Assembly (NCBI RefSeq): GCF_900128945.1
Contig: NZ_FQUD01000001.1
Coordinates: forward strand, 930,001-994,000
Source of the DNA: Chryseobacterium sp. OV279
Lineage (GTDB): Bacteria > Bacteroidota > Bacteroidia > Flavobacteriales > Weeksellaceae
Reading direction: 5' to 3'
Length of the DNA stretch: 64,000 bases
Every line of letters starts with the position of its first letter. Positions within the stretch are counted from its first letter, which is position 1. The position numbers and the translations under genes were made by a program. Under the pieces are notes generated by a model. That model worked only from the letters and a program-made list of their open reading frames with translations, made no database searches and was not told where the DNA came from. Of this stretch, positions 1 through 64,000 are shown piece after piece.

Positions 1-2
1 AA

Positions 3-77
3 AGGATTGGTGGAAATGTGGATTATGATAACAATAAAGAGGGTACTTGTTTCATTTTAACGTTCAAAAAACCGTAA
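3..77 (+). CDS. C-terminal end of a sensor histidine kinase (partial)
   Basis: Only the last 24 codons lie in the window; frame 3 is open from the left edge to a TAA at 75-77. The residues read IGG, an acidic stretch, then EGTCFILTFKKP. This matches the G2 box and final beta strand of HATPase_c domains (GTxFxLxFP-like). The gene ends 27 bp before a biliverdin-producing heme oxygenase on the same strand. That neighbour suggests the kinase is a bacteriophytochrome (BphP), which needs biliverdin as chromophore. The kinase tail is seen directly; the phytochrome identity is an inference because the sensory domains lie outside the window. Confidence 0.6.
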   Translation, partial: RIGGNVDYDNNKEGTCFILTFKKP

Positions 78-104
78 ATTTGGGAAAATTTAAAAACCTT
101 ATTT

Positions 105-656
105 ATGGTATCAGAGTATCTTAAGCAAAATACAGCGGAATATCACGATGCTGCAGAGAAACTTTTCAATTCTGAAAAAATTTTTAATAAAACTTTCACC
201 CTTGAGGATTACAAAAAGATCATTCATACGAATTATCTGATGCTTCTTCACAGTGAAGATAAAATATTCGGAAGCCTTTCTGATAAATATTCGGAGAAGC
301 TTCAACTTAACAACAGAAAGAAGCTTTCCCTTATCGAAAAGGATCTTGAAAGTCTTTCTCTGGAAAACCAAACTGTTTCCCATGATCTTGAATTTGACAA
401 CGAGCATGAAGCTTTAGGAGCGATGTACGTGATCGAAGGTTCTACTTTGGGTGGAAACGTGATTGCAAAACAGCTTTCTAAAACAGAAGGTTTTGATAAT
501 GTGACTTTCAATTTCTTCGGATGCTATCAGGAAAATACAGGCCCGATGTGGAAAAATTTCAAAGAGGTTCTGGACACTGAAGTGGCTGAAGACAACTACA
601 ATGAAGTCCTTTCAGGAGCAAAAAAACTATATACGTTTTTACTGAACGTCAATTAA
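105..656 (+). CDS. bphO: Biliverdin-producing heme oxygenase, BphO type
   Basis: This 183-residue protein has the length and layout of bacterial heme oxygenases, which open heme to biliverdin, CO and iron in the cytoplasm. His14 in the YHDAAE segment fits the proximal heme ligand. The glycine-rich distal helix is visible around residues 105-120 as GAMYVIEGSTLGGNVI. There is no signal peptide. It lies 27 bp downstream of a histidine kinase tail on the same strand, the arrangement expected when the oxygenase supplies biliverdin to a bacteriophytochrome. Heme iron recycling is the alternative role. The family call is firm; the phytochrome link is inference. Confidence 0.85.
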   Translation: MVSEYLKQNTAEYHDAAEKLFNSEKIFNKTFTLEDYKKIIHTNYLMLLHSEDKIFGSLSDKYSEKLQLNNRKKLSLIEKDLESLSLENQTVSHDLEFDNEHEALGAMYVIEGSTLGGNVIAKQLSKTEGFDNVTFNFFGCYQENTGPMWKNFKEVLDTEVAEDNYNEVLSGAKKLYTFLLNVN

Positions 657-675
657 TTTCATTGAACCCTAATTA

Positions 676-709
676 AATTCCTGAAAAATTGCCCACATTT
701 TCAGGAATT
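676..709. promoter_or_regulatory. Perfect 12-bp inverted repeat overlapping the mdh promoter
   Basis: AATTCCTGAAAA at 676-687 pairs perfectly with TTTTCAGGAATT at 698-709 around a 10-nt loop. No T tract follows, so it is a weak candidate for the bphO terminator. It spans the -33 element of the predicted mdh promoter, so it could equally be an operator or a structured transcript end. Confidence 0.5.
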
Positions 710-719
710 GTTAAATTTG
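689..719 (+). promoter_or_regulatory. Predicted Bacteroidetes promoter of mdh
   Basis: TTG at 689-691 is separated by 20 nt from TAAATTTG at 712-719, matching the Bacteroidetes sigma-A pattern (TTTG near -33, TAnnTTTG near -7). The predicted start leaves an untranslated leader of about 45 nt before the mdh ATG at 773. Confidence 0.55.
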
Positions 720-772
720 AGCGTTTCAATTTTTAGAGTAAACTAAAAAATAATTTAAAAAAAGTATACAAT

Positions 773-1699
773 ATGAAAGTAACTGTAGTTGGTGCAGGCG
801 CTGTAGGTGCAAGCTGTGCAGAATACATCGCAATGAAAAACTTCTGTTCAGAAGTAGTTTTAGTAGACATTAAAGAAGGATTTGCGGAAGGTAAAGCAAT
901 GGATTTGATGCAGACTGCATCGCTGAACGGATTCGATACAAAAATTACCGGAACAACAGGAGATTACAGCAAAACTGCAGGTTCTCATGTAGCAGTAATC
1001 ACTTCAGGTATTCCAAGAAAACCTGGAATGACGAGAGAAGAGCTGATCGGTATCAATGCAGGTATCGTGAAAGATGTTACTCAAAATCTGGTAAAACATT
1101 CTCCGGAAGTGATCATCATTGTGGTTTCTAATCCAATGGATACTATGGCTTATTTAGTACACAAAACCTCAGGTCTTCCTAAGCACAAAATCATCGGAAT
1201 GGGTGGTGCATTAGACTCTGCAAGATTCAAATACAGATTGGCTGAAGCTTTGGAAAGCCCGATCTCTGATGTAGACGGTATGGTAATCGCTGCACACAGT
1301 GATACAGGAATGCTTCCATTATTGAGCAAAGCGACAAGAAATGGTGTTCCGGTAACTGAATTCTTAGATGAGGAGCAACAAAAATACGTCATCGAAGAAA
1401 CTAAAGTAGGAGGTGCTACATTAACTAAATTATTAGGAACTTCAGCTTGGTACGCACCAGGTGCAGCAGTTTCTGTAATGGTTCAGGCTATCGCTTGCGA
1501 CCAGAAAAAAATGATCCCTTGTTCTTTAATGCTTGAAGGTGAATACGGACAAAATGATATCTGCTTAGGTGTTCCAGCTATTATCGGAGCAAACGGAGTA
1601 GAAAAAATCGTTAACGTAACACTTACTGCAGAGGAGCAGTTGAAGTTTTCTGAAGCAGCTAATGCTGTGAGAGAGGTGAACGGAGATCTTAAGTTTTAA
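773..1699 (+). CDS. mdh: Malate dehydrogenase
   Basis: The 308-residue protein is an LDH/MDH-family dehydrogenase that interconverts malate and oxaloacetate with NAD in the TCA cycle. The Rossmann motif GAGAVG is at residues 7-12 and Asp32 ends the second strand, favouring NAD over NADP. Substrate arginines fit Arg82 and Arg88 in the PRKPGMTREE loop, with Arg151 as the third. The catalytic pair is Asp148 and His175. Length is normal for the family. It is monocistronic, with a good promoter upstream and a strong hairpin terminator immediately downstream. Arg82 in the active-site loop supports malate over lactate as substrate. Confidence 0.95.
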   Translation: MKVTVVGAGAVGASCAEYIAMKNFCSEVVLVDIKEGFAEGKAMDLMQTASLNGFDTKITGTTGDYSKTAGSHVAVITSGIPRKPGMTREELIGINAGIVKDVTQNLVKHSPEVIIIVVSNPMDTMAYLVHKTSGLPKHKIIGMGGALDSARFKYRLAEALESPISDVDGMVIAAHSDTGMLPLLSKATRNGVPVTEFLDEEQQKYVIEETKVGGATLTKLLGTSAWYAPGAAVSVMVQAIACDQKKMIPCSLMLEGEYGQNDICLGVPAIIGANGVEKIVNVTLTAEEQLKFSEAANAVREVNGDLKF

Positions 1700-1722
1700 T
1701 TGATTTAAGCTTTATATAATAG

Positions 1723-1756
1723 CTCAGCGCGGCCTTTGGCCGCGCTGAGTTTTTTT
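1723..1756 (+). terminator. Rho-independent terminator of mdh
   Basis: CTCAGCGCGGCC at 1723-1734 pairs perfectly with 1738-1749 around a TTT loop and is followed by seven T residues. The stem core resembles the GGCC-rich palindromes at 1782 and 3795. Confidence 0.9.
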
Positions 1757-1781
1757 ATCTGAATTCTTTGTCGGAATTTTA

Positions 1782-1806
1782 TTTAGTTTCGGCGAGGCCG
1801 CAGGCC
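1782..1806. repeat. Degenerate copy of the TTTAGTTTCGGCG repeat
   Basis: These 25 bases match 23 of 25 with the left arm and loop of the palindrome at 3795-3819. The right arm that completes the hairpin there is missing here. The two copies bracket three minus-strand genes for small exported proteins. Confidence 0.6.
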
Positions 1807-1845
1807 ACTTTTATTATAAAAATGAATTTTATGAAGAGTGTAATT

Positions 1846-2439
1846 CTATTTGGACAATTCTGAGTAAACCAAATCAAGATCCTGAAATTTTAACTTACTA
1901 AAATTATCACTAGGAGTCTGAATCTCATCTAAGCTAACAAAAAGAATTGAATAATCTTTAGTATCAAACTCCTTTTGCATAATTTGATCAGCTCTATCTC
2001 TGGTTAATGTAACTGTCCTTTTATATTCATCATAATATTTCTTCTTGTTGTTGAAGTCAATAGGAATTGATGTTATCGTAATTTTATTAATTGAAGTTTG
2101 GGCAAATGCCTGAAATGCAATATATACAATATCTCTTTTGACCATTTCATTAATTGTTTTGTCCGAATCTCCCTCTATGGTAGGCTTGGAAACTTGAATG
2201 TGTAAGTTTTTCTCATCAGTATTTATGAATTTTAGAGTTCCTTGTTCAACCGTAAAATCATGAGCATCTTCTAGCATCTCTTTTACAGAGTTATATTTTT
2301 TTAATTCAGATGGACTGATATTTTGTGTTTGAGATGTTTCTATTTTTGTTTCGTTTTCTGTGGTAACTGATTCGTTTTTTTTATCATTGCTACAGCTTAA
2401 TAGTGCGCATATAGAAGCAATTAAGAGTGTTTTCTTCAT
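1846..2439 (-). CDS. Putative lipoprotein of unknown function
   Basis: The 197-residue protein starts with a lipoprotein signal, MKKTLLIASICALLSCSND, with the lipobox LLSC and Cys16 as the lipidation site. The residues after the cysteine are polar and acidic (SNDKKNES), typical of Bacteroidetes exported lipoproteins. I recognise no domain. The rest is a mix of charged helical stretches and short beta-type segments. It forms a co-directional group with the next two upstream genes, and all three are exported. AT content is higher than around mdh. The start is set by the signal peptide. Confidence 0.7.
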   Translation of the reverse strand: MKKTLLIASICALLSCSNDKKNESVTTENETKIETSQTQNISPSELKKYNSVKEMLEDAHDFTVEQGTLKFINTDEKNLHIQVSKPTIEGDSDKTINEMVKRDIVYIAFQAFAQTSINKITITSIPIDFNNKKKYYDEYKRTVTLTRDRADQIMQKEFDTKDYSILFVSLDEIQTPSDNFSKLKFQDLDLVYSELSK

Positions 2440-2487
2440 TTATAATTAAATTTTAGTTATTACTTTAAGTAATATAATAGTTTTATC

Positions 2488-3009
2488 TTAATTGATATCA
2501 ATTGTTTTTGCTAGGCTCTCAAAACTATTATTATCATAATAATCGAGTTTACTATATCCGTTCATATTGTTGATTGTATAAATGGCTTTTATATTTTTCA
2601 TGTCTTCATCCTCCATATATAATCCAGTGACAGGATTGTTTGGGAATTTTGCGGTATTAGATTTTTTAAAGAAAACTAATATTTGAAAATAGCCATTTGT
2701 GTAATCAGATTTAGCAGTTGAACAGTAGTCTTTTAATTGGTTCAAACTAATATCTTTATCAACTTCGAAAAGTGTCATTTGATTAAAATTACCATCACTT
2801 CTTATTTCCTTTTTACTGTCAATTACTTTCATTTTATCATTATTATATTTGGGTTGTATATCAATATGAGCATCGTTTTTACCTTCTTGATTTGATATTG
2901 TAAGGCCATCTATTGAGTTTGTTATTTGGTGTTGCTCTTTTTTATTATTGCTACAGCTTAGAGAAAATAATGTTATAGTAGACAGGATTAGATTAAGTTT
3001 TACGTTCAT
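2488..3009 (-). CDS. Putative lipoprotein of unknown function
   Basis: The 173-residue protein begins with a hydrophobic stretch ending in the lipobox SLSC at about residues 16-19, then SNNKKEQH. The lysine-rich post-lipobox segment closely resembles that of the lipoprotein encoded 48 bp downstream. No enzymatic motif is visible. The C-terminal half has alternating hydrophobic residues suggesting beta structure. The low-GC flanks and the bracketing repeat copies at 1782 and 3795 make this look like accessory DNA. Confidence 0.65.
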   Translation of the reverse strand: MNVKLNLILSTITLFSLSCSNNKKEQHQITNSIDGLTISNQEGKNDAHIDIQPKYNNDKMKVIDSKKEIRSDGNFNQMTLFEVDKDISLNQLKDYCSTAKSDYTNGYFQILVFFKKSNTAKFPNNPVTGLYMEDEDMKNIKAIYTINNMNGYSKLDYYDNNSFESLAKTIDIN

Positions 3010-3114
3010 AATTGTTGTTTTGCAATAGTTTAAAGCTACAGAATCTTTATGATTAAAAAATATGGAAAACCATAAGTAAATTCTTTTGTACTAATAAAAA
3101 CTACATCGAGTTTT

Positions 3115-3681
3115 TTATTTTATCCGTCTTAAAACGTCTAATAACTCAGGAATTTTATTCACCTGTGATTCGGTCCAGAAATAATGTTCATTATCGGTTA
3201 CACCGAAATCCTTTAAGTAAATAGAAATTCTTCTCGTATTTTTTTCAATGTAAAAATTAAATGATATTTCCTTAGAATTAAAAATATAGGTGGTAGATTG
3301 TTTCTTTTCTGTCTTATCTTTTATGTTGGGAATAACGTATAATTCTATAAACTGAATAAATTCTTCCACTTCATTTAAGTCAAGCCATGACGTTTTGAAA
3401 AACCTTCTTGATTTTCCCATAAAATCATATTTTGCATCCATATCAACCTGAATGGATTTTATTTTCTGATTGGTTTTTAAATTGATTGCTTCGACAGGGA
3501 AAAATGAAACTTCTTCACCCATACCTGATCTAAAATCTGCTGTAATATTCCAATTTTTATTGACTTGGGTAAAGTCTGCGCCATCAATGAATTTTCGTGT
3601 ACTAGAATTTAAATCGTCTTTTTGCTGCGCTGAAATATATAAGCATGAGAACAAAAAGAAAATAATGGGGATTCTTTTCAT
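3115..3681 (-). CDS. Secreted protein of unknown function
   Basis: The 188-residue protein has a Sec signal peptide (MKRIPIIFFLFSCLYISAQ) with cleavage expected after AQ, as is common in flavobacteria. The mature part has alternating hydrophobic and charged residues and no motif I can name. It is the most upstream of three co-directional exported-protein genes. No promoter of the TAnnTTTG type is obvious, although the upstream 60 bp is very AT-rich. Confidence 0.65.
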   Translation of the reverse strand: MKRIPIIFFLFSCLYISAQQKDDLNSSTRKFIDGADFTQVNKNWNITADFRSGMGEEVSFFPVEAINLKTNQKIKSIQVDMDAKYDFMGKSRRFFKTSWLDLNEVEEFIQFIELYVIPNIKDKTEKKQSTTYIFNSKEISFNFYIEKNTRRISIYLKDFGVTDNEHYFWTESQVNKIPELLDVLRRIK

Positions 3682-3794
3682 GATAATTAATTTAAATTTT
3701 CAGTTTAAATATAATAACATGTATGGTATGAATATTACGGGAATCCATACTAGAGGACTCTTGAGTGACTTTTTGAGGGTTTGATGAGTATATG

Positions 3795-3833
3795 TTTAGT
3801 TTCGGCGCGGCCGGAGGCCGCGCCGAAACTAAA
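3795..3833. terminator. 18-bp perfect palindrome, probable bidirectional terminator and repeat copy
   Basis: TTTAGTTTCGGCGCGGCC at 3795-3812 pairs perfectly with 3816-3833 around a GGA loop. Arm ends rich in T and A allow it to act in both directions. It lies just past the end of the S41 peptidase gene on the minus strand, and its left half is repeated at 1782-1806. Confidence 0.7.
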
Positions 3834-3849
3834 TAAAATAATACTCCCC

Positions 3850-5571
3850 TTACTTCATCGCTTTCAAAACCCTCTCAAATTCCAGATCCTTTTTCTGAAT
3901 CACATCCTCATCCGTATACCTGATCAGTTCATCAATTCTTACCCCTACTTTTTGGGTTTGTGAATTATCATCATAGAAAATGCCGTTTGCGGTAAATTCA
4001 AGACTGTACTCTGCGTTGAGTGGTACACTTGTAATATCTCCGTCAGCACCGGCTGTTTTCTGGCCTATCGTAACGGCTTGTGGGAAGACTTTTTGCAGGT
4101 TCATGGTATTCCATTCACTCATGCTTAAAGTTTCGGGATTTACAATGAGGAAAACTTTTCCTTTGTATGGATGAACGGTTTTATTTTCAATCTTTGGATA
4201 GTAATGTCCAAACTCATTATAGCTGAAAGGAATGTAAGTGCCGATATTGCGGATATTAGGCTTGTAGTATTTTCCAAAATGATTTTCTACAGGAGAAAAG
4301 TATTTGTAGATATAATGAAATACAAATCCACCCCAATCCGGATAACCTCTCATGTCAAAGACGATTGCTTTTTTGGAGGAGGCTTCTTTAAAGATTTTGT
4401 CCATATGATCATCCAGCTGATCATCGGGAACACTTTCGCTGATATAGCGTACATTATGAATTTTAAAATAAGTAAGATCAGCATGAGTCATTGTATGCGA
4501 ATCTTTTATCCGGATTTTTTCTTTTATATATTCTGTAACAGTGGCAAGCTGCTGTTTGTCGGAGAAATTGAGAAAATCAACTTTTACAGACTGAGATTTA
4601 TGATTGTGTTTTGACTGTATGGTAAGTTCTTTCTGCGCAAGATCATCCGTCCAGATCAGGTTTTTCTGGTAATCTGAAAGCCTGTATAGGAGTGTTTCCG
4701 TATTGGATGCAGAAAGTAATTCCTGTTTTTCTTTAATGACTGCAGGAATGCTTTTACCATTGATCTCCGTTATCCTGTCTCCGGTATGGATATTTGCTTT
4801 AGAACAGATTTCAGGTAAGATAAGATCAGTAATGAGTAAATAATCGTTAGAAATGACATAATCGAATGGAGGAAAATAGGCACGGTGGTAAATTTCATTC
4901 TTATAATTCAGCTGATTATAAAAATCAAATGCATGGGTATCTTCCATTTTGGCAACAGCTTTAGCCAGAATAATGTCAAAATCTTTCCTTGATGAACAAT
5001 GAATAGTTTGCTCCAATAAATTAGCAAAATAGGCATCAGCATCTTTAGGCATCAGGTATTTGTGAGGATAAAGATAATCTATGGAGCCCTGGATTTTTGC
5101 AAATATGAGAAGTCTCTCCGGTAAAGGATAGTTTTTATCTTTCGCTAATGGGTCCTTTTTTTTATCAGCAGGCTTTTGTTCTTTTTCAGAATCTGAAACA
5201 AATCTGTGAGCATAAATATTGTTAAGCAGAGCTTTATTTTCAGAACTGACTTTTTTATTCTTCTTATACCAATTGAAATTCTGATTGGCTGAAAGTATAT
5301 CTTTTTCCAGATCAGTGGCCAGAGCTATTGAAAATTGATTGTTCAGATTTTCAGTGAGGATTGTGATTACCGAGTTGGCATCTGACTGGTTATTCACTTT
5401 TTCAACGGTCTTTAAAAATAAGCTGTCAGCATCTGTTTTTCCACCTGCTATATCAGGATGATAATATTTTAGAAAATTCCAGGTTTTGATGAAAAGATGA
5501 TACTGGTCTTTTTGACCATAAACTGATGACTGAATTAAGATAAGAAAAAATAGAGGTATTAGTTTTTTCAT
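3850..5571 (-). CDS. S41-family (C-terminal-processing) peptidase, exported
   Basis: The start at 5571 is chosen because the signal peptide MKKLIPLFFLILIQSSVYGQ begins there; an upstream in-frame ATG at 5733 would bury it. The mature protein of about 570 residues has a helical N-terminal part, a PDZ-like segment (ICSKANIHTGDRITEINGKS), then the S41 core. In the core, VFLIVNPETLSMSEW carries the candidate nucleophile serine (SMSEW aligns with the usual TASASE-like turn). GQKTAGADGDI fits the conserved G-T-G-G loop. It probably cleaves proteins in the periplasm or at the outer membrane. A strong terminator separates it from the RDD gene upstream. Confidence 0.8.
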   Translation of the reverse strand: MKKLIPLFFLILIQSSVYGQKDQYHLFIKTWNFLKYYHPDIAGGKTDADSLFLKTVEKVNNQSDANSVITILTENLNNQFSIALATDLEKDILSANQNFNWYKKNKKVSSENKALLNNIYAHRFVSDSEKEQKPADKKKDPLAKDKNYPLPERLLIFAKIQGSIDYLYPHKYLMPKDADAYFANLLEQTIHCSSRKDFDIILAKAVAKMEDTHAFDFYNQLNYKNEIYHRAYFPPFDYVISNDYLLITDLILPEICSKANIHTGDRITEINGKSIPAVIKEKQELLSASNTETLLYRLSDYQKNLIWTDDLAQKELTIQSKHNHKSQSVKVDFLNFSDKQQLATVTEYIKEKIRIKDSHTMTHADLTYFKIHNVRYISESVPDDQLDDHMDKIFKEASSKKAIVFDMRGYPDWGGFVFHYIYKYFSPVENHFGKYYKPNIRNIGTYIPFSYNEFGHYYPKIENKTVHPYKGKVFLIVNPETLSMSEWNTMNLQKVFPQAVTIGQKTAGADGDITSVPLNAEYSLEFTANGIFYDDNSQTQKVGVRIDELIRYTDEDVIQKKDLEFERVLKAMK

Positions 5572-5641
5572 GTTTTCTGTAGAAATAATGACCGAAAAGA
5601 TATGATTTTTCTGATGATAAAATTTCACAGTCGATATAAAA

Positions 5642-5670
5642 ATAAAAACGCACCCTGAGCGCGTTTTTAT
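5642..5670 (-). terminator. Terminator of the RDD-family gene
   Basis: ATAAAAACGC at 5642-5651 pairs perfectly with GCGTTTTTAT at 5661-5670. Read on the minus strand, the stem runs directly into a T-rich tract, just past the stop at 5687. Confidence 0.8.
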
Positions 5671-5686
5671 GTTGATTTTCAGTAGA

Positions 5687-6628
5687 TTATTTTTTGAGTA
5701 TTTCTCTCCATTGGTAAATAGGTTTGACAACATTATAAGAATAATACTTTCTTGCTATACCAATATCGAATCCTGAGCCGATCACGACGTTGAGTATGCT
5801 TTGATCTGTTTTATAGACATTGCTGCTGATAAATGTTTCAACGGCCTCTTTGACAACCTGGTCATTTTCAATATTGCCGTTGAATTCCTGTTTTTGATCC
5901 GTTCTGATGTATATCGTATAGACAGGTTTTTTATTGTCAGGCGGAAAGTAATTCATTGAAAGAGTAGTTCTTAAAACATGGTCCTGCTGAGAAATTTTTT
6001 CATAAACAGGAATCAATTCTTTTATTTCACTGTTGCTGTTAAAATTATAAACGGATGTTATGATGATAAGGGAAAGAAGTCCACCTGTGATATAAAACGG
6101 TAACTTCTTCAGTGGAGGCATCATTGTAACGGAAGTATTTCTATGGTCCCGAACAACATAAGTTTTCATTAAGATATCGTGCAGGGACTGTCTTGTTTCT
6201 TTGTTGAAGATGTAAAAAACGATGATTCCTATACCTGATGCAAAAATAATGATCGACTGGACTATATTAATAACAGAGAATGCATCTGATCCCGGAATTT
6301 TAAATCCGTTCAGAAAAAATGGAGTAGTGAGGATTAAAGTTCTGATGAATGAAGTTTTTAAATCAATCGTTTTTCCTTCAATATCAGTCACTTGGATCTT
6401 CATGAATTTTTTACCCAAGGTCTGACCATTATTGATCTTAGAATTTAAAATTGAAAAATAAGCCAGAGAAATAACCCAGCCAATGAATTTGGCGCTTTCT
6501 CCCATGGAGATAAATATATTTTCAAAGATGAATCCTAATATAAACCCTAGGATTCCAAGGATCAGCGAATCAATAAGTAAGGCCCATATTCTTGTCCAGA
6601 AACCGGATAAAAACAAATTGTTTTTCAT
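5687..6628 (-). CDS. RDD-family integral membrane protein
   Basis: The start at 6628 (MKNNLFLSGFWTRIWALLID) is chosen because the RDD domain begins there; an ATG at 6664 adds twelve residues with no homology signal. The first ~150 residues hold several hydrophobic helices with the family's Arg in WTRIWALLIDS and Asp in LLIDSLILG. GQTLGKKFMKIQV is the conserved cytosolic loop. A further helix near residue 190 leads to a soluble C-terminal domain of about 110 residues with no recognised fold. The role of RDD proteins is mostly unknown, with some linked to ion transport. Confidence 0.8.
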   Translation of the reverse strand: MKNNLFLSGFWTRIWALLIDSLILGILGFILGFIFENIFISMGESAKFIGWVISLAYFSILNSKINNGQTLGKKFMKIQVTDIEGKTIDLKTSFIRTLILTTPFFLNGFKIPGSDAFSVINIVQSIIIFASGIGIIVFYIFNKETRQSLHDILMKTYVVRDHRNTSVTMMPPLKKLPFYITGGLLSLIIITSVYNFNSNSEIKELIPVYEKISQQDHVLRTTLSMNYFPPDNKKPVYTIYIRTDQKQEFNGNIENDQVVKEAVETFISSNVYKTDQSILNVVIGSGFDIGIARKYYSYNVVKPIYQWREILKK

Positions 6629-6736
6629 TTTGGTATTAATTTTTAGAGCCCCGAAATTAATCAAATTTCTGCCGTTGTCCTAAAATAAAAGAGAATACCA
6701 GACGATTTATTGGCCCATCAGCCGTATTTGAATGAG

Positions 6737-7657
6737 TTACTTTTTGTGTTTTCGCACGAAATTCCAAACGGCATTCGAAAATTCCGCATTTTTCTCATAA
6801 TACAAAAGATGTCCGCCATCAATGGATACCACTTTCTGATCGGGGAACTGAAACGTTTTGTAATGCTGTGTTCCTACAGCTTTATCGTTTTTCCCGGTGA
6901 TAATTAATACCGGAACATGAATATCTTTGGTGAGCAGCGCATGATCAGAGTAATACTCCGGATAATCTTTCGGTTTCGAAATTACGGCCATCCCGAAATC
7001 TATGATTCTTGGATGAAGAGAATCTATTTTATCGGTTTGTTTAATGGTTTCAATATCTTCGGTGAGAAATTTATACCCGATTCTTTTCTTTCTTAATGCG
7101 GCACTTATTTTTGACAGCTCAGCAGAAAGACTGTCTTCAGGAACGGCTTTATTAGGCTGTTTCAGCAGGCTGTTTCCATATTCAATCTGTTCCTTTAAAG
7201 ATTCATTGTTGAGAAAATGAAGTGTGATATTAGCCAGAATCAGTCCTTTCGTGTGCTGAGGATATTTTTTAGCATAATGAGTCGCAATAATTCCTCCGAA
7301 AGAATGAGCCAGCAGGAAAATCTTATCAAGTTTTAGATGCTGTCTGAGTTCTTCAATATCCTGAACCATGGCCTCCAGATGATAATTATCCGATGTCCCC
7401 GATTGCCCGGAACCCCGCTGATCCATATAGATCATCTTCATATTTTTTTCAAGACTGCTTCCGCCCAAAAGCTCAAATGAAGGATATCCCTGCCCCGGAC
7501 CTCCCGGAACGTAAATGCATGCTTCTCCTTTTCCTGAAACTTTATAATTGATTCTTACATGATCGGAAGTTTCAAAAGTCCTTTCCATATTGCTTTTCTG
7601 TGCCGAAACAACGGTGACAGCCAAAAATAATAACAGAAATAAGTAGATGTTTTTCAT
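6737..7657 (-). CDS. Exported alpha/beta hydrolase, prolyl-aminopeptidase-like
   Basis: The start at 7657 places the signal peptide [20 protein letters not shown] at the N terminus. The mature protein of about 287 residues has the full alpha/beta hydrolase set. [14 protein letters not shown] is the oxyanion-hole region typical of proline iminopeptidases, [10 protein letters not shown] is the nucleophile elbow with Ser in [16 protein letters not shown] supplies Asp, and [10 protein letters not shown] supplies His. [11 protein letters not shown] is also characteristic of that subfamily. It probably removes N-terminal residues from peptides, or acts on esters, in the periplasm. Substrate is not predictable. 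Confidence 0.85.
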
Positions 7658-7735
7658 AGTATAATAACAGTTGAAAGACATGGTTTATTACTTTAAGATA
7701 GATTGTTTTTTAATAGTCATTTCAACGGAGACCAT

Positions 7736-7984
7736 TCATTTTAAATTTCTTCTTTTAATTTCTTTTTCAAATCCTTTCCAGTTAATGATACTGATGATGA
7801 GCAAGGGAAGAATACAGATTGGTACGATCAGGATCGGAGTAAAGCCTTTACTGACTGTCAGTACAATAGTTGCAAAAAACAACAGCATTGTAGAGGCGCC
7901 TAGTATAACGGTTAGGACCTTGAGTTTCTTTTCATTATTAATCAACTCTTCATCAGTGTATTCGGTTATTAGTTTGTTTCTCAT
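7736..7984 (-). CDS. Small two-helix membrane protein, unknown function
   Basis: The protein is about 82 residues with two hydrophobic segments, around LTVILGASTMLLFFATIVL and TPILIVPICILPLLIISII, ending in a basic tail. The start MRNKLITEYTDEEL at 7984 lies just beyond the stop of the upstream membrane-protein gene (7986). A start at 8008 would overlap that gene by 23 bp, so the pair is probably translationally coupled. No family recognised. Confidence 0.6.
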   Translation of the reverse strand: MRNKLITEYTDEELINNEKKLKVLTVILGASTMLLFFATIVLTVSKGFTPILIVPICILPLLIISIINWKGFEKEIKRRNLK

Positions 7985-7985
7985 A

Positions 7986-8582
7986 TTAGTTTTTATTGAT
8001 GACTTCAAGGTGGCCGATACTTCCGACAGGAGCTATTTTAATCTTTTTTTCGCCCTTTTTGATATAAAAGTAATAGATGCTGTTAATGTCGATCAGATAG
8101 ACCGGATTCGTTTCTCCGGAGCTGGCGGTAAGGATGTAGTTCTCTTTTAAAGTTTGGGTATCCAGCCTTTTTTTAATTTTCTCTCCCTGCCCAATTCCTA
8201 ATCCTACAAACAGAGCTAAAAGCTCAAATCCAGCGAGTATCACAAATGAAGGAATCATTGCTTTTCGCAGGTCACGTTTATCAAGATCAGGGTTCAGTCT
8301 GTAGCTTTTCAATATTTTCTGAACCACATTTGTATAGCTGTATTTAATAATTAAAAGTTGAATTAAAAAGAAAAGAAGCACTACTGAAAGCACCACGAGG
8401 ATGAGTATAGGATTGGAAATCATGTCTGAAACAGGACTGATGAGAATGTCGGTAAGGGAAGAATACTTAAGAATATTGATTCCTAAAGGATAAAAAAGAA
8501 TAGTTTCCTTTAATAATCCTAGTATTATTAAATATATATATCCTAACGGAAGAAATGCTTGAATTTTTTCTAAATATTTCAT
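7986..8582 (-). CDS. Integral membrane protein, unknown function
   Basis: The 198-residue protein has hydrophobic segments near residues 10-30, 55-80 and 110-130. These are followed by a soluble tail of about 65 residues that is rich in beta-type residues (ENYILTASSGETNPVYLIDINS). It precedes a small two-helix membrane protein almost without a gap, so the two probably form one transcript and perhaps one complex. No family recognised. Confidence 0.6.
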   Translation of the reverse strand: MKYLEKIQAFLPLGYIYLIILGLLKETILFYPLGINILKYSSLTDILISPVSDMISNPILILVVLSVVLLFFLIQLLIIKYSYTNVVQKILKSYRLNPDLDKRDLRKAMIPSFVILAGFELLALFVGLGIGQGEKIKKRLDTQTLKENYILTASSGETNPVYLIDINSIYYFYIKKGEKKIKIAPVGSIGHLEVINKN

Positions 8583-8627
8583 TGCACTAAGATATTATTT
8601 TTCCACTATCAAAAATAAAATCAAAAT

Positions 8628-8655
8628 AAAAAAGAGCGGTATAAAAACACCGCCC
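8628..8655 (-). terminator. Terminator of the GG-leader peptide gene
   Basis: On the minus strand GGGCGGT (8655-8649) pairs with ACCGCTC (8640-8634) with one G-T pair, followed by six T residues. It lies 26 bp past the stop of the peptide gene at 8681. Confidence 0.75.
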
Positions 8656-8680
8656 TCAAGATTTATCTAACAAAAATTTT

Positions 8681-8914
8681 TTAAATATAAACACATCCGC
8701 ATCCGGTTTCCCATTCTTGACACAGGTGCATAGGCTCAGTACAGCCTCCTCCGGGATGGCCTCCTCCTGTAACTCTGTAGCAGATACCATCATTGCAGTA
8801 ATATGATCCTATAGTACGCGGGCAGTTACCGTCAGCATCACAGATACCATAAGCGATATCGCCACCACTGATAAATTCAAGCTGCTTTCTCGTTAATTTC
8901 TTTAAATTTTTCAT
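8681..8914 (-). CDS. Cys-rich precursor peptide with a GG-type leader (bacteriocin-like)
   Basis: The 77-residue peptide begins MKNLKKLTRKQLEFISGG, a leader of the double-glycine class widespread in Bacteroidetes, with basic residues, a KLTRKQL helix and a GG processing site at residues 17-18. The core of about 59 residues has eight cysteines plus several glycine-rich turns (GGGHPGGGC). That suggests disulfides or thioether-type modification. No peptidase-containing transporter, lanthionine synthetase or radical SAM enzyme is nearby, so maturation would depend on genes elsewhere. It has its own terminator. A second precursor with a similar leader is at 15519. Activity is unknown. Confidence 0.75.
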   Translation of the reverse strand: MKNLKKLTRKQLEFISGGDIAYGICDADGNCPRTIGSYYCNDGICYRVTGGGHPGGGCTEPMHLCQEWETGCGCVYI

Positions 8915-9072
8915 AGCAGTTAATATTTTTAATTTGTTGATTACTAATATAAGAAATTTTAATACACGAAAATGTGATTTAAATAATATTAGTTAAAATT
9001 TAAAGATTTAATCGCTAGAATAATTAAAAAAATGGATAGTAAAGAAACTTTTTAATGTAGTTTACTAATGAA

Positions 9073-9104
9073 ACTGCGGAAAAGAATTATTTCTCCCCCG
9101 CAGT
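9073..9104 (-). terminator. Possible terminator of the SDR gene
   Basis: ACTGCGG at 9073-9079 pairs with CCGCAGT at 9098-9104 around an 18-nt loop, 24 bp past the SDR stop. The downstream T tract on the minus strand is short, so it is only a candidate. Confidence 0.4.
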
Positions 9105-9127
9105 AAAGACCGGATATATGGAACCAG

Positions 9128-9865
9128 CTATTTGTTCATTACACCGAAAGCGCCTTCAGAACCCGCAAAGAAGTTGCTGTAAAGGACTTCAGTATTCCCG
9201 ACACGGATCTCGTAGGTATCTTCAAGAAGACCTTTTACGAAACTGTCAGCCACTTCTGAGGCAGGAATGCCATTTTCCCTTCCTCCGATTTCTACTGAAA
9301 AATCTGTATTAACAAGAGGTGGCATCAGTTCAAAAACCTTAACGGTAGTGTCTTTAGCCAGCTCGTGTCTGAGCAGTTGCGTATAAGAGTGTAAAGCCGC
9401 TTTAGAATCAGAATACGTAGGAACGTGTGAGCCCGGAGCAAATGCTACAATGGAAGAAACATTGACTACTGCTGAATTGTTCTCCTGTTTCAATAAGGGA
9501 AGCAGTTTTTCAGTCAGGCGGATAGGCGCAAAATAATTGGTTTCAAATTCTGCCGAAGCTTTGGTATAGGTGTCTGATGTATCAGAAAGCGTGTAAGCAT
9601 AGGCGTGACCGGCATTATTGATTAGAATATTCAGACCCCCGAAGTTGAGTTTTATTTCTTCTACCAATCGGGTTACATCTTTTTCGTTGGTAATGTCAGC
9701 CTGTATGGTAAAGACATTTTCAAGACCTTCTGCCGCAGCATCCAGTTTTTCTTTATTTCTTCCGGCAATAATAATTTTGTTGGATGCATTCAGTGATTTT
9801 GCAATTTCCAGTCCGATTCCTGAGCCTCCGCCAGTGATAAGGATCGTGTTGTTGGTAATGTTCAT
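9128..9865 (-). CDS. Short-chain dehydrogenase/reductase (SDR), DltE-like
   Basis: The 245-residue protein is a classical SDR. The cofactor loop TGGGSGIG is at residues 11-18, the NNAG motif near residues 83-86, and the catalytic set is Ser138, Tyr151 and Lys155 (YSDSK). The Arg in the IIIAGRNKEKL strand favours NADP(H). It sits next to a TetR-family regulator gene on the same strand. An 18-bp palindrome 36 bp upstream of its ATG is nearly identical to one in front of the regulator, so the SDR is very likely repressed by that TetR protein. Such pairs usually respond to small organic compounds; the substrate is unknown. Confidence 0.9.
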   Translation of the reverse strand: MNITNNTILITGGGSGIGLEIAKSLNASNKIIIAGRNKEKLDAAAEGLENVFTIQADITNEKDVTRLVEEIKLNFGGLNILINNAGHAYAYTLSDTSDTYTKASAEFETNYFAPIRLTEKLLPLLKQENNSAVVNVSSIVAFAPGSHVPTYSDSKAALHSYTQLLRHELAKDTTVKVFELMPPLVNTDFSVEIGGRENGIPASEVADSFVKGLLEDTYEIRVGNTEVLYSNFFAGSEGAFGVMNK

Positions 9866-9901
9866 GACATTTTTTGTATTAAATTAATAAGTATTTTTAA
9901 A

Positions 9902-9919
9902 TTGTACTACTTGGTACAA
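9902..9919. promoter_or_regulatory. Putative TetR operator upstream of the SDR gene
   Basis: TTGTACTACTTGGTACAA is an inverted repeat with six-base arms TTGTAC and GTACAA. Its sequence matches 16 of 18 bases of the reverse complement of the site at 10551-10568 in front of the TetR gene. It lies 36 bp upstream of the SDR start codon. Confidence 0.75.
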
Positions 9920-9935
9920 AATTGATTAAATTTTT

Positions 9936-10520
9936 TTAATCCAGTATTTTAAGATTCATTTTAAGAATGCTTCTCAAAATTTCCGGTGAGCTTTCCATTC
10001 TTCTGGTGACATGGATTCCGTTCCATAAATTACTCAGGTGCCAGCCGATCATTTCCGGATCTTCACTACTGGTGATCTGTCCGCTTTTTTGCGCGTTTCG
10101 GATGGTTTCCGAAAAAAGGGTTTGTAACTTTTTCAGCAATTGAGCGGTGATCTTTTTTATTTCATGATCCTTTTCAGAAAGCTGTACCAGGGCATTCCCC
10201 AAATAACAGCCCCGTTCTTTATCGCAATCTGAAGCATCGGCCAAACTCAGAAAAAACTCTTTAATGAATTGAATTGGATCATCAGAGACCGCCAAACTTC
10301 CGGAGAATTTTTGATAGAAACTGTCTGAAAACTGTCTGATCGAACGGATATAAAGTTCCTGTTTTCCCCCTTTAAAAGCAAGATAAAAACTGCCTTTCCC
10401 GATTCCCATAGCGCAAAGAAGTTCATCGGCAGAAGCTGTATCATAGCCCTTGTCTTTGAAAACTTCGGTTGCTTTTGCAACGGCTTCCTGTTCATCGAAT
10501 ATTTTAGGTCTTCCTGCCAT
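9936..10520 (-). CDS. TetR/AcrR-family transcriptional regulator
   Basis: The start at 10520 (MAGRPKIFDEQEAV) matches the usual beginning of this family; an ATG at 10559 would run through the predicted operator. The protein is 194 residues. The N-terminal helix-turn-helix is clear (YDTASADELLCAMGIGKGSFYLAFKGGKQELY). The C-terminal ligand domain has the CDKERGCYLGNAL segment of the YxaF/LmrA-like TetR_C group. It probably dimerises, binds the two matching palindromes at 9902 and 10551, and represses both the SDR gene and itself until a ligand binds. The ligand is not predictable. Confidence 0.9.
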   Translation of the reverse strand: MAGRPKIFDEQEAVAKATEVFKDKGYDTASADELLCAMGIGKGSFYLAFKGGKQELYIRSIRQFSDSFYQKFSGSLAVSDDPIQFIKEFFLSLADASDCDKERGCYLGNALVQLSEKDHEIKKITAQLLKKLQTLFSETIRNAQKSGQITSSEDPEMIGWHLSNLWNGIHVTRRMESSPEILRSILKMNLKILD

Positions 10521-10550
10521 CGGGATTATTTCTGGGACAAAGTTATGTAA

Positions 10551-10568
10551 TTGTACCATTTAGTACAA
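10551..10568. promoter_or_regulatory. Putative TetR autoregulatory operator
   Basis: TTGTACCATTTAGTACAA is an 18-bp inverted repeat 30 bp upstream of the TetR start at 10520. It has the same arms and spacer as the site before the SDR gene, which supports autoregulation. Confidence 0.75.
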
Positions 10569-10641
10569 AATAAAAAATTCAATACGTTTTATAGTTTTTG
10601 TCGATCATAAAAGTTAATGAGTAAAGTAAAAATGCTTCATC

Positions 10642-11175
10642 CTACAAATCTAAAGTCATAAAAACAGCCGTTTCCTCCGGATTTTCATACAGTCTTGTAT
10701 TGATTCCTGTAATGCTGAAACCCATTCTCCTGTAGAACTGTATCGCCAGATAATTGGTATTCTGCGTTTCAAGCTCAATAATTCTGCAGTTTAAATGTCT
10801 GGCTTCACGGACAGCATTTTTGATCAGCTGAGCTCCGGCTCCGTTTCTCCTGAATTGTTCACTGATCAGAATATTTTCAATGTAAAAGCTGTTATTCCAT
10901 GTTCTGTGTTCGCAGATGATCCAGCCCATAAGCTCTCCATCTTCAAAAACGCCGAATGATTGTCCTTTTTCAATGATTTCATTAAGTTCTTCAATGTCGT
11001 TGGAATCGGTTTCCCAGACCTTAGAGTAGGGTATAGATTTTTCTTTTAATACAAACTCAAAAGAGCCGCCGTATTCAACAAAAGAAACGGAGAGGATTTT
11101 GTCTGTATTGTATCCGTTGAGTCCCCAATTGAGTGTGGGATTTTGAGTCAGTTTTTCTAATTTTTTTATTTCCAT
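10642..11175 (-). CDS. GNAT-family N-acetyltransferase
   Basis: The 177-residue protein has a central GNAT acetyl-CoA fold. The pyrophosphate-binding segment is readable as QFRRNGAGAQLIKNAV (the Q/RxxGxG/A motif), followed by IIELETQNTNYLAIQFYRRMGF, the usual beta-bulge and C-terminal helix. It probably transfers an acetyl group to a small molecule or a protein amine. It is first in a run of small enzyme genes (VOC protein, then a hypothetical) transcribed in the same direction with gaps of about 25 and 10 bp. Substrate unknown. Confidence 0.85.
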   Translation of the reverse strand: MEIKKLEKLTQNPTLNWGLNGYNTDKILSVSFVEYGGSFEFVLKEKSIPYSKVWETDSNDIEELNEIIEKGQSFGVFEDGELMGWIICEHRTWNNSFYIENILISEQFRRNGAGAQLIKNAVREARHLNCRIIELETQNTNYLAIQFYRRMGFSITGINTRLYENPEETAVFMTLDL

Positions 11176-11199
11176 GGAAATGCGGAATATGATTGATTG

Positions 11200-11592
11200 T
11201 TATTGAATTTCAGTACAAATTTCTACTAAATAATGATCCGGATCTTTGACATACGCTACTTTTTGTCCCCAAGGTTTTACAGCTATATCTTCATAGAGAA
11301 CAGCCCCATTGTTAACCGCTTTTTCTACCAGTTTCTCCACATCAGCTGTAGTAAATCCCAATTCGATTCCGAAAGGCTTTTCTTCAGATTTAGAAGACAA
11401 AAATCCCTTCTTTATATTGGAGCTGGCTAAACTTATGGACGCAAAAGAAAGACTGGTTTCTCCGGTAAGCAGTTCCCCGTAATCTTTTTCGGGAGTGATG
11501 AATTTAATGGGTAAGTCAAAAGTCTGATGGTAAAAGTTCATTGATTTCTCCACATCTTCAACGTATAAAATAACATACTTGAATTTTATCAT
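11200..11592 (-). CDS. VOC-superfamily protein (glyoxalase/dioxygenase-like)
   Basis: The 130-residue protein has two beta-alpha-beta-beta-beta repeats of the vicinal oxygen chelate fold. The first opens with YVILYVEDVEKSMNFYHQTF, and the second ends WGQKVAYVKDPDHYLVEICTE, which is the classic glyoxalase C-terminal pattern with the metal-ligand Glu. Possible roles are small-molecule detoxification or drug binding. It overlaps nothing and lies 10 bp from the hypothetical upstream and 24 bp from the GNAT gene downstream, suggesting one transcript. Substrate unknown. Confidence 0.85.
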   Translation of the reverse strand: MIKFKYVILYVEDVEKSMNFYHQTFDLPIKFITPEKDYGELLTGETSLSFASISLASSNIKKGFLSSKSEEKPFGIELGFTTADVEKLVEKAVNNGAVLYEDIAVKPWGQKVAYVKDPDHYLVEICTEIQ

Positions 11593-11602
11593 AATGATGG
11601 TT

Positions 11603-12382
11603 TTAATAAGTGTTTAAAATATAGTCTTTGTCTGTGATCAGCGTTATATGAGGACCATTTTTGGGATAATACTGCATCCCTCCGAAATTGCCGAAATGAA
11701 GCGGATAATTCTGTTCCAGCTGACGCACCCTGCTTCCGAAAGCATTGATGTCAACATGTTGAACCGCATTTTCCATCTGTCTTCCGTTGGAAAAGAAAAG
11801 CATCAGATTGGAATGTTCTTTAAAATCGCAGTCATAGTAGTAGAATACATGAATATTCTCTTCAGTATAGATACGAATCAAATCATTGATTAAGTTTTCT
11901 TTGTGTATGGTCGGCAGATTGCAGTCGATCCTTACCGAAATATTTTCAGCATTGTTTTTCCTGAAATCTGAGCCGGTGATCTGGATAAACCGATGTTCTA
12001 TGGTTTCATAGGTTACGTTTTCCGGGCTTAAATTTCTGCTTGATTTTACTTCGAAAGGAGTGTCGATCACCTGAGCATTGGCGAGAATCAGCAGTTTTTC
12101 TATTTCTGAAACGAACTGGAAATGCTCATCAAAAAGGGTATAATCACCTGTTGAGATCAATAAGTAGTTTTCATTGATCTTAATATCTAAATATATCCTT
12201 GTAAAACGTTGATGTAATTCTTCCAGTTTCCTGATGAGGTTTTCGGGATGATCTACTGAAACTCGGGCTTCCAGCTCGGCAAGATTGTTCGCATGGCCTC
12301 CAAATCCTTTGAGAAACTTAAAAAATTGAAAACGGTATAGATTTTCCGGGAATTTAAAATACCAGTAGACTCCTAAAATCAT
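11603..12382 (-). CDS. Hypothetical protein
   Basis: The 259-residue protein has no signal peptide and no motif I recognise. It begins MILGVYWYFKFPENLYRF and contains alternating beta and helical segments with several conserved-looking aromatic residues (HVFYYYDCDF, FGNFGGMQYYPKNG). It is probably cytoplasmic. It is transcribed with the VOC and GNAT genes downstream (10-bp gap). Codon use resembles its neighbours. Confidence 0.6.
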   Translation of the reverse strand: MILGVYWYFKFPENLYRFQFFKFLKGFGGHANNLAELEARVSVDHPENLIRKLEELHQRFTRIYLDIKINENYLLISTGDYTLFDEHFQFVSEIEKLLILANAQVIDTPFEVKSSRNLSPENVTYETIEHRFIQITGSDFRKNNAENISVRIDCNLPTIHKENLINDLIRIYTEENIHVFYYYDCDFKEHSNLMLFFSNGRQMENAVQHVDINAFGSRVRQLEQNYPLHFGNFGGMQYYPKNGPHITLITDKDYILNTY

Positions 12383-12416
12383 AGTAATAAGTCAATTAAT
12401 TAGCTATGACTATGAA

Positions 12417-13490
12417 TCAGTTTTTTGAACATAATTCATTGAAAAGTTTTGTTCCTTCAACCTGTTCGAAATCTTTGAGTTTTTTCAAAGCGGTACAGGC
12501 TGTAGGCATATCTTTTTTATCCAGACTTATAGAAGCTGCATTGTACAGTGCATCTACATTGGTGTTATTCAAGTCAAATGCTTTGTTGAATAATTCTATA
12601 GCCTTGTCTAATTTCTTTTTGTCAAGTGCTTCCATAGCTTTATTGTAAGCTTCCGCGGCTAGCATTTTATCTTTTATTTTTACAATAGCTCTATTGGGGT
12701 ATTTATCCAAATCTTTACGATCATTTTTAAAAAAACTAAACTTCATTGAAGAAGCTTGAGAGGAATCATCTCCGATTTTAGTTTCTATGTGATAGGGAAT
12801 TATTATTTGATCATATTTTTCGAAGCCTGCCAAATTCCAAGACGGATAGCTCTTTTCAACAATTGATTTTAAAAATTCTATATTTTCTAAATTCTTTTTA
12901 GACTGATCTGTACTTTCAGATTGAAAATTGATCTTCTGTTTTTTCGGATATATTATAATATTTCCGCTTAAACTCAGATTACGACCATTGTCTGTCATAG
13001 ATCGCTCCAAAAAATCAGAAAAAATATTCTTTTTTAGAGAGGGTGTAAAATAATAACTGGCTTCTACAATGCTATCATTCTTTAATGTGCTGAGGTATTC
13101 ATTTTGCAATTTGGATGTTCTTACTAGCCACTTCTTTTTTATTTTATCATTGCCGGTGATGCCGTCTATTCTTTCAATGATAACTAAAGTGTCAGTGGAT
13201 AGCTTTTCAATTTCATAGAATGTTTTTGGTGAAATTCTAATATTTTTATTTTCTATTTTAATATCATAACATGTTTTCCTTTCTTCAAAGATGGGATCTA
13301 CATACTCACAGATTTTATGATCAGAAAGTTTCCATATTGAAGCCCGCCCGGAATATGATGAGAGATCTCTGCTTCCGTCCAGCATACTGGATTTTACGAG
13401 GGCCCAATTGTCAATGAGTTGCTGTTTATTGATTTGAGCATTGGTTTTGATGATCATGAAAATAAGAAAAAAAGAAATGTATTTAGACAT
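12417..13490 (-). CDS. Exported protein with C-terminal TPR repeats
   Basis: The 357-residue protein has a signal peptide (MSKYISFFLIFMIIKTNAQ). A middle region of about 230 residues has no recognised fold. The last ~80 residues contain two tetratricopeptide-like helix pairs (AYNKAMEALDKKKLDKAIEL and NVDALYNAASISLDKKDMPT). It probably sits in the periplasm and mediates protein contacts. It has about 215 bp of AT-rich DNA upstream, shared with the divergent pafA gene. Function unknown. Confidence 0.65.
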   Translation of the reverse strand: MSKYISFFLIFMIIKTNAQINKQQLIDNWALVKSSMLDGSRDLSSYSGRASIWKLSDHKICEYVDPIFEERKTCYDIKIENKNIRISPKTFYEIEKLSTDTLVIIERIDGITGNDKIKKKWLVRTSKLQNEYLSTLKNDSIVEASYYFTPSLKKNIFSDFLERSMTDNGRNLSLSGNIIIYPKKQKINFQSESTDQSKKNLENIEFLKSIVEKSYPSWNLAGFEKYDQIIIPYHIETKIGDDSSQASSMKFSFFKNDRKDLDKYPNRAIVKIKDKMLAAEAYNKAMEALDKKKLDKAIELFNKAFDLNNTNVDALYNAASISLDKKDMPTACTALKKLKDFEQVEGTKLFNELCSKN

Positions 13491-13676
13491 AAATTAAAGT
13501 TATTAATTTTTGGATGTAAAAGTAAGTAAATTTCTAATGTACTAATTTGTTATAGAAGGTTGATTTATCAGTCAGTAAAAAAGCACTTTTCTGCATTTGA
13601 AAAATTATGAAAACGTAAAGCGTACTGATTGAGTTAAATTTAATAAAATTTCACACTCCAAAACTTTCAAAACCCT

Positions 13677-13684
13677 TAAATTTG
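13677..13684 (+). promoter_or_regulatory. Predicted -7 element of pafA
   Basis: TAAATTTG fits the Bacteroidetes -7 consensus TAnnTTTG and lies 21 bp before the pafA ATG at 13706, giving a leader of roughly 15 nt. The -33 region is not convincing. Confidence 0.4.
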
Positions 13685-13705
13685 TGCTCAACAAAAATTT
13701 ACTAG

Positions 13706-15352
13706 ATGCTTAGGAAAATTTCAATTGCGGCAGCGGCTTTATTGTCCGTAATTACAATCAATGCTCAGAAGAACAAAAATTCTCAATTAGAAAGACCCAA
13801 ATTAGTCGTAGGATTAGTCGTAGACCAGATGAGGTGGGACTATCTTTACCGTTTTTATAACAAATACGGAAGTGATGGTTTCAAAAGACTTCTAAATACA
13901 GGATATTCTTTAAATAACGTTCACATCCCTTACGTACCTACCATTACGGCCTTGGGACATACCTGCATCTATACAGGTTCTGTACCTGCGATCCACGGGA
14001 TTGCCGGAAACGACTGGACAGATAAAGAAACTGGAAAAAATGTATACTGTACAGCAGACGAGAGCGTGCAGCCGGTAGGAACAGCCAATGCAAAAACGGG
14101 AAGTCATTCTCCAAAAAACCTTTGGTCTACCACCGTAACCGACGAATTGAGACTGGCGACCAACTTCCAGGGGAAAGTAATCGGGGTTTCGTTAAAAGAC
14201 CGTGCTTCTATTCTTCCTGCGGGCCATACGCCGAACGGAGCCTTCTGGTTTGATGACAGTACCGGAAATTTCATTACGAGTTCATGGTATATGAATGACC
14301 TGCCTCAGTGGATGAAGTCTTTTAATGCACAAAATCTGCCTGAAAAATTAGTAGCAAACGGCTGGAATACCTTACTTCCGATAAACCAATATACAGAAAG
14401 CTCTCCGGATAATTCTCCATGGGAAGGACTGTTGGGAAGTGCAAAAACACCGGTGTTCCCATACAGCAATTTAGCTCAGGATTATCAGACGAAAAAAGAC
14501 AATATTCGTTATACTCCTTTCGGAAATACGCTGACGCTGAAACTGGCTGAAGCTTCTGTAGAAGGAGAAAAATTAGGTGGTGATACTATTACTGACTTCT
14601 TAGCGATCAACCTTGCATCTACGGATTATGCAGGGCATAAATTCGGACCGAATTCTATTGAAGTGGAAGATGTTTATTTGAGACTTGACCAGGATCTGGC
14701 TCAATTCTTCAATTACCTGGATTCAAAAGTAGGAAAAGGAGAGTACACTGTTTTCCTTTCTGCTGATCACGGTGGAGCACATTCTGTAGGATTCCTGAAA
14801 GAACATAAGATCACGACAGGATTCTTCGGAGAAGGAATGGAAAAAGATATCAATCAGAAACTGAAGGATAAATTCGGGGTTGATAAACTGATCAATGCCG
14901 TAGACAATTACCAGATCTATTTCGACAGAAAGCTGATGCAGGACAACAAAATTGAACTGGATGATCTGAGAGATTTCACGATTAAAGAATTGCAGAAAGA
15001 TCCAACGGTTTTATATGCAGTATCTGTGGATGAAGTTCAGGAAGCTACCATTCCGGAGCCGATCAAGCAGAGAATCATCAACGGAATCAACAGACAGAGA
15101 AGTGGTGATATCCAGCTGATCTCCCACGACTCTATGCTTCCTCCATACTCTAAAACAGGAACCACACACAGCGTATGGAATTCTTATGACTCTCACATTC
15201 CATTGATTTTTATGGGCTGGGGAATTCAGAAAGGAGAAAGCAATAAAGCGTATAATATGACCGATATTGCCCCTACCGTTTCATCATTACTGAAAATTCA
15301 GTTCCCGAGTGGAAATGTAGGAAATCCGATTACGGAGGTTATTGGAAGATAA
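13706..15352 (+). CDS. pafA: PafA-type alkaline phosphatase (secreted)
   Basis: The 548-residue protein has a signal peptide (MLRKISIAAAALLSVITINA) and the alkaline phosphatase/NPP superfamily core. Against the well-studied Elizabethkingia PafA, active-site residues appear with a constant offset of two: metal ligand Asp40, nucleophile Thr81 in PTITALGH, Asn102 in IAGNDW, and the Lys/Arg pair in SLKDRASI. Later metal ligands are visible in ADHGGAHSVG and THSVWNSYDSH. It hydrolyses phosphate monoesters in the periplasm or at the surface, without needing high phosphate inhibition relief. It is monocistronic, with a strong terminator. The family call is firm. Confidence 0.95.
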   Translation: MLRKISIAAAALLSVITINAQKNKNSQLERPKLVVGLVVDQMRWDYLYRFYNKYGSDGFKRLLNTGYSLNNVHIPYVPTITALGHTCIYTGSVPAIHGIAGNDWTDKETGKNVYCTADESVQPVGTANAKTGSHSPKNLWSTTVTDELRLATNFQGKVIGVSLKDRASILPAGHTPNGAFWFDDSTGNFITSSWYMNDLPQWMKSFNAQNLPEKLVANGWNTLLPINQYTESSPDNSPWEGLLGSAKTPVFPYSNLAQDYQTKKDNIRYTPFGNTLTLKLAEASVEGEKLGGDTITDFLAINLASTDYAGHKFGPNSIEVEDVYLRLDQDLAQFFNYLDSKVGKGEYTVFLSADHGGAHSVGFLKEHKITTGFFGEGMEKDINQKLKDKFGVDKLINAVDNYQIYFDRKLMQDNKIELDDLRDFTIKELQKDPTVLYAVSVDEVQEATIPEPIKQRIINGINRQRSGDIQLISHDSMLPPYSKTGTTHSVWNSYDSHIPLIFMGWGIQKGESNKAYNMTDIAPTVSSLLKIQFPSGNVGNPITEVIGR

Positions 15353-15371
15353 TTTAATTCTTATATAATAC

Positions 15372-15405
15372 AAAACATTCCTTTCGGGGAATGTTTTTTT
15401 TTTTT
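15372..15405 (+). terminator. Terminator of pafA
   Basis: AAAACATTCC at 15372-15381 pairs with GGAATGTTTT at 15388-15397, followed by a run of T residues. It begins 20 bp past the pafA stop. Confidence 0.9.
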
Positions 15406-15518
15406 ATGTATACTTTTCTGCTTATTAAAATTGAAGTTAAAATTATACTAGTTTCTTATTTAATTCTAATTTTAGGGATATATTGTTATATTTGGGGAAA
15501 TTAATTAAATATTTAACC

Positions 15519-15677
15519 ATGAAAAAATTATCAAGAGAAAATCTAAAAATGATCAAGGGTAGTGGAGATTTAGCATGTTCAGTTGACAATAGATGTCCGC
15601 CAAAGCACATCTGCTGCAATCGGGTTTGCCTGAAAACTACCGAGATCGTACACTTACCTAATTGTGACGAAATATAA
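15519..15677 (+). CDS. Short Cys-rich precursor peptide with a GG-like leader (bacteriocin-like)
   Basis: Starting at the ATG at 15519 gives a 52-residue peptide, MKKLSRENLKMIKGSG followed by a short core. The KKLSRENLKMIKG stretch matches the leader helix of Bacteroidetes GG-type precursors; the processing site reads G-S-G rather than a strict GG. The core has six cysteines, including CPPKHICCNRVC, in 36 residues. A longer start at 15483 would put a non-leader extension in front, so it is rejected. No maturation enzymes are adjacent. A T-rich hairpin terminator follows about 100 bp downstream. Confidence 0.7.
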   Translation: MKKLSRENLKMIKGSGDLACSVDNRCPPKHICCNRVCLKTTEIVHLPNCDEI

Positions 15678-15777
15678 TAATGACTGTCTTGATATCTGAT
15701 TGATTTACTATGTCAGTTCTCAAGTGAAAACAAAGTAATAAAGTATCGGGGGATATTTTTTACCATATTGTAAAAGC

Positions 15778-15808
15778 AAAGAGATACAATTGTTGTATCT
15801 CTTTTTTT
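15778..15808 (+). terminator. Terminator downstream of the short Cys-rich peptide gene
   Basis: GAGATACAA at 15781-15789 pairs with TTGTATCTC at 15793-15801 around a TTG loop, and seven T residues follow. It lies 30 bp from the end of the convergent paralogue gene. Confidence 0.8.
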
Positions 15809-15837
15809 GTTATCATCTTATTAAAACTATCAAGATC

Positions 15838-16653
15838 TTATTTCGAAGGCGTCGCCCTTATATTGATGCTGTCACGGTTTCCTGAACCAAATGTTATCCT
15901 GAAAGCAGTTCCGCTGGCACCCGCACCATTTACCGTAATGGTATAATTTCCGGCAGGTAAAGTTAGAGTAGAACGGGGGACAAGATAAAAATTACCAGTC
16001 GTAATGAAAGTGGTAAAGCTATTAATATAGGATAGCGAAGATATCCCGAATGCATTATTGATAGGGATGCCGGCAGGTGCAGCTGTAAATGAGTAGTAAA
16101 CATTACACAGTTTCACAGCGTTATCCGTTATTCCCGCTCCGGTAGCACCAGGAGCAATACCTGAGTTGGTGAAAATAGCAGAAATATTGGAATTGAACTC
16201 TACCAAAGAAGGCTTGCTTAAAGTGAACGATATAGTGGCCAGCGTAATAGCAGTAATAGATCCGCCGGTTGTAGCCGCCGGAACATCCAATGTTGTTGTG
16301 GTTAGTGCATCTCCACCTATGGTACCACCTGAAAGCATTGTTTTTTCAGACAAAGCGGATTTTCTCTGCCATTGGGTCCCGTCATTATAATATTCTCCCG
16401 GATACACTGGATTGGCTGCTACAGAGGTGTTGGTTGCAGTATTGTATACCGACATTCCAGCCACATGTGCAGAAAGCGGGGAAGGATTATTAGTCGCTGT
16501 AAGAGCTACTCTGGGAAGTAATATTCCTTTATTTGTACTGCTTACCTCCAGCATCGCATTGGTATTGGGTGAAGCAAGGCCTATTCCCACCTGAGCTGTC
16601 ATCTGGGATGAAATACCTAGAAAAGTAAGGATTGTAAGAAATATATTTTTCAT
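15838..16653 (-). CDS. Secreted GIG-type paralogue A1
   Basis: The 271-residue protein has a signal peptide ending TAQ. Next comes the flavobacterial N-terminal motif VGIGLASPNTNAMLEVSS and KGILLPRVALTATNNP, often found on surface and fibre-like proteins. The central segment NTATNTSVAANPVYPGEYY is identical in the next paralogue. The C-terminal ~150 residues are beta-rich, ending LPAGNYTITVNGAGASGTAFRI, suggesting a jelly-roll or C1q-like sandwich. No T9SS sorting domain is visible. It is one of three tandem genes; the matching protein stretches use different synonymous codons, so the duplication is old. Function unknown, probably cell-surface or secreted. Confidence 0.7.
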   Translation of the reverse strand: MKNIFLTILTFLGISSQMTAQVGIGLASPNTNAMLEVSSTNKGILLPRVALTATNNPSPLSAHVAGMSVYNTATNTSVAANPVYPGEYYNDGTQWQRKSALSEKTMLSGGTIGGDALTTTTLDVPAATTGGSITAITLATISFTLSKPSLVEFNSNISAIFTNSGIAPGATGAGITDNAVKLCNVYYSFTAAPAGIPINNAFGISSLSYINSFTTFITTGNFYLVPRSTLTLPAGNYTITVNGAGASGTAFRITFGSGNRDSINIRATPSK

Positions 16654-16681
16654 GATATGTTTTAGTTAGTTTGTTGAAAGT

Positions 16682-16813
16682 ATCTGAGTCTAGATTTGGT
16701 TGCTGGTTGCTAGTTGGTTGCTTGCTTGTTAGTATTAATTAAGTTAATGAGCTATCGTCTGATGTCTGATATCTGATGTCTGATGTCTGAAATCTTGATT
16801 CTTGGCTCTAAAA
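16682..16813. repeat. Low-complexity stuttered spacer
   Basis: Between two paralogue genes the DNA consists of drifting short words: GGTTGCTGGTTGCTAGTTGG, then repeated CTGATGT units, then CTTGATTCTTGG. Similar word-like spacers occur at 39061-39120 and 46381-46427. Confidence 0.6.
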
Positions 16814-16848
16814 TCTGCCATTCCCCAATCTCAACCTTAGCCTAAAAT

Positions 16849-17643
16849 CTATTTTGTCGGCGTCGCTTTAATCTGCGCCATATCACGTACGCCGGAACCA
16901 TACATAATTCTAAAAGCATTACTGCTGGATGCCACTCCGTTTAAATTAACCACATAATTTCCTGCCGGTAACTGGAGGATGGCATGCGGAGCTGTATAAA
17001 GATTGCCCGTAATGGTCGTTATATTAGCTGTGATCGCATTCATATAAGTGACTGTGCTGTCTCCAAATGGAGCGTTGACCGTTATTCCAGCTGGTGCTGC
17101 GGTAAATACAAAATTCACGGTTGCCAATTTTACGGAGGAATCTCCCAGTGGCGTATTGCTGTCACCACTCACTGTAAAAGAAGTAGAAATATTACCCCCG
17201 AATTCCACGCTGGATGGTCTGTCCAGAGTAAAGGAAAAAGTAGTTAAGGTCGTTGTGGCAGGAGTACCAGCTGCAACATCCACGGTAATAGGGGTAAGTA
17301 AATCAGCGATCGTGCCTCCCGCTATCATTCTAACATCATTCAAAGCTGATTTTCTCTGCCATTGGGTTCCGTCGTTATAATATTCACCAGGATAAACAGG
17401 ATTGGCAGCGACAGAAGTATTGGTCGCCGTATTGTACACCGTCATTCCCGCTACGTGAGCTGTTAACGGTGAAGGATTATTAGTCGCCGTTAATGCCAGT
17501 CTGGGCAGTAAAAAACCTTTGTTGGTGCTGGTAATATCCAGTTGAGCATTGGCATTTGGACTCGCTAGTCCTACGCCAACCTGAGCATTGGTCAATAAAA
17601 AACAAACCAGAAAGAACGGAATGGTATATTTAAATTTTTTCAT
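16849..17643 (-). CDS. Secreted GIG-type paralogue A2
   Basis: The 264-residue protein has a signal peptide (MKKFKYTIPFFLVCFLLTNA), then QVGVGLASPNANAQLDITS and KGFLLPRLALTATNNP. It shares the NTATNTSVAANPVYPGEYY block and the YNDGTQWQRKSAL segment exactly with A1. The C-terminal half is beta-rich, ending LPAGNYVVNLNGVASSSNAF. It lies 39 bp downstream of paralogue A3 (same strand) and 195 bp upstream of A1, so A3 and A2 may be co-transcribed. Function unknown; presumably exported by the Sec system and displayed or released. Confidence 0.7.
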   Translation of the reverse strand: MKKFKYTIPFFLVCFLLTNAQVGVGLASPNANAQLDITSTNKGFLLPRLALTATNNPSPLTAHVAGMTVYNTATNTSVAANPVYPGEYYNDGTQWQRKSALNDVRMIAGGTIADLLTPITVDVAAGTPATTTLTTFSFTLDRPSSVEFGGNISTSFTVSGDSNTPLGDSSVKLATVNFVFTAAPAGITVNAPFGDSTVTYMNAITANITTITGNLYTAPHAILQLPAGNYVVNLNGVASSSNAFRIMYGSGVRDMAQIKATPTK

Positions 17644-17682
17644 TTTTAGTATTTTAATGATGTTAAAAAAGACAGATTCCCA

Positions 17683-18474
17683 TTACTGTAACGCGGTAGC
17701 TTTGATCTGGATCATATCCCGCGTACCTCCGCCAAATCCTATTCTAAAGGCCGTTCCACTCAAAACAGTACCTCTTACAATAAGTACATAGCTTCCTGCC
17801 GGCAGATTGGCTACACTATACGGATTCAGATAAACATCTCCGGTTGAAGTTCCTGCAGCAGAAAGTGAATTCGTATAAGAGGTAGAGTGATCACCAAAAA
17901 AAGCAGTCGTAGAAACTCCGGCCGGAGCTGTAGTAAACTGAAAATTGACTGTACACAATTTTATGGCTCCGTCTGATAAAGGAGTTGTATTGCTTCCGGT
18001 AGCGGTATATCGTGTAGAAACATTAGCGCTGAACTCCACAGTAGACGGTCTGTCTAAAGTAAAAGAAACTGTACTCAGTGTTGTATTCGATGCTGTTTCG
18101 GCAACGGCATCTGCTGTGATCAGAGCAATAGGGTCGGTTATGCTTCCTCCGGTAATCATTCGGGCATCATTCCAGGAAGACTTCCTTAACCATTGGGTAC
18201 CATCATTATAATATTCTCCCGGATAGACAGGGTTGGCGGGCACAGAAGTATTGGTGGCTGTGTTGTAGACGGTCATTCCGGCCACATGGGCTGAAAGGGG
18301 AGAAGCACTGTTGGTAGAAACGAGGGAAAGTCTGGGAAGGAGTAAACCTTTATTGGAGCTGGTTACATCCAATCCCGCATTGGCGTTGGGTGAGTTTATT
18401 CCAATTCCTACCTGTGCTCCCATAAAAGAAAAGCCCACAAATAATAAGGGAACAATAAAGTGTATCGTTTTCAT
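17683..18474 (-). CDS. Secreted GIG-type paralogue A3
   Basis: The 263-residue protein has a signal peptide ending in a GAQ-type site (MKTIHFIVPLLFVGFSFMGA), then QVGIGINSPNANAGLDVTS and KGLLLPRLSLVSTNS. The shared block is NTATNTSVPANPVYPGEYY, with Pro replacing the first Ala of A1 and A2. The C-terminal beta region ends LPAGSYVLIVRGTVLSGTAF. It is the first gene of the minus-strand triplet and has 367 bp of AT-rich DNA upstream containing an AGATTAAT/ATTAATCT inverted repeat. Function unknown. Confidence 0.7.
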   Translation of the reverse strand: MKTIHFIVPLLFVGFSFMGAQVGIGINSPNANAGLDVTSSNKGLLLPRLSLVSTNSASPLSAHVAGMTVYNTATNTSVPANPVYPGEYYNDGTQWLRKSSWNDARMITGGSITDPIALITADAVAETASNTTLSTVSFTLDRPSTVEFSANVSTRYTATGSNTTPLSDGAIKLCTVNFQFTTAPAGVSTTAFFGDHSTSYTNSLSAAGTSTGDVYLNPYSVANLPAGSYVLIVRGTVLSGTAFRIGFGGGTRDMIQIKATALQ

Positions 18475-18841
18475 CGTTGTTTAATTTATTTAGGTTATAT
18501 CAAAAAATATCAGAAGATTAATTTTATGATTAATCTGTGCTGTTATGTCCGATAGAAATTGATTAAATGTTTTATGGTGTTCATTAGTTTTTATCCAAAC
18601 TATATTTGGTCCTAGACATACATACGATATAAATCGTTATTTGGTTTTTTTTTTACAAAAAAAAATAAAAAAATATCATTGTATTTATATGTTGTTGTGT
18701 AAGTGATTGATATTTAATTGATTGTAAAGTGGTCAGTGAGGTGTTATTTTCGAAAAAAAATAAAAAAGTAAAAATGGAGAGAGGAGAAAAAGAGTTGATA
18801 GCTCATTTTCAGATGTTCCAAATGATAAGATAATCCATTAT
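18475..18841. other. AT-rich intergenic region with small inverted repeats
   Basis: No gene is seen in these 367 bp. They hold AGATTAAT-N6-ATTAATCT at 18515-18536, CCAAACTATATTTGG at 18595-18609 and ACGATATAAATCGT at 18624-18637, followed by long A/T tracts. The first motif recurs upstream of another member of the paralogue array. Confidence 0.5.
18515..18536. promoter_or_regulatory. AGATTAAT inverted repeat upstream of paralogue A3
   Basis: AGATTAAT and ATTAATCT are separated by six bases, 41-62 bp upstream of the A3 start. The same half-sites occur at 27319-27354 before paralogue B1, so this may be a shared regulatory or leader motif. Confidence 0.35.
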
Positions 18842-19972
18842 TCAAGACTGTATCAGATTATGGATTTTTTGTTTGTACTGAAGATTTCTTTTTCTGATCC
18901 TGAAAATGAAAGAAATGAGTAGAATAACGATGAGACTTCCAATACCAATGATAATGCCTGTAAAATACTGATACCGGGTTTTCATTTCAGTACTTTTCTT
19001 CAGCGTTTCCTTATTGTGCTCATTAATGGAATGATTGATAGAACTCAATTCGTTCTGTTCCCTCTGAAAACGCATTTCAAAATACTTCCTGCTGTAATTC
19101 TGATACAGATTGGGTTTTCCCATGGCGAGGTAGTTTTCGGACATTTCCTTGTATATTCCTTCATTGAGGATCAGGTCGCCGGTATTTTTGCTGAGATCTT
19201 CGGCTTTCATAAGCAATGCTAAGGCTGTTTCGTTTTCCTTTTTCTGTTTATACATTTCAGCCATTCCTTTTAAAGCAAAGGCTTCCAGACTTTTTGCTTT
19301 GTTTTTACGGGCATATTCAGCAGACTGTATAAATGCCTGATAGGCTTTTTCAAGCTGGTTGAGATTAAGGTAACAGTAGCCGATATTATAGTAGACCACA
19401 CTCATATTGGAATACGTGGTCTGTTTATGTTCTATTTTTTCAAAATTTTGAATGGAAATCAGAAATTTTTCAAGGGCAATTTCGGGATTCGACTGGCTTT
19501 TATAAATCATTCCACGGATCGCGTAGCTTCTTGCCGTTTCAATGTGTTTTTCAGGAACATCATCCGGAAATTTAGCCAGATATTGATCTGCTTCGTTCAG
19601 CGTTTCAAGGCTTTTGCTAAACAGTTCCATCTGTTGATATTGGATGGCAGCTGAGATCAGAACGCTGGTACGGACTTTCAGATCATTTGTTTTTTCCGCG
19701 GTTTCTTTAGCTTTTAAAAGATACTGAAGCGACTGATCAAAATCTCTTTTTGCGATATTGGCCGTAGAAAGAAGCTGATAAATAATGATCTGTTTATGAA
19801 TATCTTTCTCTTCTGCAATGAGGTTTCTTCCAATCCTGATAGCATTATCCGGATTGTCATAAATTTCAAGACGCGCTTTTTTCATTAGGGAATCAAAAGA
19901 AGTTTGCTGTCCGGAAATTGAGAGGCAGACGCACAGAAAAATGGCTGTAATGATTTTTAATGTCAATTTCAT
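18842..19972 (-). CDS. TPR protein with C-terminal membrane anchor, regulator lacking a DNA-binding domain
   Basis: The 376-residue protein has a signal peptide (MKLTLKIITAIFLCVCLSIS), several TPR helix pairs over residues 50-300, then one transmembrane helix (GIIIGIGSLIVILLISFIF). It ends in a basic segment of about 20 residues. Its layout matches the first two thirds of the AraC-type TPR regulator encoded just upstream, but the helix-turn-helix domain is missing. The two genes overlap by four bases (ATGA), so they are translationally coupled. It may be a sensor partner that hetero-oligomerises with the regulator, or a decayed duplicate. The former is favoured because the frame is intact. 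Confidence 0.75.
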   Translation of the reverse strand: MKLTLKIITAIFLCVCLSISGQQTSFDSLMKKARLEIYDNPDNAIRIGRNLIAEEKDIHKQIIIYQLLSTANIAKRDFDQSLQYLLKAKETAEKTNDLKVRTSVLISAAIQYQQMELFSKSLETLNEADQYLAKFPDDVPEKHIETARSYAIRGMIYKSQSNPEIALEKFLISIQNFEKIEHKQTTYSNMSVVYYNIGYCYLNLNQLEKAYQAFIQSAEYARKNKAKSLEAFALKGMAEMYKQKKENETALALLMKAEDLSKNTGDLILNEGIYKEMSENYLAMGKPNLYQNYSRKYFEMRFQREQNELSSINHSINEHNKETLKKSTEMKTRYQYFTGIIIGIGSLIVILLISFIFRIRKRNLQYKQKIHNLIQS

Positions 19973-21612
19973 AATGTTCTGCTTTTACTGATTTCCTGAA
20001 TATAAGCATTGGGAGACATTCCCGTTACAGATTTAAAAACGGTGGTAAATGCACTGTGCGAAGAGAATCCCGAATATTCTGCCAGATAACTGACCTTGTA
20101 ATTTAGATAAACAGGATCCGTTCTCAGCAGACGTGCAATATGATTGATTCTTAATTCATTAATGTAAGCGTTGAAATTTTTCCCTTTACTATTGTTGATC
20201 ACCTCGGAAAGATATTTTGTATTCACACCCATTTGGGAAGACAATGCGGAAATCGTCATGCTTTTGTCCAGATAACGTTGCTGCTTTTCCCAATCTTCCA
20301 GTTTTTGAAGAATTTCATCTTCCTTTTCCTTTGAAATTTTATGAGGGTCTTTTTCTGTCGTTTTATCAGTTGCTGAGGTTTCCCTGGAAAGATTCTGAAC
20401 TGCCGGTTCTTCCTGGTTTTTCTGTTTTTCAAAGAAATCTGACTGTTTTTTAAGATCCTTGTTGCTGTTTTTCAGCATTAAAAAATAAATCAGAAGACCC
20501 AAAATTATGATAAGAAAACCACCGGAGATTAAACTTACCTTATTAAGTTGTTTCTGTTTCTGGAACTCCAGATTATTATTCTGGTTGGTCTCCACGAGCT
20601 TGACGATATAGCGGATACCTTCTTTAGTGCTGGAATCCAGTTTTGTCCGGAGTTCAGTGTAAAGTTTATTGTACTGATGGTATTTTTCATCGTGATGAAG
20701 CGCGAAATAATTTTTGGATAAAGATTCGTAAATTTTTGCTTTCAGGCTGTTGTAAGGGAGATTTTCTATTCTGGAAAGTGCTTTTTCAAGGATTTCAACA
20801 GCAGTGCCGTAGTTTTCTTTTAAAAAATAGTAGCGAGAAAGGTTTTCATAAGCCAATGCCTGGATAAAGTAGTAATCTGTATTCTTTTCAGCTAAAACGA
20901 TTGTAGATTCAAGAAGATACTTCGCTTCTTCCAGTTTATTCAGTCTCATTAAAAAAGAAGCCCTGAACACTTTATTTTCCATTTCAAGAATCCTGTTTTC
21001 CTGGTTGTTGAAACCGAGATACTGATCACTTTTGCTGAGGTTTTCCAACGCTTGATTATAGTTTCTGTTGATTCCGAAATTAAGCGCCTGAAGCTGATAA
21101 AGCTTAGCCGTAATAACATTCATCCGGGGATTGTCGCCTTTTAATAATTTATGATCAGCCAATAGACCGGAAATGATCCGCTGCGACTGGCTGTAAAGAT
21201 CCAGATTCTGATACTGATCAGCAAGATTGTAATCACCGGCGGCCTGCAGGAAATAGGAGAGGCTTTCTTTTTCCCTTGAATCTTCCTTTTGGCTGTAAAT
21301 ATTAACAGACTGGATATAATCTCCTTTCATAGCGTAGGCCTGGGAGATGATATTCTGCAGGACAATCCTGTGTTCCGGATTTTGGTCACTGATCAGAAGA
21401 CTCTGTGAATAATTGATGCAGTCATCCGGATTCTGATATAATTTCTGAAAAGCTTTATCCGCCAAAATACTGAAGTCGGGACCGGATTGTCCTTTGATCC
21501 ATACTGAGCAGAGAATGACCAGCAGAATGGGAACGGTTTGAGCCAGAATAGTATGGCAAAAAAAAGATTTTTTTTCGGTTTTTCTTACAGCTTCCTGATG
21601 ATCTGTCCTCAA
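19969..21612 (-). CDS. TPR-containing AraC-family transmembrane transcriptional regulator
   Basis: The 547-residue protein has an N-terminal hydrophobic segment (TVPILLVILCSVWI), TPR repeats over residues ~60-350, and a transmembrane helix near residue 370 (VSLISGGFLIIILGLLIYFL). A charged linker leads to a C-terminal AraC domain with two helix-turn-helix units (MTISALSSQMGVNTKYLSEV and VSYLAEYSGFSSHSAFTTVF). This one-protein signalling layout is common in Chryseobacterium and relatives: periplasmic TPR sensing coupled to cytoplasmic DNA binding. It lies between the two triplets of secreted paralogues, so those genes are plausible targets. The inducing signal is unknown. Confidence 0.85.
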   Translation of the reverse strand: MRTDHQEAVRKTEKKSFFCHTILAQTVPILLVILCSVWIKGQSGPDFSILADKAFQKLYQNPDDCINYSQSLLISDQNPEHRIVLQNIISQAYAMKGDYIQSVNIYSQKEDSREKESLSYFLQAAGDYNLADQYQNLDLYSQSQRIISGLLADHKLLKGDNPRMNVITAKLYQLQALNFGINRNYNQALENLSKSDQYLGFNNQENRILEMENKVFRASFLMRLNKLEEAKYLLESTIVLAEKNTDYYFIQALAYENLSRYYFLKENYGTAVEILEKALSRIENLPYNSLKAKIYESLSKNYFALHHDEKYHQYNKLYTELRTKLDSSTKEGIRYIVKLVETNQNNNLEFQKQKQLNKVSLISGGFLIIILGLLIYFLMLKNSNKDLKKQSDFFEKQKNQEEPAVQNLSRETSATDKTTEKDPHKISKEKEDEILQKLEDWEKQQRYLDKSMTISALSSQMGVNTKYLSEVINNSKGKNFNAYINELRINHIARLLRTDPVYLNYKVSYLAEYSGFSSHSAFTTVFKSVTGMSPNAYIQEISKSRTL

Positions 21613-21761
21613 AATAGATTTTTGTTATATGGTTGTATTTTAATGATTTATATTTCTTATTCTTTTAAATTTCACGAATTATGTAAGTCAAATTCTTTCG
21701 GAAAGGCAAATATAATATTAATATTGTTTCTGCCAATTCAAAATATTAAACTTAAGTAATT

Positions 21762-23078
21762 ATGAAAAAGATTTACAAAATTTCAATGAAAGCTCTATAT
21801 GCTTGCTTTCTGTTTGGGTTTGCTTCAGCTGCTGCCCAACTGACTGTGATGGCGGTTGGAAACTATACCGTAGGCAGTATTTCTGATGGCGGAGTCGTAA
21901 GCATGCATACCAGTGCGGGGCAGATCTTTAAATGGGATGAGATCAATGGTCTTGTTCAGATCGGCCTGATCTCGAATGGCTATCCAGCTGCCGGAAGAAC
22001 CCTCATCAATGCTACCGGGACCAAAATAGCTTCTTCCACGACCAATTCCGGAACCGGATTTAATGAAATATCTACGTATGATACAGCGTCAGCTTCCTGG
22101 AGCAATCACGGAGGTCTGGTTCCTACAGGCTGGGACGGCCATGTAAGTTCTACCTGGGGAATGACTTCAGACGGAAATACCATCGTAGGACTGGGATGGA
22201 TAACCGCCGGAAGCGCACATGCTGTAAAGTGGGACGCGACAAATGGCGTAACAGATCTCGGAAGTATAGTTCCGAACCGAAGCTCCAGAGCCAATGCTAT
22301 TAATTCCGACGGATCTGTCATTGTCGGTTGGCAGGATCAGGATAACGGGACTAGAAGCGGTGCCCAATGGGTGAATGGCGTAGAAAGTTTTATCACAGAC
22401 AGTAACGGAGAATATGTAGGCGAAGCAGGAGATGTTTCTGCCGACGGAACTACGATCATAGGAGCTGCTATGCCCAATCCATACGTATGGAACAGCGTAA
22501 GCGGCCTGACATATATTACCCATCCAAATTCCTCAGCCTTTTTCAGAGGAGGAGCAACAGGAATCTCTGCCGACGGTAAAAAAGTAGTCGGATTTTTCAG
22601 ACCTTTCGCAGCACCTCCAATGTCTGGAGAAGGCTTTATATGGACCGCTGCAAGTGGCCGTGTAAACCTGAACGATTATGCGGTCGGTTTGGGAATCAAT
22701 ACCCAGGGTGTGAATATGTCACTTCCTCTGGCCATTTCGAAGGATGGAAGAAGGGTAGCCGGAATAGGAACCAATGCATCCAATCAGATCGTTGCGTTTT
22801 ATCTGGATCTTTCGAAAATACAGCTTTCTACCAGTGAGAGCACAAAACACAACAGCAACATAGCCATTTATCCAAATCCTGTAAAAGATGTTCTTTATTT
22901 CAAAGGAATTACAAAGATAGATAAAGTGGAAATATACAATATGGTCGGTCAAAAAGTAAAAACAGACAATGCTGTGGAAAGCAGAATAGATGTTTCCTCT
23001 TTATCAAAAGGAAATTATATCCTGCAGATTTTCGTGAAAGGGGAGAATTCACAGAGTTTTAAATTGATCAAACAGTAA
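21762..23078 (+). CDS. T9SS-secreted protein with HAF-type repeats
   Basis: The 438-residue protein has a signal peptide and repeated segments resembling extracellular HAF repeats. Examples are AVKWDATNGVTDLGSI, RANAINSDGSVIVGW and GISADGKKVVGFF, which suggest a beta-propeller-like fold. The last ~75 residues form a type A T9SS sorting domain, starting IYPNPVKDVLYF and ending in a lysine-rich strand. It should therefore be exported through the type IX system and anchored or released. It is divergent from the TPR/AraC gene pair, sharing a 150-bp intergenic region, so co-regulation is possible. A terminator follows. Ligand unknown. Confidence 0.8.
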   Translation: MKKIYKISMKALYACFLFGFASAAAQLTVMAVGNYTVGSISDGGVVSMHTSAGQIFKWDEINGLVQIGLISNGYPAAGRTLINATGTKIASSTTNSGTGFNEISTYDTASASWSNHGGLVPTGWDGHVSSTWGMTSDGNTIVGLGWITAGSAHAVKWDATNGVTDLGSIVPNRSSRANAINSDGSVIVGWQDQDNGTRSGAQWVNGVESFITDSNGEYVGEAGDVSADGTTIIGAAMPNPYVWNSVSGLTYITHPNSSAFFRGGATGISADGKKVVGFFRPFAAPPMSGEGFIWTAASGRVNLNDYAVGLGINTQGVNMSLPLAISKDGRRVAGIGTNASNQIVAFYLDLSKIQLSTSESTKHNSNIAIYPNPVKDVLYFKGITKIDKVEIYNMVGQKVKTDNAVESRIDVSSLSKGNYILQIFVKGENSQSFKLIKQ

Positions 23079-23116
23079 AGTAAAAATTAGGCGTACTTTA
23101 AAAAGACTCGACCAAA

Positions 23117-23145
23117 AAAACTCGCAGGAATTTTCTGCGAGTTTT
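23117..23145 (+). terminator. Terminator of the HAF-repeat gene
   Basis: AAAACTCGCAG at 23117-23127 pairs perfectly with CTGCGAGTTTT at 23135-23145 around a 7-nt loop, 39 bp past the stop. Confidence 0.85.
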
Positions 23146-23195
23146 GTATGTGATGTAGGAACTGAGTTTAATAGTAAGATTGAGATTGAGGCAAT

Positions 23196-23236
23196 GTCAA
23201 TGGTGAATTTGCTTCGCAAGTGAATGGTGAATTTTT
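23196..23236. repeat. Copy of the GTCAATGGTGAATTT dispersed repeat
   Basis: The unit reads GTCAATGGTGAATTT, then the small hairpin TTGCTTCGCAA, then GTGAATGGTGAATTTT. The same pattern occurs several times between 46031 and 46354, in both orientations. Confidence 0.65.
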
Positions 23237-23261
23237 GAGTGGAGATTTCAGACATACTGCT

Positions 23262-23361
23262 GGTGGCTTCGAATTCCAGTCAACAGGATGCTACTCTGCT
23301 AATTGAATATTCCAACGAATAACTGACATTCTAAATGGCGGCTGAGGATCTCGAAGCCACC
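23262..23361. repeat. 11-bp inverted repeat enclosing 78 bp
   Basis: GGTGGCTTCGA at 23262-23272 is the exact reverse complement of TCGAAGCCACC at 23351-23361. The interior has no reading frame of note. It could be the remnant of a small non-autonomous element; no target duplication is obvious. Confidence 0.45.
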
Positions 23362-23425
23362 ATAACCTGCATCTCACACCCCCGCACCCTGGAAACCCTC
23401 AAACGCTCCGACTCTCAAACTAGCC

Positions 23426-24673
23426 CTAGTTGATATAAGAAGCATTAAAAGACATTGAAATAGGTCTGCAGGGCATGTCAATACCGGAGGTTGTTCCGTT
23501 ATTCACAGCTCTGGTCATTCTTACATCCAAAGTATGATTTCCTGCGGTAAGGAATTTTACGGTATTGATGGTAAATTGCGTGTTGGACCCTGCTGAAGCT
23601 TCCTGTGTGCGGAGGTAGCAGTCTGTAGCTACACCGTCAATATAAAGTCTTGCTTCATAAGTAGCCTGTCCTCCTCCGGCAGGGCTGCCTAAATAATCTA
23701 TTCCAAGCATGAAATTGATGAATAAAGTCTTACCACCTGCAGGAATTGTAATCGATTGAGAAGTTCCGGTTACGATAGTGGCACCAAGGTCATTCACGTT
23801 ATAATCAGCGCCGGTCGTACTGTTTACCGTAGCGGTGTTGATACTGGCCGGAGTAGGATTGGCTACCGTGACAATATTTCCTGTTGCATCCACTCCTATA
23901 GACTGTCCTGTTCCGATGGGGGAAGCAGAAGAAAGGTTGGTGAATTTTACCCCCGAAACATTGGCGGTACCGGAAGCAACTTCAAGTCTTGTATTGGGAG
24001 TTGTAGTACCTATCCCTACGTTTCCGTTACTCAACACGGTGATTTTTTCTGCTCCGTTAGCTTTTAAGCCAAGAATCCCTGTATTATTAGTTCCCAGGCT
24101 TAATTGGGTTGAACTTCCAGATGAATTAATCTGGGTCTGATTAGCATCATCCGTGTAAATATCAAGGTTAGCTGTTCCTCCGGTTAAGGTGACAGATCCT
24201 CTTGTGGATGCGGTTGTAGCGACTGCTCCTAAACCTGCGCTTGTGACAATTCCTACAGTGGTACCTCCGTTTACAAAAAGTAAAGGGCTTCCATTGGTGG
24301 TTACCGTTCTTTGCCCCGGCAATGTTCCGTCTGAGGTGTAAATATTCACAGGAGCGTCTATTTTAGTCCAGACTGTTCCGTTAAAATAATAATAGCCTGT
24401 TGCATCTATATTGGCAGCGGTACCAGCTAATGTTCCCGTTGCGATACTGTTGACATAGATCAGTGTTGAAATCGGCACTGAAGACATGCTTTGTGCTCTT
24501 TGTCTGTCTACCCTTGGGATTAGGAGACCATCTACATTGGTGGTGGCTCCGGTTGCATTCTTTGCCGTGATATCCAGCGTAGACAAAGGAGTATTGTTAT
24601 TAATTCCCGTCTGTGCCACGACAACTGAAATGCCCGCTAATAAAAATATAATTGAAAGTTGAAATCTTTTCAT
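23426..24673 (-). CDS. Secreted GIG-type paralogue B3
   Basis: The 415-residue protein has a signal peptide (MKRFQLSIIFLLAGISVVVA), then QTGINNNTPLSTLDITAK and a VDRQRAQSMSSVPISTLIYV block shared with B1 and B2. The middle carries NGNVGIGTTTPNTRLEVASG, a motif common on phage-tail-like and surface fibre proteins. The C-terminal ~130 residues form a beta sandwich (LYIDGVATDCYLRTQE, then FLTAGNHTLDVRMTRA) resembling C1q/TNF-like trimeric domains. It contains many Thr, Ser, Asn and Gly residues. Third gene of a tandem minus-strand triplet. Likely a trimeric surface or secreted adhesin; function unproven. Confidence 0.7.
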   Translation of the reverse strand: MKRFQLSIIFLLAGISVVVAQTGINNNTPLSTLDITAKNATGATTNVDGLLIPRVDRQRAQSMSSVPISTLIYVNSIATGTLAGTAANIDATGYYYFNGTVWTKIDAPVNIYTSDGTLPGQRTVTTNGSPLLFVNGGTTVGIVTSAGLGAVATTASTRGSVTLTGGTANLDIYTDDANQTQINSSGSSTQLSLGTNNTGILGLKANGAEKITVLSNGNVGIGTTTPNTRLEVASGTANVSGVKFTNLSSASPIGTGQSIGVDATGNIVTVANPTPASINTATVNSTTGADYNVNDLGATIVTGTSQSITIPAGGKTLFINFMLGIDYLGSPAGGGQATYEARLYIDGVATDCYLRTQEASAGSNTQFTINTVKFLTAGNHTLDVRMTRAVNNGTTSGIDMPCRPISMSFNASYIN

Positions 24674-24740
24674 GACGTAAGTTTAAGATAATGATTAATT
24701 TTCGCAATGCCTGGATTGCCCTACCTTATGGCGCTTAAGC

Positions 24741-25988
24741 TTAATTTAAATAAGAGGCATTAAATGACATCGATATCGGGGCACAAGTCATACCCGCTCC
24801 CGAAGTCGTTCCATTATTGAATGTTCTCTGCATTCTGACATCAATCGTGTGATTTCCGGCAGCCAAAAACTTAATCGTGCTGATGGTAAAAGACGCATTG
24901 GTACTTATACCCACTTCCTGAGTACGCATATAACAGTCTGTAGCCACTCCGTCTATATATAATCTCGCTTCGTAATAGGCTGTTCCGCTACCTGCCGGAT
25001 TATTGACGTAATCTACCCCAAGCATGAAATTGATAAATAAAGCTTTTCCACCCGTTGGGACAGTAATCGTCTGCGAAGTTCCGGATACGATGGTTGCAGC
25101 GAGATCGGTGACATTAAAGTTTGCCGCCGCTGTACTGTTTACAGAAGAAGTACTTACATTCGTTGGGCTGGGATTGGCAACGGTTACCAGATTTCCACTG
25201 GTATCCACCCCCAGGGCCTGTCCTGTACTTATTGGCGACGCAGAAGTAAGATTGGTGAATCTTAATCCGGATGTATTGGCCGTTCCTGATGCTAATTCAA
25301 ATGCTGAGGAAGGTGCTGTAGTTCCGATGCCTACATTTCCGTTACTTAAAAGAGTAAGTTTGTCTGTGCCGTTTGTTTTAAGGGCAAGAGGAGTTGCAGT
25401 GGTCGTTCCGATACTTAATTTTGTGGCAGTTCCCGAAGTATTGATCTGTGCTGCATTGGCATTGTCTACATAAGCATCCACTATATTCGTCCCGGAGGAT
25501 AAAGTCAGGGTGCCTCTTGTGGAGCCATTAGCAGAAAACCGTCCTTCTGTTGCTGTAGTGATAATTCCTACATTACTGGTTCCGTTGACAAAACTTACGG
25601 TATTTCCGTTAGTTGTAACTGTTCTCATTCCGCCTAAAGTACCGTCCGAGGTGTAGATATTATTAATAGGATTGAGTTTAATCCAGGAAGTTCCGTTATA
25701 ATAGTAATATCCGGGTGCATCTATATTAGCAGCAGTACCGGTTTGGGCTCCTGTAGCAATGCTGTTTACATAGATCATGGTGGAAACCGGAACACTGCTC
25801 ATGCTTTGCGCCCGTTGCCTGTCCACTCGGGGTACTAAAATTCCATCTACATCCGTGGAAGTGCCTGTCGCATTTTTAGCGGTAATATCTAATGTGGTGA
25901 GTGGGTTGTTATTATTGAGTCCCATCTGTGCAATGATGAGTGAACAACCGAAAATAGAAAGTATGATGGAGAATTGTATTCTTTTCAT
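24741..25988 (-). CDS. Secreted GIG-type paralogue B2
   Basis: The start at 25988 (MKRIQFSIILSIFGC) is chosen because both sister genes start MKR-[FV]-Q; an ATG at 26015 lies in the leader. The 415-residue protein repeats the architecture of B1 and B3: signal peptide, LNNNNPLTTLDITAK, VDRQRAQSMSSVPVSTMIYV, a central NGNVGIGTTAPSSAFELASG, and a C-terminal LYIDGVATDCYMRTQE sandwich ending FNASYLN. It lies 63 bp after B1 and 67 bp before B3. It probably shares their unknown surface role; the divergence may tune binding. Confidence 0.7.
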   Translation of the reverse strand: MKRIQFSIILSIFGCSLIIAQMGLNNNNPLTTLDITAKNATGTSTDVDGILVPRVDRQRAQSMSSVPVSTMIYVNSIATGAQTGTAANIDAPGYYYYNGTSWIKLNPINNIYTSDGTLGGMRTVTTNGNTVSFVNGTSNVGIITTATEGRFSANGSTRGTLTLSSGTNIVDAYVDNANAAQINTSGTATKLSIGTTTATPLALKTNGTDKLTLLSNGNVGIGTTAPSSAFELASGTANTSGLRFTNLTSASPISTGQALGVDTSGNLVTVANPSPTNVSTSSVNSTAAANFNVTDLAATIVSGTSQTITVPTGGKALFINFMLGVDYVNNPAGSGTAYYEARLYIDGVATDCYMRTQEVGISTNASFTISTIKFLAAGNHTIDVRMQRTFNNGTTSGAGMTCAPISMSFNASYLN

Positions 25989-26051
25989 GGGAAATTTTTT
26001 AAGATGAAAATTCATTTTTTACAGTAAGAAACTGTGCTGATGCTATTTAAA

Positions 26052-27302
26052 TTAATTCAAATAAGTAGCATTAAATGACATAGAAATCGGGGCACAAAGC
26101 ATATTTGTTCCTGAAGCCACCCCGTTATTAAACGTTCTTGTCATTCTTACATCTATTGTATGATTTCCGGCTGCAAGAAATTTCACCGTATTAAAACTGA
26201 ACTGGGCACTGAATCCGCCCGGTCCGTATTCCTGCGTACGCATATAGCAGTCTGTAGCAACGCCATCTATGTATAATCTTGCTTCATAATAGGATGCACC
26301 GCTTCCGGCAGGATTGCTTCCATAATCAATCCCCAGCATGAAATTGATGAATAAAGCTTTTCCGCCTGTGGGAATGGTGACAGGCTGTGAAGTTCCCGGC
26401 ACCATAGTCACCGTGGTGTCATTCACGTTGAAATTGCTTCCCGTTGTACTGTTTACCGATGCGGTTGTTACACTGGCAGCAGTCGGGTTGGCCACTGTTA
26501 TTACATTTCCGAGATTGTCTACCCCTAAGGTTTGTCCTGTGCTGATAGGAGATGCCGAATTAAGGTTGGTTAATCTTGTCCCTGAAACATTGGCTGTTCC
26601 AGAAGATATTTCGAATTTTGTATTGGGTGATGTAGTTCCGATCCCTACATTTCCACCGCTTAAAACAGTTAGTCTTTCAATACTGTTTGTTTTCAGTCCA
26701 AGTGGAGTAGCGTTGGTAGAACCTATGCTGAGTTTAGTCGAATTTCCGGAAGCATTGAACTGAGCGATGCCGTTGTTTTCTACATAGTAATCAATATTCG
26801 CAGAGCCTCCCACCAGATTTAAAAAACCTCTTGAAGAACCGTTGGCAGACAGTGCACCTTCCGTTGCAGAAGTAATTACTTTTACATTGTTGCCGCCGTT
26901 TACAAAGGTTAAAAGATTTCCGTTGGTGGTAACCGTTCGTGAGCTGTTTAAAGTTCCATCAGAATTATAGATGTTCAGGGAAGTAGCCAGCTTTGTCCAG
27001 AGGGTTCCGTTAAAATAATAATATCCTAAAGAATTTATATTAGCTGCTGTTCCGGCCGGAGTTCCTGTAGCGATACTGTTTACATAAATCAGTGTAGATA
27101 CGGGAATGGCGGACATGTTTTGCGCCCTTTGTCTGTCTACCCGAGGGACCAACAATCCATCCGTATTGCCAGAAGTTCCTGTAGCATCCTTTGCAGTGAT
27201 GTCCAGTGTGGAGGCGGGAGATGGATTGTTTATACCTACTTGCGCATTGATGAAAGCAAAGTTCACCAATAAGAATATCATAGAGAATTGTACTCTTTTC
27301 AT
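26052..27302 (-). CDS. Secreted GIG-type paralogue B1
   Basis: The 416-residue protein starts with a signal peptide (MKRVQFSMIFLLVNFAFINA), then QVGINNPSPASTLDITAK and the shared VDRQRAQNMSAIPVSTLIYV block. The central motif is GGNVGIGTTSPNTKFEISSG and the C terminus is the same beta sandwich with LYIDGVATDCYMRTQE and FNATYLN. It is the first gene of the B triplet. AAGATTAAT and ATTAATCTT half-sites lie 17-52 bp upstream of its start. Lengths of B1, B2 and B3 agree within one residue, indicating strong constraint on the fold. Confidence 0.7.
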   Translation of the reverse strand: MKRVQFSMIFLLVNFAFINAQVGINNPSPASTLDITAKDATGTSGNTDGLLVPRVDRQRAQNMSAIPVSTLIYVNSIATGTPAGTAANINSLGYYYFNGTLWTKLATSLNIYNSDGTLNSSRTVTTNGNLLTFVNGGNNVKVITSATEGALSANGSSRGFLNLVGGSANIDYYVENNGIAQFNASGNSTKLSIGSTNATPLGLKTNSIERLTVLSGGNVGIGTTSPNTKFEISSGTANVSGTRLTNLNSASPISTGQTLGVDNLGNVITVANPTAASVTTASVNSTTGSNFNVNDTTVTMVPGTSQPVTIPTGGKALFINFMLGIDYGSNPAGSGASYYEARLYIDGVATDCYMRTQEYGPGGFSAQFSFNTVKFLAAGNHTIDVRMTRTFNNGVASGTNMLCAPISMSFNATYLN

Positions 27303-27318
27303 AGTTTGATTTTACAAG

Positions 27319-27354
27319 AAGATTAATGATTGCTATGCTGCAAATATTAATCTT
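27319..27354. promoter_or_regulatory. AAGATTAAT/ATTAATCTT inverted repeat upstream of paralogue B1
   Basis: AAGATTAAT at 27319-27327 is the exact reverse complement of ATTAATCTT at 27346-27354. The motif resembles the one before paralogue A3 and the AAGATAATGATTAATTTT stretch before B3 (24685-24702). Confidence 0.35.
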
Positions 27355-27419
27355 TTATTTTGAAAACCTGCTAAAAAAGAGAATAATATTGAGTTAAACT
27401 ATTTCAGTTGAGATAATGG

Positions 27420-27740
27420 TTATTTTTCCTCTTCCTGCTCATCCTCATCGTCATTTTCATCATCTTCGTACTGTTCCAGATAATAGGTGAAAGTGAAATC
27501 TTCTCTTTCATCCTCTGCATCTTCCAAAGTAGTCAGCAGATCTTCAAAAATCTCCAGTTGGTCTACCGTCATATTAACGAATTCAAGGTGAAGCGGCATT
27601 TCCAGTTCTCCTGTAATCACATCAGACAGCGCATCCAGATTGTCCCCGAAGTATTCAGGAAGCGTTACCTTTTCCTTTAATTGGGCATAAAAATCTTCGT
27701 AGTCGCCGATGTCTGTAAAATCGATATATATTGTCTTCAT
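27420..27740 (-). CDS. Barstar-family ribonuclease inhibitor
   Basis: The 106-residue protein matches barstar: YFGDNLDALSDVITGELEMP aligns with the barnase-binding helix. Asp36 and Asp40 correspond to barstar Asp35 and Asp39, while the usual Trp between them is Ser39. The C terminus is an unusually acidic tail (EDDENDDEDEQEEEK) absent from classical barstar. It lacks a signal peptide, so it acts in the cytoplasm. Its start overlaps the stop of the metalloprotease gene by four bases, and the barnase gene lies just upstream of that. The three-gene order argues that it is the immunity protein for that RNase. Confidence 0.9.
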   Translation of the reverse strand: MKTIYIDFTDIGDYEDFYAQLKEKVTLPEYFGDNLDALSDVITGELEMPLHLEFVNMTVDQLEIFEDLLTTLEDAEDEREDFTFTYYLEQYEDDENDDEDEQEEEK

Positions 27741-28351
27741 ATAGAATTAAATTTCCAGTTTTTACTGATTAGAAAAGTTTTGCATTTTGGGCAGAAATCG
27801 GTTTCCTCATCTGTAGGGTTTCCGCCTTCTGCATCCCTCATAAAACATGTTTTTTCCGGGCAGTGTTTCAGGCCCTGAGTATGTCCGAGTTCGTGAATGG
27901 CTATTTTAAAGAACTGCTCATCCGCATTCTTTTTGTCCAGCCTGTATTTTGAAGCTACGCAGGCTTTTCCGGGTCTGTAACCGAGTCCCATGATTCCGTA
28001 GTCTTTTATTTTTCCTTTGGTGACGCTGATATCTTTTGAAGTGAGGCCAATGGTGACAAAACCGTCTTTTGTCCGGCTGTCCAGAAACTTAATGATAGAA
28101 TCTGCCCGATAACGGTTTCTTTCTTTATAATAGGCATTGTCCGGAAAATCAATAGCCTCAAGGATTTTTATATTGGGATAGATTTTCCTGATTCCTTCGG
28201 CTGTTTTCAATACATTTTCAGAACTGAAATCTTTGAAAGGCTGAATCAGTATGGTCATCGGCTTAGTGCTTTTTACAGGCTGCTGTTTCTCCGAACATGA
28301 AAATGCCAGGAATACCATTGCCATCAGACCATAAAAACTATTGCTTTTCAA
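27737..28351 (-). CDS. Archaemetzincin-like metalloprotease, lipoprotein
   Basis: The 204-residue protein begins with a lipoprotein signal whose lipobox is LAFSC (Cys19). Near the C terminus, HELGHTQGLKH (residues 153-163) is the zinc and catalytic motif. It is followed by Cys164, CFM at 169-171 and CPKC at 187-190, the cysteine pattern typical of archaemetzincins. Archaemetzincins are usually cytoplasmic, so a lipidated form is notable. It overlaps barnase by 14 bp upstream and barstar by 4 bp downstream, meaning tight translational coupling. It may process or release the membrane-tethered RNase; that is inference. No other protease role is indicated. Confidence 0.85.
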   Translation of the reverse strand: MKSNSFYGLMAMVFLAFSCSEKQQPVKSTKPMTILIQPFKDFSSENVLKTAEGIRKIYPNIKILEAIDFPDNAYYKERNRYRADSIIKFLDSRTKDGFVTIGLTSKDISVTKGKIKDYGIMGLGYRPGKACVASKYRLDKKNADEQFFKIAIHELGHTQGLKHCPEKTCFMRDAEGGNPTDEETDFCPKCKTFLISKNWKFNSI

Positions 28352-28853
28352 AACTCTTGTAATGGTTTTTAGTCAGATAAACATCACCGTTTTTGGTAAA
28401 AATGATTCGGTCAGAATTTCGGTTTCCACAGCTGTAGTTGACATCTGCTTCAAAATATTTTTCACCCTGGGGAAGTCTTTTTTCACGGTTGCTGAAATGG
28501 TCACCACCAATAGCTTTTCCCGGCAGTACATCGCAGAGATTACCTTTTGAAGGATTCCAGCCAAGCTTTCTTGCCTCATTTTTAGTGATATAATAATCCG
28601 GAAGCCTGTGATTCTGCTTCACATAAGTAATGACTGTTTTTTCCTCTGTCAGCTGGTCAATAGCCTGTGACGAAGAATTTCCGCCGGTACTTTGAGAATC
28701 CGTAGCAATGTTTCCGGTGCTGGAAGCTTCTGTTTTTGTGATCTCCGTATTTCCCTTTTTGTCTGCAATAAAATTATTGTAGATATACATCACAGACATC
28801 CCGAAGAGAAGTCCCAGACAAATAAAAAATACCGATCTTATTTTACCATTCAT
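28338..28853 (-). CDS. Barnase-family ribonuclease, membrane-tethered
   Basis: The 171-residue protein has an N-terminal transmembrane helix (residues 7-30), a Ser/Thr-rich linker (~31-65) and a barnase domain. All catalytic residues are present: Lys91 in YITKNEARKLGW, Glu135 in EADVNY, Arg145 and Arg149 in NRNSDR, and His164 in NHYKSF, matching barnase Lys27, Glu73, Arg83, Arg87 and His102. GNLCDVLPGKAIGGDHFSNR is diagnostic. Classical barnase is fully secreted; here an uncleaved anchor or a late cleavage is implied. It heads a barnase, metzincin, barstar operon 39 bp from nadE. Confidence 0.92.
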   Translation of the reverse strand: MNGKIRSVFFICLGLLFGMSVMYIYNNFIADKKGNTEITKTEASSTGNIATDSQSTGGNSSSQAIDQLTEEKTVITYVKQNHRLPDYYITKNEARKLGWNPSKGNLCDVLPGKAIGGDHFSNREKRLPQGEKYFEADVNYSCGNRNSDRIIFTKNGDVYLTKNHYKSFEKQ

Positions 28854-28892
28854 ATCAACTTATAACTTATCATTAATACTTATAACTCAGCA

Positions 28893-29687
28893 TTAGCTTT
28901 CTCTCCACTCCTCAGGAATATCACAAACCGGGATAGGATTGATTTTATGTTGAGCTGCTTTGTGCATTCTGTCAAAAATTAAAAAGACTTCTTTGTCTCG
29001 CCCTTCATAATCGTTGGCAGTTTTAGTTCCGTATTCCTTCTGGATTTTTTCCAGTTCAGGATAGGTAGCTCCAATTTGTTGTTCATCCGTTCTGTCCACA
29101 TCCCAAAGTCCGTCTGTAGGAATCGCTTCCTGAATGTTTTTAACCAGATTTAATGATTTTGCAAGCGTATACACTTCTGTTTTGTAAAGGTCTGCGATAG
29201 GAGAGACATCTACACCGCCATCACCATATTTTGTATAAAACCCAATACCGAAATCCTCCACTTTATTTCCTGTTCCGCATACCAGAAGACCGTTGATCTG
29301 TCCGTAATAATACAGGGTAAGCATTCTCAAACGAGATCTCGTATTGGCAAAAGCCAGTTTCTCATTAGGATACAGATCATCTTTTACATCAAATGCTTTA
29401 TAAAGTTCTTCAAAAGCAGGAGTAAGGTTCACAGACATTGCTTCCACATTAGGAAACCTGGATTTCAGATCATTCATATGCTCCCAGGCACGGTCTATTT
29501 GATCCGGTTTCTGGCGTATCGGCATTTCAATCAGAAGGGTTTTTAAGCCTGTCATGGCAGCAAGCGTAGAAACCACACCGGAATCTACACCTCCGGAAAC
29601 TCCAATGACATATCCGTTTACTTTAGCTTTTACAGCATAATCTTTTAACCACTGTACAATATGATCTGTTACTTTTTGAGTCTGCAT
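28893..29687 (-). CDS. nadE: NAD synthetase (ammonia-dependent)
   Basis: The 264-residue protein has the ATP pyrophosphatase loop SGGVDSG at residues 31-37 and the later GTGNKVEDFGIGFYTKYGDGG segment of NadE. It converts nicotinic acid adenine dinucleotide, ATP and ammonia to NAD in the cytoplasm. No glutaminase domain is present, so ammonia is the direct donor. The barnase operon follows 39 bp downstream on the same strand and could be co-transcribed, which would be an odd pairing of a housekeeping gene with a toxin. The upstream region contains the structured element at 29815-29892. Confidence 0.93.
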   Translation of the reverse strand: MQTQKVTDHIVQWLKDYAVKAKVNGYVIGVSGGVDSGVVSTLAAMTGLKTLLIEMPIRQKPDQIDRAWEHMNDLKSRFPNVEAMSVNLTPAFEELYKAFDVKDDLYPNEKLAFANTRSRLRMLTLYYYGQINGLLVCGTGNKVEDFGIGFYTKYGDGGVDVSPIADLYKTEVYTLAKSLNLVKNIQEAIPTDGLWDVDRTDEQQIGATYPELEKIQKEYGTKTANDYEGRDKEVFLIFDRMHKAAQHKINPIPVCDIPEEWRES

Positions 29688-29814
29688 TGTTTATTTTTTA
29701 GAGTGTTTACATTTATTGTTTTTCAACATGAAAATATTCTTCTTAATTCGTTATGTTGAAAGAATTCTTAACGTTATTTTTTTCAAACATTAAGGCATTT
29801 AGAATCCTAACTTT

Positions 29815-29892
29815 AAAGATTGATTAAGCATATCTTCGATATTTTAAGCGATGTGCTTCATTTTGCCATCGGCAAATTCTTAAACAATCTTT
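29815..29892. other. Compact four-way-junction (cloverleaf-like) inverted-repeat element
   Basis: Outer arms AAAGATTGATTAAG (29815-29828) and CTTAAACAATCTTT (29879-29892) pair at 13 of 14 positions. Three hairpins fill the inside: ATATC/GATAT (29830-29842), AAGC/GCTT (29846-29858) and TTTGCC/GGCAAA (29862-29876). At most three bases separate neighbouring stems. It lacks tRNA loop signatures. It may be a small mobile palindromic repeat or a structured RNA between the nadE promoter and a GNAT gene. Confidence 0.5.
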
Positions 29893-29974
29893 CTTTAGCT
29901 ACATCAAAAACATCTTAACTTCTTCATGTTTATAAAAAATATTAAAAATATAATTTAAAAAATTCTCTTAGCTA

Positions 29975-30508
29975 CTATTTTATTCCAAATTCTTTAGGGT
30001 ATTTTACTACACCTTTTACATTTTTTAATCCGTCTTTCGTCAGTTCAACAGCCATGCCATTGATCTCAGGAATTTCAAACGGAAAAGAGATTCCAAAATT
30101 ACTGGTTTTTTCGTAACCAAACTTAGGATAATAATTTTCGTGCCCGATCAGGATGACAGAGTGATAGCCCAGTTCCTTCGCAATGGTATGTCCTTGAAGG
30201 ATCAGCTGTCCTCCAATTCCCTGATTCTGAAATTCAGGTCGTACGGAAACAGGAGCCAGAGCCAGTGATTCGAATGTTTCGTCACCATTCACGATTTTAA
30301 GTTTTGTGAATAAAATATGGCCTGCGATTTCACCCTCTTCAGTTTCAGCAACCAGAGAAAGTTCCGGAATGAAAGCATCAGATTTCCTTAATTTTTCCAC
30401 AAGAAAATGCTCCTGATGGTCACTTTCCTCCATGGTTCTGAAAGCTTCTTCCGTAAGCTCGAATACCTTTTTATGATCTTTTTCCTCTTCCTGTCTTATC
30501 GTCAGCAT
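29975..30508 (-). CDS. GNAT-family N-acetyltransferase
   Basis: The start at 30508 (MLTIRQEEEKDHKKVFELTE) is chosen because the acetyltransferase fold begins there. A longer start at 30589 would overlap the upstream gene by 80 bp. The 177-residue protein has VSVRPEFQNQGIGGQLILQG, the acetyl-CoA-binding loop (QNQGIG), and HENYYPKFGYEKTSNFGI, a pattern of the YhbS-like group. It lies 1 bp after the next GNAT gene's stop. Substrate unknown. Confidence 0.85.
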   Translation of the reverse strand: MLTIRQEEEKDHKKVFELTEEAFRTMEESDHQEHFLVEKLRKSDAFIPELSLVAETEEGEIAGHILFTKLKIVNGDETFESLALAPVSVRPEFQNQGIGGQLILQGHTIAKELGYHSVILIGHENYYPKFGYEKTSNFGISFPFEIPEINGMAVELTKDGLKNVKGVVKYPKEFGIK

Positions 30509-30509
30509 A

Positions 30510-31037
30510 TTATGGCAGATAGTTATTGCGTTTGAGTTCATACCAGTTACAGATCCCGTCCGGTTCCTCAAATTCACCGGTTTTTTCAAAACCTAATTTT
30601 GTTAAAATATGATTGGAACCTTCATTTGCAAAATGTGCACAGGCATAGATGATATCCGCCTTCATATCAATAAATCCAAGGTCAAGAGAAGCTCTTGCAG
30701 CTTCCATTGCATAACCTTTCCCCCATGATTCAGGTAAATAGCGGTAGCCAAGCTCCAGAACATTTTTGTACCCGTTGATCTCGTCAGTCAGAAATTTCAG
30801 CCCGCTCCAGCCGATCAGTAATCCGGTTTCCTTTTCAATCACAGCCAGTCTTCCTGTACCATTTTCATCGTATTGCTTCCTGATTTTTCTAATCACTTCT
30901 AATGCCTGACTTTTTTCTGTAAGTACCGGAACCCCGATGTATTTCATCACTTCCGGGTTAGAATCCAGCAGAAACATTCTATCAATATCTGTTTCTTCAA
31001 GTTCTCGTAAAAGCAGTCTTTTTGTTTCTGTTTTCAT
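30510..31037 (-). CDS. GNAT-family N-acetyltransferase, RimJ/RimL-like
   Basis: The 175-residue protein starts MKTETKRLLLRELEETD, the usual opening of RimJ/RimL-type acetyltransferases (ETxRLxLRxL). Its acetyl-CoA segment reads YRYLPESWGKGYAMEAARAS and the C-terminal part NEGSNHILTKLGFEKTGEFE. It likely acetylates an N-terminal or small-molecule amine. It is followed almost without gap by another GNAT gene and preceded by a secreted leucine-rich-repeat gene 9 bp upstream. Confidence 0.88.
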   Translation of the reverse strand: MKTETKRLLLRELEETDIDRMFLLDSNPEVMKYIGVPVLTEKSQALEVIRKIRKQYDENGTGRLAVIEKETGLLIGWSGLKFLTDEINGYKNVLELGYRYLPESWGKGYAMEAARASLDLGFIDMKADIIYACAHFANEGSNHILTKLGFEKTGEFEEPDGICNWYELKRNNYLP

Positions 31038-31046
31038 AGTAATAGG

Positions 31047-31688
31047 TTAGGGCTCAGTTCCGAAAATAGTGACGTCGGTCTTCGTTCCCATCTTAATATC
31101 TGTTTCCTTCATTTTATTACCACCTACATTCAGAGTCTGAAGGGCTGGGTTTCCGGAAATATCAAGCTTAAGAATTTTATTGTGTTCAACGTTCAGTTTT
31201 CTCAGGTTTTTGAGCGCGGTGAGATCAATGGTTTTTAATTGATTTAAAGATAATGTTAATTGATCAATTCTTGGTGTTTCCTTCAGCGAAATATTCTCCA
31301 GAAGATTATTGTCAAGATACAGGGAAGCTAAGCTTTTGAGACCTTGTCCCTTAAAGGAAGATATCTTACATCCCGTACAGGAAAAGAGTTCTATATAGGG
31401 CAGATTGGTCATAGATACACTGGAAATAGTATTGTCATCCAGCATGATCATTTTCGCATTGGGAAAAAGCTTGATGTCGTCGGCTGATTGGATACCCTTT
31501 TGAACCATGAACAGATTGGTAACCATGTCAGCTTCCAGCTGCTCGATTAAACCGTTTTTATTAAGGTCAAAATTTTCAAGCACAGCTTTTTCAAAGTTTT
31601 GATCTTTAAAATTGAGTTTTTGGGCACAGAAAAGAGAAAATCCTGAAATAATCAGGCCGAGGCTTGCAAATATTTTAATTTTCATCAC
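31047..31688 (-). CDS. Secreted leucine-rich-repeat protein with an EF-hand-like loop
   Basis: The 213-residue protein has a signal peptide (MMKIKIFASLGLIISGFSLF, cleavage near CAQ). Next comes DLNKNGLIEQLE, which fits a calcium-binding EF-hand loop. From residue ~80 there are about six irregular leucine-rich repeats (LASLYLDNNLLENISL, IDQLTLSLNQLKTIDL, LRKLNVEHNKILKLDI). Such proteins bind other proteins at the cell surface. It is divergent from gldB, sharing a 52-bp promoter region. The ligand is unknown, and any gliding link is only positional. Confidence 0.75.
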   Translation of the reverse strand: MMKIKIFASLGLIISGFSLFCAQKLNFKDQNFEKAVLENFDLNKNGLIEQLEADMVTNLFMVQKGIQSADDIKLFPNAKMIMLDDNTISSVSMTNLPYIELFSCTGCKISSFKGQGLKSLASLYLDNNLLENISLKETPRIDQLTLSLNQLKTIDLTALKNLRKLNVEHNKILKLDISGNPALQTLNVGGNKMKETDIKMGTKTDVTIFGTEP

Positions 31689-31707
31689 CGATTGTGTTTT
31701 TAATCCT

Positions 31708-31715
31708 TATTTTTG
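31708..31715 (+). promoter_or_regulatory. Predicted -7 element of gldB
   Basis: TATTTTTG fits TAnnTTTG and lies 25 bp before the gldB ATG at 31741, in the 52-bp gap shared with the divergent LRR gene. The -33 region has no well-spaced TTG. Confidence 0.4.
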
Positions 31716-31740
31716 TGTACTTAAATTTCATGTAAAAATA

Positions 31741-32724
31741 ATGAAGATTTTTAGAATTATTGCCGTTTCGTCTATTTTAGTTCTTGCTTTGGACTCCTGT
31801 AAAAAAGAACCCGAAAACCAATGGAAAGTAGAAGTAAAAGAACCTGCAGAAAAACTGGAAGTGACTGATATTTCCAAAGAGTTTTACAACCAGGATATTC
31901 CTCTGGACCAGTTTAAAGCTAAGTTTCCATGGTTCCAGGGAACGGTTTCTGATGCCGACTTCAGCAAAAGAAGAGCAGATGCAGAAGAGATCAAAATCTA
32001 TAAAGAAGCCGCCGGAAAAATAGATGAAGCAAAGATTCAGAAAGGACTTCAGGATCTGTTTGCTCACATGAAATATTATTTTCCACAGTTCAAAAGCCCG
32101 AAGGTTTACCTGTTTTCATCTGCATTACAGATGGTTCAGGATCCTATTTTTTATGATTCAAAAGGAAATCTTCTGTTCATAGATATTACCGGGTTTATGG
32201 GTGATGGTAATGCCAATTACAAAGGATTGGAGTTGTATTTTCAGAAATCAATGAATCCTCAGAATATCGTTCCGAAAGTTTCACAGATCTTTGCTGAAAG
32301 TATTGTGACGGAATCTCCGGATCACCAGAAATTCATAGACAGGGTGATTCTGAACGGAAAAATCATGATGTTACAGGATGCTTTCCTTCCTGATACGCCG
32401 GATTATCTGAAAATGAATTACACGAAGAAGCAGTACGAGTGGGCAGTAGCCAATGAGTCCAATATCTGGAATTATTTTGTGGAAAGCAACCTGATTTTCG
32501 GAGATGATCCAAGACTGGTAGAGCGTTTCATTTCTCCCGGACCTTTTTCAAAGTTTTATACGGAAATTGATAATGAGTCTTCCCCTATGATCGGAATTTT
32601 TACCGGATGGCAGATTTGTAAAGCTTATTTCAGACAGAAACCGGAAACGAAACTGCAGGAATTCTTAAAGCTCGATGCCACCAAAATCTTCAATGAAGCG
32701 GTGTATAAGCCTAAGAAACCTTAA
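31741..32724 (+). CDS. gldB: Gliding motility lipoprotein GldB
   Basis: The start at 31741 gives a lipoprotein signal MKIFRIIAVSSILVLALDSC (lipobox ALDSC); an in-frame start at 31612 would run through the opposite gene. The 327-residue protein matches GldB in length and in segments such as QDIPLDQFKAKFPWFQG and KNILFIDITGFMGDGN-like FLFIDITGF. GldB is a lipoprotein required for flavobacterial gliding and linked to T9SS function. In Flavobacterium johnsoniae gldB and gldC are neighbours; here gldC lies 3.3 kb downstream after two inserted ABC-transporter genes. A terminator follows gldB. Confidence 0.9.
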   Translation: MKIFRIIAVSSILVLALDSCKKEPENQWKVEVKEPAEKLEVTDISKEFYNQDIPLDQFKAKFPWFQGTVSDADFSKRRADAEEIKIYKEAAGKIDEAKIQKGLQDLFAHMKYYFPQFKSPKVYLFSSALQMVQDPIFYDSKGNLLFIDITGFMGDGNANYKGLELYFQKSMNPQNIVPKVSQIFAESIVTESPDHQKFIDRVILNGKIMMLQDAFLPDTPDYLKMNYTKKQYEWAVANESNIWNYFVESNLIFGDDPRLVERFISPGPFSKFYTEIDNESSPMIGIFTGWQICKAYFRQKPETKLQEFLKLDATKIFNEAVYKPKKP

Positions 32725-32741
32725 GCCTTAAAATAAATAAC

Positions 32742-32773
32742 AGCCTTCAAATCAGTTTGGAGGCTTTTTTTTT
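32742..32773 (+). terminator. Terminator of gldB
   Basis: AGCCTTCAAA at 32742-32751 pairs with TTTGGAGGCT at 32756-32765 with one G-T pair, followed by nine T residues. Confidence 0.85.
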
Positions 32774-32803
32774 AAATAATTTTTAAAAACACACTACTTT
32801 GTA

Positions 32804-32833
32804 TTGCATATTACTATTTAATTTGTATTTTTG
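32804..32833 (+). promoter_or_regulatory. Predicted promoter of the ABC transporter operon
   Basis: TTG at 32804-32806 and TATTTTTG at 32826-32833 are separated by 19 nt, matching the Bacteroidetes promoter consensus. The ABC ATPase ATG is at 32855, so the leader is about 15 nt. Confidence 0.65.
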
Positions 32834-32854
32834 TTTCCAACGAAATACACATTT

Positions 32855-33757
32855 ATGGGAAATATAATCCAGATACAAGACTTAAATTTTGAATTTTCCA
32901 GGAATAAGCCTGTCCTTAAAAATATAAATCTCTCCGTTCCGAAAGGAAGTATTTTCGGATTTCTGGGTGCCAATGGGGCCGGAAAATCTACCACGATGAA
33001 AATGCTGATCGGCAGTATTCCTGACGAAGCCGGAGCCATTAAAATATTTGATAAAAACTTAGCAGAACTTTATCCCGATGGATTCCATAAGATCGGGAGC
33101 CTTATAGATACTGCTGCATTCTATGACCATCTTTCAGGATGGGAAAATCTTCTTATAATTTCCAGACTCAGAAATTTGCCGGAATCCGAATGTGAAAGAG
33201 TTCTTCATCTTGTAGATCTTTGGGAAAGCAGACACATGAAGATGAAAAGATATTCTCTGGGAATGAAACAGCGACTTTCCATCGCGATGACTCTTCTGGG
33301 AAAACCTGAACTGCTGATTCTTGATGAACCGGTGAACGGTCTTGATCCGAACGGAATGCTGGAAATGCGTGAACTGCTGATCAAGCTTAATAGGGAAGAA
33401 GGCGTCACTATATTTATTTCGAGCCACCTGCTTCAGGAAATCGAAAAAATGATTACCCATCTGGCGATTATTTCTCATGGGGAAATCCGTTTTACAGGAA
33501 GCATAAAAGATCTGAACGAACTTTACAGATATGACCACATCAGAATTGGTCTGAACAATGCATCACAATTTATAGAGCAGATTCCGGAAAGTTATTCGCC
33601 TAAAATAATTGACTCGTCCACCATTGAAATTACAGCTGAGTCTAAGGAGAACATTGCTTCACTTATCAAAAAGCTGATCCTCATTGATGCTGAAATTTTC
33701 GAAATTAAAAACAGTGCAGGTCTGGAAGACTGGTTCATGGAAATAACTAAAAACTAA
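32855..33757 (+). CDS. ABC transporter ATP-binding protein
   Basis: The start at 32855 (MGNIIQIQDLNFEF) is used, since a TTG codon upstream would overlap the predicted promoter. The 300-residue protein has Walker A GANGAGKST, the signature loop SLGMKQRLS, Walker B LLILDEPVNGLDP and the H-loop ISSHLL. The layout matches drug/bacitracin-type CcmA exporter ATPases. Its partner is the permease-thioredoxin fusion encoded 8 bp downstream. The gene pair is separated from gldB by a terminator and has its own promoter. Substrate unknown; it differs from the GldA component of gliding motility in context. Confidence 0.92.
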   Translation: MGNIIQIQDLNFEFSRNKPVLKNINLSVPKGSIFGFLGANGAGKSTTMKMLIGSIPDEAGAIKIFDKNLAELYPDGFHKIGSLIDTAAFYDHLSGWENLLIISRLRNLPESECERVLHLVDLWESRHMKMKRYSLGMKQRLSIAMTLLGKPELLILDEPVNGLDPNGMLEMRELLIKLNREEGVTIFISSHLLQEIEKMITHLAIISHGEIRFTGSIKDLNELYRYDHIRIGLNNASQFIEQIPESYSPKIIDSSTIEITAESKENIASLIKKLILIDAEIFEIKNSAGLEDWFMEITKN

Positions 33758-33764
33758 AACACAG

Positions 33765-35966
33765 ATGAAAAAATTATTCACCGCCATCAATGTAGAATGG
33801 CTGAAAACTAAAGGTCTGGGACTGACTTACATTGCTATTGTTTTAGGAGCTTTGATTCCTCTGATAGGCTTTGTGCCCGGTTTTTTCAAATCACATATAG
33901 TAAAGGAAGGAGATCTTCCGTATTCCATTTTTGAAGATGCAATAGGAGGAGATGTTATTAAATCTTTTACCTTTTTCATTATGCTTCTGTTTGTCATTAT
34001 TGCCGCCAACAGAATAGCTCAGACCGATCATAAAAATAATGGCTGGCAACTGATGGAAACGCAGCCGGTAAGCAGATTTGATCTTTATTTTTCCAAATAT
34101 ATTATTTTACTGCTGCTGAGTTTTATCTGTGTGGTTTCCTACTTCGGGTTTAATATTGTTTTAGTACTTGCGGATTACTATATCCATCCGGATCCGGCTA
34201 AACTATTGACTTTCGATGCGGTTTGGATGATCCAGACTTTTGTGAGGGTGGGTGTGACGATTTTAGGAATTGCGGCTTTACAGCTATGTGTTTCCGTGGT
34301 ATTCCAGGGATTTATCTGGTCGTTCCTGATCGGTATGCTTGGGCTGGCTTCCAATATTACGTCGGTGGTACAAAAACAGTCTTATTTCTTCAACCCTTAC
34401 AGCTCGCTATATGCTTTCTGGAAAGCGCCGGAAGTGAGAAATCTTAATCATTTTATTTCCTATTCAGAATACATGAGTCTTTTCTGGATGGTAGTCTTTC
34501 TTGCATTAGGATATTTCTGGTACAGTAAAAAAGGATTTAAAAATGCATTCTTAAAAAGTAAAAAGCAGATGATATTTTCAGCCGTCTCGCTGATCATTGC
34601 TGCAGGATTTCTTTATATGTTCCAAAAACCAAAATCCTATCAAAGTGACGGAGCCGGTGTTGTGATTAAAGGAAAACTGGAAACGGATCTTAAAATTGAT
34701 TCTGTGCGAATCTATTCAAAGGATTTCCACAAAAAGATCGGAGCTGCGGCAGTTAAAAATAATATGTTCAATTGGGTGACCACAAAAACGCTTCCGTTAG
34801 ATGAATATGTACTGGAAGTCGGCAATAAAAAACTGGATATTGTGATGGGCAGCGGCGATTGGTTTGATTTTGAGATTCAACTTAACGGAGCGAATATGGT
34901 ATCTTATGTAAAATCCAACCGGAAGGCTGATCAGGTATATAAAAATACGGAAAACTCTTTTGGTTATGAATTTAGATATGCTCTTGAAAAGCAGAATTAT
35001 AATAATGATCCACAGAAGTTTTATGAACTGGCAGAATCTGACTGGAAAGACAACAAAAGGATTTTAAATGTATTTGCCGATCCTGAAAACAATGCCCTTT
35101 CAGAAGATTATAAAACATACAGAAGACAGTTGATGGCCATCGAATACCTGAACGAGATCAATAATTACAGAAAAATGACCTCCTGGAACGATCCGAAATT
35201 TGCGGCTCCTGTGTCTTTTACGAAGGAACTTAATGAAAATATTCAGAAGCCGGGACCTCTTTTGAGCAAGAATGATAATTATCTTCAGTATAAATTGGAC
35301 CAATTGCTTTCAGATAAAGACCAGGCTTCCAATTCGGACAGCATTCTGTTTGTAAAGATCGATCAGATGCCTAAAGGAATTTCCAAAGACCAGCTGATGG
35401 CTAAACACCTTGCAAAAGCCATTGAACTGCAGACAGACAGTCTGGCGAGAAATAAACTTTTTGCTGCTGAAATTGAAAAAGTAAACGATAAAGATTATAA
35501 AGGAATGCTGTATTCCAAGATTGATCAGATCAACAGATCTCAGAAAGGTTCCGTATTTCCGGATCTTGTGCTGCTGAATGATCAGGATAAAAAGAATCAG
35601 CTTTCAAAATATAAAGGAAAATATGTGGTAATTGATTTCTGGGCAACGTGGTGCGGGCCTTGTAAGCAGATCCGTCCTGTATTTGAGACCAGAAGTTATC
35701 AGTACAGATATTATGATAATATTCAGTTTATTTCAATAAGTCTGGATCAGGATAAATCCAAATGGCAGAATTATCTGAAGACCAAAAAATCCAATGTTCC
35801 CCAGTTCTGGCTAACGAATGCAGAGCAGTTTATGAACAAATACAGGATACAGTCTATTCCAAGATTTATCATTATAGATCCGGATGGGAAGATTTTTAAT
35901 TTTAATACACCATTTCCTGATGAAGATAACTTCGTAGAAATTTTAGATAAGCTTAAGAAGTATTAA
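33765..35966 (+). CDS. ABC-2 permease fused to a periplasmic TlpA-like thioredoxin domain
   Basis: The 733-residue protein begins with an ABC-2-type membrane domain of six or so helices (residues ~10-260) and a further helix near 275-295. A middle region of about 290 residues follows, partly resembling the DUF4369 domain of Bacteroidetes TlpA proteins. The C-terminal ~150 residues are a thioredoxin-like domain with active site W629-C-G-P-C633 and a later IQSIPRFIIIDPDG cis-Pro region. The ATPase gene is 8 bp upstream. Thiol-redox chemistry attached to an exporter suggests handling of disulfide-containing or heme-linked substrates; that is inference. Such a fusion is unusual. Confidence 0.85.
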   Translation: MKKLFTAINVEWLKTKGLGLTYIAIVLGALIPLIGFVPGFFKSHIVKEGDLPYSIFEDAIGGDVIKSFTFFIMLLFVIIAANRIAQTDHKNNGWQLMETQPVSRFDLYFSKYIILLLLSFICVVSYFGFNIVLVLADYYIHPDPAKLLTFDAVWMIQTFVRVGVTILGIAALQLCVSVVFQGFIWSFLIGMLGLASNITSVVQKQSYFFNPYSSLYAFWKAPEVRNLNHFISYSEYMSLFWMVVFLALGYFWYSKKGFKNAFLKSKKQMIFSAVSLIIAAGFLYMFQKPKSYQSDGAGVVIKGKLETDLKIDSVRIYSKDFHKKIGAAAVKNNMFNWVTTKTLPLDEYVLEVGNKKLDIVMGSGDWFDFEIQLNGANMVSYVKSNRKADQVYKNTENSFGYEFRYALEKQNYNNDPQKFYELAESDWKDNKRILNVFADPENNALSEDYKTYRRQLMAIEYLNEINNYRKMTSWNDPKFAAPVSFTKELNENIQKPGPLLSKNDNYLQYKLDQLLSDKDQASNSDSILFVKIDQMPKGISKDQLMAKHLAKAIELQTDSLARNKLFAAEIEKVNDKDYKGMLYSKIDQINRSQKGSVFPDLVLLNDQDKKNQLSKYKGKYVVIDFWATWCGPCKQIRPVFETRSYQYRYYDNIQFISISLDQDKSKWQNYLKTKKSNVPQFWLTNAEQFMNKYRIQSIPRFIIIDPDGKIFNFNTPFPDEDNFVEILDKLKKY

Positions 35967-35991
35967 CTTTGCGGAAAAATTTTAGATTGAT

Positions 35992-36321
35992 ATGAGAAAA
36001 ACTCAGATTACAATAGATGTAGAGTTGGATGAGAACCACATTCCTGAAAGTATAACATGGAACGCTCAGGACGGCGGTGTGGAAAAAGAGGAAACGAAAG
36101 CGACGATGATCTCTGTTTGGGATGATAAAACAATGGAAGCTTTAAGAATCGATCTTTGGACCAAAGAAATGCCGGTAGATCAGATGAAGATGTTCATTCA
36201 CCAGATTTTGGTATCTTTAGGGAATACGTACCAGAGAGCTACCGGAGAAGAGGATGTAGCAGAATGGCTTGAGCAGATAGCAGATGAATTTGCTATTAAA
36301 TCAGCCATCAGGTCAGTATAG
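35992..36321 (+). CDS. gldC: Gliding motility protein GldC
   Basis: The 109-residue protein matches GldC in size and sequence style: an N-terminal strand (MRKTQITIDVELDENHIPES), the WNAQDGG segment, and a C-terminal helical part (DVAEWLEQIADEF). GldC is a small soluble protein whose loss impairs but does not abolish gliding in Flavobacterium. In this window it follows the permease-thioredoxin gene by 25 bp, so it is probably transcribed with the ABC transporter rather than with gldB, which is unusual. Confidence 0.9.
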   Translation: MRKTQITIDVELDENHIPESITWNAQDGGVEKEETKATMISVWDDKTMEALRIDLWTKEMPVDQMKMFIHQILVSLGNTYQRATGEEDVAEWLEQIADEFAIKSAIRSV

Positions 36322-36349
36322 CAAAACTCCACACCAATCACAAAATTAT

Positions 36350-36910
36350 ATGAAAAAAGCACTTTTACTCATCAGTACAGCGGTATTGTTGGCCGCATGC
36401 AGTAAAAAAACTGAACTCAAAGAAACCCAAACACCGTATTCTGCTGCAACGGCGGAAAAACTTCCGGCTTCTGAAAATAAAGAAGTTTCCGGAACGGAGA
36501 AAGTTTCCGAAAACAGTGCTATGGACATTGCTTTATTCAAGGAAAAAGAAATTCCTGCTGCGATGTTAAAGGGAAGCCTTCATCCCCACGATATGGAAGG
36601 TGAATCTATCATGGAGCTTGTTCCCACAATGGATGATTTCATTAAAGGAAACGGCTCGGATATTGCTTATATAGATGATTCCCTGAAAAAAATAATTCTC
36701 AAAATCAACGGAAAATTTGAGGAACTGAAAGAAACAGGTAAGGATCAATATGAAAACAGTGAATATCTGGCTTCTTTTACCACAACTGTTCCCGATAAAG
36801 TTCCCGAAGATATTGAAGTTCTGGCTTATGCCTTTAACGGAAAGCTGGAAGTGAAAAGAAAATCCGATAACGTTTCAAAGAGCCTTGATTTTTTCATGGG
36901 AGGCTTATAA
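36350..36910 (+). CDS. Putative lipoprotein of unknown function
   Basis: The start at 36350 gives a lipoprotein signal MKKALLLISTAVLLAACSKK with Cys17; a longer start at 36284 overlaps gldC and lacks a signal. The 186-residue protein has a Ser/Glu-rich linker (residues ~20-60), then a domain with short helices ending KSLDFFMGGL. No family recognised. It lies 28 bp after gldC and 14 bp before metB, within one probable transcript. A T9SS or gliding accessory role is possible but unsupported. Confidence 0.65.
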   Translation: MKKALLLISTAVLLAACSKKTELKETQTPYSAATAEKLPASENKEVSGTEKVSENSAMDIALFKEKEIPAAMLKGSLHPHDMEGESIMELVPTMDDFIKGNGSDIAYIDDSLKKIILKINGKFEELKETGKDQYENSEYLASFTTTVPDKVPEDIEVLAYAFNGKLEVKRKSDNVSKSLDFFMGGL

Positions 36911-36924
36911 AAAATAAAAATATT

Positions 36925-38064
36925 ATGAATTTTAATACAAAAGTAATTCACGGAGGGCAGCATCATGAGTCTGCAACAGGTTCTGTAAATGTTCCTGTAT
37001 TTTTAACTTCTACATTCGCACAGAAAAGCCCGGGAGTGCATTCCGGATATGAATATTCAAGAGCTGCCAATCCTACAAGACAGGCATTGGAAGACTCTTT
37101 GGCAAGTATTGAGAATGGAGCAAGAGGTCTTGCTTTCGGTTCAGGACTGGCTGCCATCGACTGTGTTTTGAAATTACTGAATCCCGGTGATGAGGTAGTA
37201 GCGGTAGATGACCTTTACGGGGGAACTTACAGAATGTTTACAAGACTTTTTGAAAAATATCAGCTTAAATTTACGTTCGTGAATTTCGATGATGTTTCGA
37301 AAATTGCTGATGTAATTACAGATAAAACAAAACTGATCTGGGTAGAAACGCCTACCAATCCTCTGATGAAACTGGTAGACATCAAAGCGGTAGTGGAAAT
37401 GGCAAAAGGAAAAGATATCCTGGTTGCTGTAGACAATACTTTCGCAACACCGTACATCCAGAGACCTATTGATCTGGGAGCAGACATCGTGATGCACTCG
37501 GCTACAAAATATTTGGGAGGACATTCAGATGTTATCGCCGGAGCCTTGATCGCAAAAGATGCTGAACTGGGAGAAAAACTTCATTTTATTCAGTTTGCGA
37601 GTGGTGGTATTTTAGGACCTCACGATTCTTATCTTGTTTTAAGAGGAATCAAAACATTAGCATTAAGAATGCAGCGTCACTCAGATAACGGACTTGCTGT
37701 AGCGAAATACCTTGAAACGCATCCTGCAGTGGATAAAGTTATTTACCCGGGATTGGAATCTCACCCTCAGTACGAATTAGCTAAATCTCAAATGAAAGAA
37801 TCAGGAGGAATGGTTTCCTTCACTTTCAAATCCGGGAAAAAAGAAGATGCTGTAAAATTCCTTGAGAAAGTAAGAGTCTTCACTCTGGCTGAATCTTTAG
37901 GAGGCGTAGAATCTTTAGCCAATCACCCTGCATTGATGACACACGCTTCCATTCCTGCCGATAAACGTGAGGAACTTGGGATTACAGACGACTTAGTTCG
38001 TTTAAGCGTGGGTATCGAAGATGCAGAAGATCTTATCGCAGATCTTGAGAAAGCTTTTTCTTAA
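36925..38064 (+). CDS. metB: Cystathionine gamma-synthase / trans-sulfuration PLP enzyme
   Basis: The 379-residue protein belongs to the Cys/Met metabolism PLP family. The PLP-binding lysine is Lys195 in HSATKYLGGHSD. Other family marks are YSRAANPTR near residue 45 and RLSVGIEDAEDLIADLE at the C terminus. Length suits cystathionine gamma-synthase, which condenses O-succinyl- or O-acetylhomoserine with cysteine, but close relatives (cystathionine gamma-lyase, O-acetylhomoserine sulfhydrylase) cannot be excluded from sequence alone. It lies 14 bp after a lipoprotein gene on the same strand. Confidence 0.88.
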   Translation: MNFNTKVIHGGQHHESATGSVNVPVFLTSTFAQKSPGVHSGYEYSRAANPTRQALEDSLASIENGARGLAFGSGLAAIDCVLKLLNPGDEVVAVDDLYGGTYRMFTRLFEKYQLKFTFVNFDDVSKIADVITDKTKLIWVETPTNPLMKLVDIKAVVEMAKGKDILVAVDNTFATPYIQRPIDLGADIVMHSATKYLGGHSDVIAGALIAKDAELGEKLHFIQFASGGILGPHDSYLVLRGIKTLALRMQRHSDNGLAVAKYLETHPAVDKVIYPGLESHPQYELAKSQMKESGGMVSFTFKSGKKEDAVKFLEKVRVFTLAESLGGVESLANHPALMTHASIPADKREELGITDDLVRLSVGIEDAEDLIADLEKAFS

Positions 38065-38083
38065 CCCCTTAAAATAAAATATA

Positions 38084-38566
38084 ATGAGAAAGATTCAATT
38101 TTTTTTGATCTTAAGTTTTGTCAGTCAGATTGTATACTCGCAGGTAAAAACTACCGATGAACTGTATAAAACGGCCAAAAAGCTGGACAGTTTGATATTT
38201 GATATAGGATTTAATAAATGTGATCTTTCTCATTATAAATCTATAGTCAGTAAAGACCTGGAGTTTTACCATGATAAAGGAGGAATCACTTCCGGTGAGC
38301 CCGCTTTTACAGCTTCCATTAAAAATAATATCTGTGGTAACCGAAATAAAGTAAAGCGTGATCTGGTGCCCAACAGCATGAAAGTCTATCCTTTGTACAA
38401 CAATAATGTTCTATACGCTTTCATAGAAGAAGGAGAACATGATTTCTTCGAATTTTCAGATGGAAAATGGAACCAGGGAAGCCGGGCGAAATTTACTATT
38501 TTGTGGATTCAGGAAGATAAGCAATGGAAGATGAAAAGGGTATTGAGCTACGATCATCATTTATAA
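38084..38566 (+). CDS. Exported SnoaL/DUF4440-like protein
   Basis: The 160-residue protein has a signal peptide (MRKIQFFLILSFVSQIVYSQ). The mature part resembles an NTF2-like DUF4440 domain: a helix DELYKTAKKLDSLIFDIGFN, VSKDLEFYHDKGG and a final strand AKFTILWIQEDKQWKMKRVL. Such domains bind small hydrophobic ligands or act as hydrolases and isomerases. Function unknown. It lies 19 bp after metB and 4 bp before a GNAT gene. Confidence 0.7.
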   Translation: MRKIQFFLILSFVSQIVYSQVKTTDELYKTAKKLDSLIFDIGFNKCDLSHYKSIVSKDLEFYHDKGGITSGEPAFTASIKNNICGNRNKVKRDLVPNSMKVYPLYNNNVLYAFIEEGEHDFFEFSDGKWNQGSRAKFTILWIQEDKQWKMKRVLSYDHHL

Positions 38567-38570
38567 CCAT

Positions 38571-39023
38571 ATGAAAAACACAAGAAAAGCAACCTTTGAA
38601 GATATCAGTCAGTTGGCCGAATTATTCGACCAATACAGGATTTTTTATCATAAAGAATCTGATATTCCGGCAGCTGAACATTTTCTCAGAGAAAGAATAG
38701 AGCACAAAGATTCTGAAATTTTTGTGGCAGAAGAAGATGGTACACTGACAGGCTTTGTCCAGTTGTATCCGATATTTTCATCCACAAGAATGCAGAGATA
38801 CTGGCTATTGAACGACCTCTATGTCAATGAAAATTACAGAGGAAAAGGCTATTCCAAAGAACTGATCGAAGAAGCCAAAGACCTGAGCAGATCATCAAAT
38901 GCTTGCGGAGTTCTATTGGAAACAGGAAAAAGTAACGATGTCGGAAACCAGCTATATCCCGCCTGCGGCTTTGAACTCTACGACTCTGTTAATTTCTATG
39001 AATGGACGAACAAGGAAAATTAA
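38571..39023 (+). CDS. GNAT-family N-acetyltransferase
   Basis: The 150-residue protein starts MKNTRKATFEDISQLAELFD. It has GNAT marks: YVNENYRGKGYSKELIEEAK with the acetyl-CoA loop RGKGYS, and a C-terminal LYDSVNFYEW. LLNDLYVNENY is typical of a group acting on small amines. It is translated just 4 bp after the DUF4440-like gene. Substrate unknown. Confidence 0.87.
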   Translation: MKNTRKATFEDISQLAELFDQYRIFYHKESDIPAAEHFLRERIEHKDSEIFVAEEDGTLTGFVQLYPIFSSTRMQRYWLLNDLYVNENYRGKGYSKELIEEAKDLSRSSNACGVLLETGKSNDVGNQLYPACGFELYDSVNFYEWTNKEN

Positions 39024-39060
39024 GAAGGTCAATCTTGAATGGTCAATTGTGAATTCCATT

Positions 39061-39120
39061 TGAAATATTACTCATTGATCATTACTGATTACTCATCACT
39101 CATCACTCATCACTTATAAC
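39061..39120. repeat. Low-complexity stuttered spacer upstream of the DinB-like gene
   Basis: Drifting words such as ACTCATTGATCATTACTGATT and repeated CACTCAT units fill the gap before the DinB-family start. It resembles the spacers at 16682 and 46381. Confidence 0.6.
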
Positions 39121-39129
39121 TAAAAACCC

Positions 39130-39636
39130 ATGTCTGATTTTCAAAAATACGTACAAAGATATCTGGATCAGATCCCTTCAGAGGACTGGATCGGAGAATT
39201 AAAAATATCGGGAGATAAAACCGTAGAAATATACGCAGCCCTTACAGAAGGACAGTCCCTTTTTGCCTATGCAGACGGAAAATGGACACTGAAAGAACTT
39301 TTACTCCACTTATCTGATACCGAAAGAATATTCCAATACAGAATTCTGGCCTTTGCTAGAGGAGATAAAGCTCAATTGCCGGGCTTTGATGAAGAAGAAT
39401 ATGCTGCGGCTTCTTTTGCGAATAACAGATCATTAGAATCCCTGTTGGAAGAGTATAAACTTGTAAGAAAGTCTTCACAAATCCTCATCGAAACCCTTGA
39501 ACCCGGTGTTTTGAATAATACAGGTATCGCCAACGGCAATAAACTCGCTGTGGAAACAATCGGGAAACTGATTGTAGGACACAATTATCATCATTTAAGC
39601 ATTATTAAAGAGAGGTATTTGCCAGGGGTGAAATAG
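39130..39636 (+). CDS. DinB-family protein
   Basis: The 168-residue protein has the four-helix DinB-like layout with candidate metal ligands His in LLLHLSDTERIFQYRIL and in GHNYHHLSIIKERY. Related proteins are thiol-dependent S-transferases (BacA, YfiT-like) or damage-induced proteins. It is probably cytoplasmic, with no signal peptide. The gene is followed by a repeat-flanked accessory gene. Substrate unknown. Confidence 0.82.
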   Translation: MSDFQKYVQRYLDQIPSEDWIGELKISGDKTVEIYAALTEGQSLFAYADGKWTLKELLLHLSDTERIFQYRILAFARGDKAQLPGFDEEEYAAASFANNRSLESLLEEYKLVRKSSQILIETLEPGVLNNTGIANGNKLAVETIGKLIVGHNYHHLSIIKERYLPGVK

Positions 39637-39704
39637 GTGTGTAGAGCTAAGACGGTGGATATAGAGAATTTTTGTGCTTTAATGAATCGTAACGAAAGAA
39701 AAAA

Positions 39705-39768
39705 TATTCAATAGGAACGGGCTTTAGCCCGTTTTTTCAATGATAGGAAGTCAAATAAGGCTTTAGCC
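39705..39768. repeat. Composite direct repeat, left copy (terminator-like)
   Basis: The unit is ATTCAATAGGAACGGG, a CTTTAGCCCG hairpin and a T tract (39705-39737), then about 21 bp and GGCTTTAGCC (39759-39768). The same composite recurs at 40379-40440, so the two copies bracket the gene at 39778-40365. This copy has one extra G in its hairpin arm. Confidence 0.7.
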
Positions 39769-39777
39769 GACTATACA

Positions 39778-40365
39778 ATGAGAACATTAAAAAATTTAGA
39801 CATCAATAAAAGTATTGAATCAAAAAAACTGGTTTTTGAAGGAAGCTGGAATGAAAGATTAGATACATTTTTGGTTAATTTTTTCTTTGTAGTATTTATA
39901 TTTGAAATGATCGTTTGCTTTTCAGAATTAGAGTCGTTTTCAAAAAATAAATTAGAATATATTATCGTGACTGGTGTAATCGCATTTTCTTTATATGTTT
40001 TATACTGTAAATTCTCAGAGAAAAAATTAAAAAAAATAAAATTTAGTATTCATAAAGAAGAAGCCAAAAAGAGAATTATTGAATATGGGAAAAAATACAA
40101 TTTCAGGATTTCCCAATGGTCCGGTAACCTCATACTACTTAATGAACCTACTGATGGTTTTCGTTTAAAGGTATATGAACGGACTACAATGGTATTTTTT
40201 AAAGACAACGAAATTTTATACACGTTAATACAAGAAGGAGCAAGAGCTAACTTTCCGGTTTTGTTTTCTCAGCATTTTGAAAAAAGAGAACTCACGAAAA
40301 TCTTGAATCAAACAAAAATAAAGACTAAAAAAAGCTATTTCAGTGCATTCTTTAATGAATTGTAA
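39778..40365 (+). CDS. Hypothetical protein flanked by direct repeats, two hydrophobic segments
   Basis: The 195-residue protein has hydrophobic segments near residues 30-47 and 60-78 and is otherwise charged and lysine-rich. No family is recognised. Its ATG follows 9 bp after the left repeat copy, and its stop is 13 bp before the right copy, so the gene fits exactly between two near-identical composite repeats. AT content is higher than in the surrounding enzyme genes. This layout suggests an acquired cassette or a gene caught between recombination sites. Confidence 0.6.
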   Translation: MRTLKNLDINKSIESKKLVFEGSWNERLDTFLVNFFFVVFIFEMIVCFSELESFSKNKLEYIIVTGVIAFSLYVLYCKFSEKKLKKIKFSIHKEEAKKRIIEYGKKYNFRISQWSGNLILLNEPTDGFRLKVYERTTMVFFKDNEILYTLIQEGARANFPVLFSQHFEKRELTKILNQTKIKTKKSYFSAFFNEL

Positions 40366-40378
40366 TGAACCAAAAAAC

Positions 40379-40440
40379 ATTCAATAGGAACGGGCTTTAG
40401 CCCGTTTTTTTATGGAAATCACACCAACACGGCTTTAGCC
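40379..40440. repeat. Composite direct repeat, right copy (terminator-like)
   Basis: This copy runs ATTCAATAGGAACGGGCTTT, AGCCCG, a T tract (to 40410), about 20 bp, and GGCTTTAGCC (40431-40440). The hairpin plus T tract would terminate the upstream gene. The spacer differs from that in the left copy, so the ends are more conserved than the middle. Confidence 0.7.
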
Positions 40441-40543
40441 AAAACCTAAAAAAATTACCCAAACCAAACATTTAGCCCATATTTTTTGGCTGAACCTTTC
40501 CGTTTTTTTACCTTTATCCACGGGTTTTAATACCTTTTAAATT

Positions 40544-41092
40544 ATGGAAAATATTGTTGAAATACTCAAATCCGGCGGAACGATTCTTTATCCTACAGAT
40601 ACGATCTGGGGTATAGGTTGTGATGCTACCAATATAGAAGCGGTCAATAAAATTTTTGACATCAAAAAAAGGGAGAAAAACAAATCAATGATCATTCTGG
40701 TAGAGTCTCAAAAGAGGCTTCAGGATTTGGTGGATGTTCCGGAAATGGCATGGGAAATCATTGACCTTAGCGAAAAACCAGTTACTATTGTATATGAAAA
40801 TCCCCGCGGACTTCCGAAAGAATTACTTGCTGAAGACGGAAGCATTGGTATCAGACTGATAAAAACGGATTTCTGTAAAAAACTGATCACCAAACTAAAC
40901 AGACCTTTGGTTTCTACTTCGGCCAATTTCAGTGGTGATAAAAGTCCGTTGAAGTTTTCGGATATTTCACCGGAAATGATTAAACTGGTAGATTATGCGG
41001 TAGAAGAAGACAGAGAGAAAGTTTCAAAATATTCAGGATCTTCGGTGATTAAGATATGGAGTGACAATAGAATTAAGGTTCTTCGTGAATAA
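40544..41092 (+). CDS. tsaC: Threonylcarbamoyl-AMP synthase (TsaC/YrdC)
   Basis: The 182-residue protein is the short YrdC form. Characteristic parts are GGTILYPTDTIWGIGCDATN near the N terminus, KKREKNKSMIILVE, and SIGIRLIKTDFCKKLI, with STSANFSGDKSP as the final signature. It makes threonylcarbamoyl-AMP from threonine, bicarbonate and ATP, the first step of t6A tRNA modification. The cca gene for tRNA CCA addition lies 220 bp downstream, so the two tRNA-maturation genes sit together. Confidence 0.92.
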   Translation: MENIVEILKSGGTILYPTDTIWGIGCDATNIEAVNKIFDIKKREKNKSMIILVESQKRLQDLVDVPEMAWEIIDLSEKPVTIVYENPRGLPKELLAEDGSIGIRLIKTDFCKKLITKLNRPLVSTSANFSGDKSPLKFSDISPEMIKLVDYAVEEDREKVSKYSGSSVIKIWSDNRIKVLRE

Positions 41093-41163
41093 AATTCTAT
41101 AATAATTCCTTCATTTTAAAATCTTGTCAATGTATATCGGCAGGATTTCTTTTTTTTAATTTC

Positions 41164-41171
41164 TATCTTTG
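41164..41171 (+). promoter_or_regulatory. Predicted -7 element of cca
   Basis: TATCTTTG fits TAnnTTTG. A transcript from here would have an unusually long leader of about 135 nt before the cca ATG at 41313. Confidence 0.4.
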
Positions 41172-41244
41172 CATTCTTCAACTGGAAAATGGATAAACAT
41201 GATGTGAAAGTCCTGTTTTTTTGATGATGAAGGAAAAATTAATA

Positions 41245-41283
41245 CAATGTATGCCCATTATGATTAATGGAAAAGATACATTG
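41245..41283 (+). promoter_or_regulatory. Nested hairpin in the cca leader
   Basis: CAATGTAT (41245-41252) pairs with ATACATTG (41276-41283), and inside it CCATTA (41255-41260) pairs with TAATGG (41265-41270). It ends 29 bp before the cca ATG. An 11-codon mini reading frame (41189-41224) lies between the predicted transcription start and this structure. Confidence 0.4.
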
Positions 41284-41312
41284 ACAGAAAAAAGACGATC
41301 TATTTATTAACG

Positions 41313-42734
41313 ATGAAAATTAATCTTACCCAAAATAAAAACTTAAAACTATTCAAAATCATTGCTGATGCTGCGGAAAAAAATAACCAGTCCGTATACA
41401 TCGTCGGTGGTTATGTCCGTGATCTTCTGATGAAAAGAACAGCATCCACGGATATTGATTTTGTGACAGAACAGAGCGGTATTGAGCTTGCCCAGACTGT
41501 AGCAAAAGATATTGATCCCAAGTTAAAAGTTTCTGTTTTCAAAACCTACGGAACGGCCATGATCAAATATAAAGATCTTGAGTTGGAATTTGTAGGTGCC
41601 AGAAAAGAAAGTTATACAGAGAACAGCCGCAAGCCCGAAGTAGAAGGCGGAACACTGGAAGATGATCAGAAGAGAAGAGATTTTACCATCAATGCAATGG
41701 CGATTTCTTTAAATAAGGCTAACTTCGGTGAGCTTATAGACCCTTTTAATGGGGTTGAAGATCTTGAAAAAGGTATTTTAAGAACACCTTTGGAGCCAGC
41801 CCAAACCTATTCTGATGATCCGTTGAGGATGATGAGAGCGGTTCGTTTTGCATCTACCTTGAATTTTGTGATTGAAGAGAAATCTCTGAACGCCATTAAA
41901 CAGGAAGCAGAAAGGATTAATATCGTTTCTATGGAAAGAATCATGGTGGAATTCAACAAGATCATGATGTCCAAAAAACCATCTGTAGGCTTGGGATTAA
42001 TGGAGGCAACAGGTCTTCTGAAACTGATCATTCCTGAGCTGATCGAGCTGAAAGGAGTAGAAGAAGTAGAAGGGCAGACTCACAAAGATAATTTCTACCA
42101 CACATTGGAAGTCGTAGACAATATTTCTGAAAATACAGACAACCTCTGGCTGCGTTGGTCGGCATTGCTGCATGATGTGGGTAAAGCGCCAACCAAAAAA
42201 TTCGTGGAAGGAACGGGATGGACTTTCCATGGTCATGAGTTTTTAGGCTCAAAAATGGTGAAAACCCTTTTCCACAGACTGAAACAGCCGCTGGGAAGCG
42301 ATATGAAATATGTTCAGAAAATGGTAAAGCTTTCCTCACGTCCAATTGCCCTGATCACGGATGATGCTTCAGACTCTGCACTGAGAAGGCTTTTATTCGA
42401 TGCCGGTGAAAATCTGGAAGATCTTTTTACACTTTGTAAAGCAGATATTACCACCAAAAATTCCAAAAAGCAGGAACGGTTCAAAAAGAATTTTGAATAT
42501 GTTGCGGTGAAGATCAAGGAAGTGGAAGAGAAGGATCAGGTACGTAATTTCCAGCCACCCATTACCGGAGAAGAGATTATGCAGATGTTTAATCTTAAAC
42601 CCGGAAAAGAAATAGGAATTCTGAAGGAGAAAGTGAAAGAAGCTATTCTGGAAGGTGAGATACTTAATGACAAGGAAGAAGCTGAAAAGTTTGTGATTGC
42701 TGAGGCGGAAAAGCTGGGATTGAAATACAATTAA
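41313..42734 (+). CDS. cca: CCA tRNA nucleotidyltransferase with HD domain
   Basis: The 473-residue protein has the class II nucleotidyltransferase motif YIVGGYVRDLL at residues 29-39, the catalytic DID at 47-49 and the ERxxxE-like MERIMVEFNKI segment. A metal-dependent HD domain follows (LLHDVG, His287-Asp288). It adds or repairs the CCA end of tRNAs; the HD domain may remove phosphates from tRNA ends. The leader is long and has a nested hairpin. A strong terminator follows. Confidence 0.93.
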   Translation: MKINLTQNKNLKLFKIIADAAEKNNQSVYIVGGYVRDLLMKRTASTDIDFVTEQSGIELAQTVAKDIDPKLKVSVFKTYGTAMIKYKDLELEFVGARKESYTENSRKPEVEGGTLEDDQKRRDFTINAMAISLNKANFGELIDPFNGVEDLEKGILRTPLEPAQTYSDDPLRMMRAVRFASTLNFVIEEKSLNAIKQEAERINIVSMERIMVEFNKIMMSKKPSVGLGLMEATGLLKLIIPELIELKGVEEVEGQTHKDNFYHTLEVVDNISENTDNLWLRWSALLHDVGKAPTKKFVEGTGWTFHGHEFLGSKMVKTLFHRLKQPLGSDMKYVQKMVKLSSRPIALITDDASDSALRRLLFDAGENLEDLFTLCKADITTKNSKKQERFKKNFEYVAVKIKEVEEKDQVRNFQPPITGEEIMQMFNLKPGKEIGILKEKVKEAILEGEILNDKEEAEKFVIAEAEKLGLKYN

Positions 42735-42751
42735 ATTAAAACTAAATAATT

Positions 42752-42789
42752 AAGCTTCGGCGGGACAAAGTCCCGCCGAAGCTTTTTTT
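42752..42789 (+). terminator. Terminator of cca
   Basis: AAGCTTCGGCGGGAC at 42752-42766 pairs perfectly with 42770-42784 around an AAA loop, then a T tract. Confidence 0.92.
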
Positions 42790-42805
42790 ATGCTACAAAA
42801 CAAAA

Positions 42806-42832
42806 TCAGGCCGCTTCGAAGAAGCGGCCTGA
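42806..42832 (-). terminator. Terminator of the cobalamin-uptake operon
   Basis: TCAGGCCGCTTC at 42806-42817 pairs with 42821-42832 around a GAA loop. On the minus strand the stem is followed by TTTTGTTTTG, so it serves the convergent btuB-btuG transcript. Confidence 0.8.
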
Positions 42833-42893
42833 TAAAAAACACAAATGATGAAAAAAAATAAAAATTTATAGATAATACCGAAGTATTAATATC

Positions 42894-43937
42894 TTAGTTT
42901 GCGTAAACTGAATTTGAACCTATACCTGCAGTGAATGATCTGATGATAGTTCCTGAAGTAGAATACACTACAATTTTGCTGGCTTGGGTAAATCCATTGG
43001 AATCCGAAGTGAAAATTTTGTCATTGATCACACTGAATCCATACAGAGCAGAGAAATTATCTACACTGTTTGCTACGGTAAACAGAGGAGATGTAGGCGC
43101 TGTAGTAGCAGTCATATCCATGGCATACACATTTTTCCCTGAAGAGAAATAAAATTTACCATTCGAAATTTCAAGGTTTGTTCCATTGGCAATACCTGTC
43201 AAAGTCGTAGTTTTTGTAATGTTACCTGTACTTGAGATCTGATAGATATAAGAATCTGTAGTTCCAGCGGCAATAGCATACACATTTTGATTGTTGGAAA
43301 TAATTTTATTGATGTTTCCGTTCGGTAATGTGATCGTAGACTGTATATCGTTGGTAGAAGTATTGATGTAAGTGATTTTATTTCCAAAACCGAATGAAGC
43401 ATTCTGTACGAAAATATTATTTCCCGCTTCCACGATTCTCTCAGCAGCATCCGTGAAAGTAATCTTTTTGATGAAAGAAAAGTCTGAAGCTTTATAAATA
43501 CTTACAAATTTATCCCCTAGATATTTATCATTCGTTACATAGATGTTGTTGTTCGCAAAAGCCATGTAGCGGGGAACATTAAGTTCTGCTTTAATTTCAC
43601 CTGCAGCTTTAAAATTAAAACGGTTTACGATTTGGATTCTGTTGGAGTTATTCAATAGCAGATAAGCGTTTTCACCTTTGAAAGCAATCATCTGTAAAAC
43701 ATCACCCAATTTAGCCCCACCATTATTAAGTGAGAAAATATTGTCCTGTTTAAGATTTAAGTCTGCACTTACAAAAGTTACGTCTCCTTCAGGTTTTCCG
43801 AAAGTACCTTCATTAGCGATTAAAAAACCATTGCCATAGAATACTTCCTGCTCATCATTATTATCATTGCTACAAGACACGATGCCTAAAAGAAGCGTAA
43901 AAGCAAAAAGAAAATGTAGAAGTTTGTTCAGTTTCAT
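42894..43937 (-). CDS. btuG: Surface lipoprotein, BtuG-like beta-propeller (DUF5074-type)
   Basis: The 347-residue protein has a lipoprotein signal (MKLNKLLHFLFAFTLLLGIVSCSN, lipobox GIVSC). It is made of repeating YncE/propeller-type blades such as NIYVTNDKYLGDKFVSIY, GKFYFSSGKNVYAMD and NVYAIAAGTTDSYIY. It lies 12 bp after a TonB-dependent receptor under a cobalamin riboswitch. In Bacteroides thetaiotaomicron the BtuG propeller lipoprotein captures cobalamin for BtuB. By fold and context this is its likely counterpart; the gene name is an inference. Confidence 0.75.
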   Translation of the reverse strand: MKLNKLLHFLFAFTLLLGIVSCSNDNNDEQEVFYGNGFLIANEGTFGKPEGDVTFVSADLNLKQDNIFSLNNGGAKLGDVLQMIAFKGENAYLLLNNSNRIQIVNRFNFKAAGEIKAELNVPRYMAFANNNIYVTNDKYLGDKFVSIYKASDFSFIKKITFTDAAERIVEAGNNIFVQNASFGFGNKITYINTSTNDIQSTITLPNGNINKIISNNQNVYAIAAGTTDSYIYQISSTGNITKTTTLTGIANGTNLEISNGKFYFSSGKNVYAMDMTATTAPTSPLFTVANSVDNFSALYGFSVINDKIFTSDSNGFTQASKIVVYSTSGTIIRSFTAGIGSNSVYAN

Positions 43938-43949
43938 AATATTTTAAGT

Positions 43950-45791
43950 TTAAAAATTGATTGTTGCGTAAACACTGTAATTCCTCTTCGGCATCGGATA
44001 GAGAGATACCGTCTGATAAACCTCGTTGGTAAGATTGTTCACTTTAAATCCTACAGTGTATTTTTTGAAGACTGTTGCAGAGATTCCTGTATTTAAAGTA
44101 AAATAAGGATCAATAGCTGTGGATCTTTGTTCGTTGCTACTGGTATAGGTAAGACCGTTGAATAGCCCCTGAGCATACAGCTTAAGGAAAGAATATCCAT
44201 ACTCTATATTCCCGACAGCTTTGTGAGTCGGAACATACATCATCTGCATCTGAGTCTCTTTATTAATAGATTTGGTGTAAGTATAGCCCGCATCCAGTTT
44301 CAAAGAATGTTTTCCAAACGTTTTGTTCCAGGTAATCTGTGATTCCAGACCATAAGATTGAACTCTGTACGTATTTACTGGTGCCCAATATCCAAAGGAT
44401 GTCGGAAGCCAGCTAATGAGATTTTTGATGTCCATGTAGTAAGGACTTAATGTAATTTTAAAATCTCCCATACTGAACTCATGGTTCATATCAATATTGG
44501 TGGAAGTTTCTGGAAGTAAATCCAGATTCCCTCCCGGCTGCCAGTACAGATCATTAAATGACGGAAATCTAAAGTTTCTGGAAAAATTGATCCCGGCGTG
44601 ATACCATGGTGTAGCATTCCATTTTCCTGAAAAAGAATACAGAAGAGGAGAAGAAATATCTTCTACAAAATCTTTCTTAATTCCTGCTTCAAAACGAAGA
44701 TCTTTAGTCGCGAAATATCTGATCAATCCAGCTAAAGAACCTACATTTCTGCTGATGCTTCCGATTCCGGATTTATAGCCTTCGCCTTTATTGACCTGAA
44801 ATTCTCCGATAGCATTGATATTAATCTTTGGCGTGATGAAATAATTGAAATCATTTTTAAAGATGTAATTCTTTCCCTCTGCGCCACTTGCTTTAGGCTG
44901 ATTAATATCTGAAAAATACTGGAAATTATCTTCTGTGTAGGCTACTTTTAAGCTGTTAGACAGCGTGCTTTTTTGGACATCCCATGCAATCAGACTTCTC
45001 AGAGTTTGTGCATTATATTTTGTTCTATTTCCATTATCCTCAAAAATAGGATAGTGCTGTGAAGCATCAAAGATCTGATTTTGCCACGAAATAGTCTGAT
45101 GGTCAGCAATTTTATAAGAAACCCCAAAATTGACTGAAGTATTGTAATACCTTCCGTTGATATTATCAAACGGGGTTGTTCCTACAACAAATTCAGGGAC
45201 TTTATAATCATTTTTACTCGTTAAATAACTTCCGGAAACCTTTACACTTAACTTTTCATTGCTGAAAGAAGCCTGTGCAAAATTATTATAGGTATCAAAA
45301 GAAGCCACTTCCGAGAAAACAGAACCTTTAAAACCTCTATTAAAATCTAAAACATTGTTTAAATGAATACTTCCACCTATCGCTCCGCTTCCGTAAACAA
45401 CACTTCCTCCGCCAGCTTTGACGTCGATCTGATCATATCCGAACAGTGGAATATTATTGACATCTCCCTGTCCTAAAAAACTGGAATTGATGTTGATTCC
45501 GTTCCATACAAAAGCAGTCTGCTGTGCAGTGGTTCCACGAAAAGATGGCGAAGAAACAGCACCACGTCCGTTTTCTTTAATATAAATAGAAGATTGATAA
45601 CGTAAAAGTTCAGAAAGATTGGTTGAGTTTTTCTCGATGTCTTTTTGAGTAATGGTACGAACCGGATGAAACAGTTTCACCTTGCTCATCTGGCTGTCGA
45701 AAATATAAATAGTGTCAAGGGCCTTCTCCTGTCCGAAAAGAAAGCTGCCGTAAGACGAACAAAGAAGTAATAAAGATCTTTTTATATCCAT
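43950..45791 (-). CDS. btuB: TonB-dependent outer-membrane receptor, BtuB-like
   Basis: The 613-residue protein has a short signal segment, a plug domain (NLSELLRYQSSIYIKENGRG, PSFRGTTAQQTAFVWNGINI, GGGSVVYGSGAIGGSIHLN), and a beta-barrel ending in the expected C-terminal aromatic strand YATINF. The size matches BtuB. A clear cobalamin riboswitch and a -33/-7 promoter lie directly upstream on the same strand, so it imports vitamin B12 or related corrinoids. The next gene encodes a BtuG-like surface lipoprotein. No cytoplasmic-membrane B12 transporter is in the window. Confidence 0.92.
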   Translation of the reverse strand: MDIKRSLLLLCSSYGSFLFGQEKALDTIYIFDSQMSKVKLFHPVRTITQKDIEKNSTNLSELLRYQSSIYIKENGRGAVSSPSFRGTTAQQTAFVWNGININSSFLGQGDVNNIPLFGYDQIDVKAGGGSVVYGSGAIGGSIHLNNVLDFNRGFKGSVFSEVASFDTYNNFAQASFSNEKLSVKVSGSYLTSKNDYKVPEFVVGTTPFDNINGRYYNTSVNFGVSYKIADHQTISWQNQIFDASQHYPIFEDNGNRTKYNAQTLRSLIAWDVQKSTLSNSLKVAYTEDNFQYFSDINQPKASGAEGKNYIFKNDFNYFITPKININAIGEFQVNKGEGYKSGIGSISRNVGSLAGLIRYFATKDLRFEAGIKKDFVEDISSPLLYSFSGKWNATPWYHAGINFSRNFRFPSFNDLYWQPGGNLDLLPETSTNIDMNHEFSMGDFKITLSPYYMDIKNLISWLPTSFGYWAPVNTYRVQSYGLESQITWNKTFGKHSLKLDAGYTYTKSINKETQMQMMYVPTHKAVGNIEYGYSFLKLYAQGLFNGLTYTSSNEQRSTAIDPYFTLNTGISATVFKKYTVGFKVNNLTNEVYQTVSLYPMPKRNYSVYATINF

Positions 45792-45835
45792 ACTATTTTA
45801 CTTTTCCTCCGAAAGTAATGTGTTTTTTAGTTAGT

Positions 45836-45986
45836 ATTTTGGCAGGTCTCCTGACTTTCGCTTTCTGCACCTTCCCGTATGAACAGTGGTTTTTTGCAGA
45901 AACTCTTATTGCGATTTACAGTTGCGGGGACAGCTTGGGCGTTTCACCCAATTCCCTATTATTTCCAATACGCTGGAAACCAAAAT
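45836..45986 (-). ncRNA. Cobalamin (AdoCbl/B12) riboswitch
   Basis: On the minus strand the transcript contains GCTGTCCCCGCAACTGTAA (the core) and the B12 box AGTCAGGAGACCTGCC (45856-45841). P1 closes through ATTTTGG at the 5' end (45986-45980) and CCAAAAT at the 3' end (45842-45836). Such riboswitches repress btuB when cobalamin is abundant. The aptamer ends 44 nt before the btuB ATG, leaving room for translation control. Confidence 0.93.
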
Positions 45987-45991
45987 TTTTG

Positions 45992-46021
45992 CAAAGATAA
46001 CCTTTTAAATCTATTGCACAA
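45992..46021 (-). promoter_or_regulatory. Predicted promoter of the btuB-btuG operon
   Basis: Read on the minus strand, TTG (46021-46019) is followed after 19 nt by TATCTTTG (45999-45992). A start a few bases later coincides with the first stem of the riboswitch at 45986. This agreement supports both calls. Confidence 0.7.
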
Positions 46022-46030
46022 AAAGGCAGA

Positions 46031-46354
46031 AAAGTGAATGTTGAATGGTGAATTTTGCTTCGTAAAGAAATTTTTTAAATATATAAATGATCACTAATGA
46101 ACACAGTGCTGCGAAATTGAAAAAAAACTAAAAGTGAATAGTGAATGGTGAATGGTCAATTTTGCTTCGCAAGTGAATCGTCAATGATAGCCATAACTAT
46201 ACAGCATTAAAATTCACGATTGATTTGCGCAGCAAAATTCACCATTGACCTCAGGTTTCAAAAGAAATACCAGAATGTAAAAAGTAAATCATGGTTGGTA
46301 AGGACACAGCATTAAAATTCACGATTGACTTGCGCAGCAAAATTCACCATTGAC
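46031..46354. repeat. Cluster of GTGAATGGTGAATTTT dispersed repeats in both orientations
   Basis: Plus-oriented copies lie at 46031-46072 and 46134-46186. Two minus-oriented copies of ACAGCATTAAAATTCACGAT followed by TTGCGCAGCAA and ATTCACCATTGAC lie at 46201-46249 and 46306-46354 and differ at only one base. Each unit has a small TTGC/GCAA hairpin. Opposed copies could form a cruciform. Confidence 0.7.
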
Positions 46355-46380
46355 AAAAATCCAGGCTTTCATATTCAAAA

Positions 46381-46427
46381 TCTAGATTCTTGTCTCTTGG
46401 TTCTTGGTTCTTGACTCTTGATTCCTC
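46381..46427. repeat. Low-complexity stuttered spacer downstream of cdd
   Basis: The DNA reads as drifting CTTGGTTCTTGG words, like the tail of the 16682 spacer. It lies just past the stop of the minus-strand cdd gene. Confidence 0.55.
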
Positions 46428-46909
46428 TACAAAAACGTAGAATCAAAATAAAACGGCAGCAGATCCTTGATGGAATGCACTTTCACCACTTCATCATTCA
46501 TGCTTGAAAAATAAAGATCGATGTCTTCATTCTGCTTGGTTTCGTATTCTATTAAGCTTTGTCGGCAGGCTCCGCAAGGTGGAATCGGTGGGTTTTTCTC
46601 ATGAAATTCCTTTGGACCGCCTACCACGAAGATCTTCTTCACTTTCATATCCGGAAAGTTGGCGGCTACCCAGAAAAGAGTCGTTCTTTCTGCGCACAAT
46701 CCTGATGGATAGGCTGCATTCTCTTGATTATTTCCGGAGTAAATCTCACCGTTTTCAAGTAAAACGGCACATCCTACCAGGAAGTTGGAATAAGGCGCAT
46801 AGGCATTTTCACGGGCCTGGATTGCTCTTTTAAAAAGAGTTTTTTCTATATCGTTCAGTTCACTGCTATTTTTAAAGTGCTCGTAACTGATCTGTATGTC
46901 TTTTTTCAT
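46427..46909 (-). CDS. cdd: Cytidine deaminase
   Basis: The 160-residue protein has the zinc-binding pattern of the family: CAER in SGLCAERTTLFW and PPCGACRQ. The NNQENAAYPSG segment is also typical. It deaminates cytidine and deoxycytidine to uridine forms for pyrimidine salvage in the cytoplasm. Length is somewhat above the 130-residue tetrameric form but below the dimeric 290-residue one. The surroundings are repeat-rich intergenic DNA; no operon partner is evident. Confidence 0.92.
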   Translation of the reverse strand: MKKDIQISYEHFKNSSELNDIEKTLFKRAIQARENAYAPYSNFLVGCAVLLENGEIYSGNNQENAAYPSGLCAERTTLFWVAANFPDMKVKKIFVVGGPKEFHEKNPPIPPCGACRQSLIEYETKQNEDIDLYFSSMNDEVVKVHSIKDLLPFYFDSTFL

Positions 46910-47009
46910 ATATTAGTCAGGCTAAAAAGGGGGGCTAAATTTACTTCTTTTTCATCAGGTGGACAATGTTTTTTTTATCCATCATTAAATTGAAATTCAA
47001 AAAAATCAA

Positions 47010-48062
47010 ATGCTATATACACCAATACAATTCAGAAATATAGAGCTAAAAAACAGATGGGTAATGTCTCCCATGTGTATGTACTCATGTGAAAATGGCC
47101 TGGCTAATGATTTCCATTTTGTGCATTATGGAAGCAGATCTCAGGGCGGAACAGGATTAATTATGGTTGAGGCCACCGGAGTAGAACCGCGCGGAAGAAT
47201 TACCAATCACTGTATGGGAATCTGGAATGATCAGCAGGCAGCAGAACTCGGAAAAATCGTTGATTTTGTTCACACAAGGTCAGAAAGTAAGATAGGAATA
47301 CAGCTTGCTCATGCCGGAAGAAAAGGTTCCACCTGGAACAATCTGCAGATCCCGCTTGAGGAAGGTTGGGAGACCATTGCACCGAGTGCTATTCCATATC
47401 ACCCTTCCGAAAGAATTCCACACGTTCTTACCGTTGAAGAAATTAAAGAGCAGATTGCAAATTTTAAAGAAGCAGCCAAAAGAGCCGTAAAAGCAGGCTT
47501 TGATCTTATAGAAATTCATGGAGCTCACGGGTATCTGGTTCATCAGTTTTTATCACCGCTTTCCAACATCCGGACAGATGAATATGGAGGAAGTTTTGAA
47601 AACAGGATCCGTTTTCTTTTGGAAATTGTAGACGCTGTGAATGAAGAACTGAATGATAATGTCGCTCTTTTTGTAAGGATTTCCGGCACCGAATATGCTG
47701 ACAACGGATGGAATATTAATGATAGTGTTGAACTGGCTAAGATTTTAAAAGAACATTCCGTAGATCTTGTAGATGTTTCAAGCGGAGGAAATATTCACGG
47801 AGCCAAAATACCTGTTTTTAATGGCTATCAGGTTCCTTTTTCATCTCAGGTAAGAAACGAAGCCGGTGTAAAAACCGGAGCCGTAGGATTGATCACCCAA
47901 GTGCAGCAAGCTGAAGAAATTCTTGAGAAAGGAGAGGCAGACTTGATTTTTATAGCCAGAGAGATTCTGAGAAACCCTTATATTGCTGTGCAGGGATCAT
48001 TTGAGATGAAAGAAGACTGCTTCTTCCCACATCAGTATACCAGAGCAAAAATTTCATCATAG
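47010..48062 (+). CDS. namA: Old Yellow Enzyme family NAD(P)H dehydrogenase (NamA/YqjM-like)
   Basis: The 350-residue TIM-barrel flavoprotein has YqjM-type marks: MSPMCMYSCENG near the N terminus with the FMN-tuning Cys, QLAHAGRKGS, DLIEIHGAHGYLVHQFLSP and a conserved NIRTDEYGGSFENR. The barrel end supplies FMN phosphate contacts (IFIAREILRNPY). It reduces activated alkenes such as enones with NADPH, probably in stress or xenobiotic handling. It precedes a small DUF2752 membrane gene by 8 bp on the same strand. Confidence 0.9.
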   Translation: MLYTPIQFRNIELKNRWVMSPMCMYSCENGLANDFHFVHYGSRSQGGTGLIMVEATGVEPRGRITNHCMGIWNDQQAAELGKIVDFVHTRSESKIGIQLAHAGRKGSTWNNLQIPLEEGWETIAPSAIPYHPSERIPHVLTVEEIKEQIANFKEAAKRAVKAGFDLIEIHGAHGYLVHQFLSPLSNIRTDEYGGSFENRIRFLLEIVDAVNEELNDNVALFVRISGTEYADNGWNINDSVELAKILKEHSVDLVDVSSGGNIHGAKIPVFNGYQVPFSSQVRNEAGVKTGAVGLITQVQQAEEILEKGEADLIFIAREILRNPYIAVQGSFEMKEDCFFPHQYTRAKISS

Positions 48063-48070
48063 CATTCCGG

Positions 48071-48364
48071 ATGGATATTGAAGACTTTATGCTAACCTGT
48101 CCCAGCAAGAAATTTCTGGGAATAGAATGTCTGGGATGCGGTGCCCAGAGAGCTATTGTGCTTGTATTTGAAGGCAAGTTTTCAGAAGCTTTTCATCTGT
48201 ATCCGGCCGTTTATACATTACTCTTGTTTCTGTTTACATTAGGCCTGAGTTTTGCAGATAAAAAAAGGAAGTACGGAAATATTCTGATGATCATGGTGGG
48301 TGTCAATCTTGTTATTATGATCGTATCGTACTATTACAAACATTTTTATCTGCATGCCCACTGA
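48071..48364 (+). CDS. DUF2752-family small membrane protein
   Basis: The 97-residue protein has the family signature CPSKKFLGIECLGCGAQRA at residues ~10-28 (CxxGxxCxGCGxxRA type). Two hydrophobic helices follow (VYTLLLFLFTLGLSFA and ILMIMVGVNLVIMIVSYYY). DUF2752 proteins have no established function. It directly follows the Old Yellow Enzyme gene. A cysteine-rich loop facing the outside could bind metal or form disulfides. Confidence 0.85.
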   Translation: MDIEDFMLTCPSKKFLGIECLGCGAQRAIVLVFEGKFSEAFHLYPAVYTLLLFLFTLGLSFADKKRKYGNILMIMVGVNLVIMIVSYYYKHFYLHAH

Positions 48365-48490
48365 TAAATGAAAGATCAAAATGGGACAATATTTTTTGAT
48401 AGGCAATGAAGAGGTCTGAAAAAAAGTCGTAGAATTACTACAAAATATAAATCTCTTCCCTAAAAACTTTTTAAATTAGAGCATGAACTC

Positions 48491-48498
48491 TATCTTTG
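48491..48498 (+). promoter_or_regulatory. Predicted -7 element of tssD
   Basis: TATCTTTG fits the -7 consensus, 51 bp before the tssD ATG at 48550. It overlaps a 16-bp inverted repeat, TAGAGCATGAACTCTA (48477-48492). Confidence 0.45.
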
Positions 48499-48549
48499 TT
48501 AGACTAGTTTTATGAAAAGTATAATCGTAAATGATTAAAATATAAGAAT

Positions 48550-48954
48550 ATGGCAGGAAATTCAAGAGGAATCTTAAAATTCAATGGAGGTGAAGGACAA
48601 AAGTTGTTAAAGCTTAATTACAGCGTATCAAGATCTACTGATGTTTCAGGACGTGTAGCGTCTGACCCGTCAAATGCTTTGATCAAAGTAACTGTAGAAG
48701 CAACTGAAAAATCTGATATTCTGGAAAGCTTACTGAATGGGAAATACAAGCCTACAAACGGTGAAATTACATTCAATAAATCTCATGAAGAAGGAACATT
48801 GATTACCCTGAAATGGGAAAACGGATACGTCATTCAACATGAAATGGATTTTGATGCCGTAGACAGCAATAGTATGCTGGTAAGCTTTGTCATAAGTGCA
48901 GAAACTATTTCTTACGGAAATTCACTTTACGAAGGATTCTGGCCGTTAAGCTAG
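48550..48954 (+). CDS. tssD: Type VI secretion tube protein TssD (Hcp), Bacteroidetes type
   Basis: The 134-residue protein has the subtype iii TssD sequence style: it opens with GILKFNGGEGQKLLKLNYSV and has the SRSTDVSGRVASDPSNALIK segment, ending ISYGNSLYEGFWPLS. TssD stacks as hexameric rings to form the T6SS tube. No sheath, baseplate or ATPase gene lies in the window, so the main T6SS locus is elsewhere. The gene has its own -7 element and terminator, suggesting high, independent expression. It starts the effector island. Confidence 0.92.
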   Translation: MAGNSRGILKFNGGEGQKLLKLNYSVSRSTDVSGRVASDPSNALIKVTVEATEKSDILESLLNGKYKPTNGEITFNKSHEEGTLITLKWENGYVIQHEMDFDAVDSNSMLVSFVISAETISYGNSLYEGFWPLS

Positions 48955-48979
48955 GTCCCGAGTAGTAAAAAATATAAAG

Positions 48980-49007
48980 AGACTGTCCCTCAAGACGGTC
49001 TTTTTTT
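48980..49007 (+). terminator. Terminator of tssD
   Basis: AGACTGTC at 48980-48987 pairs with GACGGTCT at 48994-49001 with one G-T pair, and a T tract follows. Confidence 0.8.
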
Positions 49008-49112
49008 ACCTGTTGTGAACGCTATTTTCTGGCCAGGAATCTTTGTTTATTTTCAAAAATTCCCGTTTGGATGAATAATATACACATTTTAACACAAATC
49101 ACTTTATAAAAT

Positions 49113-51044
49113 ATGTCTACTACACCAGAACAACCAAAGGGTGCAGCTTTTCGCCCGGCACAGAATGCAGATGGGGTATCCGAGAATCATCATACCGGCA
49201 TCAACCGTCTGGTAAAGCTTTCCTTAGTCATAGAAGGAAAAATTATCAAATTTTATAAGCATTTTAAACTGAAGCAGAGTACCCAGCGTCACCACGAATT
49301 TACGCTGACTCTGGCGCACGATACTTTGGGAGACCGCCAGACCCACTCACTGGAAGATGCCAATAAATTTCTAGGAAAACGTCTTACGGCAGTTATTTCC
49401 TATAAAGATATAGAGAACAGCCCGGAACGAACCTTTGTGGGAATCATCACCGGAGTGGCATTCAGCCAGGAAAAAATGAGTCTTGGAAACATTGTGCTTA
49501 CCGGATGCAGTCCTACTATTCTGCTGGACGGAGCCGCCCATATTCAGAGTTTTGGAGGAAACCAGCCTGTCAATATGGGAATCATTGCCGAAGAAGTGAT
49601 CAAACAGGGAATCGATAGGGGACGTTTTGATATCAGAATCGATGCCAATAATTTTTCCCAGATCATCTACAGCAGCCAATACGACGAAACCCACTACAAT
49701 TATCTGGCAAGAATGGCCGAAGCATATGGCGAACAGTTTTTTTATGATGGTGAAGTCCTGCATTTCGGGAAACTTCCGCCTCAGAACAAACCTATCACCC
49801 TGACCTACGGAAGCAGTGCGAACGATATCAAGGTTGAACTGAAAGCAGTACACACCAAACCCCAATATTACGGATACAACAGCAACAAGCATGAAAAACT
49901 TACTTCAGGCTCTACACCGATCCAGCATGTAAGTGATATAGCAAAAACAGCTTACGATCACAATAACAGCATTTACAAAACTCCTGCGCTTCAGATAGCG
50001 CCTATCAAAGCATCCACTCATCTTGATGTGGAATATTCACAGAAAAGTGCTTCAGGAAGTGAGGCGGTCAATGTTTTCTCTATTTCAGGGAATACTACGG
50101 TTCCATTCCTTCATCCGGGATGTGTGGCCGATGTTCAGATGCGTAAACAGGATTCCAATGAGACATCTTATTTTACAAGAATTATGATCACGGAAGCTGA
50201 ACATGAAATTGATACAATAGGTCATTACAAAGGAAGCTTTGCAGGAATAGCAGCAGATACAGGATTTCTTCCAAGACCGGAATACAAGATTCCTAAAGCT
50301 GAACCACAAACAGCCATCGTTATTTCCAATACGGATCCGGAAGGACAGGGAAGAATACAGGTGCAGTTTGACTGGCAGACCAGCGATACCACCCATTTTA
50401 TCAGAATGATGAGCCCTGATGCGGGAGGAACAGATCAGATATCGCAGAACAGGGGTTATGTAGCCATTCCCGAAGTGGGAGATCAGGTGATGGTGAATTT
50501 TGTTCACAGCCATCCCGACAGACCTTTCGTTATGGGAGGAATGTTTCATGGAGGAATCGCTTTAGGAGGCGGGATTAATAATCACCTGAAATCTATCCAG
50601 ACACGAAGCGGAATCAGAATTCTGATGAATGACGAAGAAGGTAGCGTAAAGATCATGGATCCCAGCGGAAATATCTATTTTATGGATGGTGCAGGCAATA
50701 TCAGCATGAAAGCTCCTAAAAACTTTACACTGAATGCAGGAGATAATATCAATATCACCGCCGGAAAAGAAATTTCGATCAGTGCGGGAGAAGGCATCAA
50801 CAGTTCAGCCAATAACAGCATTATTTCAACCGCCGGAAAAGATATCGTACAGACTGCTACAGGTGACATCCGTGAATCTTCGGATACGAGAACGGAGATG
50901 GTAGAAAAAGAATTCAAAAGACAGTCTGAGACGTCCAATGAGATAGCCGGAGAAATATCTATGTTCAGCGAGCTTGAAAATATGACGATGCAGAGTGGCA
51001 AGATTGTAGAATTCAACAGTGCTGAAAAATCAAAACTTTTCTGA
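49113..51044 (+). CDS. vgrG: Type VI secretion spike protein VgrG (TssI)
   Basis: The 643-residue protein has a gp27-like base (residues ~30-380) and a gp5-like OB fold starting around ISNTDPEGQGRIQVQFDWQT. A C-terminal beta-spike follows, built of repeats such as NAGDNINITAGKEISISAGE and SIISTAGKDIVQTATGDI. It should trimerise at the tip of the T6SS tube and carry effectors. It heads a continuous plus-strand cluster with no gap over about 75 bp as far as the 60.8-kb region. No extra effector domain is fused at its C terminus. Confidence 0.93.
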   Translation: MSTTPEQPKGAAFRPAQNADGVSENHHTGINRLVKLSLVIEGKIIKFYKHFKLKQSTQRHHEFTLTLAHDTLGDRQTHSLEDANKFLGKRLTAVISYKDIENSPERTFVGIITGVAFSQEKMSLGNIVLTGCSPTILLDGAAHIQSFGGNQPVNMGIIAEEVIKQGIDRGRFDIRIDANNFSQIIYSSQYDETHYNYLARMAEAYGEQFFYDGEVLHFGKLPPQNKPITLTYGSSANDIKVELKAVHTKPQYYGYNSNKHEKLTSGSTPIQHVSDIAKTAYDHNNSIYKTPALQIAPIKASTHLDVEYSQKSASGSEAVNVFSISGNTTVPFLHPGCVADVQMRKQDSNETSYFTRIMITEAEHEIDTIGHYKGSFAGIAADTGFLPRPEYKIPKAEPQTAIVISNTDPEGQGRIQVQFDWQTSDTTHFIRMMSPDAGGTDQISQNRGYVAIPEVGDQVMVNFVHSHPDRPFVMGGMFHGGIALGGGINNHLKSIQTRSGIRILMNDEEGSVKIMDPSGNIYFMDGAGNISMKAPKNFTLNAGDNINITAGKEISISAGEGINSSANNSIISTAGKDIVQTATGDIRESSDTRTEMVEKEFKRQSETSNEIAGEISMFSELENMTMQSGKIVEFNSAEKSKLF

Positions 51045-51045
51045 T

Positions 51046-51216
51046 ATGGCGATCATCAAAACAGCTAAAAATATACAGATCAAGGTCAATGACACGTACC
51101 ATCTGAATGTAGGCAAGAAGGTTGAAAAAATTGCGCAGAAGATCAATGTGGAAGCACAGAAGAACAACCTTGTTTTGGCAAGCAATAAGAAAATAATGTC
51201 TCATGGGAACAAGTAA
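51046..51216 (+). CDS. Small VgrG-associated protein resembling the beta-spike tail
   Basis: The 56-residue protein starts at 51046, one base past the VgrG stop. It reads IQIKVNDTYHLNVGKKVEKI followed by further alternating polar and hydrophobic repeats, like the next turns of the VgrG spike. It may be a detached spike extension or a small effector adaptor. Its stop overlaps the next gene's start by 14 bp, so all three genes are coupled. The family is not recognised. Confidence 0.6.
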   Translation: MAIIKTAKNIQIKVNDTYHLNVGKKVEKIAQKINVEAQKNNLVLASNKKIMSHGNK

Positions 51217-52255
51217 ATTAAGAATTCTGATTCTTTTTATTGCAGGTAGTTTCTCACTCATCAATTGTCAAAATAAAAAAATGGAACAAAAATACAGCTG
51301 GCTAGGCACCGTTTCGGCACCCATGGAATATCCTATGGAAGTTTATAAAGGAGGCATCATTGCAGATGATTTCACCTACAGCTTTGATGCCATCTGGGGA
51401 ACCCAAAATACAGGCTGGGGAAATGAAGGCGGAACCATGAGCGTAGAAACCCGCCAGATGGATATTCCCAATAAGCTGGAATTTACCTGGTATTCTCTGG
51501 TGGAAAATACATTTTATACCGGAAAATGGGACCTGGATAAAGAGAAGATCAAAGGACTTTTTGAAAAAGGATTTATCGATCAGGATAATGGTAAACAAAC
51601 GACCTACACCAATTTTATTGTTGGACTTGCTCCAAAAGGAAAAGTCGTTCTTTGGATCAACGGTCCGGGAAACCAGAAAGAAGTCGGTGTTTTTCAGGCG
51701 CATGATACCATTATTACTCAGGAAAAAGCATACGATAACGCCAAATATATGCTGAAAGAAGGCTTTGCAGAAAGAATGCTTAAAGACCCTTCCTATGAAA
51801 CATTTAAACCTGAAACCAGAGCTAAAATAGAAAAAGAAGGCTATCCCGCTCCGGATATCTATAAAGCGTACAGAGAAAAATTTAACTGGAAACCCACAGT
51901 AATCCTGCCGGAAGGAAGTGAATGGATCGATTTCGGATTTAATAACTATAATGGGGAGCAGGAAAATCTTTTCGGAGAAAGTCTGAAAAGTGATACCTAT
52001 AAAAATCGTGCAGTTCCGAAATTCTGCGGTTTTTACTGGAGAGATAAAAATAAAAACAGATACGCCGTATGGGTGGATGCTTTTGATGAAAGAGAAATCT
52101 TCGAACTCTTCCATCAGCTTGGAAAAGAAAAAAATATAGATCTTATCATCAAAGTGAATGTGGATAATACAGGCGCGAGTTTATCATTAAAGAACGAAAA
52201 GGAAGAACTGCCAATCAAAAATTCGAAGGTCAGATTTTCCCGTAAAATAGAGTAA
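51203..52255 (+). CDS. DUF2931-family lipoprotein
   Basis: The 350-residue protein has a lipoprotein signal (MGTSKLRILILFIAGSFSLINC, lipobox SLINC). It has DUF2931 marks: aromatic-rich segments such as KLEFTWYSLVENTFYTGKWD and a C-terminal FSRKIE. Such lipoproteins often sit beside T6SS spike and effector genes in Chryseobacterium, so an immunity or accessory role is plausible. It overlaps the preceding small gene by 14 bp. Function untested. Confidence 0.75.
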   Translation: MGTSKLRILILFIAGSFSLINCQNKKMEQKYSWLGTVSAPMEYPMEVYKGGIIADDFTYSFDAIWGTQNTGWGNEGGTMSVETRQMDIPNKLEFTWYSLVENTFYTGKWDLDKEKIKGLFEKGFIDQDNGKQTTYTNFIVGLAPKGKVVLWINGPGNQKEVGVFQAHDTIITQEKAYDNAKYMLKEGFAERMLKDPSYETFKPETRAKIEKEGYPAPDIYKAYREKFNWKPTVILPEGSEWIDFGFNNYNGEQENLFGESLKSDTYKNRAVPKFCGFYWRDKNKNRYAVWVDAFDEREIFELFHQLGKEKNIDLIIKVNVDNTGASLSLKNEKEELPIKNSKVRFSRKIE

Positions 52256-52319
52256 GAAGCAACAGTGAAAAGAATTTCTGTACCTGTTAAAATCTGTCAA
52301 TAAAAATTAAAATAAAACC

Positions 52320-53741
52320 ATGCACAATAATAAATTTGGAGATTATACACCGGAAATATCCAAAGAGGAAGTGTTAGATATTACTCTTGGGGTGTTTTTT
52401 GACGGAACTTTGAACAACAAGACCAATACCATCGAAAGAAGGGATAAAACGGCCGACTACAAGAAAAACGGAGGGAAACCCAGTGACAACAACAGTTATA
52501 ATAACGACTGGAGTAATGTAGCGCGTTTATGGGATAATTACGATAAAAATTTCGGAATTTATATAGAAGGAATCGGAACGGAAGATAAGGAGGAAGATTC
52601 TATGCTTGGATATGCCTTCGGAACAGGAGATACCGGAATCCGCGGAAAAGTCCGAAAAGGCTGCGAAGAGATCGTGAAAAAAGTAAAGAATATTAAAAGC
52701 TCGAAAAAAGCCGATAAGATTGCCGTACTTACTTTTGATGTTTTCGGTTTCAGCCGTGGTGCTGCTGCTGCCCGGAATTTCGTACATGAAATAGGAAAAT
52801 CAAAATATAAAGCTAAAACCACAACTGTTTCTTATGAAGGCGTGACCGTTACTTCCCATTCGGACAGTGACGGAACCGGAGTAGAAGGCGAGGATCTTCC
52901 AAAATGGGGGCATCTGGGTCTGAAACTGCAGGAAGCCGGAATTGAAGTAGGTATACTGAAGGTGAGATTTTTGGGGATTTACGACACGGTTTCGTCCTAT
53001 TCCAAGAACTTTTCTCCAAAGCCAAATTTCCACAATGATGTGGCAGAACTGGGGCTGGATGATATCGGAAGAGCACAAACGATTATCCATTTTGTCGCTG
53101 AAAATGAACACAGAGAAAACTTTGACCTTACCAATGTAAGCATAGGAACAGAAAAAATATTCCCCGGTGTACACTGTGATGTAGGCGGAGCTTATGAAGA
53201 GGGACCTGAAGTCTGGGAAGAAGTGGAAACCTCATGGACCACCAGTACAAAATTAAAAACATTAAGACAGCAACTAATCAATGATTCCTGGTATACGGAA
53301 GAAGAGCTTACCATTACCCCAGGATTTTATCTGTCGTTAAGAGGAGAACGTAAACTTCTGAAAAAAACTTACAGCTATATTCCCTTACATTTTATGGCGG
53401 AGTACGGCGTTGAAAAAACAGTTCCGCTCAAAATAAAAAAACTTACCGATGAAACGTATTCCATTTCAGGGGATCAGTTGCTTTTAAGAGTGAAAGACCG
53501 TTTGAGACCTTATGCCATGGCAGATGGAAAGCAATATGTCTTTAAAAGATATAAAGAGGTTGAGACCGCTTATGGTGGAGCTTCTATACCGGAACAGAAA
53601 TATGCCGACTATCAGAAAGAAATGAAAGAGCAGGATGATCTGAGAACCCTCAGAAATAAATACCTGCACTGGTCTGCAAGAAGAGAAGGTATAGGAATGG
53701 ATCCTACCTCAGATAGAGAAAGGGTAATTCATAAAGCGTAG
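52320..53741 (+). CDS. DUF2235 phospholipase-like T6SS effector (Tle1-like)
   Basis: The 473-residue protein has the DUF2235 alpha/beta hydrolase signature: LGVFFDGTLNN at the N terminus, and the nucleophile elbow GFSRGAA (residues 143-149) with Ser145. FLGIYDTVSSYSKN carries a candidate Asp, and PGVHCDVGGAYEEG supplies His. Related T6SS effectors of the Tle1 group cleave membrane phospholipids in rival cells. The position, after VgrG and a DUF2931 gene and before a small membrane protein that could be immunity, fits this role. Confidence 0.85.
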   Translation: MHNNKFGDYTPEISKEEVLDITLGVFFDGTLNNKTNTIERRDKTADYKKNGGKPSDNNSYNNDWSNVARLWDNYDKNFGIYIEGIGTEDKEEDSMLGYAFGTGDTGIRGKVRKGCEEIVKKVKNIKSSKKADKIAVLTFDVFGFSRGAAAARNFVHEIGKSKYKAKTTTVSYEGVTVTSHSDSDGTGVEGEDLPKWGHLGLKLQEAGIEVGILKVRFLGIYDTVSSYSKNFSPKPNFHNDVAELGLDDIGRAQTIIHFVAENEHRENFDLTNVSIGTEKIFPGVHCDVGGAYEEGPEVWEEVETSWTTSTKLKTLRQQLINDSWYTEEELTITPGFYLSLRGERKLLKKTYSYIPLHFMAEYGVEKTVPLKIKKLTDETYSISGDQLLLRVKDRLRPYAMADGKQYVFKRYKEVETAYGGASIPEQKYADYQKEMKEQDDLRTLRNKYLHWSARREGIGMDPTSDRERVIHKA

Positions 53742-53745
53742 TTAT

Positions 53746-54045
53746 ATGAATAAACATCTGGCAGTACGAGTAGGAATTTTATTATTGGGATTTGTCCTGA
53801 TCTATGTCTATGATCACTGGGATTCATGGTTTCATCCGGTACAGTCCATAGGAGGAAACAGCGGAATGTCTCTTCCGATGGATCTGGTTTTAAATCTCTG
53901 CTGGATTGTTTTATGGTGTTTATGGCTTTTAATAGAGATTATAGCGGGCTTTTTTACCAAAAATAATAAGAACAGAAGTACAAATTTAATATTGATCGCA
54001 TCGGGTATTGTGCTGCTGATCATTTATATATTGAGTATTAAGTAA
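53746..54045 (+). CDS. Small three-helix membrane protein, candidate immunity protein
   Basis: The 99-residue protein has hydrophobic helices near residues 8-22, 45-68 and 82-97. It begins 4 bp after the lipase effector gene, so they are probably translated together. T6SS effectors acting in the periplasm are commonly paired with membrane or exported immunity proteins, so this is the best candidate partner for the lipase. No family is recognised, and the assignment is positional only. Confidence 0.6.
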   Translation: MNKHLAVRVGILLLGFVLIYVYDHWDSWFHPVQSIGGNSGMSLPMDLVLNLCWIVLWCLWLLIEIIAGFFTKNNKNRSTNLILIASGIVLLIIYILSIK

Positions 54046-54083
54046 GAAAAACTGACAGAGAACAGGGATGCCGGATCATTTTT

Positions 54084-55124
54084 ATGCAGAAATTTAACAT
54101 ACATAACGTCCAGACAGGGGAGAGCCTGAAAAGTATAGCTTCGCTGTACCATTTAGATGCTGGTGCTTTAAAGTTATTTCACAATAACCACTGCGATGTC
54201 AAGGATATGATCCTGATTGAGCTTACAGGCCAGAAGGAACTTTTTCTTCCGAGAACAGCGGTGACGGATAAAACCCGGTTGGTGCCGTTCGGAAGAGGAA
54301 ACAGCCTTGTTTTTCAACCTGAAAATTCATTTTACAGATATGGCGTTTCCATCAATATGGAAAGCAATGACCGCAAGAATGAACTGAAATATGAAACCTC
54401 AGTCCGCTGGCTGAAAAAGGAGACTAAGCTGCATTTTTTTGAAATAGACAGAACCTCCAATCTTTTTCTGAACGAAGAAGAAGTGAATGAAATAGCCGAT
54501 CTCCTGGCCTATAAAACATCCAAGGTCTTGTATCCATTACAAATCAGTGTGGATGAGCAGGGGAAATTCAATGCGGTGGAAAATATTTCGGTGTTTAAAG
54601 AAAGATGGGCCGCTGTAAAAGAGGAAGTTTATAAAGAATTTGAAGGGGAAACGGTAGACAGCTACTGTGAAAAGATAGAAAAAATAATAGATGAGCCGGA
54701 GGTGATCAGTCTTTATCTTAAGAATGATTATTTCATCAGAACATTGTTTTTTGGGGCTTATCAGAGTTTCGGACAGGATTATGAAACAGAACTAACAGAA
54801 AGTTTTCCTGTGGTAGATAATCCGGTAGAACCGAAATACGAAATAAAACTGGAAATTGATCCGCTGAAAGGAGAATCCGGTCTGGTTAATATAGAAGGTG
54901 AAGGCAGATTAAATGATGAAAGAAGTACCTATGATTTCATCAACAAAGCTCCTTTTTCAATGATTATTGAGGATAACCCGGTGATGAATCATGAAGGAAA
55001 TTTCAGGATTGTCTATTATCTGAACGGGCAGAATTTACTGGTGAAATCAATGTATTTGGAATGTGACCTGCAACTTGAGAAGAAAAAGAAAATATCAGTA
55101 GTCATTGCGATGCTGACTGAATAA
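54084..55124 (+). CDS. Hypothetical T6SS-island protein with an N-terminal LysM-like segment
   Basis: The 346-residue protein begins with a segment resembling a LysM or gp53-type module (NVQTGESLKSIASLYHLDAG). Such modules help attach proteins to peptidoglycan or to contractile-injection baseplates. The rest has alternating strands and helices with no named domain. No signal peptide is present. It lies between the lipase/immunity pair and the secreted 345-residue protein, all in one direction. It may be a chaperone or adaptor for loading effectors. Confidence 0.6.
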   Translation: MQKFNIHNVQTGESLKSIASLYHLDAGALKLFHNNHCDVKDMILIELTGQKELFLPRTAVTDKTRLVPFGRGNSLVFQPENSFYRYGVSINMESNDRKNELKYETSVRWLKKETKLHFFEIDRTSNLFLNEEEVNEIADLLAYKTSKVLYPLQISVDEQGKFNAVENISVFKERWAAVKEEVYKEFEGETVDSYCEKIEKIIDEPEVISLYLKNDYFIRTLFFGAYQSFGQDYETELTESFPVVDNPVEPKYEIKLEIDPLKGESGLVNIEGEGRLNDERSTYDFINKAPFSMIIEDNPVMNHEGNFRIVYYLNGQNLLVKSMYLECDLQLEKKKKISVVIAMLTE

Positions 55125-55143
55125 TTGAAAAAAAACTAACAAA

Positions 55144-56181
55144 ATGAAAATTAAACCAAATCATAAATTATCCATCCTTGTTTTTATATTGAGCTTTAGC
55201 CTGTATTTCGGGCAAAAAGTGGAGTTTAATGTCCCAAAAGATATCGAGACCCTGCAGAATTCTATTTTTGATTTTAAAAATGATTTCACCCAGGACGAAG
55301 CGAAAGCGGCCGCTGCATCAGATACCGATTTTTCAACCACTGTTGACCTTTATCATTTAAAATATGAAGGCGACCAGAAAAATCCTTACCTGACTTTGGC
55401 TTTAAAAAATGGCGCTAAATCTAAACAGTTTATCCAACAGGCCGTATGGAATGTCAATATGAAAAAAGTCTCTTCAAAAAGCACAAAAGTCACTGTTTTT
55501 CTTGAAAAAGTAATTCCGGACAGCTGGTCAAAAAAAGAAGTAGATACCAAACTGACTAAATCCACCGGGAAAGTAGAGAAAGAGATCAAAGAATTTCTTC
55601 TAAACTATAAACGCCCGGAACTTTCAAATGATGATTCATCAGAAACCGATAGCGTAGCTGCCACTACTTATACTACGGCTGTCACCACAACGGATATGAT
55701 CGCAGAAAATTCGAAGCAGGAAAAAACATCAAAAAAACTACAGAGTCTGTTCGGGAAGAAACAGTTTATTGCACTACCGGCCACGTCCGATACCTTCACA
55801 AAATTGTTACAGGTACAGCCCACTCAACCGGAATGTAAAGACTGCAAAGGCGGAAAATACTCCAACTGGGATTTCGATGATTTTAATATGATCTACGCCA
55901 CTATGAGCACGGGTCTGGAATATTATGCTATCCAGTATTACGGACAGGATATGGTGTCTGGATTACCTCATGGCCTGGTGTTTAATGACAGTTCTCCATC
56001 AGAATGTAAACAAAAATTTGCAAGATATAACGCACAGCTTTATCAGACCGTAGGAGAAACGGAAGAAAATTCAGAAAAAGCCTTGACCGTTGTGACGTTC
56101 AAGATGAATTCCTCCTTCGTCCGTCTTGAATTTGGAAATGAATATTTAACCCGACTAGTAATTTCAAATAAAGAATTTTAA
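55144..56181 (+). CDS. Secreted hypothetical protein of the T6SS island
   Basis: The 345-residue protein has a signal peptide (SILVFILSFSLYFGQ). An N-terminal strand-rich domain, a Ser/Thr-rich middle (SSETDSVAATTYTTAVTTTD) and a C-terminal part with an ECKDCKGG motif follow. No family recognised. It starts 19 bp after the LysM-like gene and ends 2 bp before the DUF4280 gene, so it belongs to the same transcript. A periplasmic immunity role is possible but unsupported. Confidence 0.6.
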   Translation: MKIKPNHKLSILVFILSFSLYFGQKVEFNVPKDIETLQNSIFDFKNDFTQDEAKAAAASDTDFSTTVDLYHLKYEGDQKNPYLTLALKNGAKSKQFIQQAVWNVNMKKVSSKSTKVTVFLEKVIPDSWSKKEVDTKLTKSTGKVEKEIKEFLLNYKRPELSNDDSSETDSVAATTYTTAVTTTDMIAENSKQEKTSKKLQSLFGKKQFIALPATSDTFTKLLQVQPTQPECKDCKGGKYSNWDFDDFNMIYATMSTGLEYYAIQYYGQDMVSGLPHGLVFNDSSPSECKQKFARYNAQLYQTVGETEENSEKALTVVTFKMNSSFVRLEFGNEYLTRLVISNKEF

Positions 56182-56183
56182 CC

Positions 56184-56672
56184 ATGGCAGAGAAACATAT
56201 TGTAGTACAGGGTGCTATGTGCAAATGCCAGTTCGGACAGCTTCCGGACAAACTCAAAGTGCTCTCACACCAGAAAGAATACGCGAATGATAAAAACGCC
56301 TCCAAAAAACTCATCGTCACCACGAAAGAAATAGGAGCAGCAACATTCGAGAAAAATACATTCGGAAACTGCATCAAAATGGGAGTTCCACCACCGCCAT
56401 GCAAAATCATGGTGACTGAATGGAAAGATTTCTATGAAAAAGTACAGCTTAATAACGGCGGCTATATCATCGTTGAAACCAGCAAAGCCATCTGTGCCAT
56501 TGCAGGAACGCCATGTATAGAGATCATAGACCACGGACAGAGAACGGAAGGCAGCCCGCAGAATTTTAAAAATGCGGATAAGGATGTACAGCAGCAGATC
56601 AACCCACTGGTGGATTCAGAAGAAATGTATAATGAACAGCCTGCCTATGGTGGGGAAGATGGTGTAATCTAA
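56184..56672 (+). CDS. DUF4280 PAAR-like spike-tip protein
   Basis: The 162-residue protein has the DUF4280 layout: HIVVQGAMCKCQFG at the N terminus, NTFGNCIKMGVPPPPCKIM in the middle and KAICAIAGTPCIEIIDHGQR near the end. The cysteines and the small beta-turns match the PAAR-like cone that caps VgrG in T6SS subtype iii. It therefore probably sharpens the spike and links the next gene product to it. The OmpA-domain protein starts 11 bp downstream. Confidence 0.88.
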   Translation: MAEKHIVVQGAMCKCQFGQLPDKLKVLSHQKEYANDKNASKKLIVTTKEIGAATFEKNTFGNCIKMGVPPPPCKIMVTEWKDFYEKVQLNNGGYIIVETSKAICAIAGTPCIEIIDHGQRTEGSPQNFKNADKDVQQQINPLVDSEEMYNEQPAYGGEDGVI

Positions 56673-56683
56673 ACGACAGACAA

Positions 56684-59347
56684 ATGGCTAAAGGAGTAAA
56701 AAAAATACAGGTTACAAAAGGACTTTACTATCCCGATATGTCGGTAAAAGGCCAGAGAGTAACGCTAAAACCTGATCAGTGGGTTTATTTTGGCGTTGAA
56801 GAATGGCTGCCCGGAACTACTGCCGAAGATAAAAAGAAAGAAATTATCTGGATGAGGCAGACCAATAACCGGAAAATAATCATCAATCAGGCACCTTCAA
56901 AAGGAGGTTACAAATTTCTGATCTCCAAACAGTTTTGCGGAAGCTATCACTATTATATTGAAGCAAGTCTGTCCGGAAAAAGAGACCCTAAGAACCCTGT
57001 GGGACTCTATGTAAAGGGCTGGTGTGACCCTAAAATTGTTACCAGCAAATGGACGACTCAAAGAGGAAGTAAAACCAGCATCAAAAACCAGAATAAGATC
57101 AATTTCATTTCTTACGGACACGTAGTTTATCTTAATCTGATGACGGAAGGCCTTAACGGAAATACCTTAACGATAGAGCTTTGGAATCAGCAGACTGCAA
57201 AAAAAGATAAGCTGGTTCATGTCTACAATAATGTTCAGGTAATAGACGGAGAGGTTAATTTAAAAATAGAAAATACCTACTCGTGGATGGCTCATGTAGA
57301 TAACATCCAGAATGTAGAAGAATTTTATATCAAAGTAAAAGATACCGCTTCCAAACAGTACATTAAAGATAATCTGGGTGATGATCTTCACGCCATTTAT
57401 CTGAATGTAAAAAATAAAGTGGTCACCACCAATGCCAATGTCAGCAAGAATCAAACCCCTACGAAAGTATACAAACCTGATGTAAATTCCGTCCGTCAGG
57501 AACCTTGCCGCTTTGAAATGATCAAGATCACCGAAAGTGAAGTGAAAGACGGGAAAGCCAGTAATACTACGGTAACTGTGTTTGATAACGGTAAAGGAAT
57601 CAAAAAAATACAGTCAGCTGCCCTTCAGGAGCGTATCGAGAGAACAATCTATTATAAATTTGACTCTACGGTCATCGATAAAGACGGGGTAGCTATCCTC
57701 AATAACGTGCTCAAGTTTCTTTTGGAACATAAGGACTCAACCATGAATCTGAGCGGTTATGCCTGCGTGATCGGAAAACAGAATTACAATAAAGGGCTGT
57801 CCCAAAGAAGAGCCGATGTTGTAAAGAAATTTTTTGCAGATGGCGGCCTTGATCCAAGCCGGATTATTTCTGTTGGGAAAGGAGAAGTAGATCCTACAGA
57901 TGATAAAATGGGCAAGGATAATATCCGGTTCAAAAATGAAAGAGATTACGAGAGTAACAGAAGAGTAGATATTTCTTTTGTATTCAATGCTCATGATGCC
58001 CAGACCATTAATTATGAAGTCGTAGCTCCGACGGAATCAACGAAAAAAGATCTCACAATTGATATCTCCGGATTTGATACCAATGAATGCTACCACGGAA
58101 GTAAAAACAAGCATAAAAAGCAGATCCTGATGACCGACGTAGGTCAGGCGGTAGATAAAGGAGATACCAAACAGACTTTTGCCCCATCGTCTTTTAATTA
58201 TAAAGTCTACTCGAATATGTCAAGGTTCAATGCTGCTCCCATAAAGTATATCTGGCCTATAGCAACCAATCCGAATCAGTTCCATATGAACATTCACAGT
58301 TGCAGATATTTCAGTAACGATAAAAGAACAACGGTTTTAATTAAAGCCTATCCGGATATTAAATGGGAACTCGCCCTGGAATTTCAGGTGAATGTTTCCA
58401 ATTATAAAGCCTCCAATATGCCGGCAGGGAATATCTACGCCAAGCATCAGGAAAAATCCAGACAGGCAGGGTACAAAAGAATGCAGTTGAATAAAGACGG
58501 AAAAGTTCCGATCAATGTAGGTGTAGGATTGTCCGCAGAATGGGATGCCGGCCGGGAAAAAAGAAGCTTTACCAACGAGTTTGCAGATAAAATAGAGGTG
58601 GTCGCGAGAATGATCGCCACTGCTGTAAATATCGTTCAGAATGCCATCAACTATGCTCAGAGTGCTGCCAAAGAAACCGCTATTCCCGTTGGTTTCAATC
58701 TCAGATATCCTAAATTTACCGTTGTAGGAAAATGGTATCTGGAAAGAGTCAATGAGAGAGCTTCTTTAAGTGTCATCGGTGAAGTAGGTTTTGGTTTCAA
58801 ACCGCTGATAGGCGCTGAGGTCGTTATTGATATCATAGGCGCAGCCATTGCGGTAGCTTCTTACGGAGCGACTGGTAACCCTGCTGCTGCGAAACTTATC
58901 AATAAATTCAGAGGCGGACTGGAAAAACTTGGCGCTTCAGTGACCTTTACCGCTACATTTTATGGTGAGCTGGAAATTATGGTGGATGCTCTGAAAATTG
59001 ACAGTATTAACGGGATCAATATGCAGGGTAAAACCACGATCGGAGGGAAAATGGGGGCTACCATAGAACTCAGTATCAGTATTGAAGTAGGAACGGTAAA
59101 AGGAACCAAAGCAAAACCTATTGTTACGTTTAAAGCCGCAGCCAAGGCAGATTCCTATTTTGGAGGCGATATCGTGATAGATTCTGATACGACAGGATTA
59201 TTTATCCAGCCTGTTCTGAAATTTTCAGGAGTCGTTCTTTCTGTAGAAATAGAAGGCGAGGTAGGCTGGTGGAAAAGTAATTTCAAAGTAGAAGAAAAGG
59301 TGATGAAAGAAGAAACTTACTATATGGATAAAAAATATTTAACTTAA
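56684..59347 (+). CDS. Large OmpA-domain protein, likely T6SS effector
   Basis: The 887-residue protein has no signal peptide. Residues ~1-300 form a beta-rich N-terminal part. Residues ~318-435 form an OmpA/MotB-like peptidoglycan-binding domain (IERTIYYKFDSTVIDKDGVA, LSGYACVIGKQNYNKGLSQR, NRRVDIS). The last ~450 residues have no recognised fold; they include IGAEVVIDIIGAAIAVASYG, a hydrophobic stretch that could insert in a membrane. It follows the PAAR-like gene and precedes small membrane and lipoprotein genes. That suggests a cargo effector that docks to cell wall and acts on membranes. The toxic activity is unproven. Confidence 0.75.
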   Translation: MAKGVKKIQVTKGLYYPDMSVKGQRVTLKPDQWVYFGVEEWLPGTTAEDKKKEIIWMRQTNNRKIIINQAPSKGGYKFLISKQFCGSYHYYIEASLSGKRDPKNPVGLYVKGWCDPKIVTSKWTTQRGSKTSIKNQNKINFISYGHVVYLNLMTEGLNGNTLTIELWNQQTAKKDKLVHVYNNVQVIDGEVNLKIENTYSWMAHVDNIQNVEEFYIKVKDTASKQYIKDNLGDDLHAIYLNVKNKVVTTNANVSKNQTPTKVYKPDVNSVRQEPCRFEMIKITESEVKDGKASNTTVTVFDNGKGIKKIQSAALQERIERTIYYKFDSTVIDKDGVAILNNVLKFLLEHKDSTMNLSGYACVIGKQNYNKGLSQRRADVVKKFFADGGLDPSRIISVGKGEVDPTDDKMGKDNIRFKNERDYESNRRVDISFVFNAHDAQTINYEVVAPTESTKKDLTIDISGFDTNECYHGSKNKHKKQILMTDVGQAVDKGDTKQTFAPSSFNYKVYSNMSRFNAAPIKYIWPIATNPNQFHMNIHSCRYFSNDKRTTVLIKAYPDIKWELALEFQVNVSNYKASNMPAGNIYAKHQEKSRQAGYKRMQLNKDGKVPINVGVGLSAEWDAGREKRSFTNEFADKIEVVARMIATAVNIVQNAINYAQSAAKETAIPVGFNLRYPKFTVVGKWYLERVNERASLSVIGEVGFGFKPLIGAEVVIDIIGAAIAVASYGATGNPAAAKLINKFRGGLEKLGASVTFTATFYGELEIMVDALKIDSINGINMQGKTTIGGKMGATIELSISIEVGTVKGTKAKPIVTFKAAAKADSYFGGDIVIDSDTTGLFIQPVLKFSGVVLSVEIEGEVGWWKSNFKVEEKVMKEETYYMDKKYLT

Positions 59348-59355
59348 ATTCAGGT

Positions 59356-60171
59356 ATGCATAATTTTAAAAAACCATTATATTCCGTTTATCCCAGAATG
59401 TACTGTTCTGGAACCATTTATGTGAATGATGTTCCTGTCATAGACTGGTACGGAGATGAGACCAAAGAAGGCGGATTCGGAGGAGATACCATGATCAACC
59501 AGGCACTGCTTCAGAGTGGGAAATATCAGGTAGTTGGAAAAATGTATCCGCGTTTGGGAAAAAATGTTTTGGATGAAGATGATACCTTATCGGTAGATTT
59601 CTTTTGTGCAGATTTTGATAACTGGAAGGCATCCCGTGCTGAATTTCGTCCTAAAATGGAATCTCCATGGGACGGACTCACAGAAAATGTTCAGCATCCC
59701 ACGTTTAATGTGGCCAGCGAAATAGAAGTGGAACTTCCTTTTGTACTGGACGGTTGGCAGCATTCGGTAGATTTTAAAGATGTGAAAAAAGAAGACCTCT
59801 TCAGCGATGTTTTCAAATATTATAAACAGATACGCGCCGTATTGGTTGAGCATAATGCCGGAAAATACCTGGAAATGTCTCATGACAAAATGCAGCTTCA
59901 GGAGCAGGCTTTATATTATTCCGAAGACCGGAAAAAAAGGTTTTTAGACAGTGCCGGTCAGTTGTTTGGCCAGAATTTAGCTGTTGAGGAACTTAATGAG
60001 GCTGATTTGCACCTTGAAATCATGGGCTATGGTAAATTGGTAAGACTCATGAGAAAAGACGGATCTCAGCCGCTTCAGTTCATAAGTCCGGATCTTGAAA
60101 AGCAGGGCAATATTGAAATGGAAATCAAGCTTCACATGAGAACGAAGGAAAAAGGATTTAGTATTATTTAA
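59356..60171 (+). CDS. Hypothetical cytoplasmic protein of the T6SS island
   Basis: The 271-residue protein has no signal peptide or hydrophobic helix and no motif I recognise. It starts 8 bp after the OmpA-domain gene, so co-translation is likely. Its N-terminal segment (CSGTIYVNDVPVIDWYGDET) is beta-rich and the C-terminal half helical. It could be a chaperone for the preceding effector or its cytoplasmic immunity protein. This is a positional guess. Confidence 0.55.
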   Translation: MHNFKKPLYSVYPRMYCSGTIYVNDVPVIDWYGDETKEGGFGGDTMINQALLQSGKYQVVGKMYPRLGKNVLDEDDTLSVDFFCADFDNWKASRAEFRPKMESPWDGLTENVQHPTFNVASEIEVELPFVLDGWQHSVDFKDVKKEDLFSDVFKYYKQIRAVLVEHNAGKYLEMSHDKMQLQEQALYYSEDRKKRFLDSAGQLFGQNLAVEELNEADLHLEIMGYGKLVRLMRKDGSQPLQFISPDLEKQGNIEMEIKLHMRTKEKGFSII

Positions 60172-60183
60172 AATATCGGGTAA

Positions 60184-60837
60184 ATGACTTTTTTTGGAGG
60201 TTTTGTAGCTGTGGTTGTTCTGTTTTCTATATTTTTAGGATACAGGATTTTTTCAAAAATTTCGGATAAAAAACAGAATTCCGGAAAGACTGGAGGTTTT
60301 CTTGAGAAGGCATTTCTCTTGTTTTTTGTTTCGTTAATAATGGTTTCCATTAATGGATTAGCGTTCATTTTATCCTACTCATTTTTTTGGGAGAAAGCCT
60401 ACAGAACTTTCGGTGAACCCCAATATACCGCTACCGTGATAGGATATAAAAAAGAAATCACAAAAGGTAAAAACTTTTCAAATTCCTCATACAGCGACAG
60501 AGTCATCTTTTTTCCGAGAGTGGAATATACCAATGTCAATGGCAAAAAAATTGTAAAAACACTGGACATCACCAGTAATGATCCACCGGTTTTGGGTGAA
60601 AAAGTAAAAATTACAGATACTGAGAATCAGGAGAATACCAATACTGTGGAACTGGATTGGGTAATGCTGGCCGCTGGAGGTGTCTTTACTGGAGTTGCTG
60701 CATTTTTTGCGGCACTGCTCGCTACTTACGGTACATCGGATAGCATGAAAAAAAGACTAAGATGGTCTTTGAGAGCAGGGCTGGTACTCATTTTGATCAA
60801 CCTACTCTGTGTCATATTCATCTATTTAAAACAATAA
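60184..60837 (+). CDS. DUF3592-family membrane protein, candidate immunity
   Basis: The 217-residue protein has two N-terminal hydrophobic segments (residues ~3-20 and ~40-65) and two near the C terminus (WVMLAAGGVFTGVAAFFAAL and GLVLILINLLCVIFIYL). Between them lies a DUF3592-like domain (PQYTATVIGYKKE, FPRVEYTNVNGKKIVKTLD). It lies 12 bp after the previous gene in the effector cluster. A membrane immunity role against the OmpA-domain protein is plausible but untested. Confidence 0.65.
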   Translation: MTFFGGFVAVVVLFSIFLGYRIFSKISDKKQNSGKTGGFLEKAFLLFFVSLIMVSINGLAFILSYSFFWEKAYRTFGEPQYTATVIGYKKEITKGKNFSNSSYSDRVIFFPRVEYTNVNGKKIVKTLDITSNDPPVLGEKVKITDTENQENTNTVELDWVMLAAGGVFTGVAAFFAALLATYGTSDSMKKRLRWSLRAGLVLILINLLCVIFIYLKQ

Positions 60838-60907
60838 GAATACTTTGACCTGTTTTCACAAAGGAAGAAAAGGGGAATGACATTAATAAATCAAAATATA
60901 AACTATT

Positions 60908-61561
60908 ATGAAAAAAGGAAAATTTCTGATATTGATTTTCGTGGTATTGATTAATATCTGCTGCGGAAATAAATCATTTGATCTTTCATCCGTCTCTTTG
61001 GGCGAAGAGGCAACGAAGTATGATTTTGATAATAAAGATGTATTTCTGAAAGACAAAGGCAGCAAACCGGATGTCATTCAATATTATGCAGATGAAAATA
61101 AAGGTTTGACCTATGGAGGAATTCCTTTGGACAATACAATGGGGACAAGAATTACCGTATACAAAGGAAAAGTAGGGGCAGTTGACACCAATGCCGCAGA
61201 AAAAAGCTCTCTGGAATTTGTTGAAAAAATTGCAGGAAAACATGGTAAACCTACGGCTACAGTCACAGACAAAGCAACTGTAGATGCTAAAATGGTAAAG
61301 CAGATTTTTGAAAAGCTTAAAAAAGTGGCACCGGATAAAGTATCATGGAATCAGGGTGAGAAAAACTCTTTTACCTATCCTACATCTTTCTTTTGGGACG
61401 ATGGGAAAAACTATTCCATCCTGAGTATTTCTATTGAAGACGATGGAAGAATCAGAAATAAATATGTGACCGTGACCAAAGATGCTTACAGGAACGATGC
61501 GGTATTCGGATTAAAATATCCTACTCCACAGGGATCTCCGTGGTATCAGTACATGAAATAA
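60908..61561 (+). CDS. Putative lipoprotein of the T6SS island
   Basis: The 217-residue protein has a lipoprotein signal (MKKGKFLILIFVVLINICCG) with two adjacent cysteines; the lipobox is INICC. The rest has helices and strands and no named domain. It lies 70 bp after the DUF3592 gene, in the same direction. Exported lipoproteins at the end of effector clusters often act as immunity proteins; here that is only a positional inference. Confidence 0.6.
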   Translation: MKKGKFLILIFVVLINICCGNKSFDLSSVSLGEEATKYDFDNKDVFLKDKGSKPDVIQYYADENKGLTYGGIPLDNTMGTRITVYKGKVGAVDTNAAEKSSLEFVEKIAGKHGKPTATVTDKATVDAKMVKQIFEKLKKVAPDKVSWNQGEKNSFTYPTSFFWDDGKNYSILSISIEDDGRIRNKYVTVTKDAYRNDAVFGLKYPTPQGSPWYQYMK

Positions 61562-61584
61562 TTCTGAAGATAATTTTACTTAAA

Positions 61585-61953
61585 ATGAAACATAAAATTA
61601 GACATATTTTAATGATCTTAGGATGCCTTGTAGCACTTAGCTGCAATTCTCAAAAGAAAGAGGATGACAAGCTTATAGGTAAATGGCAGGGAGGTCTCAA
61701 AGATTCTAAGACAGGAGGTTTAATAGATCATATTGTTTTGGAGTTTACCAATGATGGGAAATTTCTTCAGCATGTAGGGGAAGGTCAAATGAAAAACACA
61801 GTAGAATCAACCTATGAATTACGGGATGATAAAATAATCACTATTGAGAAAGATACGAAGGAAAAGGCGGAAAGCAAATACACCATTAAAAATGATACAT
61901 TGATCATTCTGTATGAAGGGATGGAAAATAAGTACATCAAACTTAAGCAGTAA
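61585..61953 (+). CDS. Small lipoprotein, lipocalin-like
   Basis: The start at 61585 gives a lipoprotein signal MKHKIRHILMILGCLVALSC. The 122-residue protein then follows the pattern of small lipocalin-like domains: LIGKWQGGLKDSKTG, IVLEFTNDGKFLQHVG, STYELRDDKIITIE and TIKNDTLIILYEG. Such proteins bind small hydrophobic ligands or act in envelope stress. It is the last gene of the plus-strand run and is followed by a strong two-way terminator. Confidence 0.7.
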   Translation: MKHKIRHILMILGCLVALSCNSQKKEDDKLIGKWQGGLKDSKTGGLIDHIVLEFTNDGKFLQHVGEGQMKNTVESTYELRDDKIITIEKDTKEKAESKYTIKNDTLIILYEGMENKYIKLKQ

Positions 61954-61986
61954 ATGCTTTTAAGACTAAACTTTACATCAAAAATA

Positions 61987-62020
61987 AAAGGCCGGTTCAA
62001 AACATTGAACCGGCCTTTTT
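61987..62020. terminator. Bidirectional terminator between the T6SS island and the endonuclease gene
   Basis: AAAAGGCCGGTTCAA at 61987-62001 pairs perfectly with TTGAACCGGCCTTTT at 62006-62020 around AACA, with T tracts on both sides. It separates convergent genes. Confidence 0.92.
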
Positions 62021-62036
62021 ATGTTTAATCAAGAGA

Positions 62037-63563
62037 TTATTTCACAATAAACTTTAAAGTAGTCTGATCAAGCTTTAAAATATAAATTCCCTGCTCAAGA
62101 TTTTTGATCTTAATAGAATTTCCATTTTTAAAAGGACTGGTAATCGTCTCAAGTGTTTTCCCCTGAAGATTATAGATCTCTGCTTTTTTGATATCCTTAG
62201 TATCTCCCTTTACGAAGATTTCCTGCCCTGAAATCGGGTTAGGGTAGACCTGCAGCTCCTGAACCGCAGTTTCTCCTAGAGCAGCTTTTTGAGCCTGTCT
62301 GGCGCTTCCTGAATAGCAGGTCCATTTTAGGTCATCAATCGCCACTCTGTTGCTGGACGAACTGTTCACAAGGCTTACCGTCACATTTCCTGAAGTATTG
62401 ATATTATTGATGGTCGTCGTGGTTGCAGTAGTGCTGTAAGGTACCGTTCCTACCGTTGTTCCGTTTACTTTAACATCAAAAGTTCCGTTGCTTCCTGAAA
62501 ACTTAAGTTGCATAGTTACCGTTAATGATCCTATACCATTGGCAGAACTTCCTGAAGTTAAAGATCCTGATCTTACCGTAATGGCCTTGCTGTTGATGGT
62601 CTGGTCTGTTCTCGCGTCAGTTGCAGTCCATAAAATACCGCTTCCGGTCCATGTTCTTGTCGTATAAGAAGCATTGGCAGCCGGAATTGCTTCAAACGTT
62701 TCGTTCACACAGCCTGTTCCTGGATTAGGTGTTCCCGGATCTGTGGGTCCAGGATTGGAAGAACCCCAGATTTGATTCACATAATTAGGATTGTCAATGA
62801 ACGGGTTTCTGTTCCCCTGATAAGTATAAGACGCATTATTTCTTCCAATTTCAGCTGCCGAAACAGGATCCTGATTATGCCACGCCAGAAGCACATTCAG
62901 CTCCCAGGTCTGTAGTCCCGGAAATGTTGAACTTCCTAACATATTCCCCGAAGAAAAAGTAGAAAGTTTGCTCTGATAACGGGTTACAAAATAAAAGATC
63001 ATTCTGGCTACATCTCCTTTAAATTCATCGATCGGCTCAAATACCGTTCCTGCATATCCTGAAGAAGAAGAACTTCCCAGTTTGGATCCGTTTTTAGAAG
63101 TAAATGTTGCAGAACCTACCTTTCCGAAAGGATAATTGCTTCTCATTCCATTTACCTTTCCGTCTGTAGCTCTGATAAAGTGAATATCCGAAACCATCGG
63201 TGAAGACTCATTGAATAAACTTTGAGGAACAATATGTTCTCTGTTGTAGCAGTTTCCTTCTACGGAGTACGTTCCACACTGATTCGTTCCCGGAGTATAT
63301 TTGTAAGGATCGGCTCCTGAAGGTTTTTCTGAATAAATATCCATGATCGAGCCGTCATTTTCGTAGTTTTTGTCAATGTCAGTCGTTTTATAGCCTGTCC
63401 AAAGTCCACCGTAGCCTTTGTCCTGATGTCCGCTTGTAATGATAGAACTTAATGCCGTTTTAAGCGCGGCACCGCTTAATCCATTCGCTGAATTGTAATA
63501 CCCTGCAGGAGCCTGGGCATTGGCAAACCCCGCTATTACAGTACATAAGATAATTTTTTTCAT
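62037..63563 (-). CDS. T9SS-secreted endonuclease I family nuclease
   Basis: The 508-residue protein has a signal peptide (MKKIILCTVIAGFANAQ). An endonuclease I domain occupies about residues 20-270 and includes the core NCYNREHIVPQSLF with the HxxP-like catalytic His, and FIRATDGKVNGMRSNYPFGK. A linker with a Thr/Ser-rich beta domain follows. The C terminus (~440-508) is a type A T9SS sorting domain (LQVYPNPISGQEIF, GIYILKLDQTTLKFIVK). It digests DNA outside the cell for nutrient or biofilm purposes. Substrate range is inferred from the family. Confidence 0.9.
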   Translation of the reverse strand: MKKIILCTVIAGFANAQAPAGYYNSANGLSGAALKTALSSIITSGHQDKGYGGLWTGYKTTDIDKNYENDGSIMDIYSEKPSGADPYKYTPGTNQCGTYSVEGNCYNREHIVPQSLFNESSPMVSDIHFIRATDGKVNGMRSNYPFGKVGSATFTSKNGSKLGSSSSSGYAGTVFEPIDEFKGDVARMIFYFVTRYQSKLSTFSSGNMLGSSTFPGLQTWELNVLLAWHNQDPVSAAEIGRNNASYTYQGNRNPFIDNPNYVNQIWGSSNPGPTDPGTPNPGTGCVNETFEAIPAANASYTTRTWTGSGILWTATDARTDQTINSKAITVRSGSLTSGSSANGIGSLTVTMQLKFSGSNGTFDVKVNGTTVGTVPYSTTATTTTINNINTSGNVTVSLVNSSSSNRVAIDDLKWTCYSGSARQAQKAALGETAVQELQVYPNPISGQEIFVKGDTKDIKKAEIYNLQGKTLETITSPFKNGNSIKIKNLEQGIYILKLDQTTLKFIVK

Positions 63564-64000
63564 ATCAATAAAATTTCTGTAAGAATACTATATTTTCCCG
63601 AATAAGAAATTACATAATTGTTAATTTTAAAATGTACCGCATGCAGTTTATGAAGACCAGAATTTACTTCGCATCTTTGGAAATCCATGTCAATGGTTGG
63701 CGATTTCTTTAGAGGGAATTTAACCGACCTAGGAAGATGGAGCGTTAAGAAAATTAATTCTATGAACGTTAAGAAAATTCTACTGTTTGAAGCGCGACAA
63801 AAATATTGAGTCAAAAACAAATATCGAAATCGCGCAAGTTTTAGAATTTTTAGAGAATAGAAATAATTTTTAGCGGAAGATTCCAGTCTTGAACTTTTCG
63901 TTCTTTTGTTTCAAGACAAAAGGACAGATAAAAAGAAATTCACGAAAGTTTAATGTCTAAAAAACATGCTGAAGCTTTCAACTCTTTTGAACGAAAAATC
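63564..64000. other. Intergenic region at the right edge
   Basis: No credible gene is seen in these 437 bp. A small perfect inverted repeat, CTTTTGT/ACAAAAG with the loop TTCAAG (63903-63922), lies near the end. Reading frames here are short and lack coding character. Confidence 0.4.

Follow-up and report, generated by a model that had tools for sequence, protein, structure and literature searches.

Gene composition of the locus

The analysed window, a stretch of 64,000 nucleotides from the genome of Chryseobacterium sp. OV279, contains three overlapping genes on its minus strand. The first encodes a barnase-type RNase of 171 aa (28338..28853, minus strand; PF00545, 3e-15), the second a lipoprotein-type, archaemetzincin-like metalloprotease of family M54 of 204 aa with a TTG start (27737..28351, minus strand; PF07998, 1e-8), and the third a barstar-family inhibitor of 106 aa with an acidic C-terminal tail (27420..27740, minus strand; PF01337, 3e-20). 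The coordinates confirm the order RNase, metalloprotease, RNase inhibitor given in the original prediction, as well as the overlaps of 14 bp between barnase and metzincin and 4 bp between metzincin and barstar. In the latter, an ATGA overlap kept in 61 of 72 relatives, the barstar start lies inside the metzincin stop. Of 72 relatives, 57 share the TTG start, among them some in which the metzincin gene is set apart from barnase. The three genes are probably transcribed together, and we propose that the metzincin is translationally coupled to the barnase-barstar pair.

The trio lies downstream of nadE (NAD synthase; 28893..29687, minus strand), a conserved upstream neighbor that anchors the locus at one chromosomal site and is outside the proposed system. 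Directly beyond barstar, the window holds three tandem paralogous ORFs of 415-424 aa (23426-27302) with signal-like N-termini and a repeat-rich, surface-protein character.

A predicted tethered barnase

The RNase contains equivalents of barnase residues K27, R59, E73, R83, R87 and H102, all of which are invariant in 106 of 106 relatives; the catalytic set is thus complete, as originally predicted. The membrane helix and linker ascribed to its N-terminus are also recovered in the predicted structural model, which is composed of one signal-anchor helix (residues ~3-30), a disordered linker (~32-61) and a confidently predicted barnase domain (74-170) that matches barnase structures with an rmsd of 1.2-1.5 A and a TM-score to the target of ~0.9. 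The helix is conserved and has no obvious cleavage site. The linker evolves fast and has no conserved site, with a dN/dS of 0.21 compared to 0.05 for the barnase core.

Two cysteines of the RNase domain, Cys107 and Cys142, correspond to barnase positions 43 and 80, and neither varies in any of the 106 relatives. The best match of the protein, in sequence as well as in fold, is 1bne, an A43C/S80C mutant of barnase with an engineered disulfide. By their positions, the two cysteines could form a disulfide, and since a disulfide fits an oxidising compartment we take the RNase to be extracytoplasmic. Evidence that the RNase domain stays inside the cell had been named as a point that would speak against the original prediction; the signal-anchor and the invariant cysteine pair at engineered-disulfide sites instead suggest that it is very probably exported from the cytoplasm.

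In one lineage, the N-terminus of the barnase (L018:1044-1508) ends in a possible lipobox (FVSNC) that replaces the usual anchor. Positive charges flank the anchor on both sides, and its topology is therefore uncertain from sequence. The charges after the helix, together with a cytosolic and acidic barstar, would be in keeping with a barnase that faces the cytoplasm and acts in an intracellular toxin-antitoxin module for stress or anti-phage defense. We consider such a module extremely improbable, given how well the invariant cysteines fit an oxidising compartment and that the L018 lineage may carry a lipid anchor in place of the helix.

Barnase and barstar are a textbook pair, in which two aspartates of barstar contact and fill the active site of barnase. 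Both key aspartates are kept here, in agreement with the original prediction: the equivalent of D35 is found in 105 of 106 relatives and that of D39 in 106 of 106. The extra acidic tail noted in the window is real and common to the lineage, with a median length of 14 aa and a content of 71% D/E. The dN/dS of barstar is 0.06. A second, weak barstar-domain match (L232, G000:C2:878088-878324) is located within a larger ORF, beside Sir2-like and flotillin-like genes.

A predicted lipidated archaemetzincin-like protein

The metalloprotease carries the lipobox FLAFSC and the motif HELGHTQGLKHC-X4-C-X-M-X15-C-X2-C, so that the zinc motif, the archaemetzincin cysteine set and the lipoprotein signal of the original prediction were all observed. 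Across 19 diverse relatives, the zinc motif, the methionine and the four cysteines do not vary. Compared with the fingerprint HEXXHXXGXXHCX4CXMX17CXXC (PMC3427221), all named residues are present and the last spacer is X15 rather than X17. The Pfam score of 35.5 is above the gathering threshold of 24.4, and the NCBIfam archaemetzincin model gives 116.5 bits, which falls short of the curated cut-off of 145. The predicted structure is closest to solved archaemetzincins, its top five PDB matches being archaemetzincins and a related zinc peptidase.

Nearly all metzincin orthologues share the lipobox cysteine. Lone relatives in other Bacteroidota families mostly have a lipoprotein-like signal too, indicating that lipidation is older than the operon and not special to it. 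The original prediction had presented the lipidated protease as new, which holds insofar as the literature searched gave no account of a lipidated archaemetzincin, but not as a feature of this locus, since stand-alone relatives also bear the signal. Many members of the genus also encode, at other positions, a remote paralogue of ~294-312 aa with a lipoprotein-like signal (for example L002, G000:C10:57889-58194).

The dN/dS of the metzincin domain is 0.08, and the metzincin located between barnase and barstar is clearly under strong purifying selection. Its sequence suggests an envelope location and peptidase activity. Archaeal archaemetzincins were inactive in standard assays (PMC3427221), and for this reason peptidase activity cannot be assumed; a Thermococcus archaemetzincin is reported to be active (PMC4681839).

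Distribution and history of the three genes

We surveyed 197 genomes of the Weeksellaceae, the family to which the window belongs, and identified the barnase in 160, barstar domains in 165 and strong metzincin matches in 48. Barnase and barstar are usually adjacent to each other and to nadE, and most genomes of the family have the two genes without the metzincin. No barnase of this type was found in ~167 Flavobacteriales genomes sampled outside the family, which confines the comparison to the family itself. The barnase-barstar pair is a widespread, vertically inherited core pair of the family. In some genomes of genus g2 (L092 and L093), barnase and barstar lie at separate chromosomal sites.

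Forty-three of the 48 metzincins occupy the slot between barnase and barstar, usually beside nadE, and every one of them is flanked by both partners. A chance neighborhood was therefore rejected, and the three-gene order is neither random nor limited to this genome; a conserved order was the support that the original prediction asked of a neighborhood search. The slot is filled in this way across about eight genera, and the named relatives with the full trio include Chryseobacterium, Epilithonimonas, Halpernia, Cloacibacterium and Soonwooa. The slot metzincins form one clade (98% SH-aLRT) that excludes the other five, which are encoded elsewhere; this suggests a single entry of the metzincin into the slot.

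When mapped onto a tree of nadE, barnase and barstar, the presence or absence of the metzincin changed at least 21 times, at least 15 of these changes being forced by strongly supported branches. Parsimony cannot separate gain from loss in these counts, and many sequences of the tree were chosen for carrying the metzincin, which biases its frequency upward. Losses do happen, since relics or broken copies were found at several loci (L038, L039, L044, L048, L064, L073 and L076), with clear breaks in genomes G010, G020 and G043 and 3' relics in G060, G120, G183 and G184. The possibility that approximately ten metzincins are pseudogenes was considered and rejected, most of the in-frame stops being natural ends. 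The history of the metzincin is thus one of a single entry and repeated loss, the barnase remaining intact in every case examined.

The gap between barnase and barstar also takes other inserts. An extra piece of 440 bp, considered as a fourth gene of the system, was rejected as such: it is an ORF for a GIY-YIG endonuclease (L035:2023-2427) inserted just after the barnase stop and flanked by inverted repeats (GTCATTGCGAGGA...AAGCAATC). A GIY-YIG ORF is present at similar loci (L007, L008, L010, L012, L014, L017, L019, L037, L044, L048 and L061), and in at least one case it replaces the metzincin in a very close relative (L035 versus L105). Half-site footprints of the element seem to persist in L009, L013, L015 and L016, and the half-site pattern of its inverted repeat has seven exact copies elsewhere in the genome of the window. 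In some genomes of one genus (L087-L089), the gap holds ~5 kb with an outer-membrane efflux gene (TolC), an HlyD gene and two ABC-2 transporter genes. The gap is therefore permissive, and gene order alone becomes weaker evidence of function.

Both the GIY-YIG element and the TolC-HlyD-ABC-2 efflux cassette speak for the view that the metzincin is a lipoprotein with no relation to its neighbors, which came to lie in a gap tolerant of insertions and is merely carried by their transcript, as do its relatives outside the slot, which are lone genes with no barnase or barstar nearby. We regard this explanation as rather unlikely, as the metzincin holds one slot across about eight genera, is always accompanied there by both partners, and retains the stop/start overlap that joins it to barstar.

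Does the metzincin release the RNase?

The original prediction proposed that the protease releases or activates the anchored RNase, i.e. that the lipidated metzincin cleaves the barnase linker to yield a soluble enzyme, as a maturation or activation protease. The fixed order of the overlapping genes, the conserved metzincin-barstar overlap, the constraint on the metzincin (dN/dS ~0.08) and the predicted presence of both proteins in the envelope are consistent with this proposal. Evolutionary distances of metzincin and barnase are also tightly correlated (0.86, compared to 0.72 and 0.69 for metzincin or barnase against nadE). The higher value could mean functional coupling, but linkage or exchange of nadE explains it equally well.

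Under the release model, changes in the RNase or its linker, or their relaxation, would be predicted upon loss of the protease, and none were seen. Most genomes lack the metzincin, and through the at least 15 strongly supported changes in its presence the catalytic residues remained intact in 106 of 106 barnases. Linker length is the same with or without the metzincin (Mann-Whitney p 0.22), with no signal in independent pairs either, few of which are informative, and the freely evolving linker offers no conserved site. The protease is therefore not favored as an activator, and the proposed release is unsupported. We judge cleavage of the linker as the task of the metzincin to be unlikely, although release may still be a conditional function. 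That strains with the archaemetzincin use it as a dedicated, lipid-anchored processing protease of the tethered barnase at the envelope, converting a membrane-bound enzyme into a released one, appears distinctly unlikely to us. If true, family M54 would gain a bacterial envelope substrate, and the three genes would constitute a switchable RNase-release system.

A proposed tethered envelope RNase with an optional peptidase

One alternative offered in the original prediction was a contact-dependent or secreted toxin. Polymorphic toxin systems are known to use barnase and barstar as toxin and immunity protein (PMC3482391), and the order of toxin followed by immunity gene is present here. The 171-aa protein, however, consists of helix, linker and RNase only, with no trafficking or delivery domain, and it displays no C-terminal polymorphism, the same RNase domain being conserved across the family. 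No CdiA/CdiB two-partner secretion genes were found at the locus, where the neighbors are nadE and unrelated genes and no ORF is of CdiA size. The locus is also core, strongly conserved, vertically inherited and fixed beside nadE without signs of mobility. An interbacterial toxin-immunity system, whether contact-dependent or secreted, is thus unsupported, and we consider it highly unlikely.

The explanation that we favor, with somewhat better than even confidence, is that of a tethered envelope barnase acting on extracytoplasmic RNA, a cytosolic barstar and an optional lipidated peptidase. Tethered to the inner membrane, the barnase would cleave RNA within the envelope, either to scavenge it or to clear it away; scavenging is suggested by analogy with secreted RNases. 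Barstar in the cytosol would guard the cell against RNase awaiting export, acting as a safety catch. The product of the middle gene would be a lipid-anchored archaemetzincin, putatively a peptidase in the same envelope compartment as the barnase and dispensable for the working of the RNase. The repeated changes in its presence next to an intact barnase, the unchanged linker and the other inserts in the gap point to an optional accessory rather than an obligate activator.

To our knowledge, the natural role of barnase-barstar pairs in Gram-negative bacteria is little studied. The locus presents a barnase, predicted to be tethered, that occurs family-wide and has a natural cysteine pair exactly at the sites that engineers chose for a stabilising disulfide. 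An M54 archaemetzincin, a type of protein whose natural substrates are poorly known, is here linked to a concrete gene partner and a probable compartment, in strains that grow easily. Close relatives with and without the metzincin provide a ready natural comparison.

Comparison with known systems

Each of the three families is already known, and a non-exhaustive literature search turned up no account of the three genes together or of a lipidated archaemetzincin. The barnase-barstar pair resembles that of Bacillus amyloliquefaciens in its domain (~53% identity in the fold match), in retaining all key catalytic and inhibitor residues, and probably in the logic of an exported RNase with a cytosolic inhibitor. 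Barnase of B. amyloliquefaciens is a released enzyme, whereas the RNase described here has a predicted uncleaved membrane anchor and a linker. Its cysteines at positions 43 and 80 are invariant; in the Bacillus enzyme cysteine occurs there only in engineered mutants. The adjacency of the two genes, the optional protease gene that separates them and the acidic barstar tail also set the locus apart from the Bacillus pair.

The metzincin shares with M54 archaemetzincins (AfAmzA, 4axq/3zvs; MkAmzA, 2x7m) the fold, with a TM-score of 0.77-0.80 to AfAmzA, the HEXXHXXGXXHC motif, the methionine and the four-cysteine set. It differs from them in its lipoprotein signal, a last spacer of 15 instead of 17 residues, an NCBIfam score below the cut-off and its barnase-barstar operon. 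Metzincin lipoproteins of the TIGR03952 (BF0631) type are likewise lipidated zinc metzincins of Bacteroidota, but the match to them is weak (E 0.02) and they constitute a different family. Finally, Zhang et al. 2012 (PMC3482391) discuss the simple pair of barnase and barstar genes as an incipient toxin-immunity order. Like such pairs, the locus has a toxin gene followed by an immunity gene and no large delivery protein; unlike them, it is a fixed chromosomal core locus with a predicted membrane-anchored RNase and an optional metalloprotease gene in between.

Follow-up and report, generated by a model that had tools for sequence, protein, structure and literature searches.

A most likely mobile, gene-less palindromic element upstream of a nadE-like gene in Chryseobacterium and the apparent link of its family to GxxExxY nuclease genes

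The window analyzed here (the whole stretch of 64,000 nucleotides from Chryseobacterium sp. OV279) carries on its minus strand a nadE-like gene, which, from the preliminary description and a familiar motif, we take to encode NAD+ synthetase. Upstream of it on the same strand lies a gene that presumably encodes a GNAT acetyltransferase. The region between the two genes contains a palindromic element with a four-way-junction core, and this core lies inside a second, outer pair of inverted arms. The outer arms (AAACATTAAG.../...CTTCATGTTT, the right one also read as ...CTTCTTAATGTTT) are common to the copies that were aligned with their flanks, and the element therefore runs from ∼29785 to 29931. 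The features of the locus, in window positions, are as follows.

28893–29687, minus strand: nadE-like gene, with an orthologue in 96 of 96 genus genomes.
29700–29972 (approximate ends), no strand: stretch missing at the empty site of relatives, from a nine-species alignment and distances in 30 loci.
29722–29761, no strand: second small palindrome TTCAACAT...ATGTTGAA, inside the same insertion and also present in genome G017.
29785–29802, plus strand: left outer arm AAACATTAAGGCATTTAG, conserved in related copies.
29815–29892, no strand: four-way-junction core with an outer stem and three hairpins, the patch of the preliminary description.
29815–29822/29885–29892 and 29824–29828/29879–29883, no strand: outer stem of the core.
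29830–29842, no strand: hairpin 1, ATATC-TTC-GATAT, T-A to C-G in 1 of 10 copies.
29846–29858, no strand: hairpin 2, AAGC-GATGT-GCTT, not aligned in register and therefore left out of the covariation count.
29862–29876, no strand: hairpin 3, TTTGCC-ATC-GGCAAA, C-G to A-T in 3 of 10 copies.
29914–29931, minus strand: right outer arm CTTAACTTCTTCATGTTT (inverted), conserved in related copies.
29975–30589, minus strand: gene upstream of nadE, on the same strand.

Elsewhere in the window, a cobalamin riboswitch (RF00174) was found at 45824–45999 on the minus strand (110.1 bits, E 1.1e-26).

The core had been described as two 14-nt arms that enclose three hairpins of 5, 4, and 6 bp, and direct reading of the sequence reproduces this geometry. 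In the arms AAAGATTGATTAAG and CTTAAACAATCTTT, all but one of the 14 positions form pairs, the exception being an A-A mismatch, and the hairpins occupy 29830–29842, 29846–29858, and 29862–29876. The stems are separated by 1, 3, 3, and 2 unpaired bases, within the maximum of three given before. The reported absence of tRNA signs from the 78-nt core agrees with the tRNA gene call for the window (0 genes), by which a tRNA-like element is ruled out.

When folded as minus-strand RNA, the core assumes the four-way junction as its minimum-energy fold (−19.3 kcal/mol, z −3.47), and the same junction is the minimum-energy structure of the plus strand as DNA. For the plus-strand RNA, a different structure has the lowest energy (−18.8, z −2.95). 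Only 1 of 200 dinucleotide shuffles folded as well as the core RNA for each strand. The longer stretch 29780–29936 is less unusual as minus-strand RNA (z −1.70, with 12 of 200 shuffles as low). A search with the Rfam covariance models gave no match at the core site even at E ≤ 1, and a promoter and terminator scan at the element found nothing above chance when compared with shuffles.

We read 30 loci of the nadE region and measured the distance from the nadE start to a common motif at the end of the next gene. This distance is 19–24 nt in 25 of the 30 loci and 293–295 nt in three (those of G061, G070, and the host genome). It amounts to 173 nt in G017, because the outer arms are present there without the core, and could not be measured in one locus (L302). 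The site thus holds an insertion of ∼275 nt, and 25 of the 30 relatives' loci are without that stretch. The core itself (29815–29892) was found in G061 and G070, and it is missing in G017 from between the otherwise common arms. In a few of the 25 short loci (e.g. L280, L281, and L288), the neighboring gene looks decayed by eye. No target-site duplication was readable at the nadE site, where the junctions of the relatives are too diverged in the alignment. Because most relatives are without the element, we infer that in its present place it probably does nothing essential for nadE.

Further copies, for which a search had been proposed in the preliminary description, do occur at non-orthologous sites, together with a related palindrome family in the host genome. 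With at most nine candidates scored per genome, six of the 98 genus genomes together yielded at least 10 copies at E ≤ 1.1e-5. Three of these lie at the nadE site (host genome, G061, and G070) and at least seven at other sites (two in G061, two in G022, and one each in G070, G047, and G041). A BLAST census of the host genome returned one strong place and three others at E 0.022–0.27; one of the weak places (C1:495780) is a related palindrome on closer look. That only one place is strong reflects the divergence of the copies, and pattern searches were therefore used.

The pattern CATTAAG-TTAAG-CTTAA has 48 matches in the host genome, many of them overlapping, versus 6 for the reversed control, and 2,909 versus 482 matches in 96 genomes. 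From 31 host-genome loci, 27 could be delimited as palindromes with CATTAAG-like ends and four could not. The delimited palindromes contain TTAAG units ∼10 nt apart and hairpin interiors that vary, and by eye the likeness between copies stops just outside the arms (19 of 21 loci delimited). Within the 64-kb window, the arm patterns are no commoner than chance, indicating that a single element is present there. As in REP/REPIN, the family thus comprises many extragenic palindromes scattered over the genome; as in MITEs, the element has terminal inverted repeats and no gene. The earlier reading as "folded RNA or palindromic mobile repeat" stands in its second half, given the non-orthologous copies, the empty site in relatives, and the related host-genome family; its first half found neither an Rfam family nor a promoter scan better than shuffles.

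In a second set of palindromes, the B-type, 9 of 11 loci lie close to one or both ends of a larger MITE-like unit (both ends in 2); their spread therefore needs no GxxExxY protein, and they were not used as evidence. In the host genome, a MITE-like unit with ends like TTTCAAAACTTGGGGAG was seen near AAACATTAAG...CTTAATGTTT palindromes at L059, L060, L066, L068, L070, L074, L075, L079, and L080, with both ends at L070 and L080, and is probably a separate transposon family. The CATTAAG palindromes at L312, L314, L315, L319, L320, and L321 adjoin repeats of other arm types (CACAGAT and CACAAAAG), which looks as if different families nest in one another.

Paired base changes among copies had been named as the sign of a folded RNA. 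They are present in one pair of hairpin 3 in 3 of 10 copies of the window subtype, but 50 of 500 shuffles score at least as high in covariation as these 10 copies, with hairpin 2 not counted and 88.0% pairing. Covariation in this subtype is therefore not significant and only suggestive. A hand parse of all five stems, made without a control, gave 266 of 300 cells paired. Paired changes cannot tell RNA from single-stranded or cruciform DNA.

In the host genome, one pair of arms ∼600 bp apart encloses a gene for a 134-amino acid GxxExxY protein, with AAACATTAAG arms on both sides of the gene. The gene presumably lies between sufC and sufB. Its product matches TIGR04256 (GxxExxY) with 138.1 bits against a curated cut-off of 35 and PF13366 (PDDEXK_3) with 132 against a cut-off of 22, and PF13366 genes are found in 91 of 96 genus genomes. 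GxxExxY is named in NCBIfam only by its motif.

Residues Glu-30, Asp-70, Glu-80, Lys-82, Gln-94, and Tyr-98 are invariant over eight proteins of different clades. In 55 sequences from many phyla, Glu-30, Asp-70, Glu-80, and Lys-82 remain invariant, and Gln-94 and Tyr-98 are found in at least 90%. These residues fit what we take to be the D...ExK...QxxxY catalytic pattern. Among solved structures, Cas4 SSO0001 comes closest to an AlphaFold model of the protein (pLDDT 95.8, pTM 0.88), with Z 9.4 over 100 residues and a Foldseek E of 3.6e-3; Foldseek returned no solved structure at E ≤ 0.001 for this model. Many nucleases follow at Z 6–8, including archaeal Holliday-junction resolvases (Hjc 1gef, Z 7.0 over 87 residues). 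Sequence identity in the Cas4 SSO0001 and Hjc 1gef alignments is only 17–19%, and since a Z of 7 is near the background common for unrelated models, we do not claim resolvase activity. From its fold and catalytic residues, the GxxExxY protein is predicted to be a small RecB/Cas4-like PD-(D/E)XK nuclease. It resembles Cas4, RecB-family, and Hjc nucleases in fold and in the D...ExK...QxxxY pattern, at the low identity given above. The Rpn/YhgA-like PD-(D/E)XK nucleases are linked to recombination and were once annotated as transposases; they belong to Pfam families different from GxxExxY, and we liken them to it by description only.

To compare arms around GxxExxY genes, the 450 nt upstream of each gene were aligned with the reverse complement of the 450 nt downstream, for 72 of 73 fetched loci. 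Inverted arms exceeded the 95th percentile of mismatched pairs in 30 of the 72 loci, with ∼4 expected; in direct orientation, nine of the 72 also lie above the threshold. The arm types are CATTAAG, CACAAAAG, CACAGAT, CACAAAGG, CGCAAAG, and CGCAGAT. On the protein tree, arm type requires 8 changes for 67 labeled genes (minimum 5, shuffled mean 36.8, 0 of 200 shuffles as low), where the labels are motifs picked by eye after the first arm comparison, 29 of the 67 stem from one side only, and the test is inflated by genes at orthologous sites. Arm type thus appears to follow the GxxExxY protein clade.

In the CATTAAG clade, arms are present on both sides in 25 of 28 genes. The 28 loci read in the genus occupy only two conserved sites, indicating that the gene is inherited in place. 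At L160 and L174, the upstream half of the element is present twice in tandem, with AAACATTAAG at −184 and −84 of the GxxExxY gene; this duplication is perhaps a one-ended copying event.

The cross-phylum sample comprised 80 GxxExxY loci of a species-level genome collection, four of them from Chryseobacterium. Twelve were dropped, six in which the regular expression found no ORF and six truncated at the end of a contig. Of the 68 usable loci, 35 have inverted arms within 300 nt that score 15 or more, and 33 stay below this score. The same score was reached by 4 of the 335 mismatched pairs, by 1 of the 129 neighboring ORFs, and by none of the 68 shuffled sequences. Neighboring ORFs whose flanks are clear of the GxxExxY gene do not reach this score in any of 41 cases. 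By record title, the 35 armed loci belong to Bacteroidota, Ignavibacteria/Chlorobi, Verrucomicrobia, Planctomycetes, Cloacimonadota, and Proteobacteria. Most of their arms are short units in direct array (CACAGAG, CACGGAG, CATTAAG, CACATAG, and CGCCAAG), and a few of the 35 loci match far from the gene or through another kind of repeat (e.g. L267 and L254). This test is largely free of the inflation by orthologous sites, and the association of inverted arms with GxxExxY genes is well supported.

The arms of gene-less copies were also compared directly with those beside genes. The right arm of the gene-less host-genome copy L312 matches the arm beside the L158 gene in 38 of 41 columns (score 32, maximum of 1,000 shuffles 15.5). 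For the right arm of the window element, the score is 21 against the arms of the host-genome GxxExxY gene and 22 against L164; the 65 genes of other clades do not exceed 12, and 700 shuffles reach 16. Against genes at the second site it is only 10.5–12, so that this arm is clearly above shuffles only for the suf-site genes. The left arm scores 9–14 against seven CATTAAG-clade genes (12 for the host-genome gene); five of the seven exceed the other-clade maximum of 10.5 (65 genes), and none exceeds the best of 700 shuffles (14.0; 95th percentile 10.0). Ends common to GxxExxY genes are thus clear for the L312 arm and the right arm of the window element, with the left arm no higher than the best shuffle.

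Palindrome number varies with the presence of the gene, which we called at ≥63% identity. Genomes with a CATTAAG-clade gene (n = 28) have a median of 39.5 pattern matches versus 12.5 in genomes without one (n = 68; one-sided p = 5.7e-5), and the control pattern does not differ between the two groups (p = 0.63). The link is imperfect: 16 of the 68 genomes without the gene still have at least 30 matches (159 in G022), and 4 of the 28 with the gene have fewer than 15. In other genera, eight genomes whose query locus encodes a closer relative (55–66% identity) gave 93 matches versus 36 for the control, and 12 further genomes, counted regardless of their gene content, gave 96 versus 75. Across these 20 genomes, the contrast is weak.

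A four-way-junction repeat is also found directly upstream of many of the 31 genes of another GxxExxY clade, with proteins of 125–129 amino acids. In the CGCAAAG-type clade, a four-way repeat lies on the upstream side, and the downstream arm is mostly not seen. Of the 31 genes put in the 125–129-amino acid clade by a sequence filter, 22 entered the alignment of the upstream repeat; L089, L097, L098, L101, L107, L108, L115, L118, and L125 were left out, their core not being delimitable in register. The aligned sequences are orthologues, and the structure counted is one that we named; the RNAalifold consensus did not itself draw the three-hairpin fold.

In these 22 sequences, the three hairpins are 91.8% paired, and 29 cells are changed on both sides versus a shuffled mean of 14.0 (0 of 500 shuffles as high) and at most 4 when the structure is slid along the alignment. 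Support for the structure does not come from two further counts, those of pairs with changes on both sides (6, with 40 of 500 shuffles as high) and of further pair types (14, with 497 of 500 as high). Paired changes appear clearer in this upstream repeat than in the window subtype. At the loci of this clade (L089 and L097–L140), the hairpins of the upstream repeat are compensated, and in the loci viewed, the genes next downstream begin alike and look like glycoside hydrolases.

Most likely, the element in the window is a palindromic mobile element without a gene, and its family appears, from the arm comparisons, to be tied by its ends to the genes of the predicted GxxExxY nucleases. We favor, with moderate confidence, the view that it is a gene-less copy of a Chryseobacterium palindromic family that would be mobilized in trans by the GxxExxY nuclease. 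A full element would consist of two inverted outer arms, made of short TTAAG-containing units ∼10 nt apart, and of an interior that would be either a set of hairpins (here the four-way junction) or the gene for the 134-amino acid GxxExxY protein. The nuclease may recognize the arms, or hairpin or cruciform DNA formed by the single-stranded arms, and would cut at the arms, after which the DNA of the element could be duplicated or relocated. Copies without the gene would be mobilized in trans, with the gene staying at one or two conserved sites. Spreading by GxxExxY nucleases is the best available mechanism, to which we give somewhat better than an even chance; the mobilization itself is putative.

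It is rather unlikely that the palindromes are instead a passive, pre-existing repeat that GxxExxY genes use as an insertion target, so that the arms would belong to the target. Some insertion sequences target REPs, and the many copies with arms but no gene, the few conserved sites at which GxxExxY genes sit, and the upstream repeat of the CGCAAAG-type clade, mostly seen without a downstream arm, are all in keeping with such a target. A passive target does not account well for arm types that change with the protein clade, nor for the inverted arms that frame roughly half of the genes in the sample from several phyla. If the target were specific to the clade, the enzyme would itself recognize the arms.

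Alternatively, the element could be an ordinary MITE, moved by a DDE transposase with CATTAAG ends, and GxxExxY a mere passenger. Its terminal inverted repeats and copies of ∼100–150 nt are MITE-like, and a MITE-like unit, with other ends, carries the B-type palindromes. We nevertheless regard this as distinctly improbable, since the arm type of each GxxExxY clade would need a transposase of its own; the enzymes examined for linkage to arms were those of the GxxExxY genes, their neighboring ORFs, and the four Y1 matches of the host genome. The element is similar to MITEs in being small and gene-less, with terminal inverted repeats and a putative longer autonomous relative. It differs from them in its multi-hairpin interior, and no target-site duplication was seen at the diverged junctions.

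REPIN/REP sequences with RAYTs form systems of many short extragenic palindromes and a low-copy gene at conserved sites flanked by the same repeats, with dispersal inferred to occur in trans. The palindromes described here share these properties, with many short palindromes, a conserved-site gene flanked by the same repeats, and a dispersal in trans that we infer. In contrast to REPIN-RAYT, the linked protein is a predicted PD-(D/E)XK nuclease rather than a Y1/HUH transposase, and the arms are arrays of ∼10-nt units rather than the single tagged hairpin of a REPIN.

That the palindromes are themselves REPINs of a RAYT (TnpA-REP, Y1/HUH transposase) system is very improbable: dispersed extragenic palindromes with an immobile gene look alike in both cases and the host genome has four Y1_Tnp matches, but the flanks of all four hold other repeats and none has CATTAAG arms. 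A Y1/HUH transposase flanked by the same repeat, which defines the REPIN-RAYT family, was thus not found among the four matches in the host genome. The repeats flanking these Y1/IS200-like matches are CGTCCCTTTGGGACT at L093, GTAGGAGCGACCTGTTAA at L094, CCGCACGAATCCTTTC at L095, and GGCGCGAGCGTCCCGCTCGTG at L096, and the four loci are RAYT-REP-like pairs of the host genome.

Equally remote is a structured RNA kept for its fold, whether as a small RNA or as a 5′ element regulating nadE: the minus-strand RNA has the sense of nadE and folds into the four-way junction (z −3.47), and some paired changes occur among copies, but most relatives keep nadE without the element, related copies lie at other sites, neither an Rfam match nor a promoter or terminator above chance was found, and covariation in the window subtype is not significant.

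Proteins annotated as GxxExxY are common in bacterial genomes. In the literature passages that give a name or accession of the family, it occurs only as a gene name or as a domain beside a reverse transcriptase, and passages of PMC8934634, PMC12085832, and PMC2817692 showed no tie between GxxExxY and repeats. The literature searched, mostly outside subscription journals, contained no function of GxxExxY, no link of GxxExxY to repeats, and no description of a system of palindromes and GxxExxY proteins. A repeat-spreading system with a GxxExxY link may thus be undescribed in bacteria.

The GxxExxY proteins of many phyla could, with about even chances for and against, be enzymes of a new mobile or repeat-spreading class. 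Such a nuclease would recognize ∼10-nt units in inverted array, together with the hairpins or four-way junctions that they enclose, and would thereby spread gene-less palindromes through the genome. The class would be an analogue of REPIN-RAYT that evolved independently on a different nuclease fold. If GxxExxY genes are framed by inverted arms specific to their clade, and these arms also occur as scattered palindromes without the gene, the family would acquire a DNA substrate and a role open to experiment, and there would be a candidate enzyme for a large set of repeats in Bacteroidota and other phyla that are so far unexplained. The REPIN-RAYT way of life would then have arisen more than once, with unrelated nucleases.
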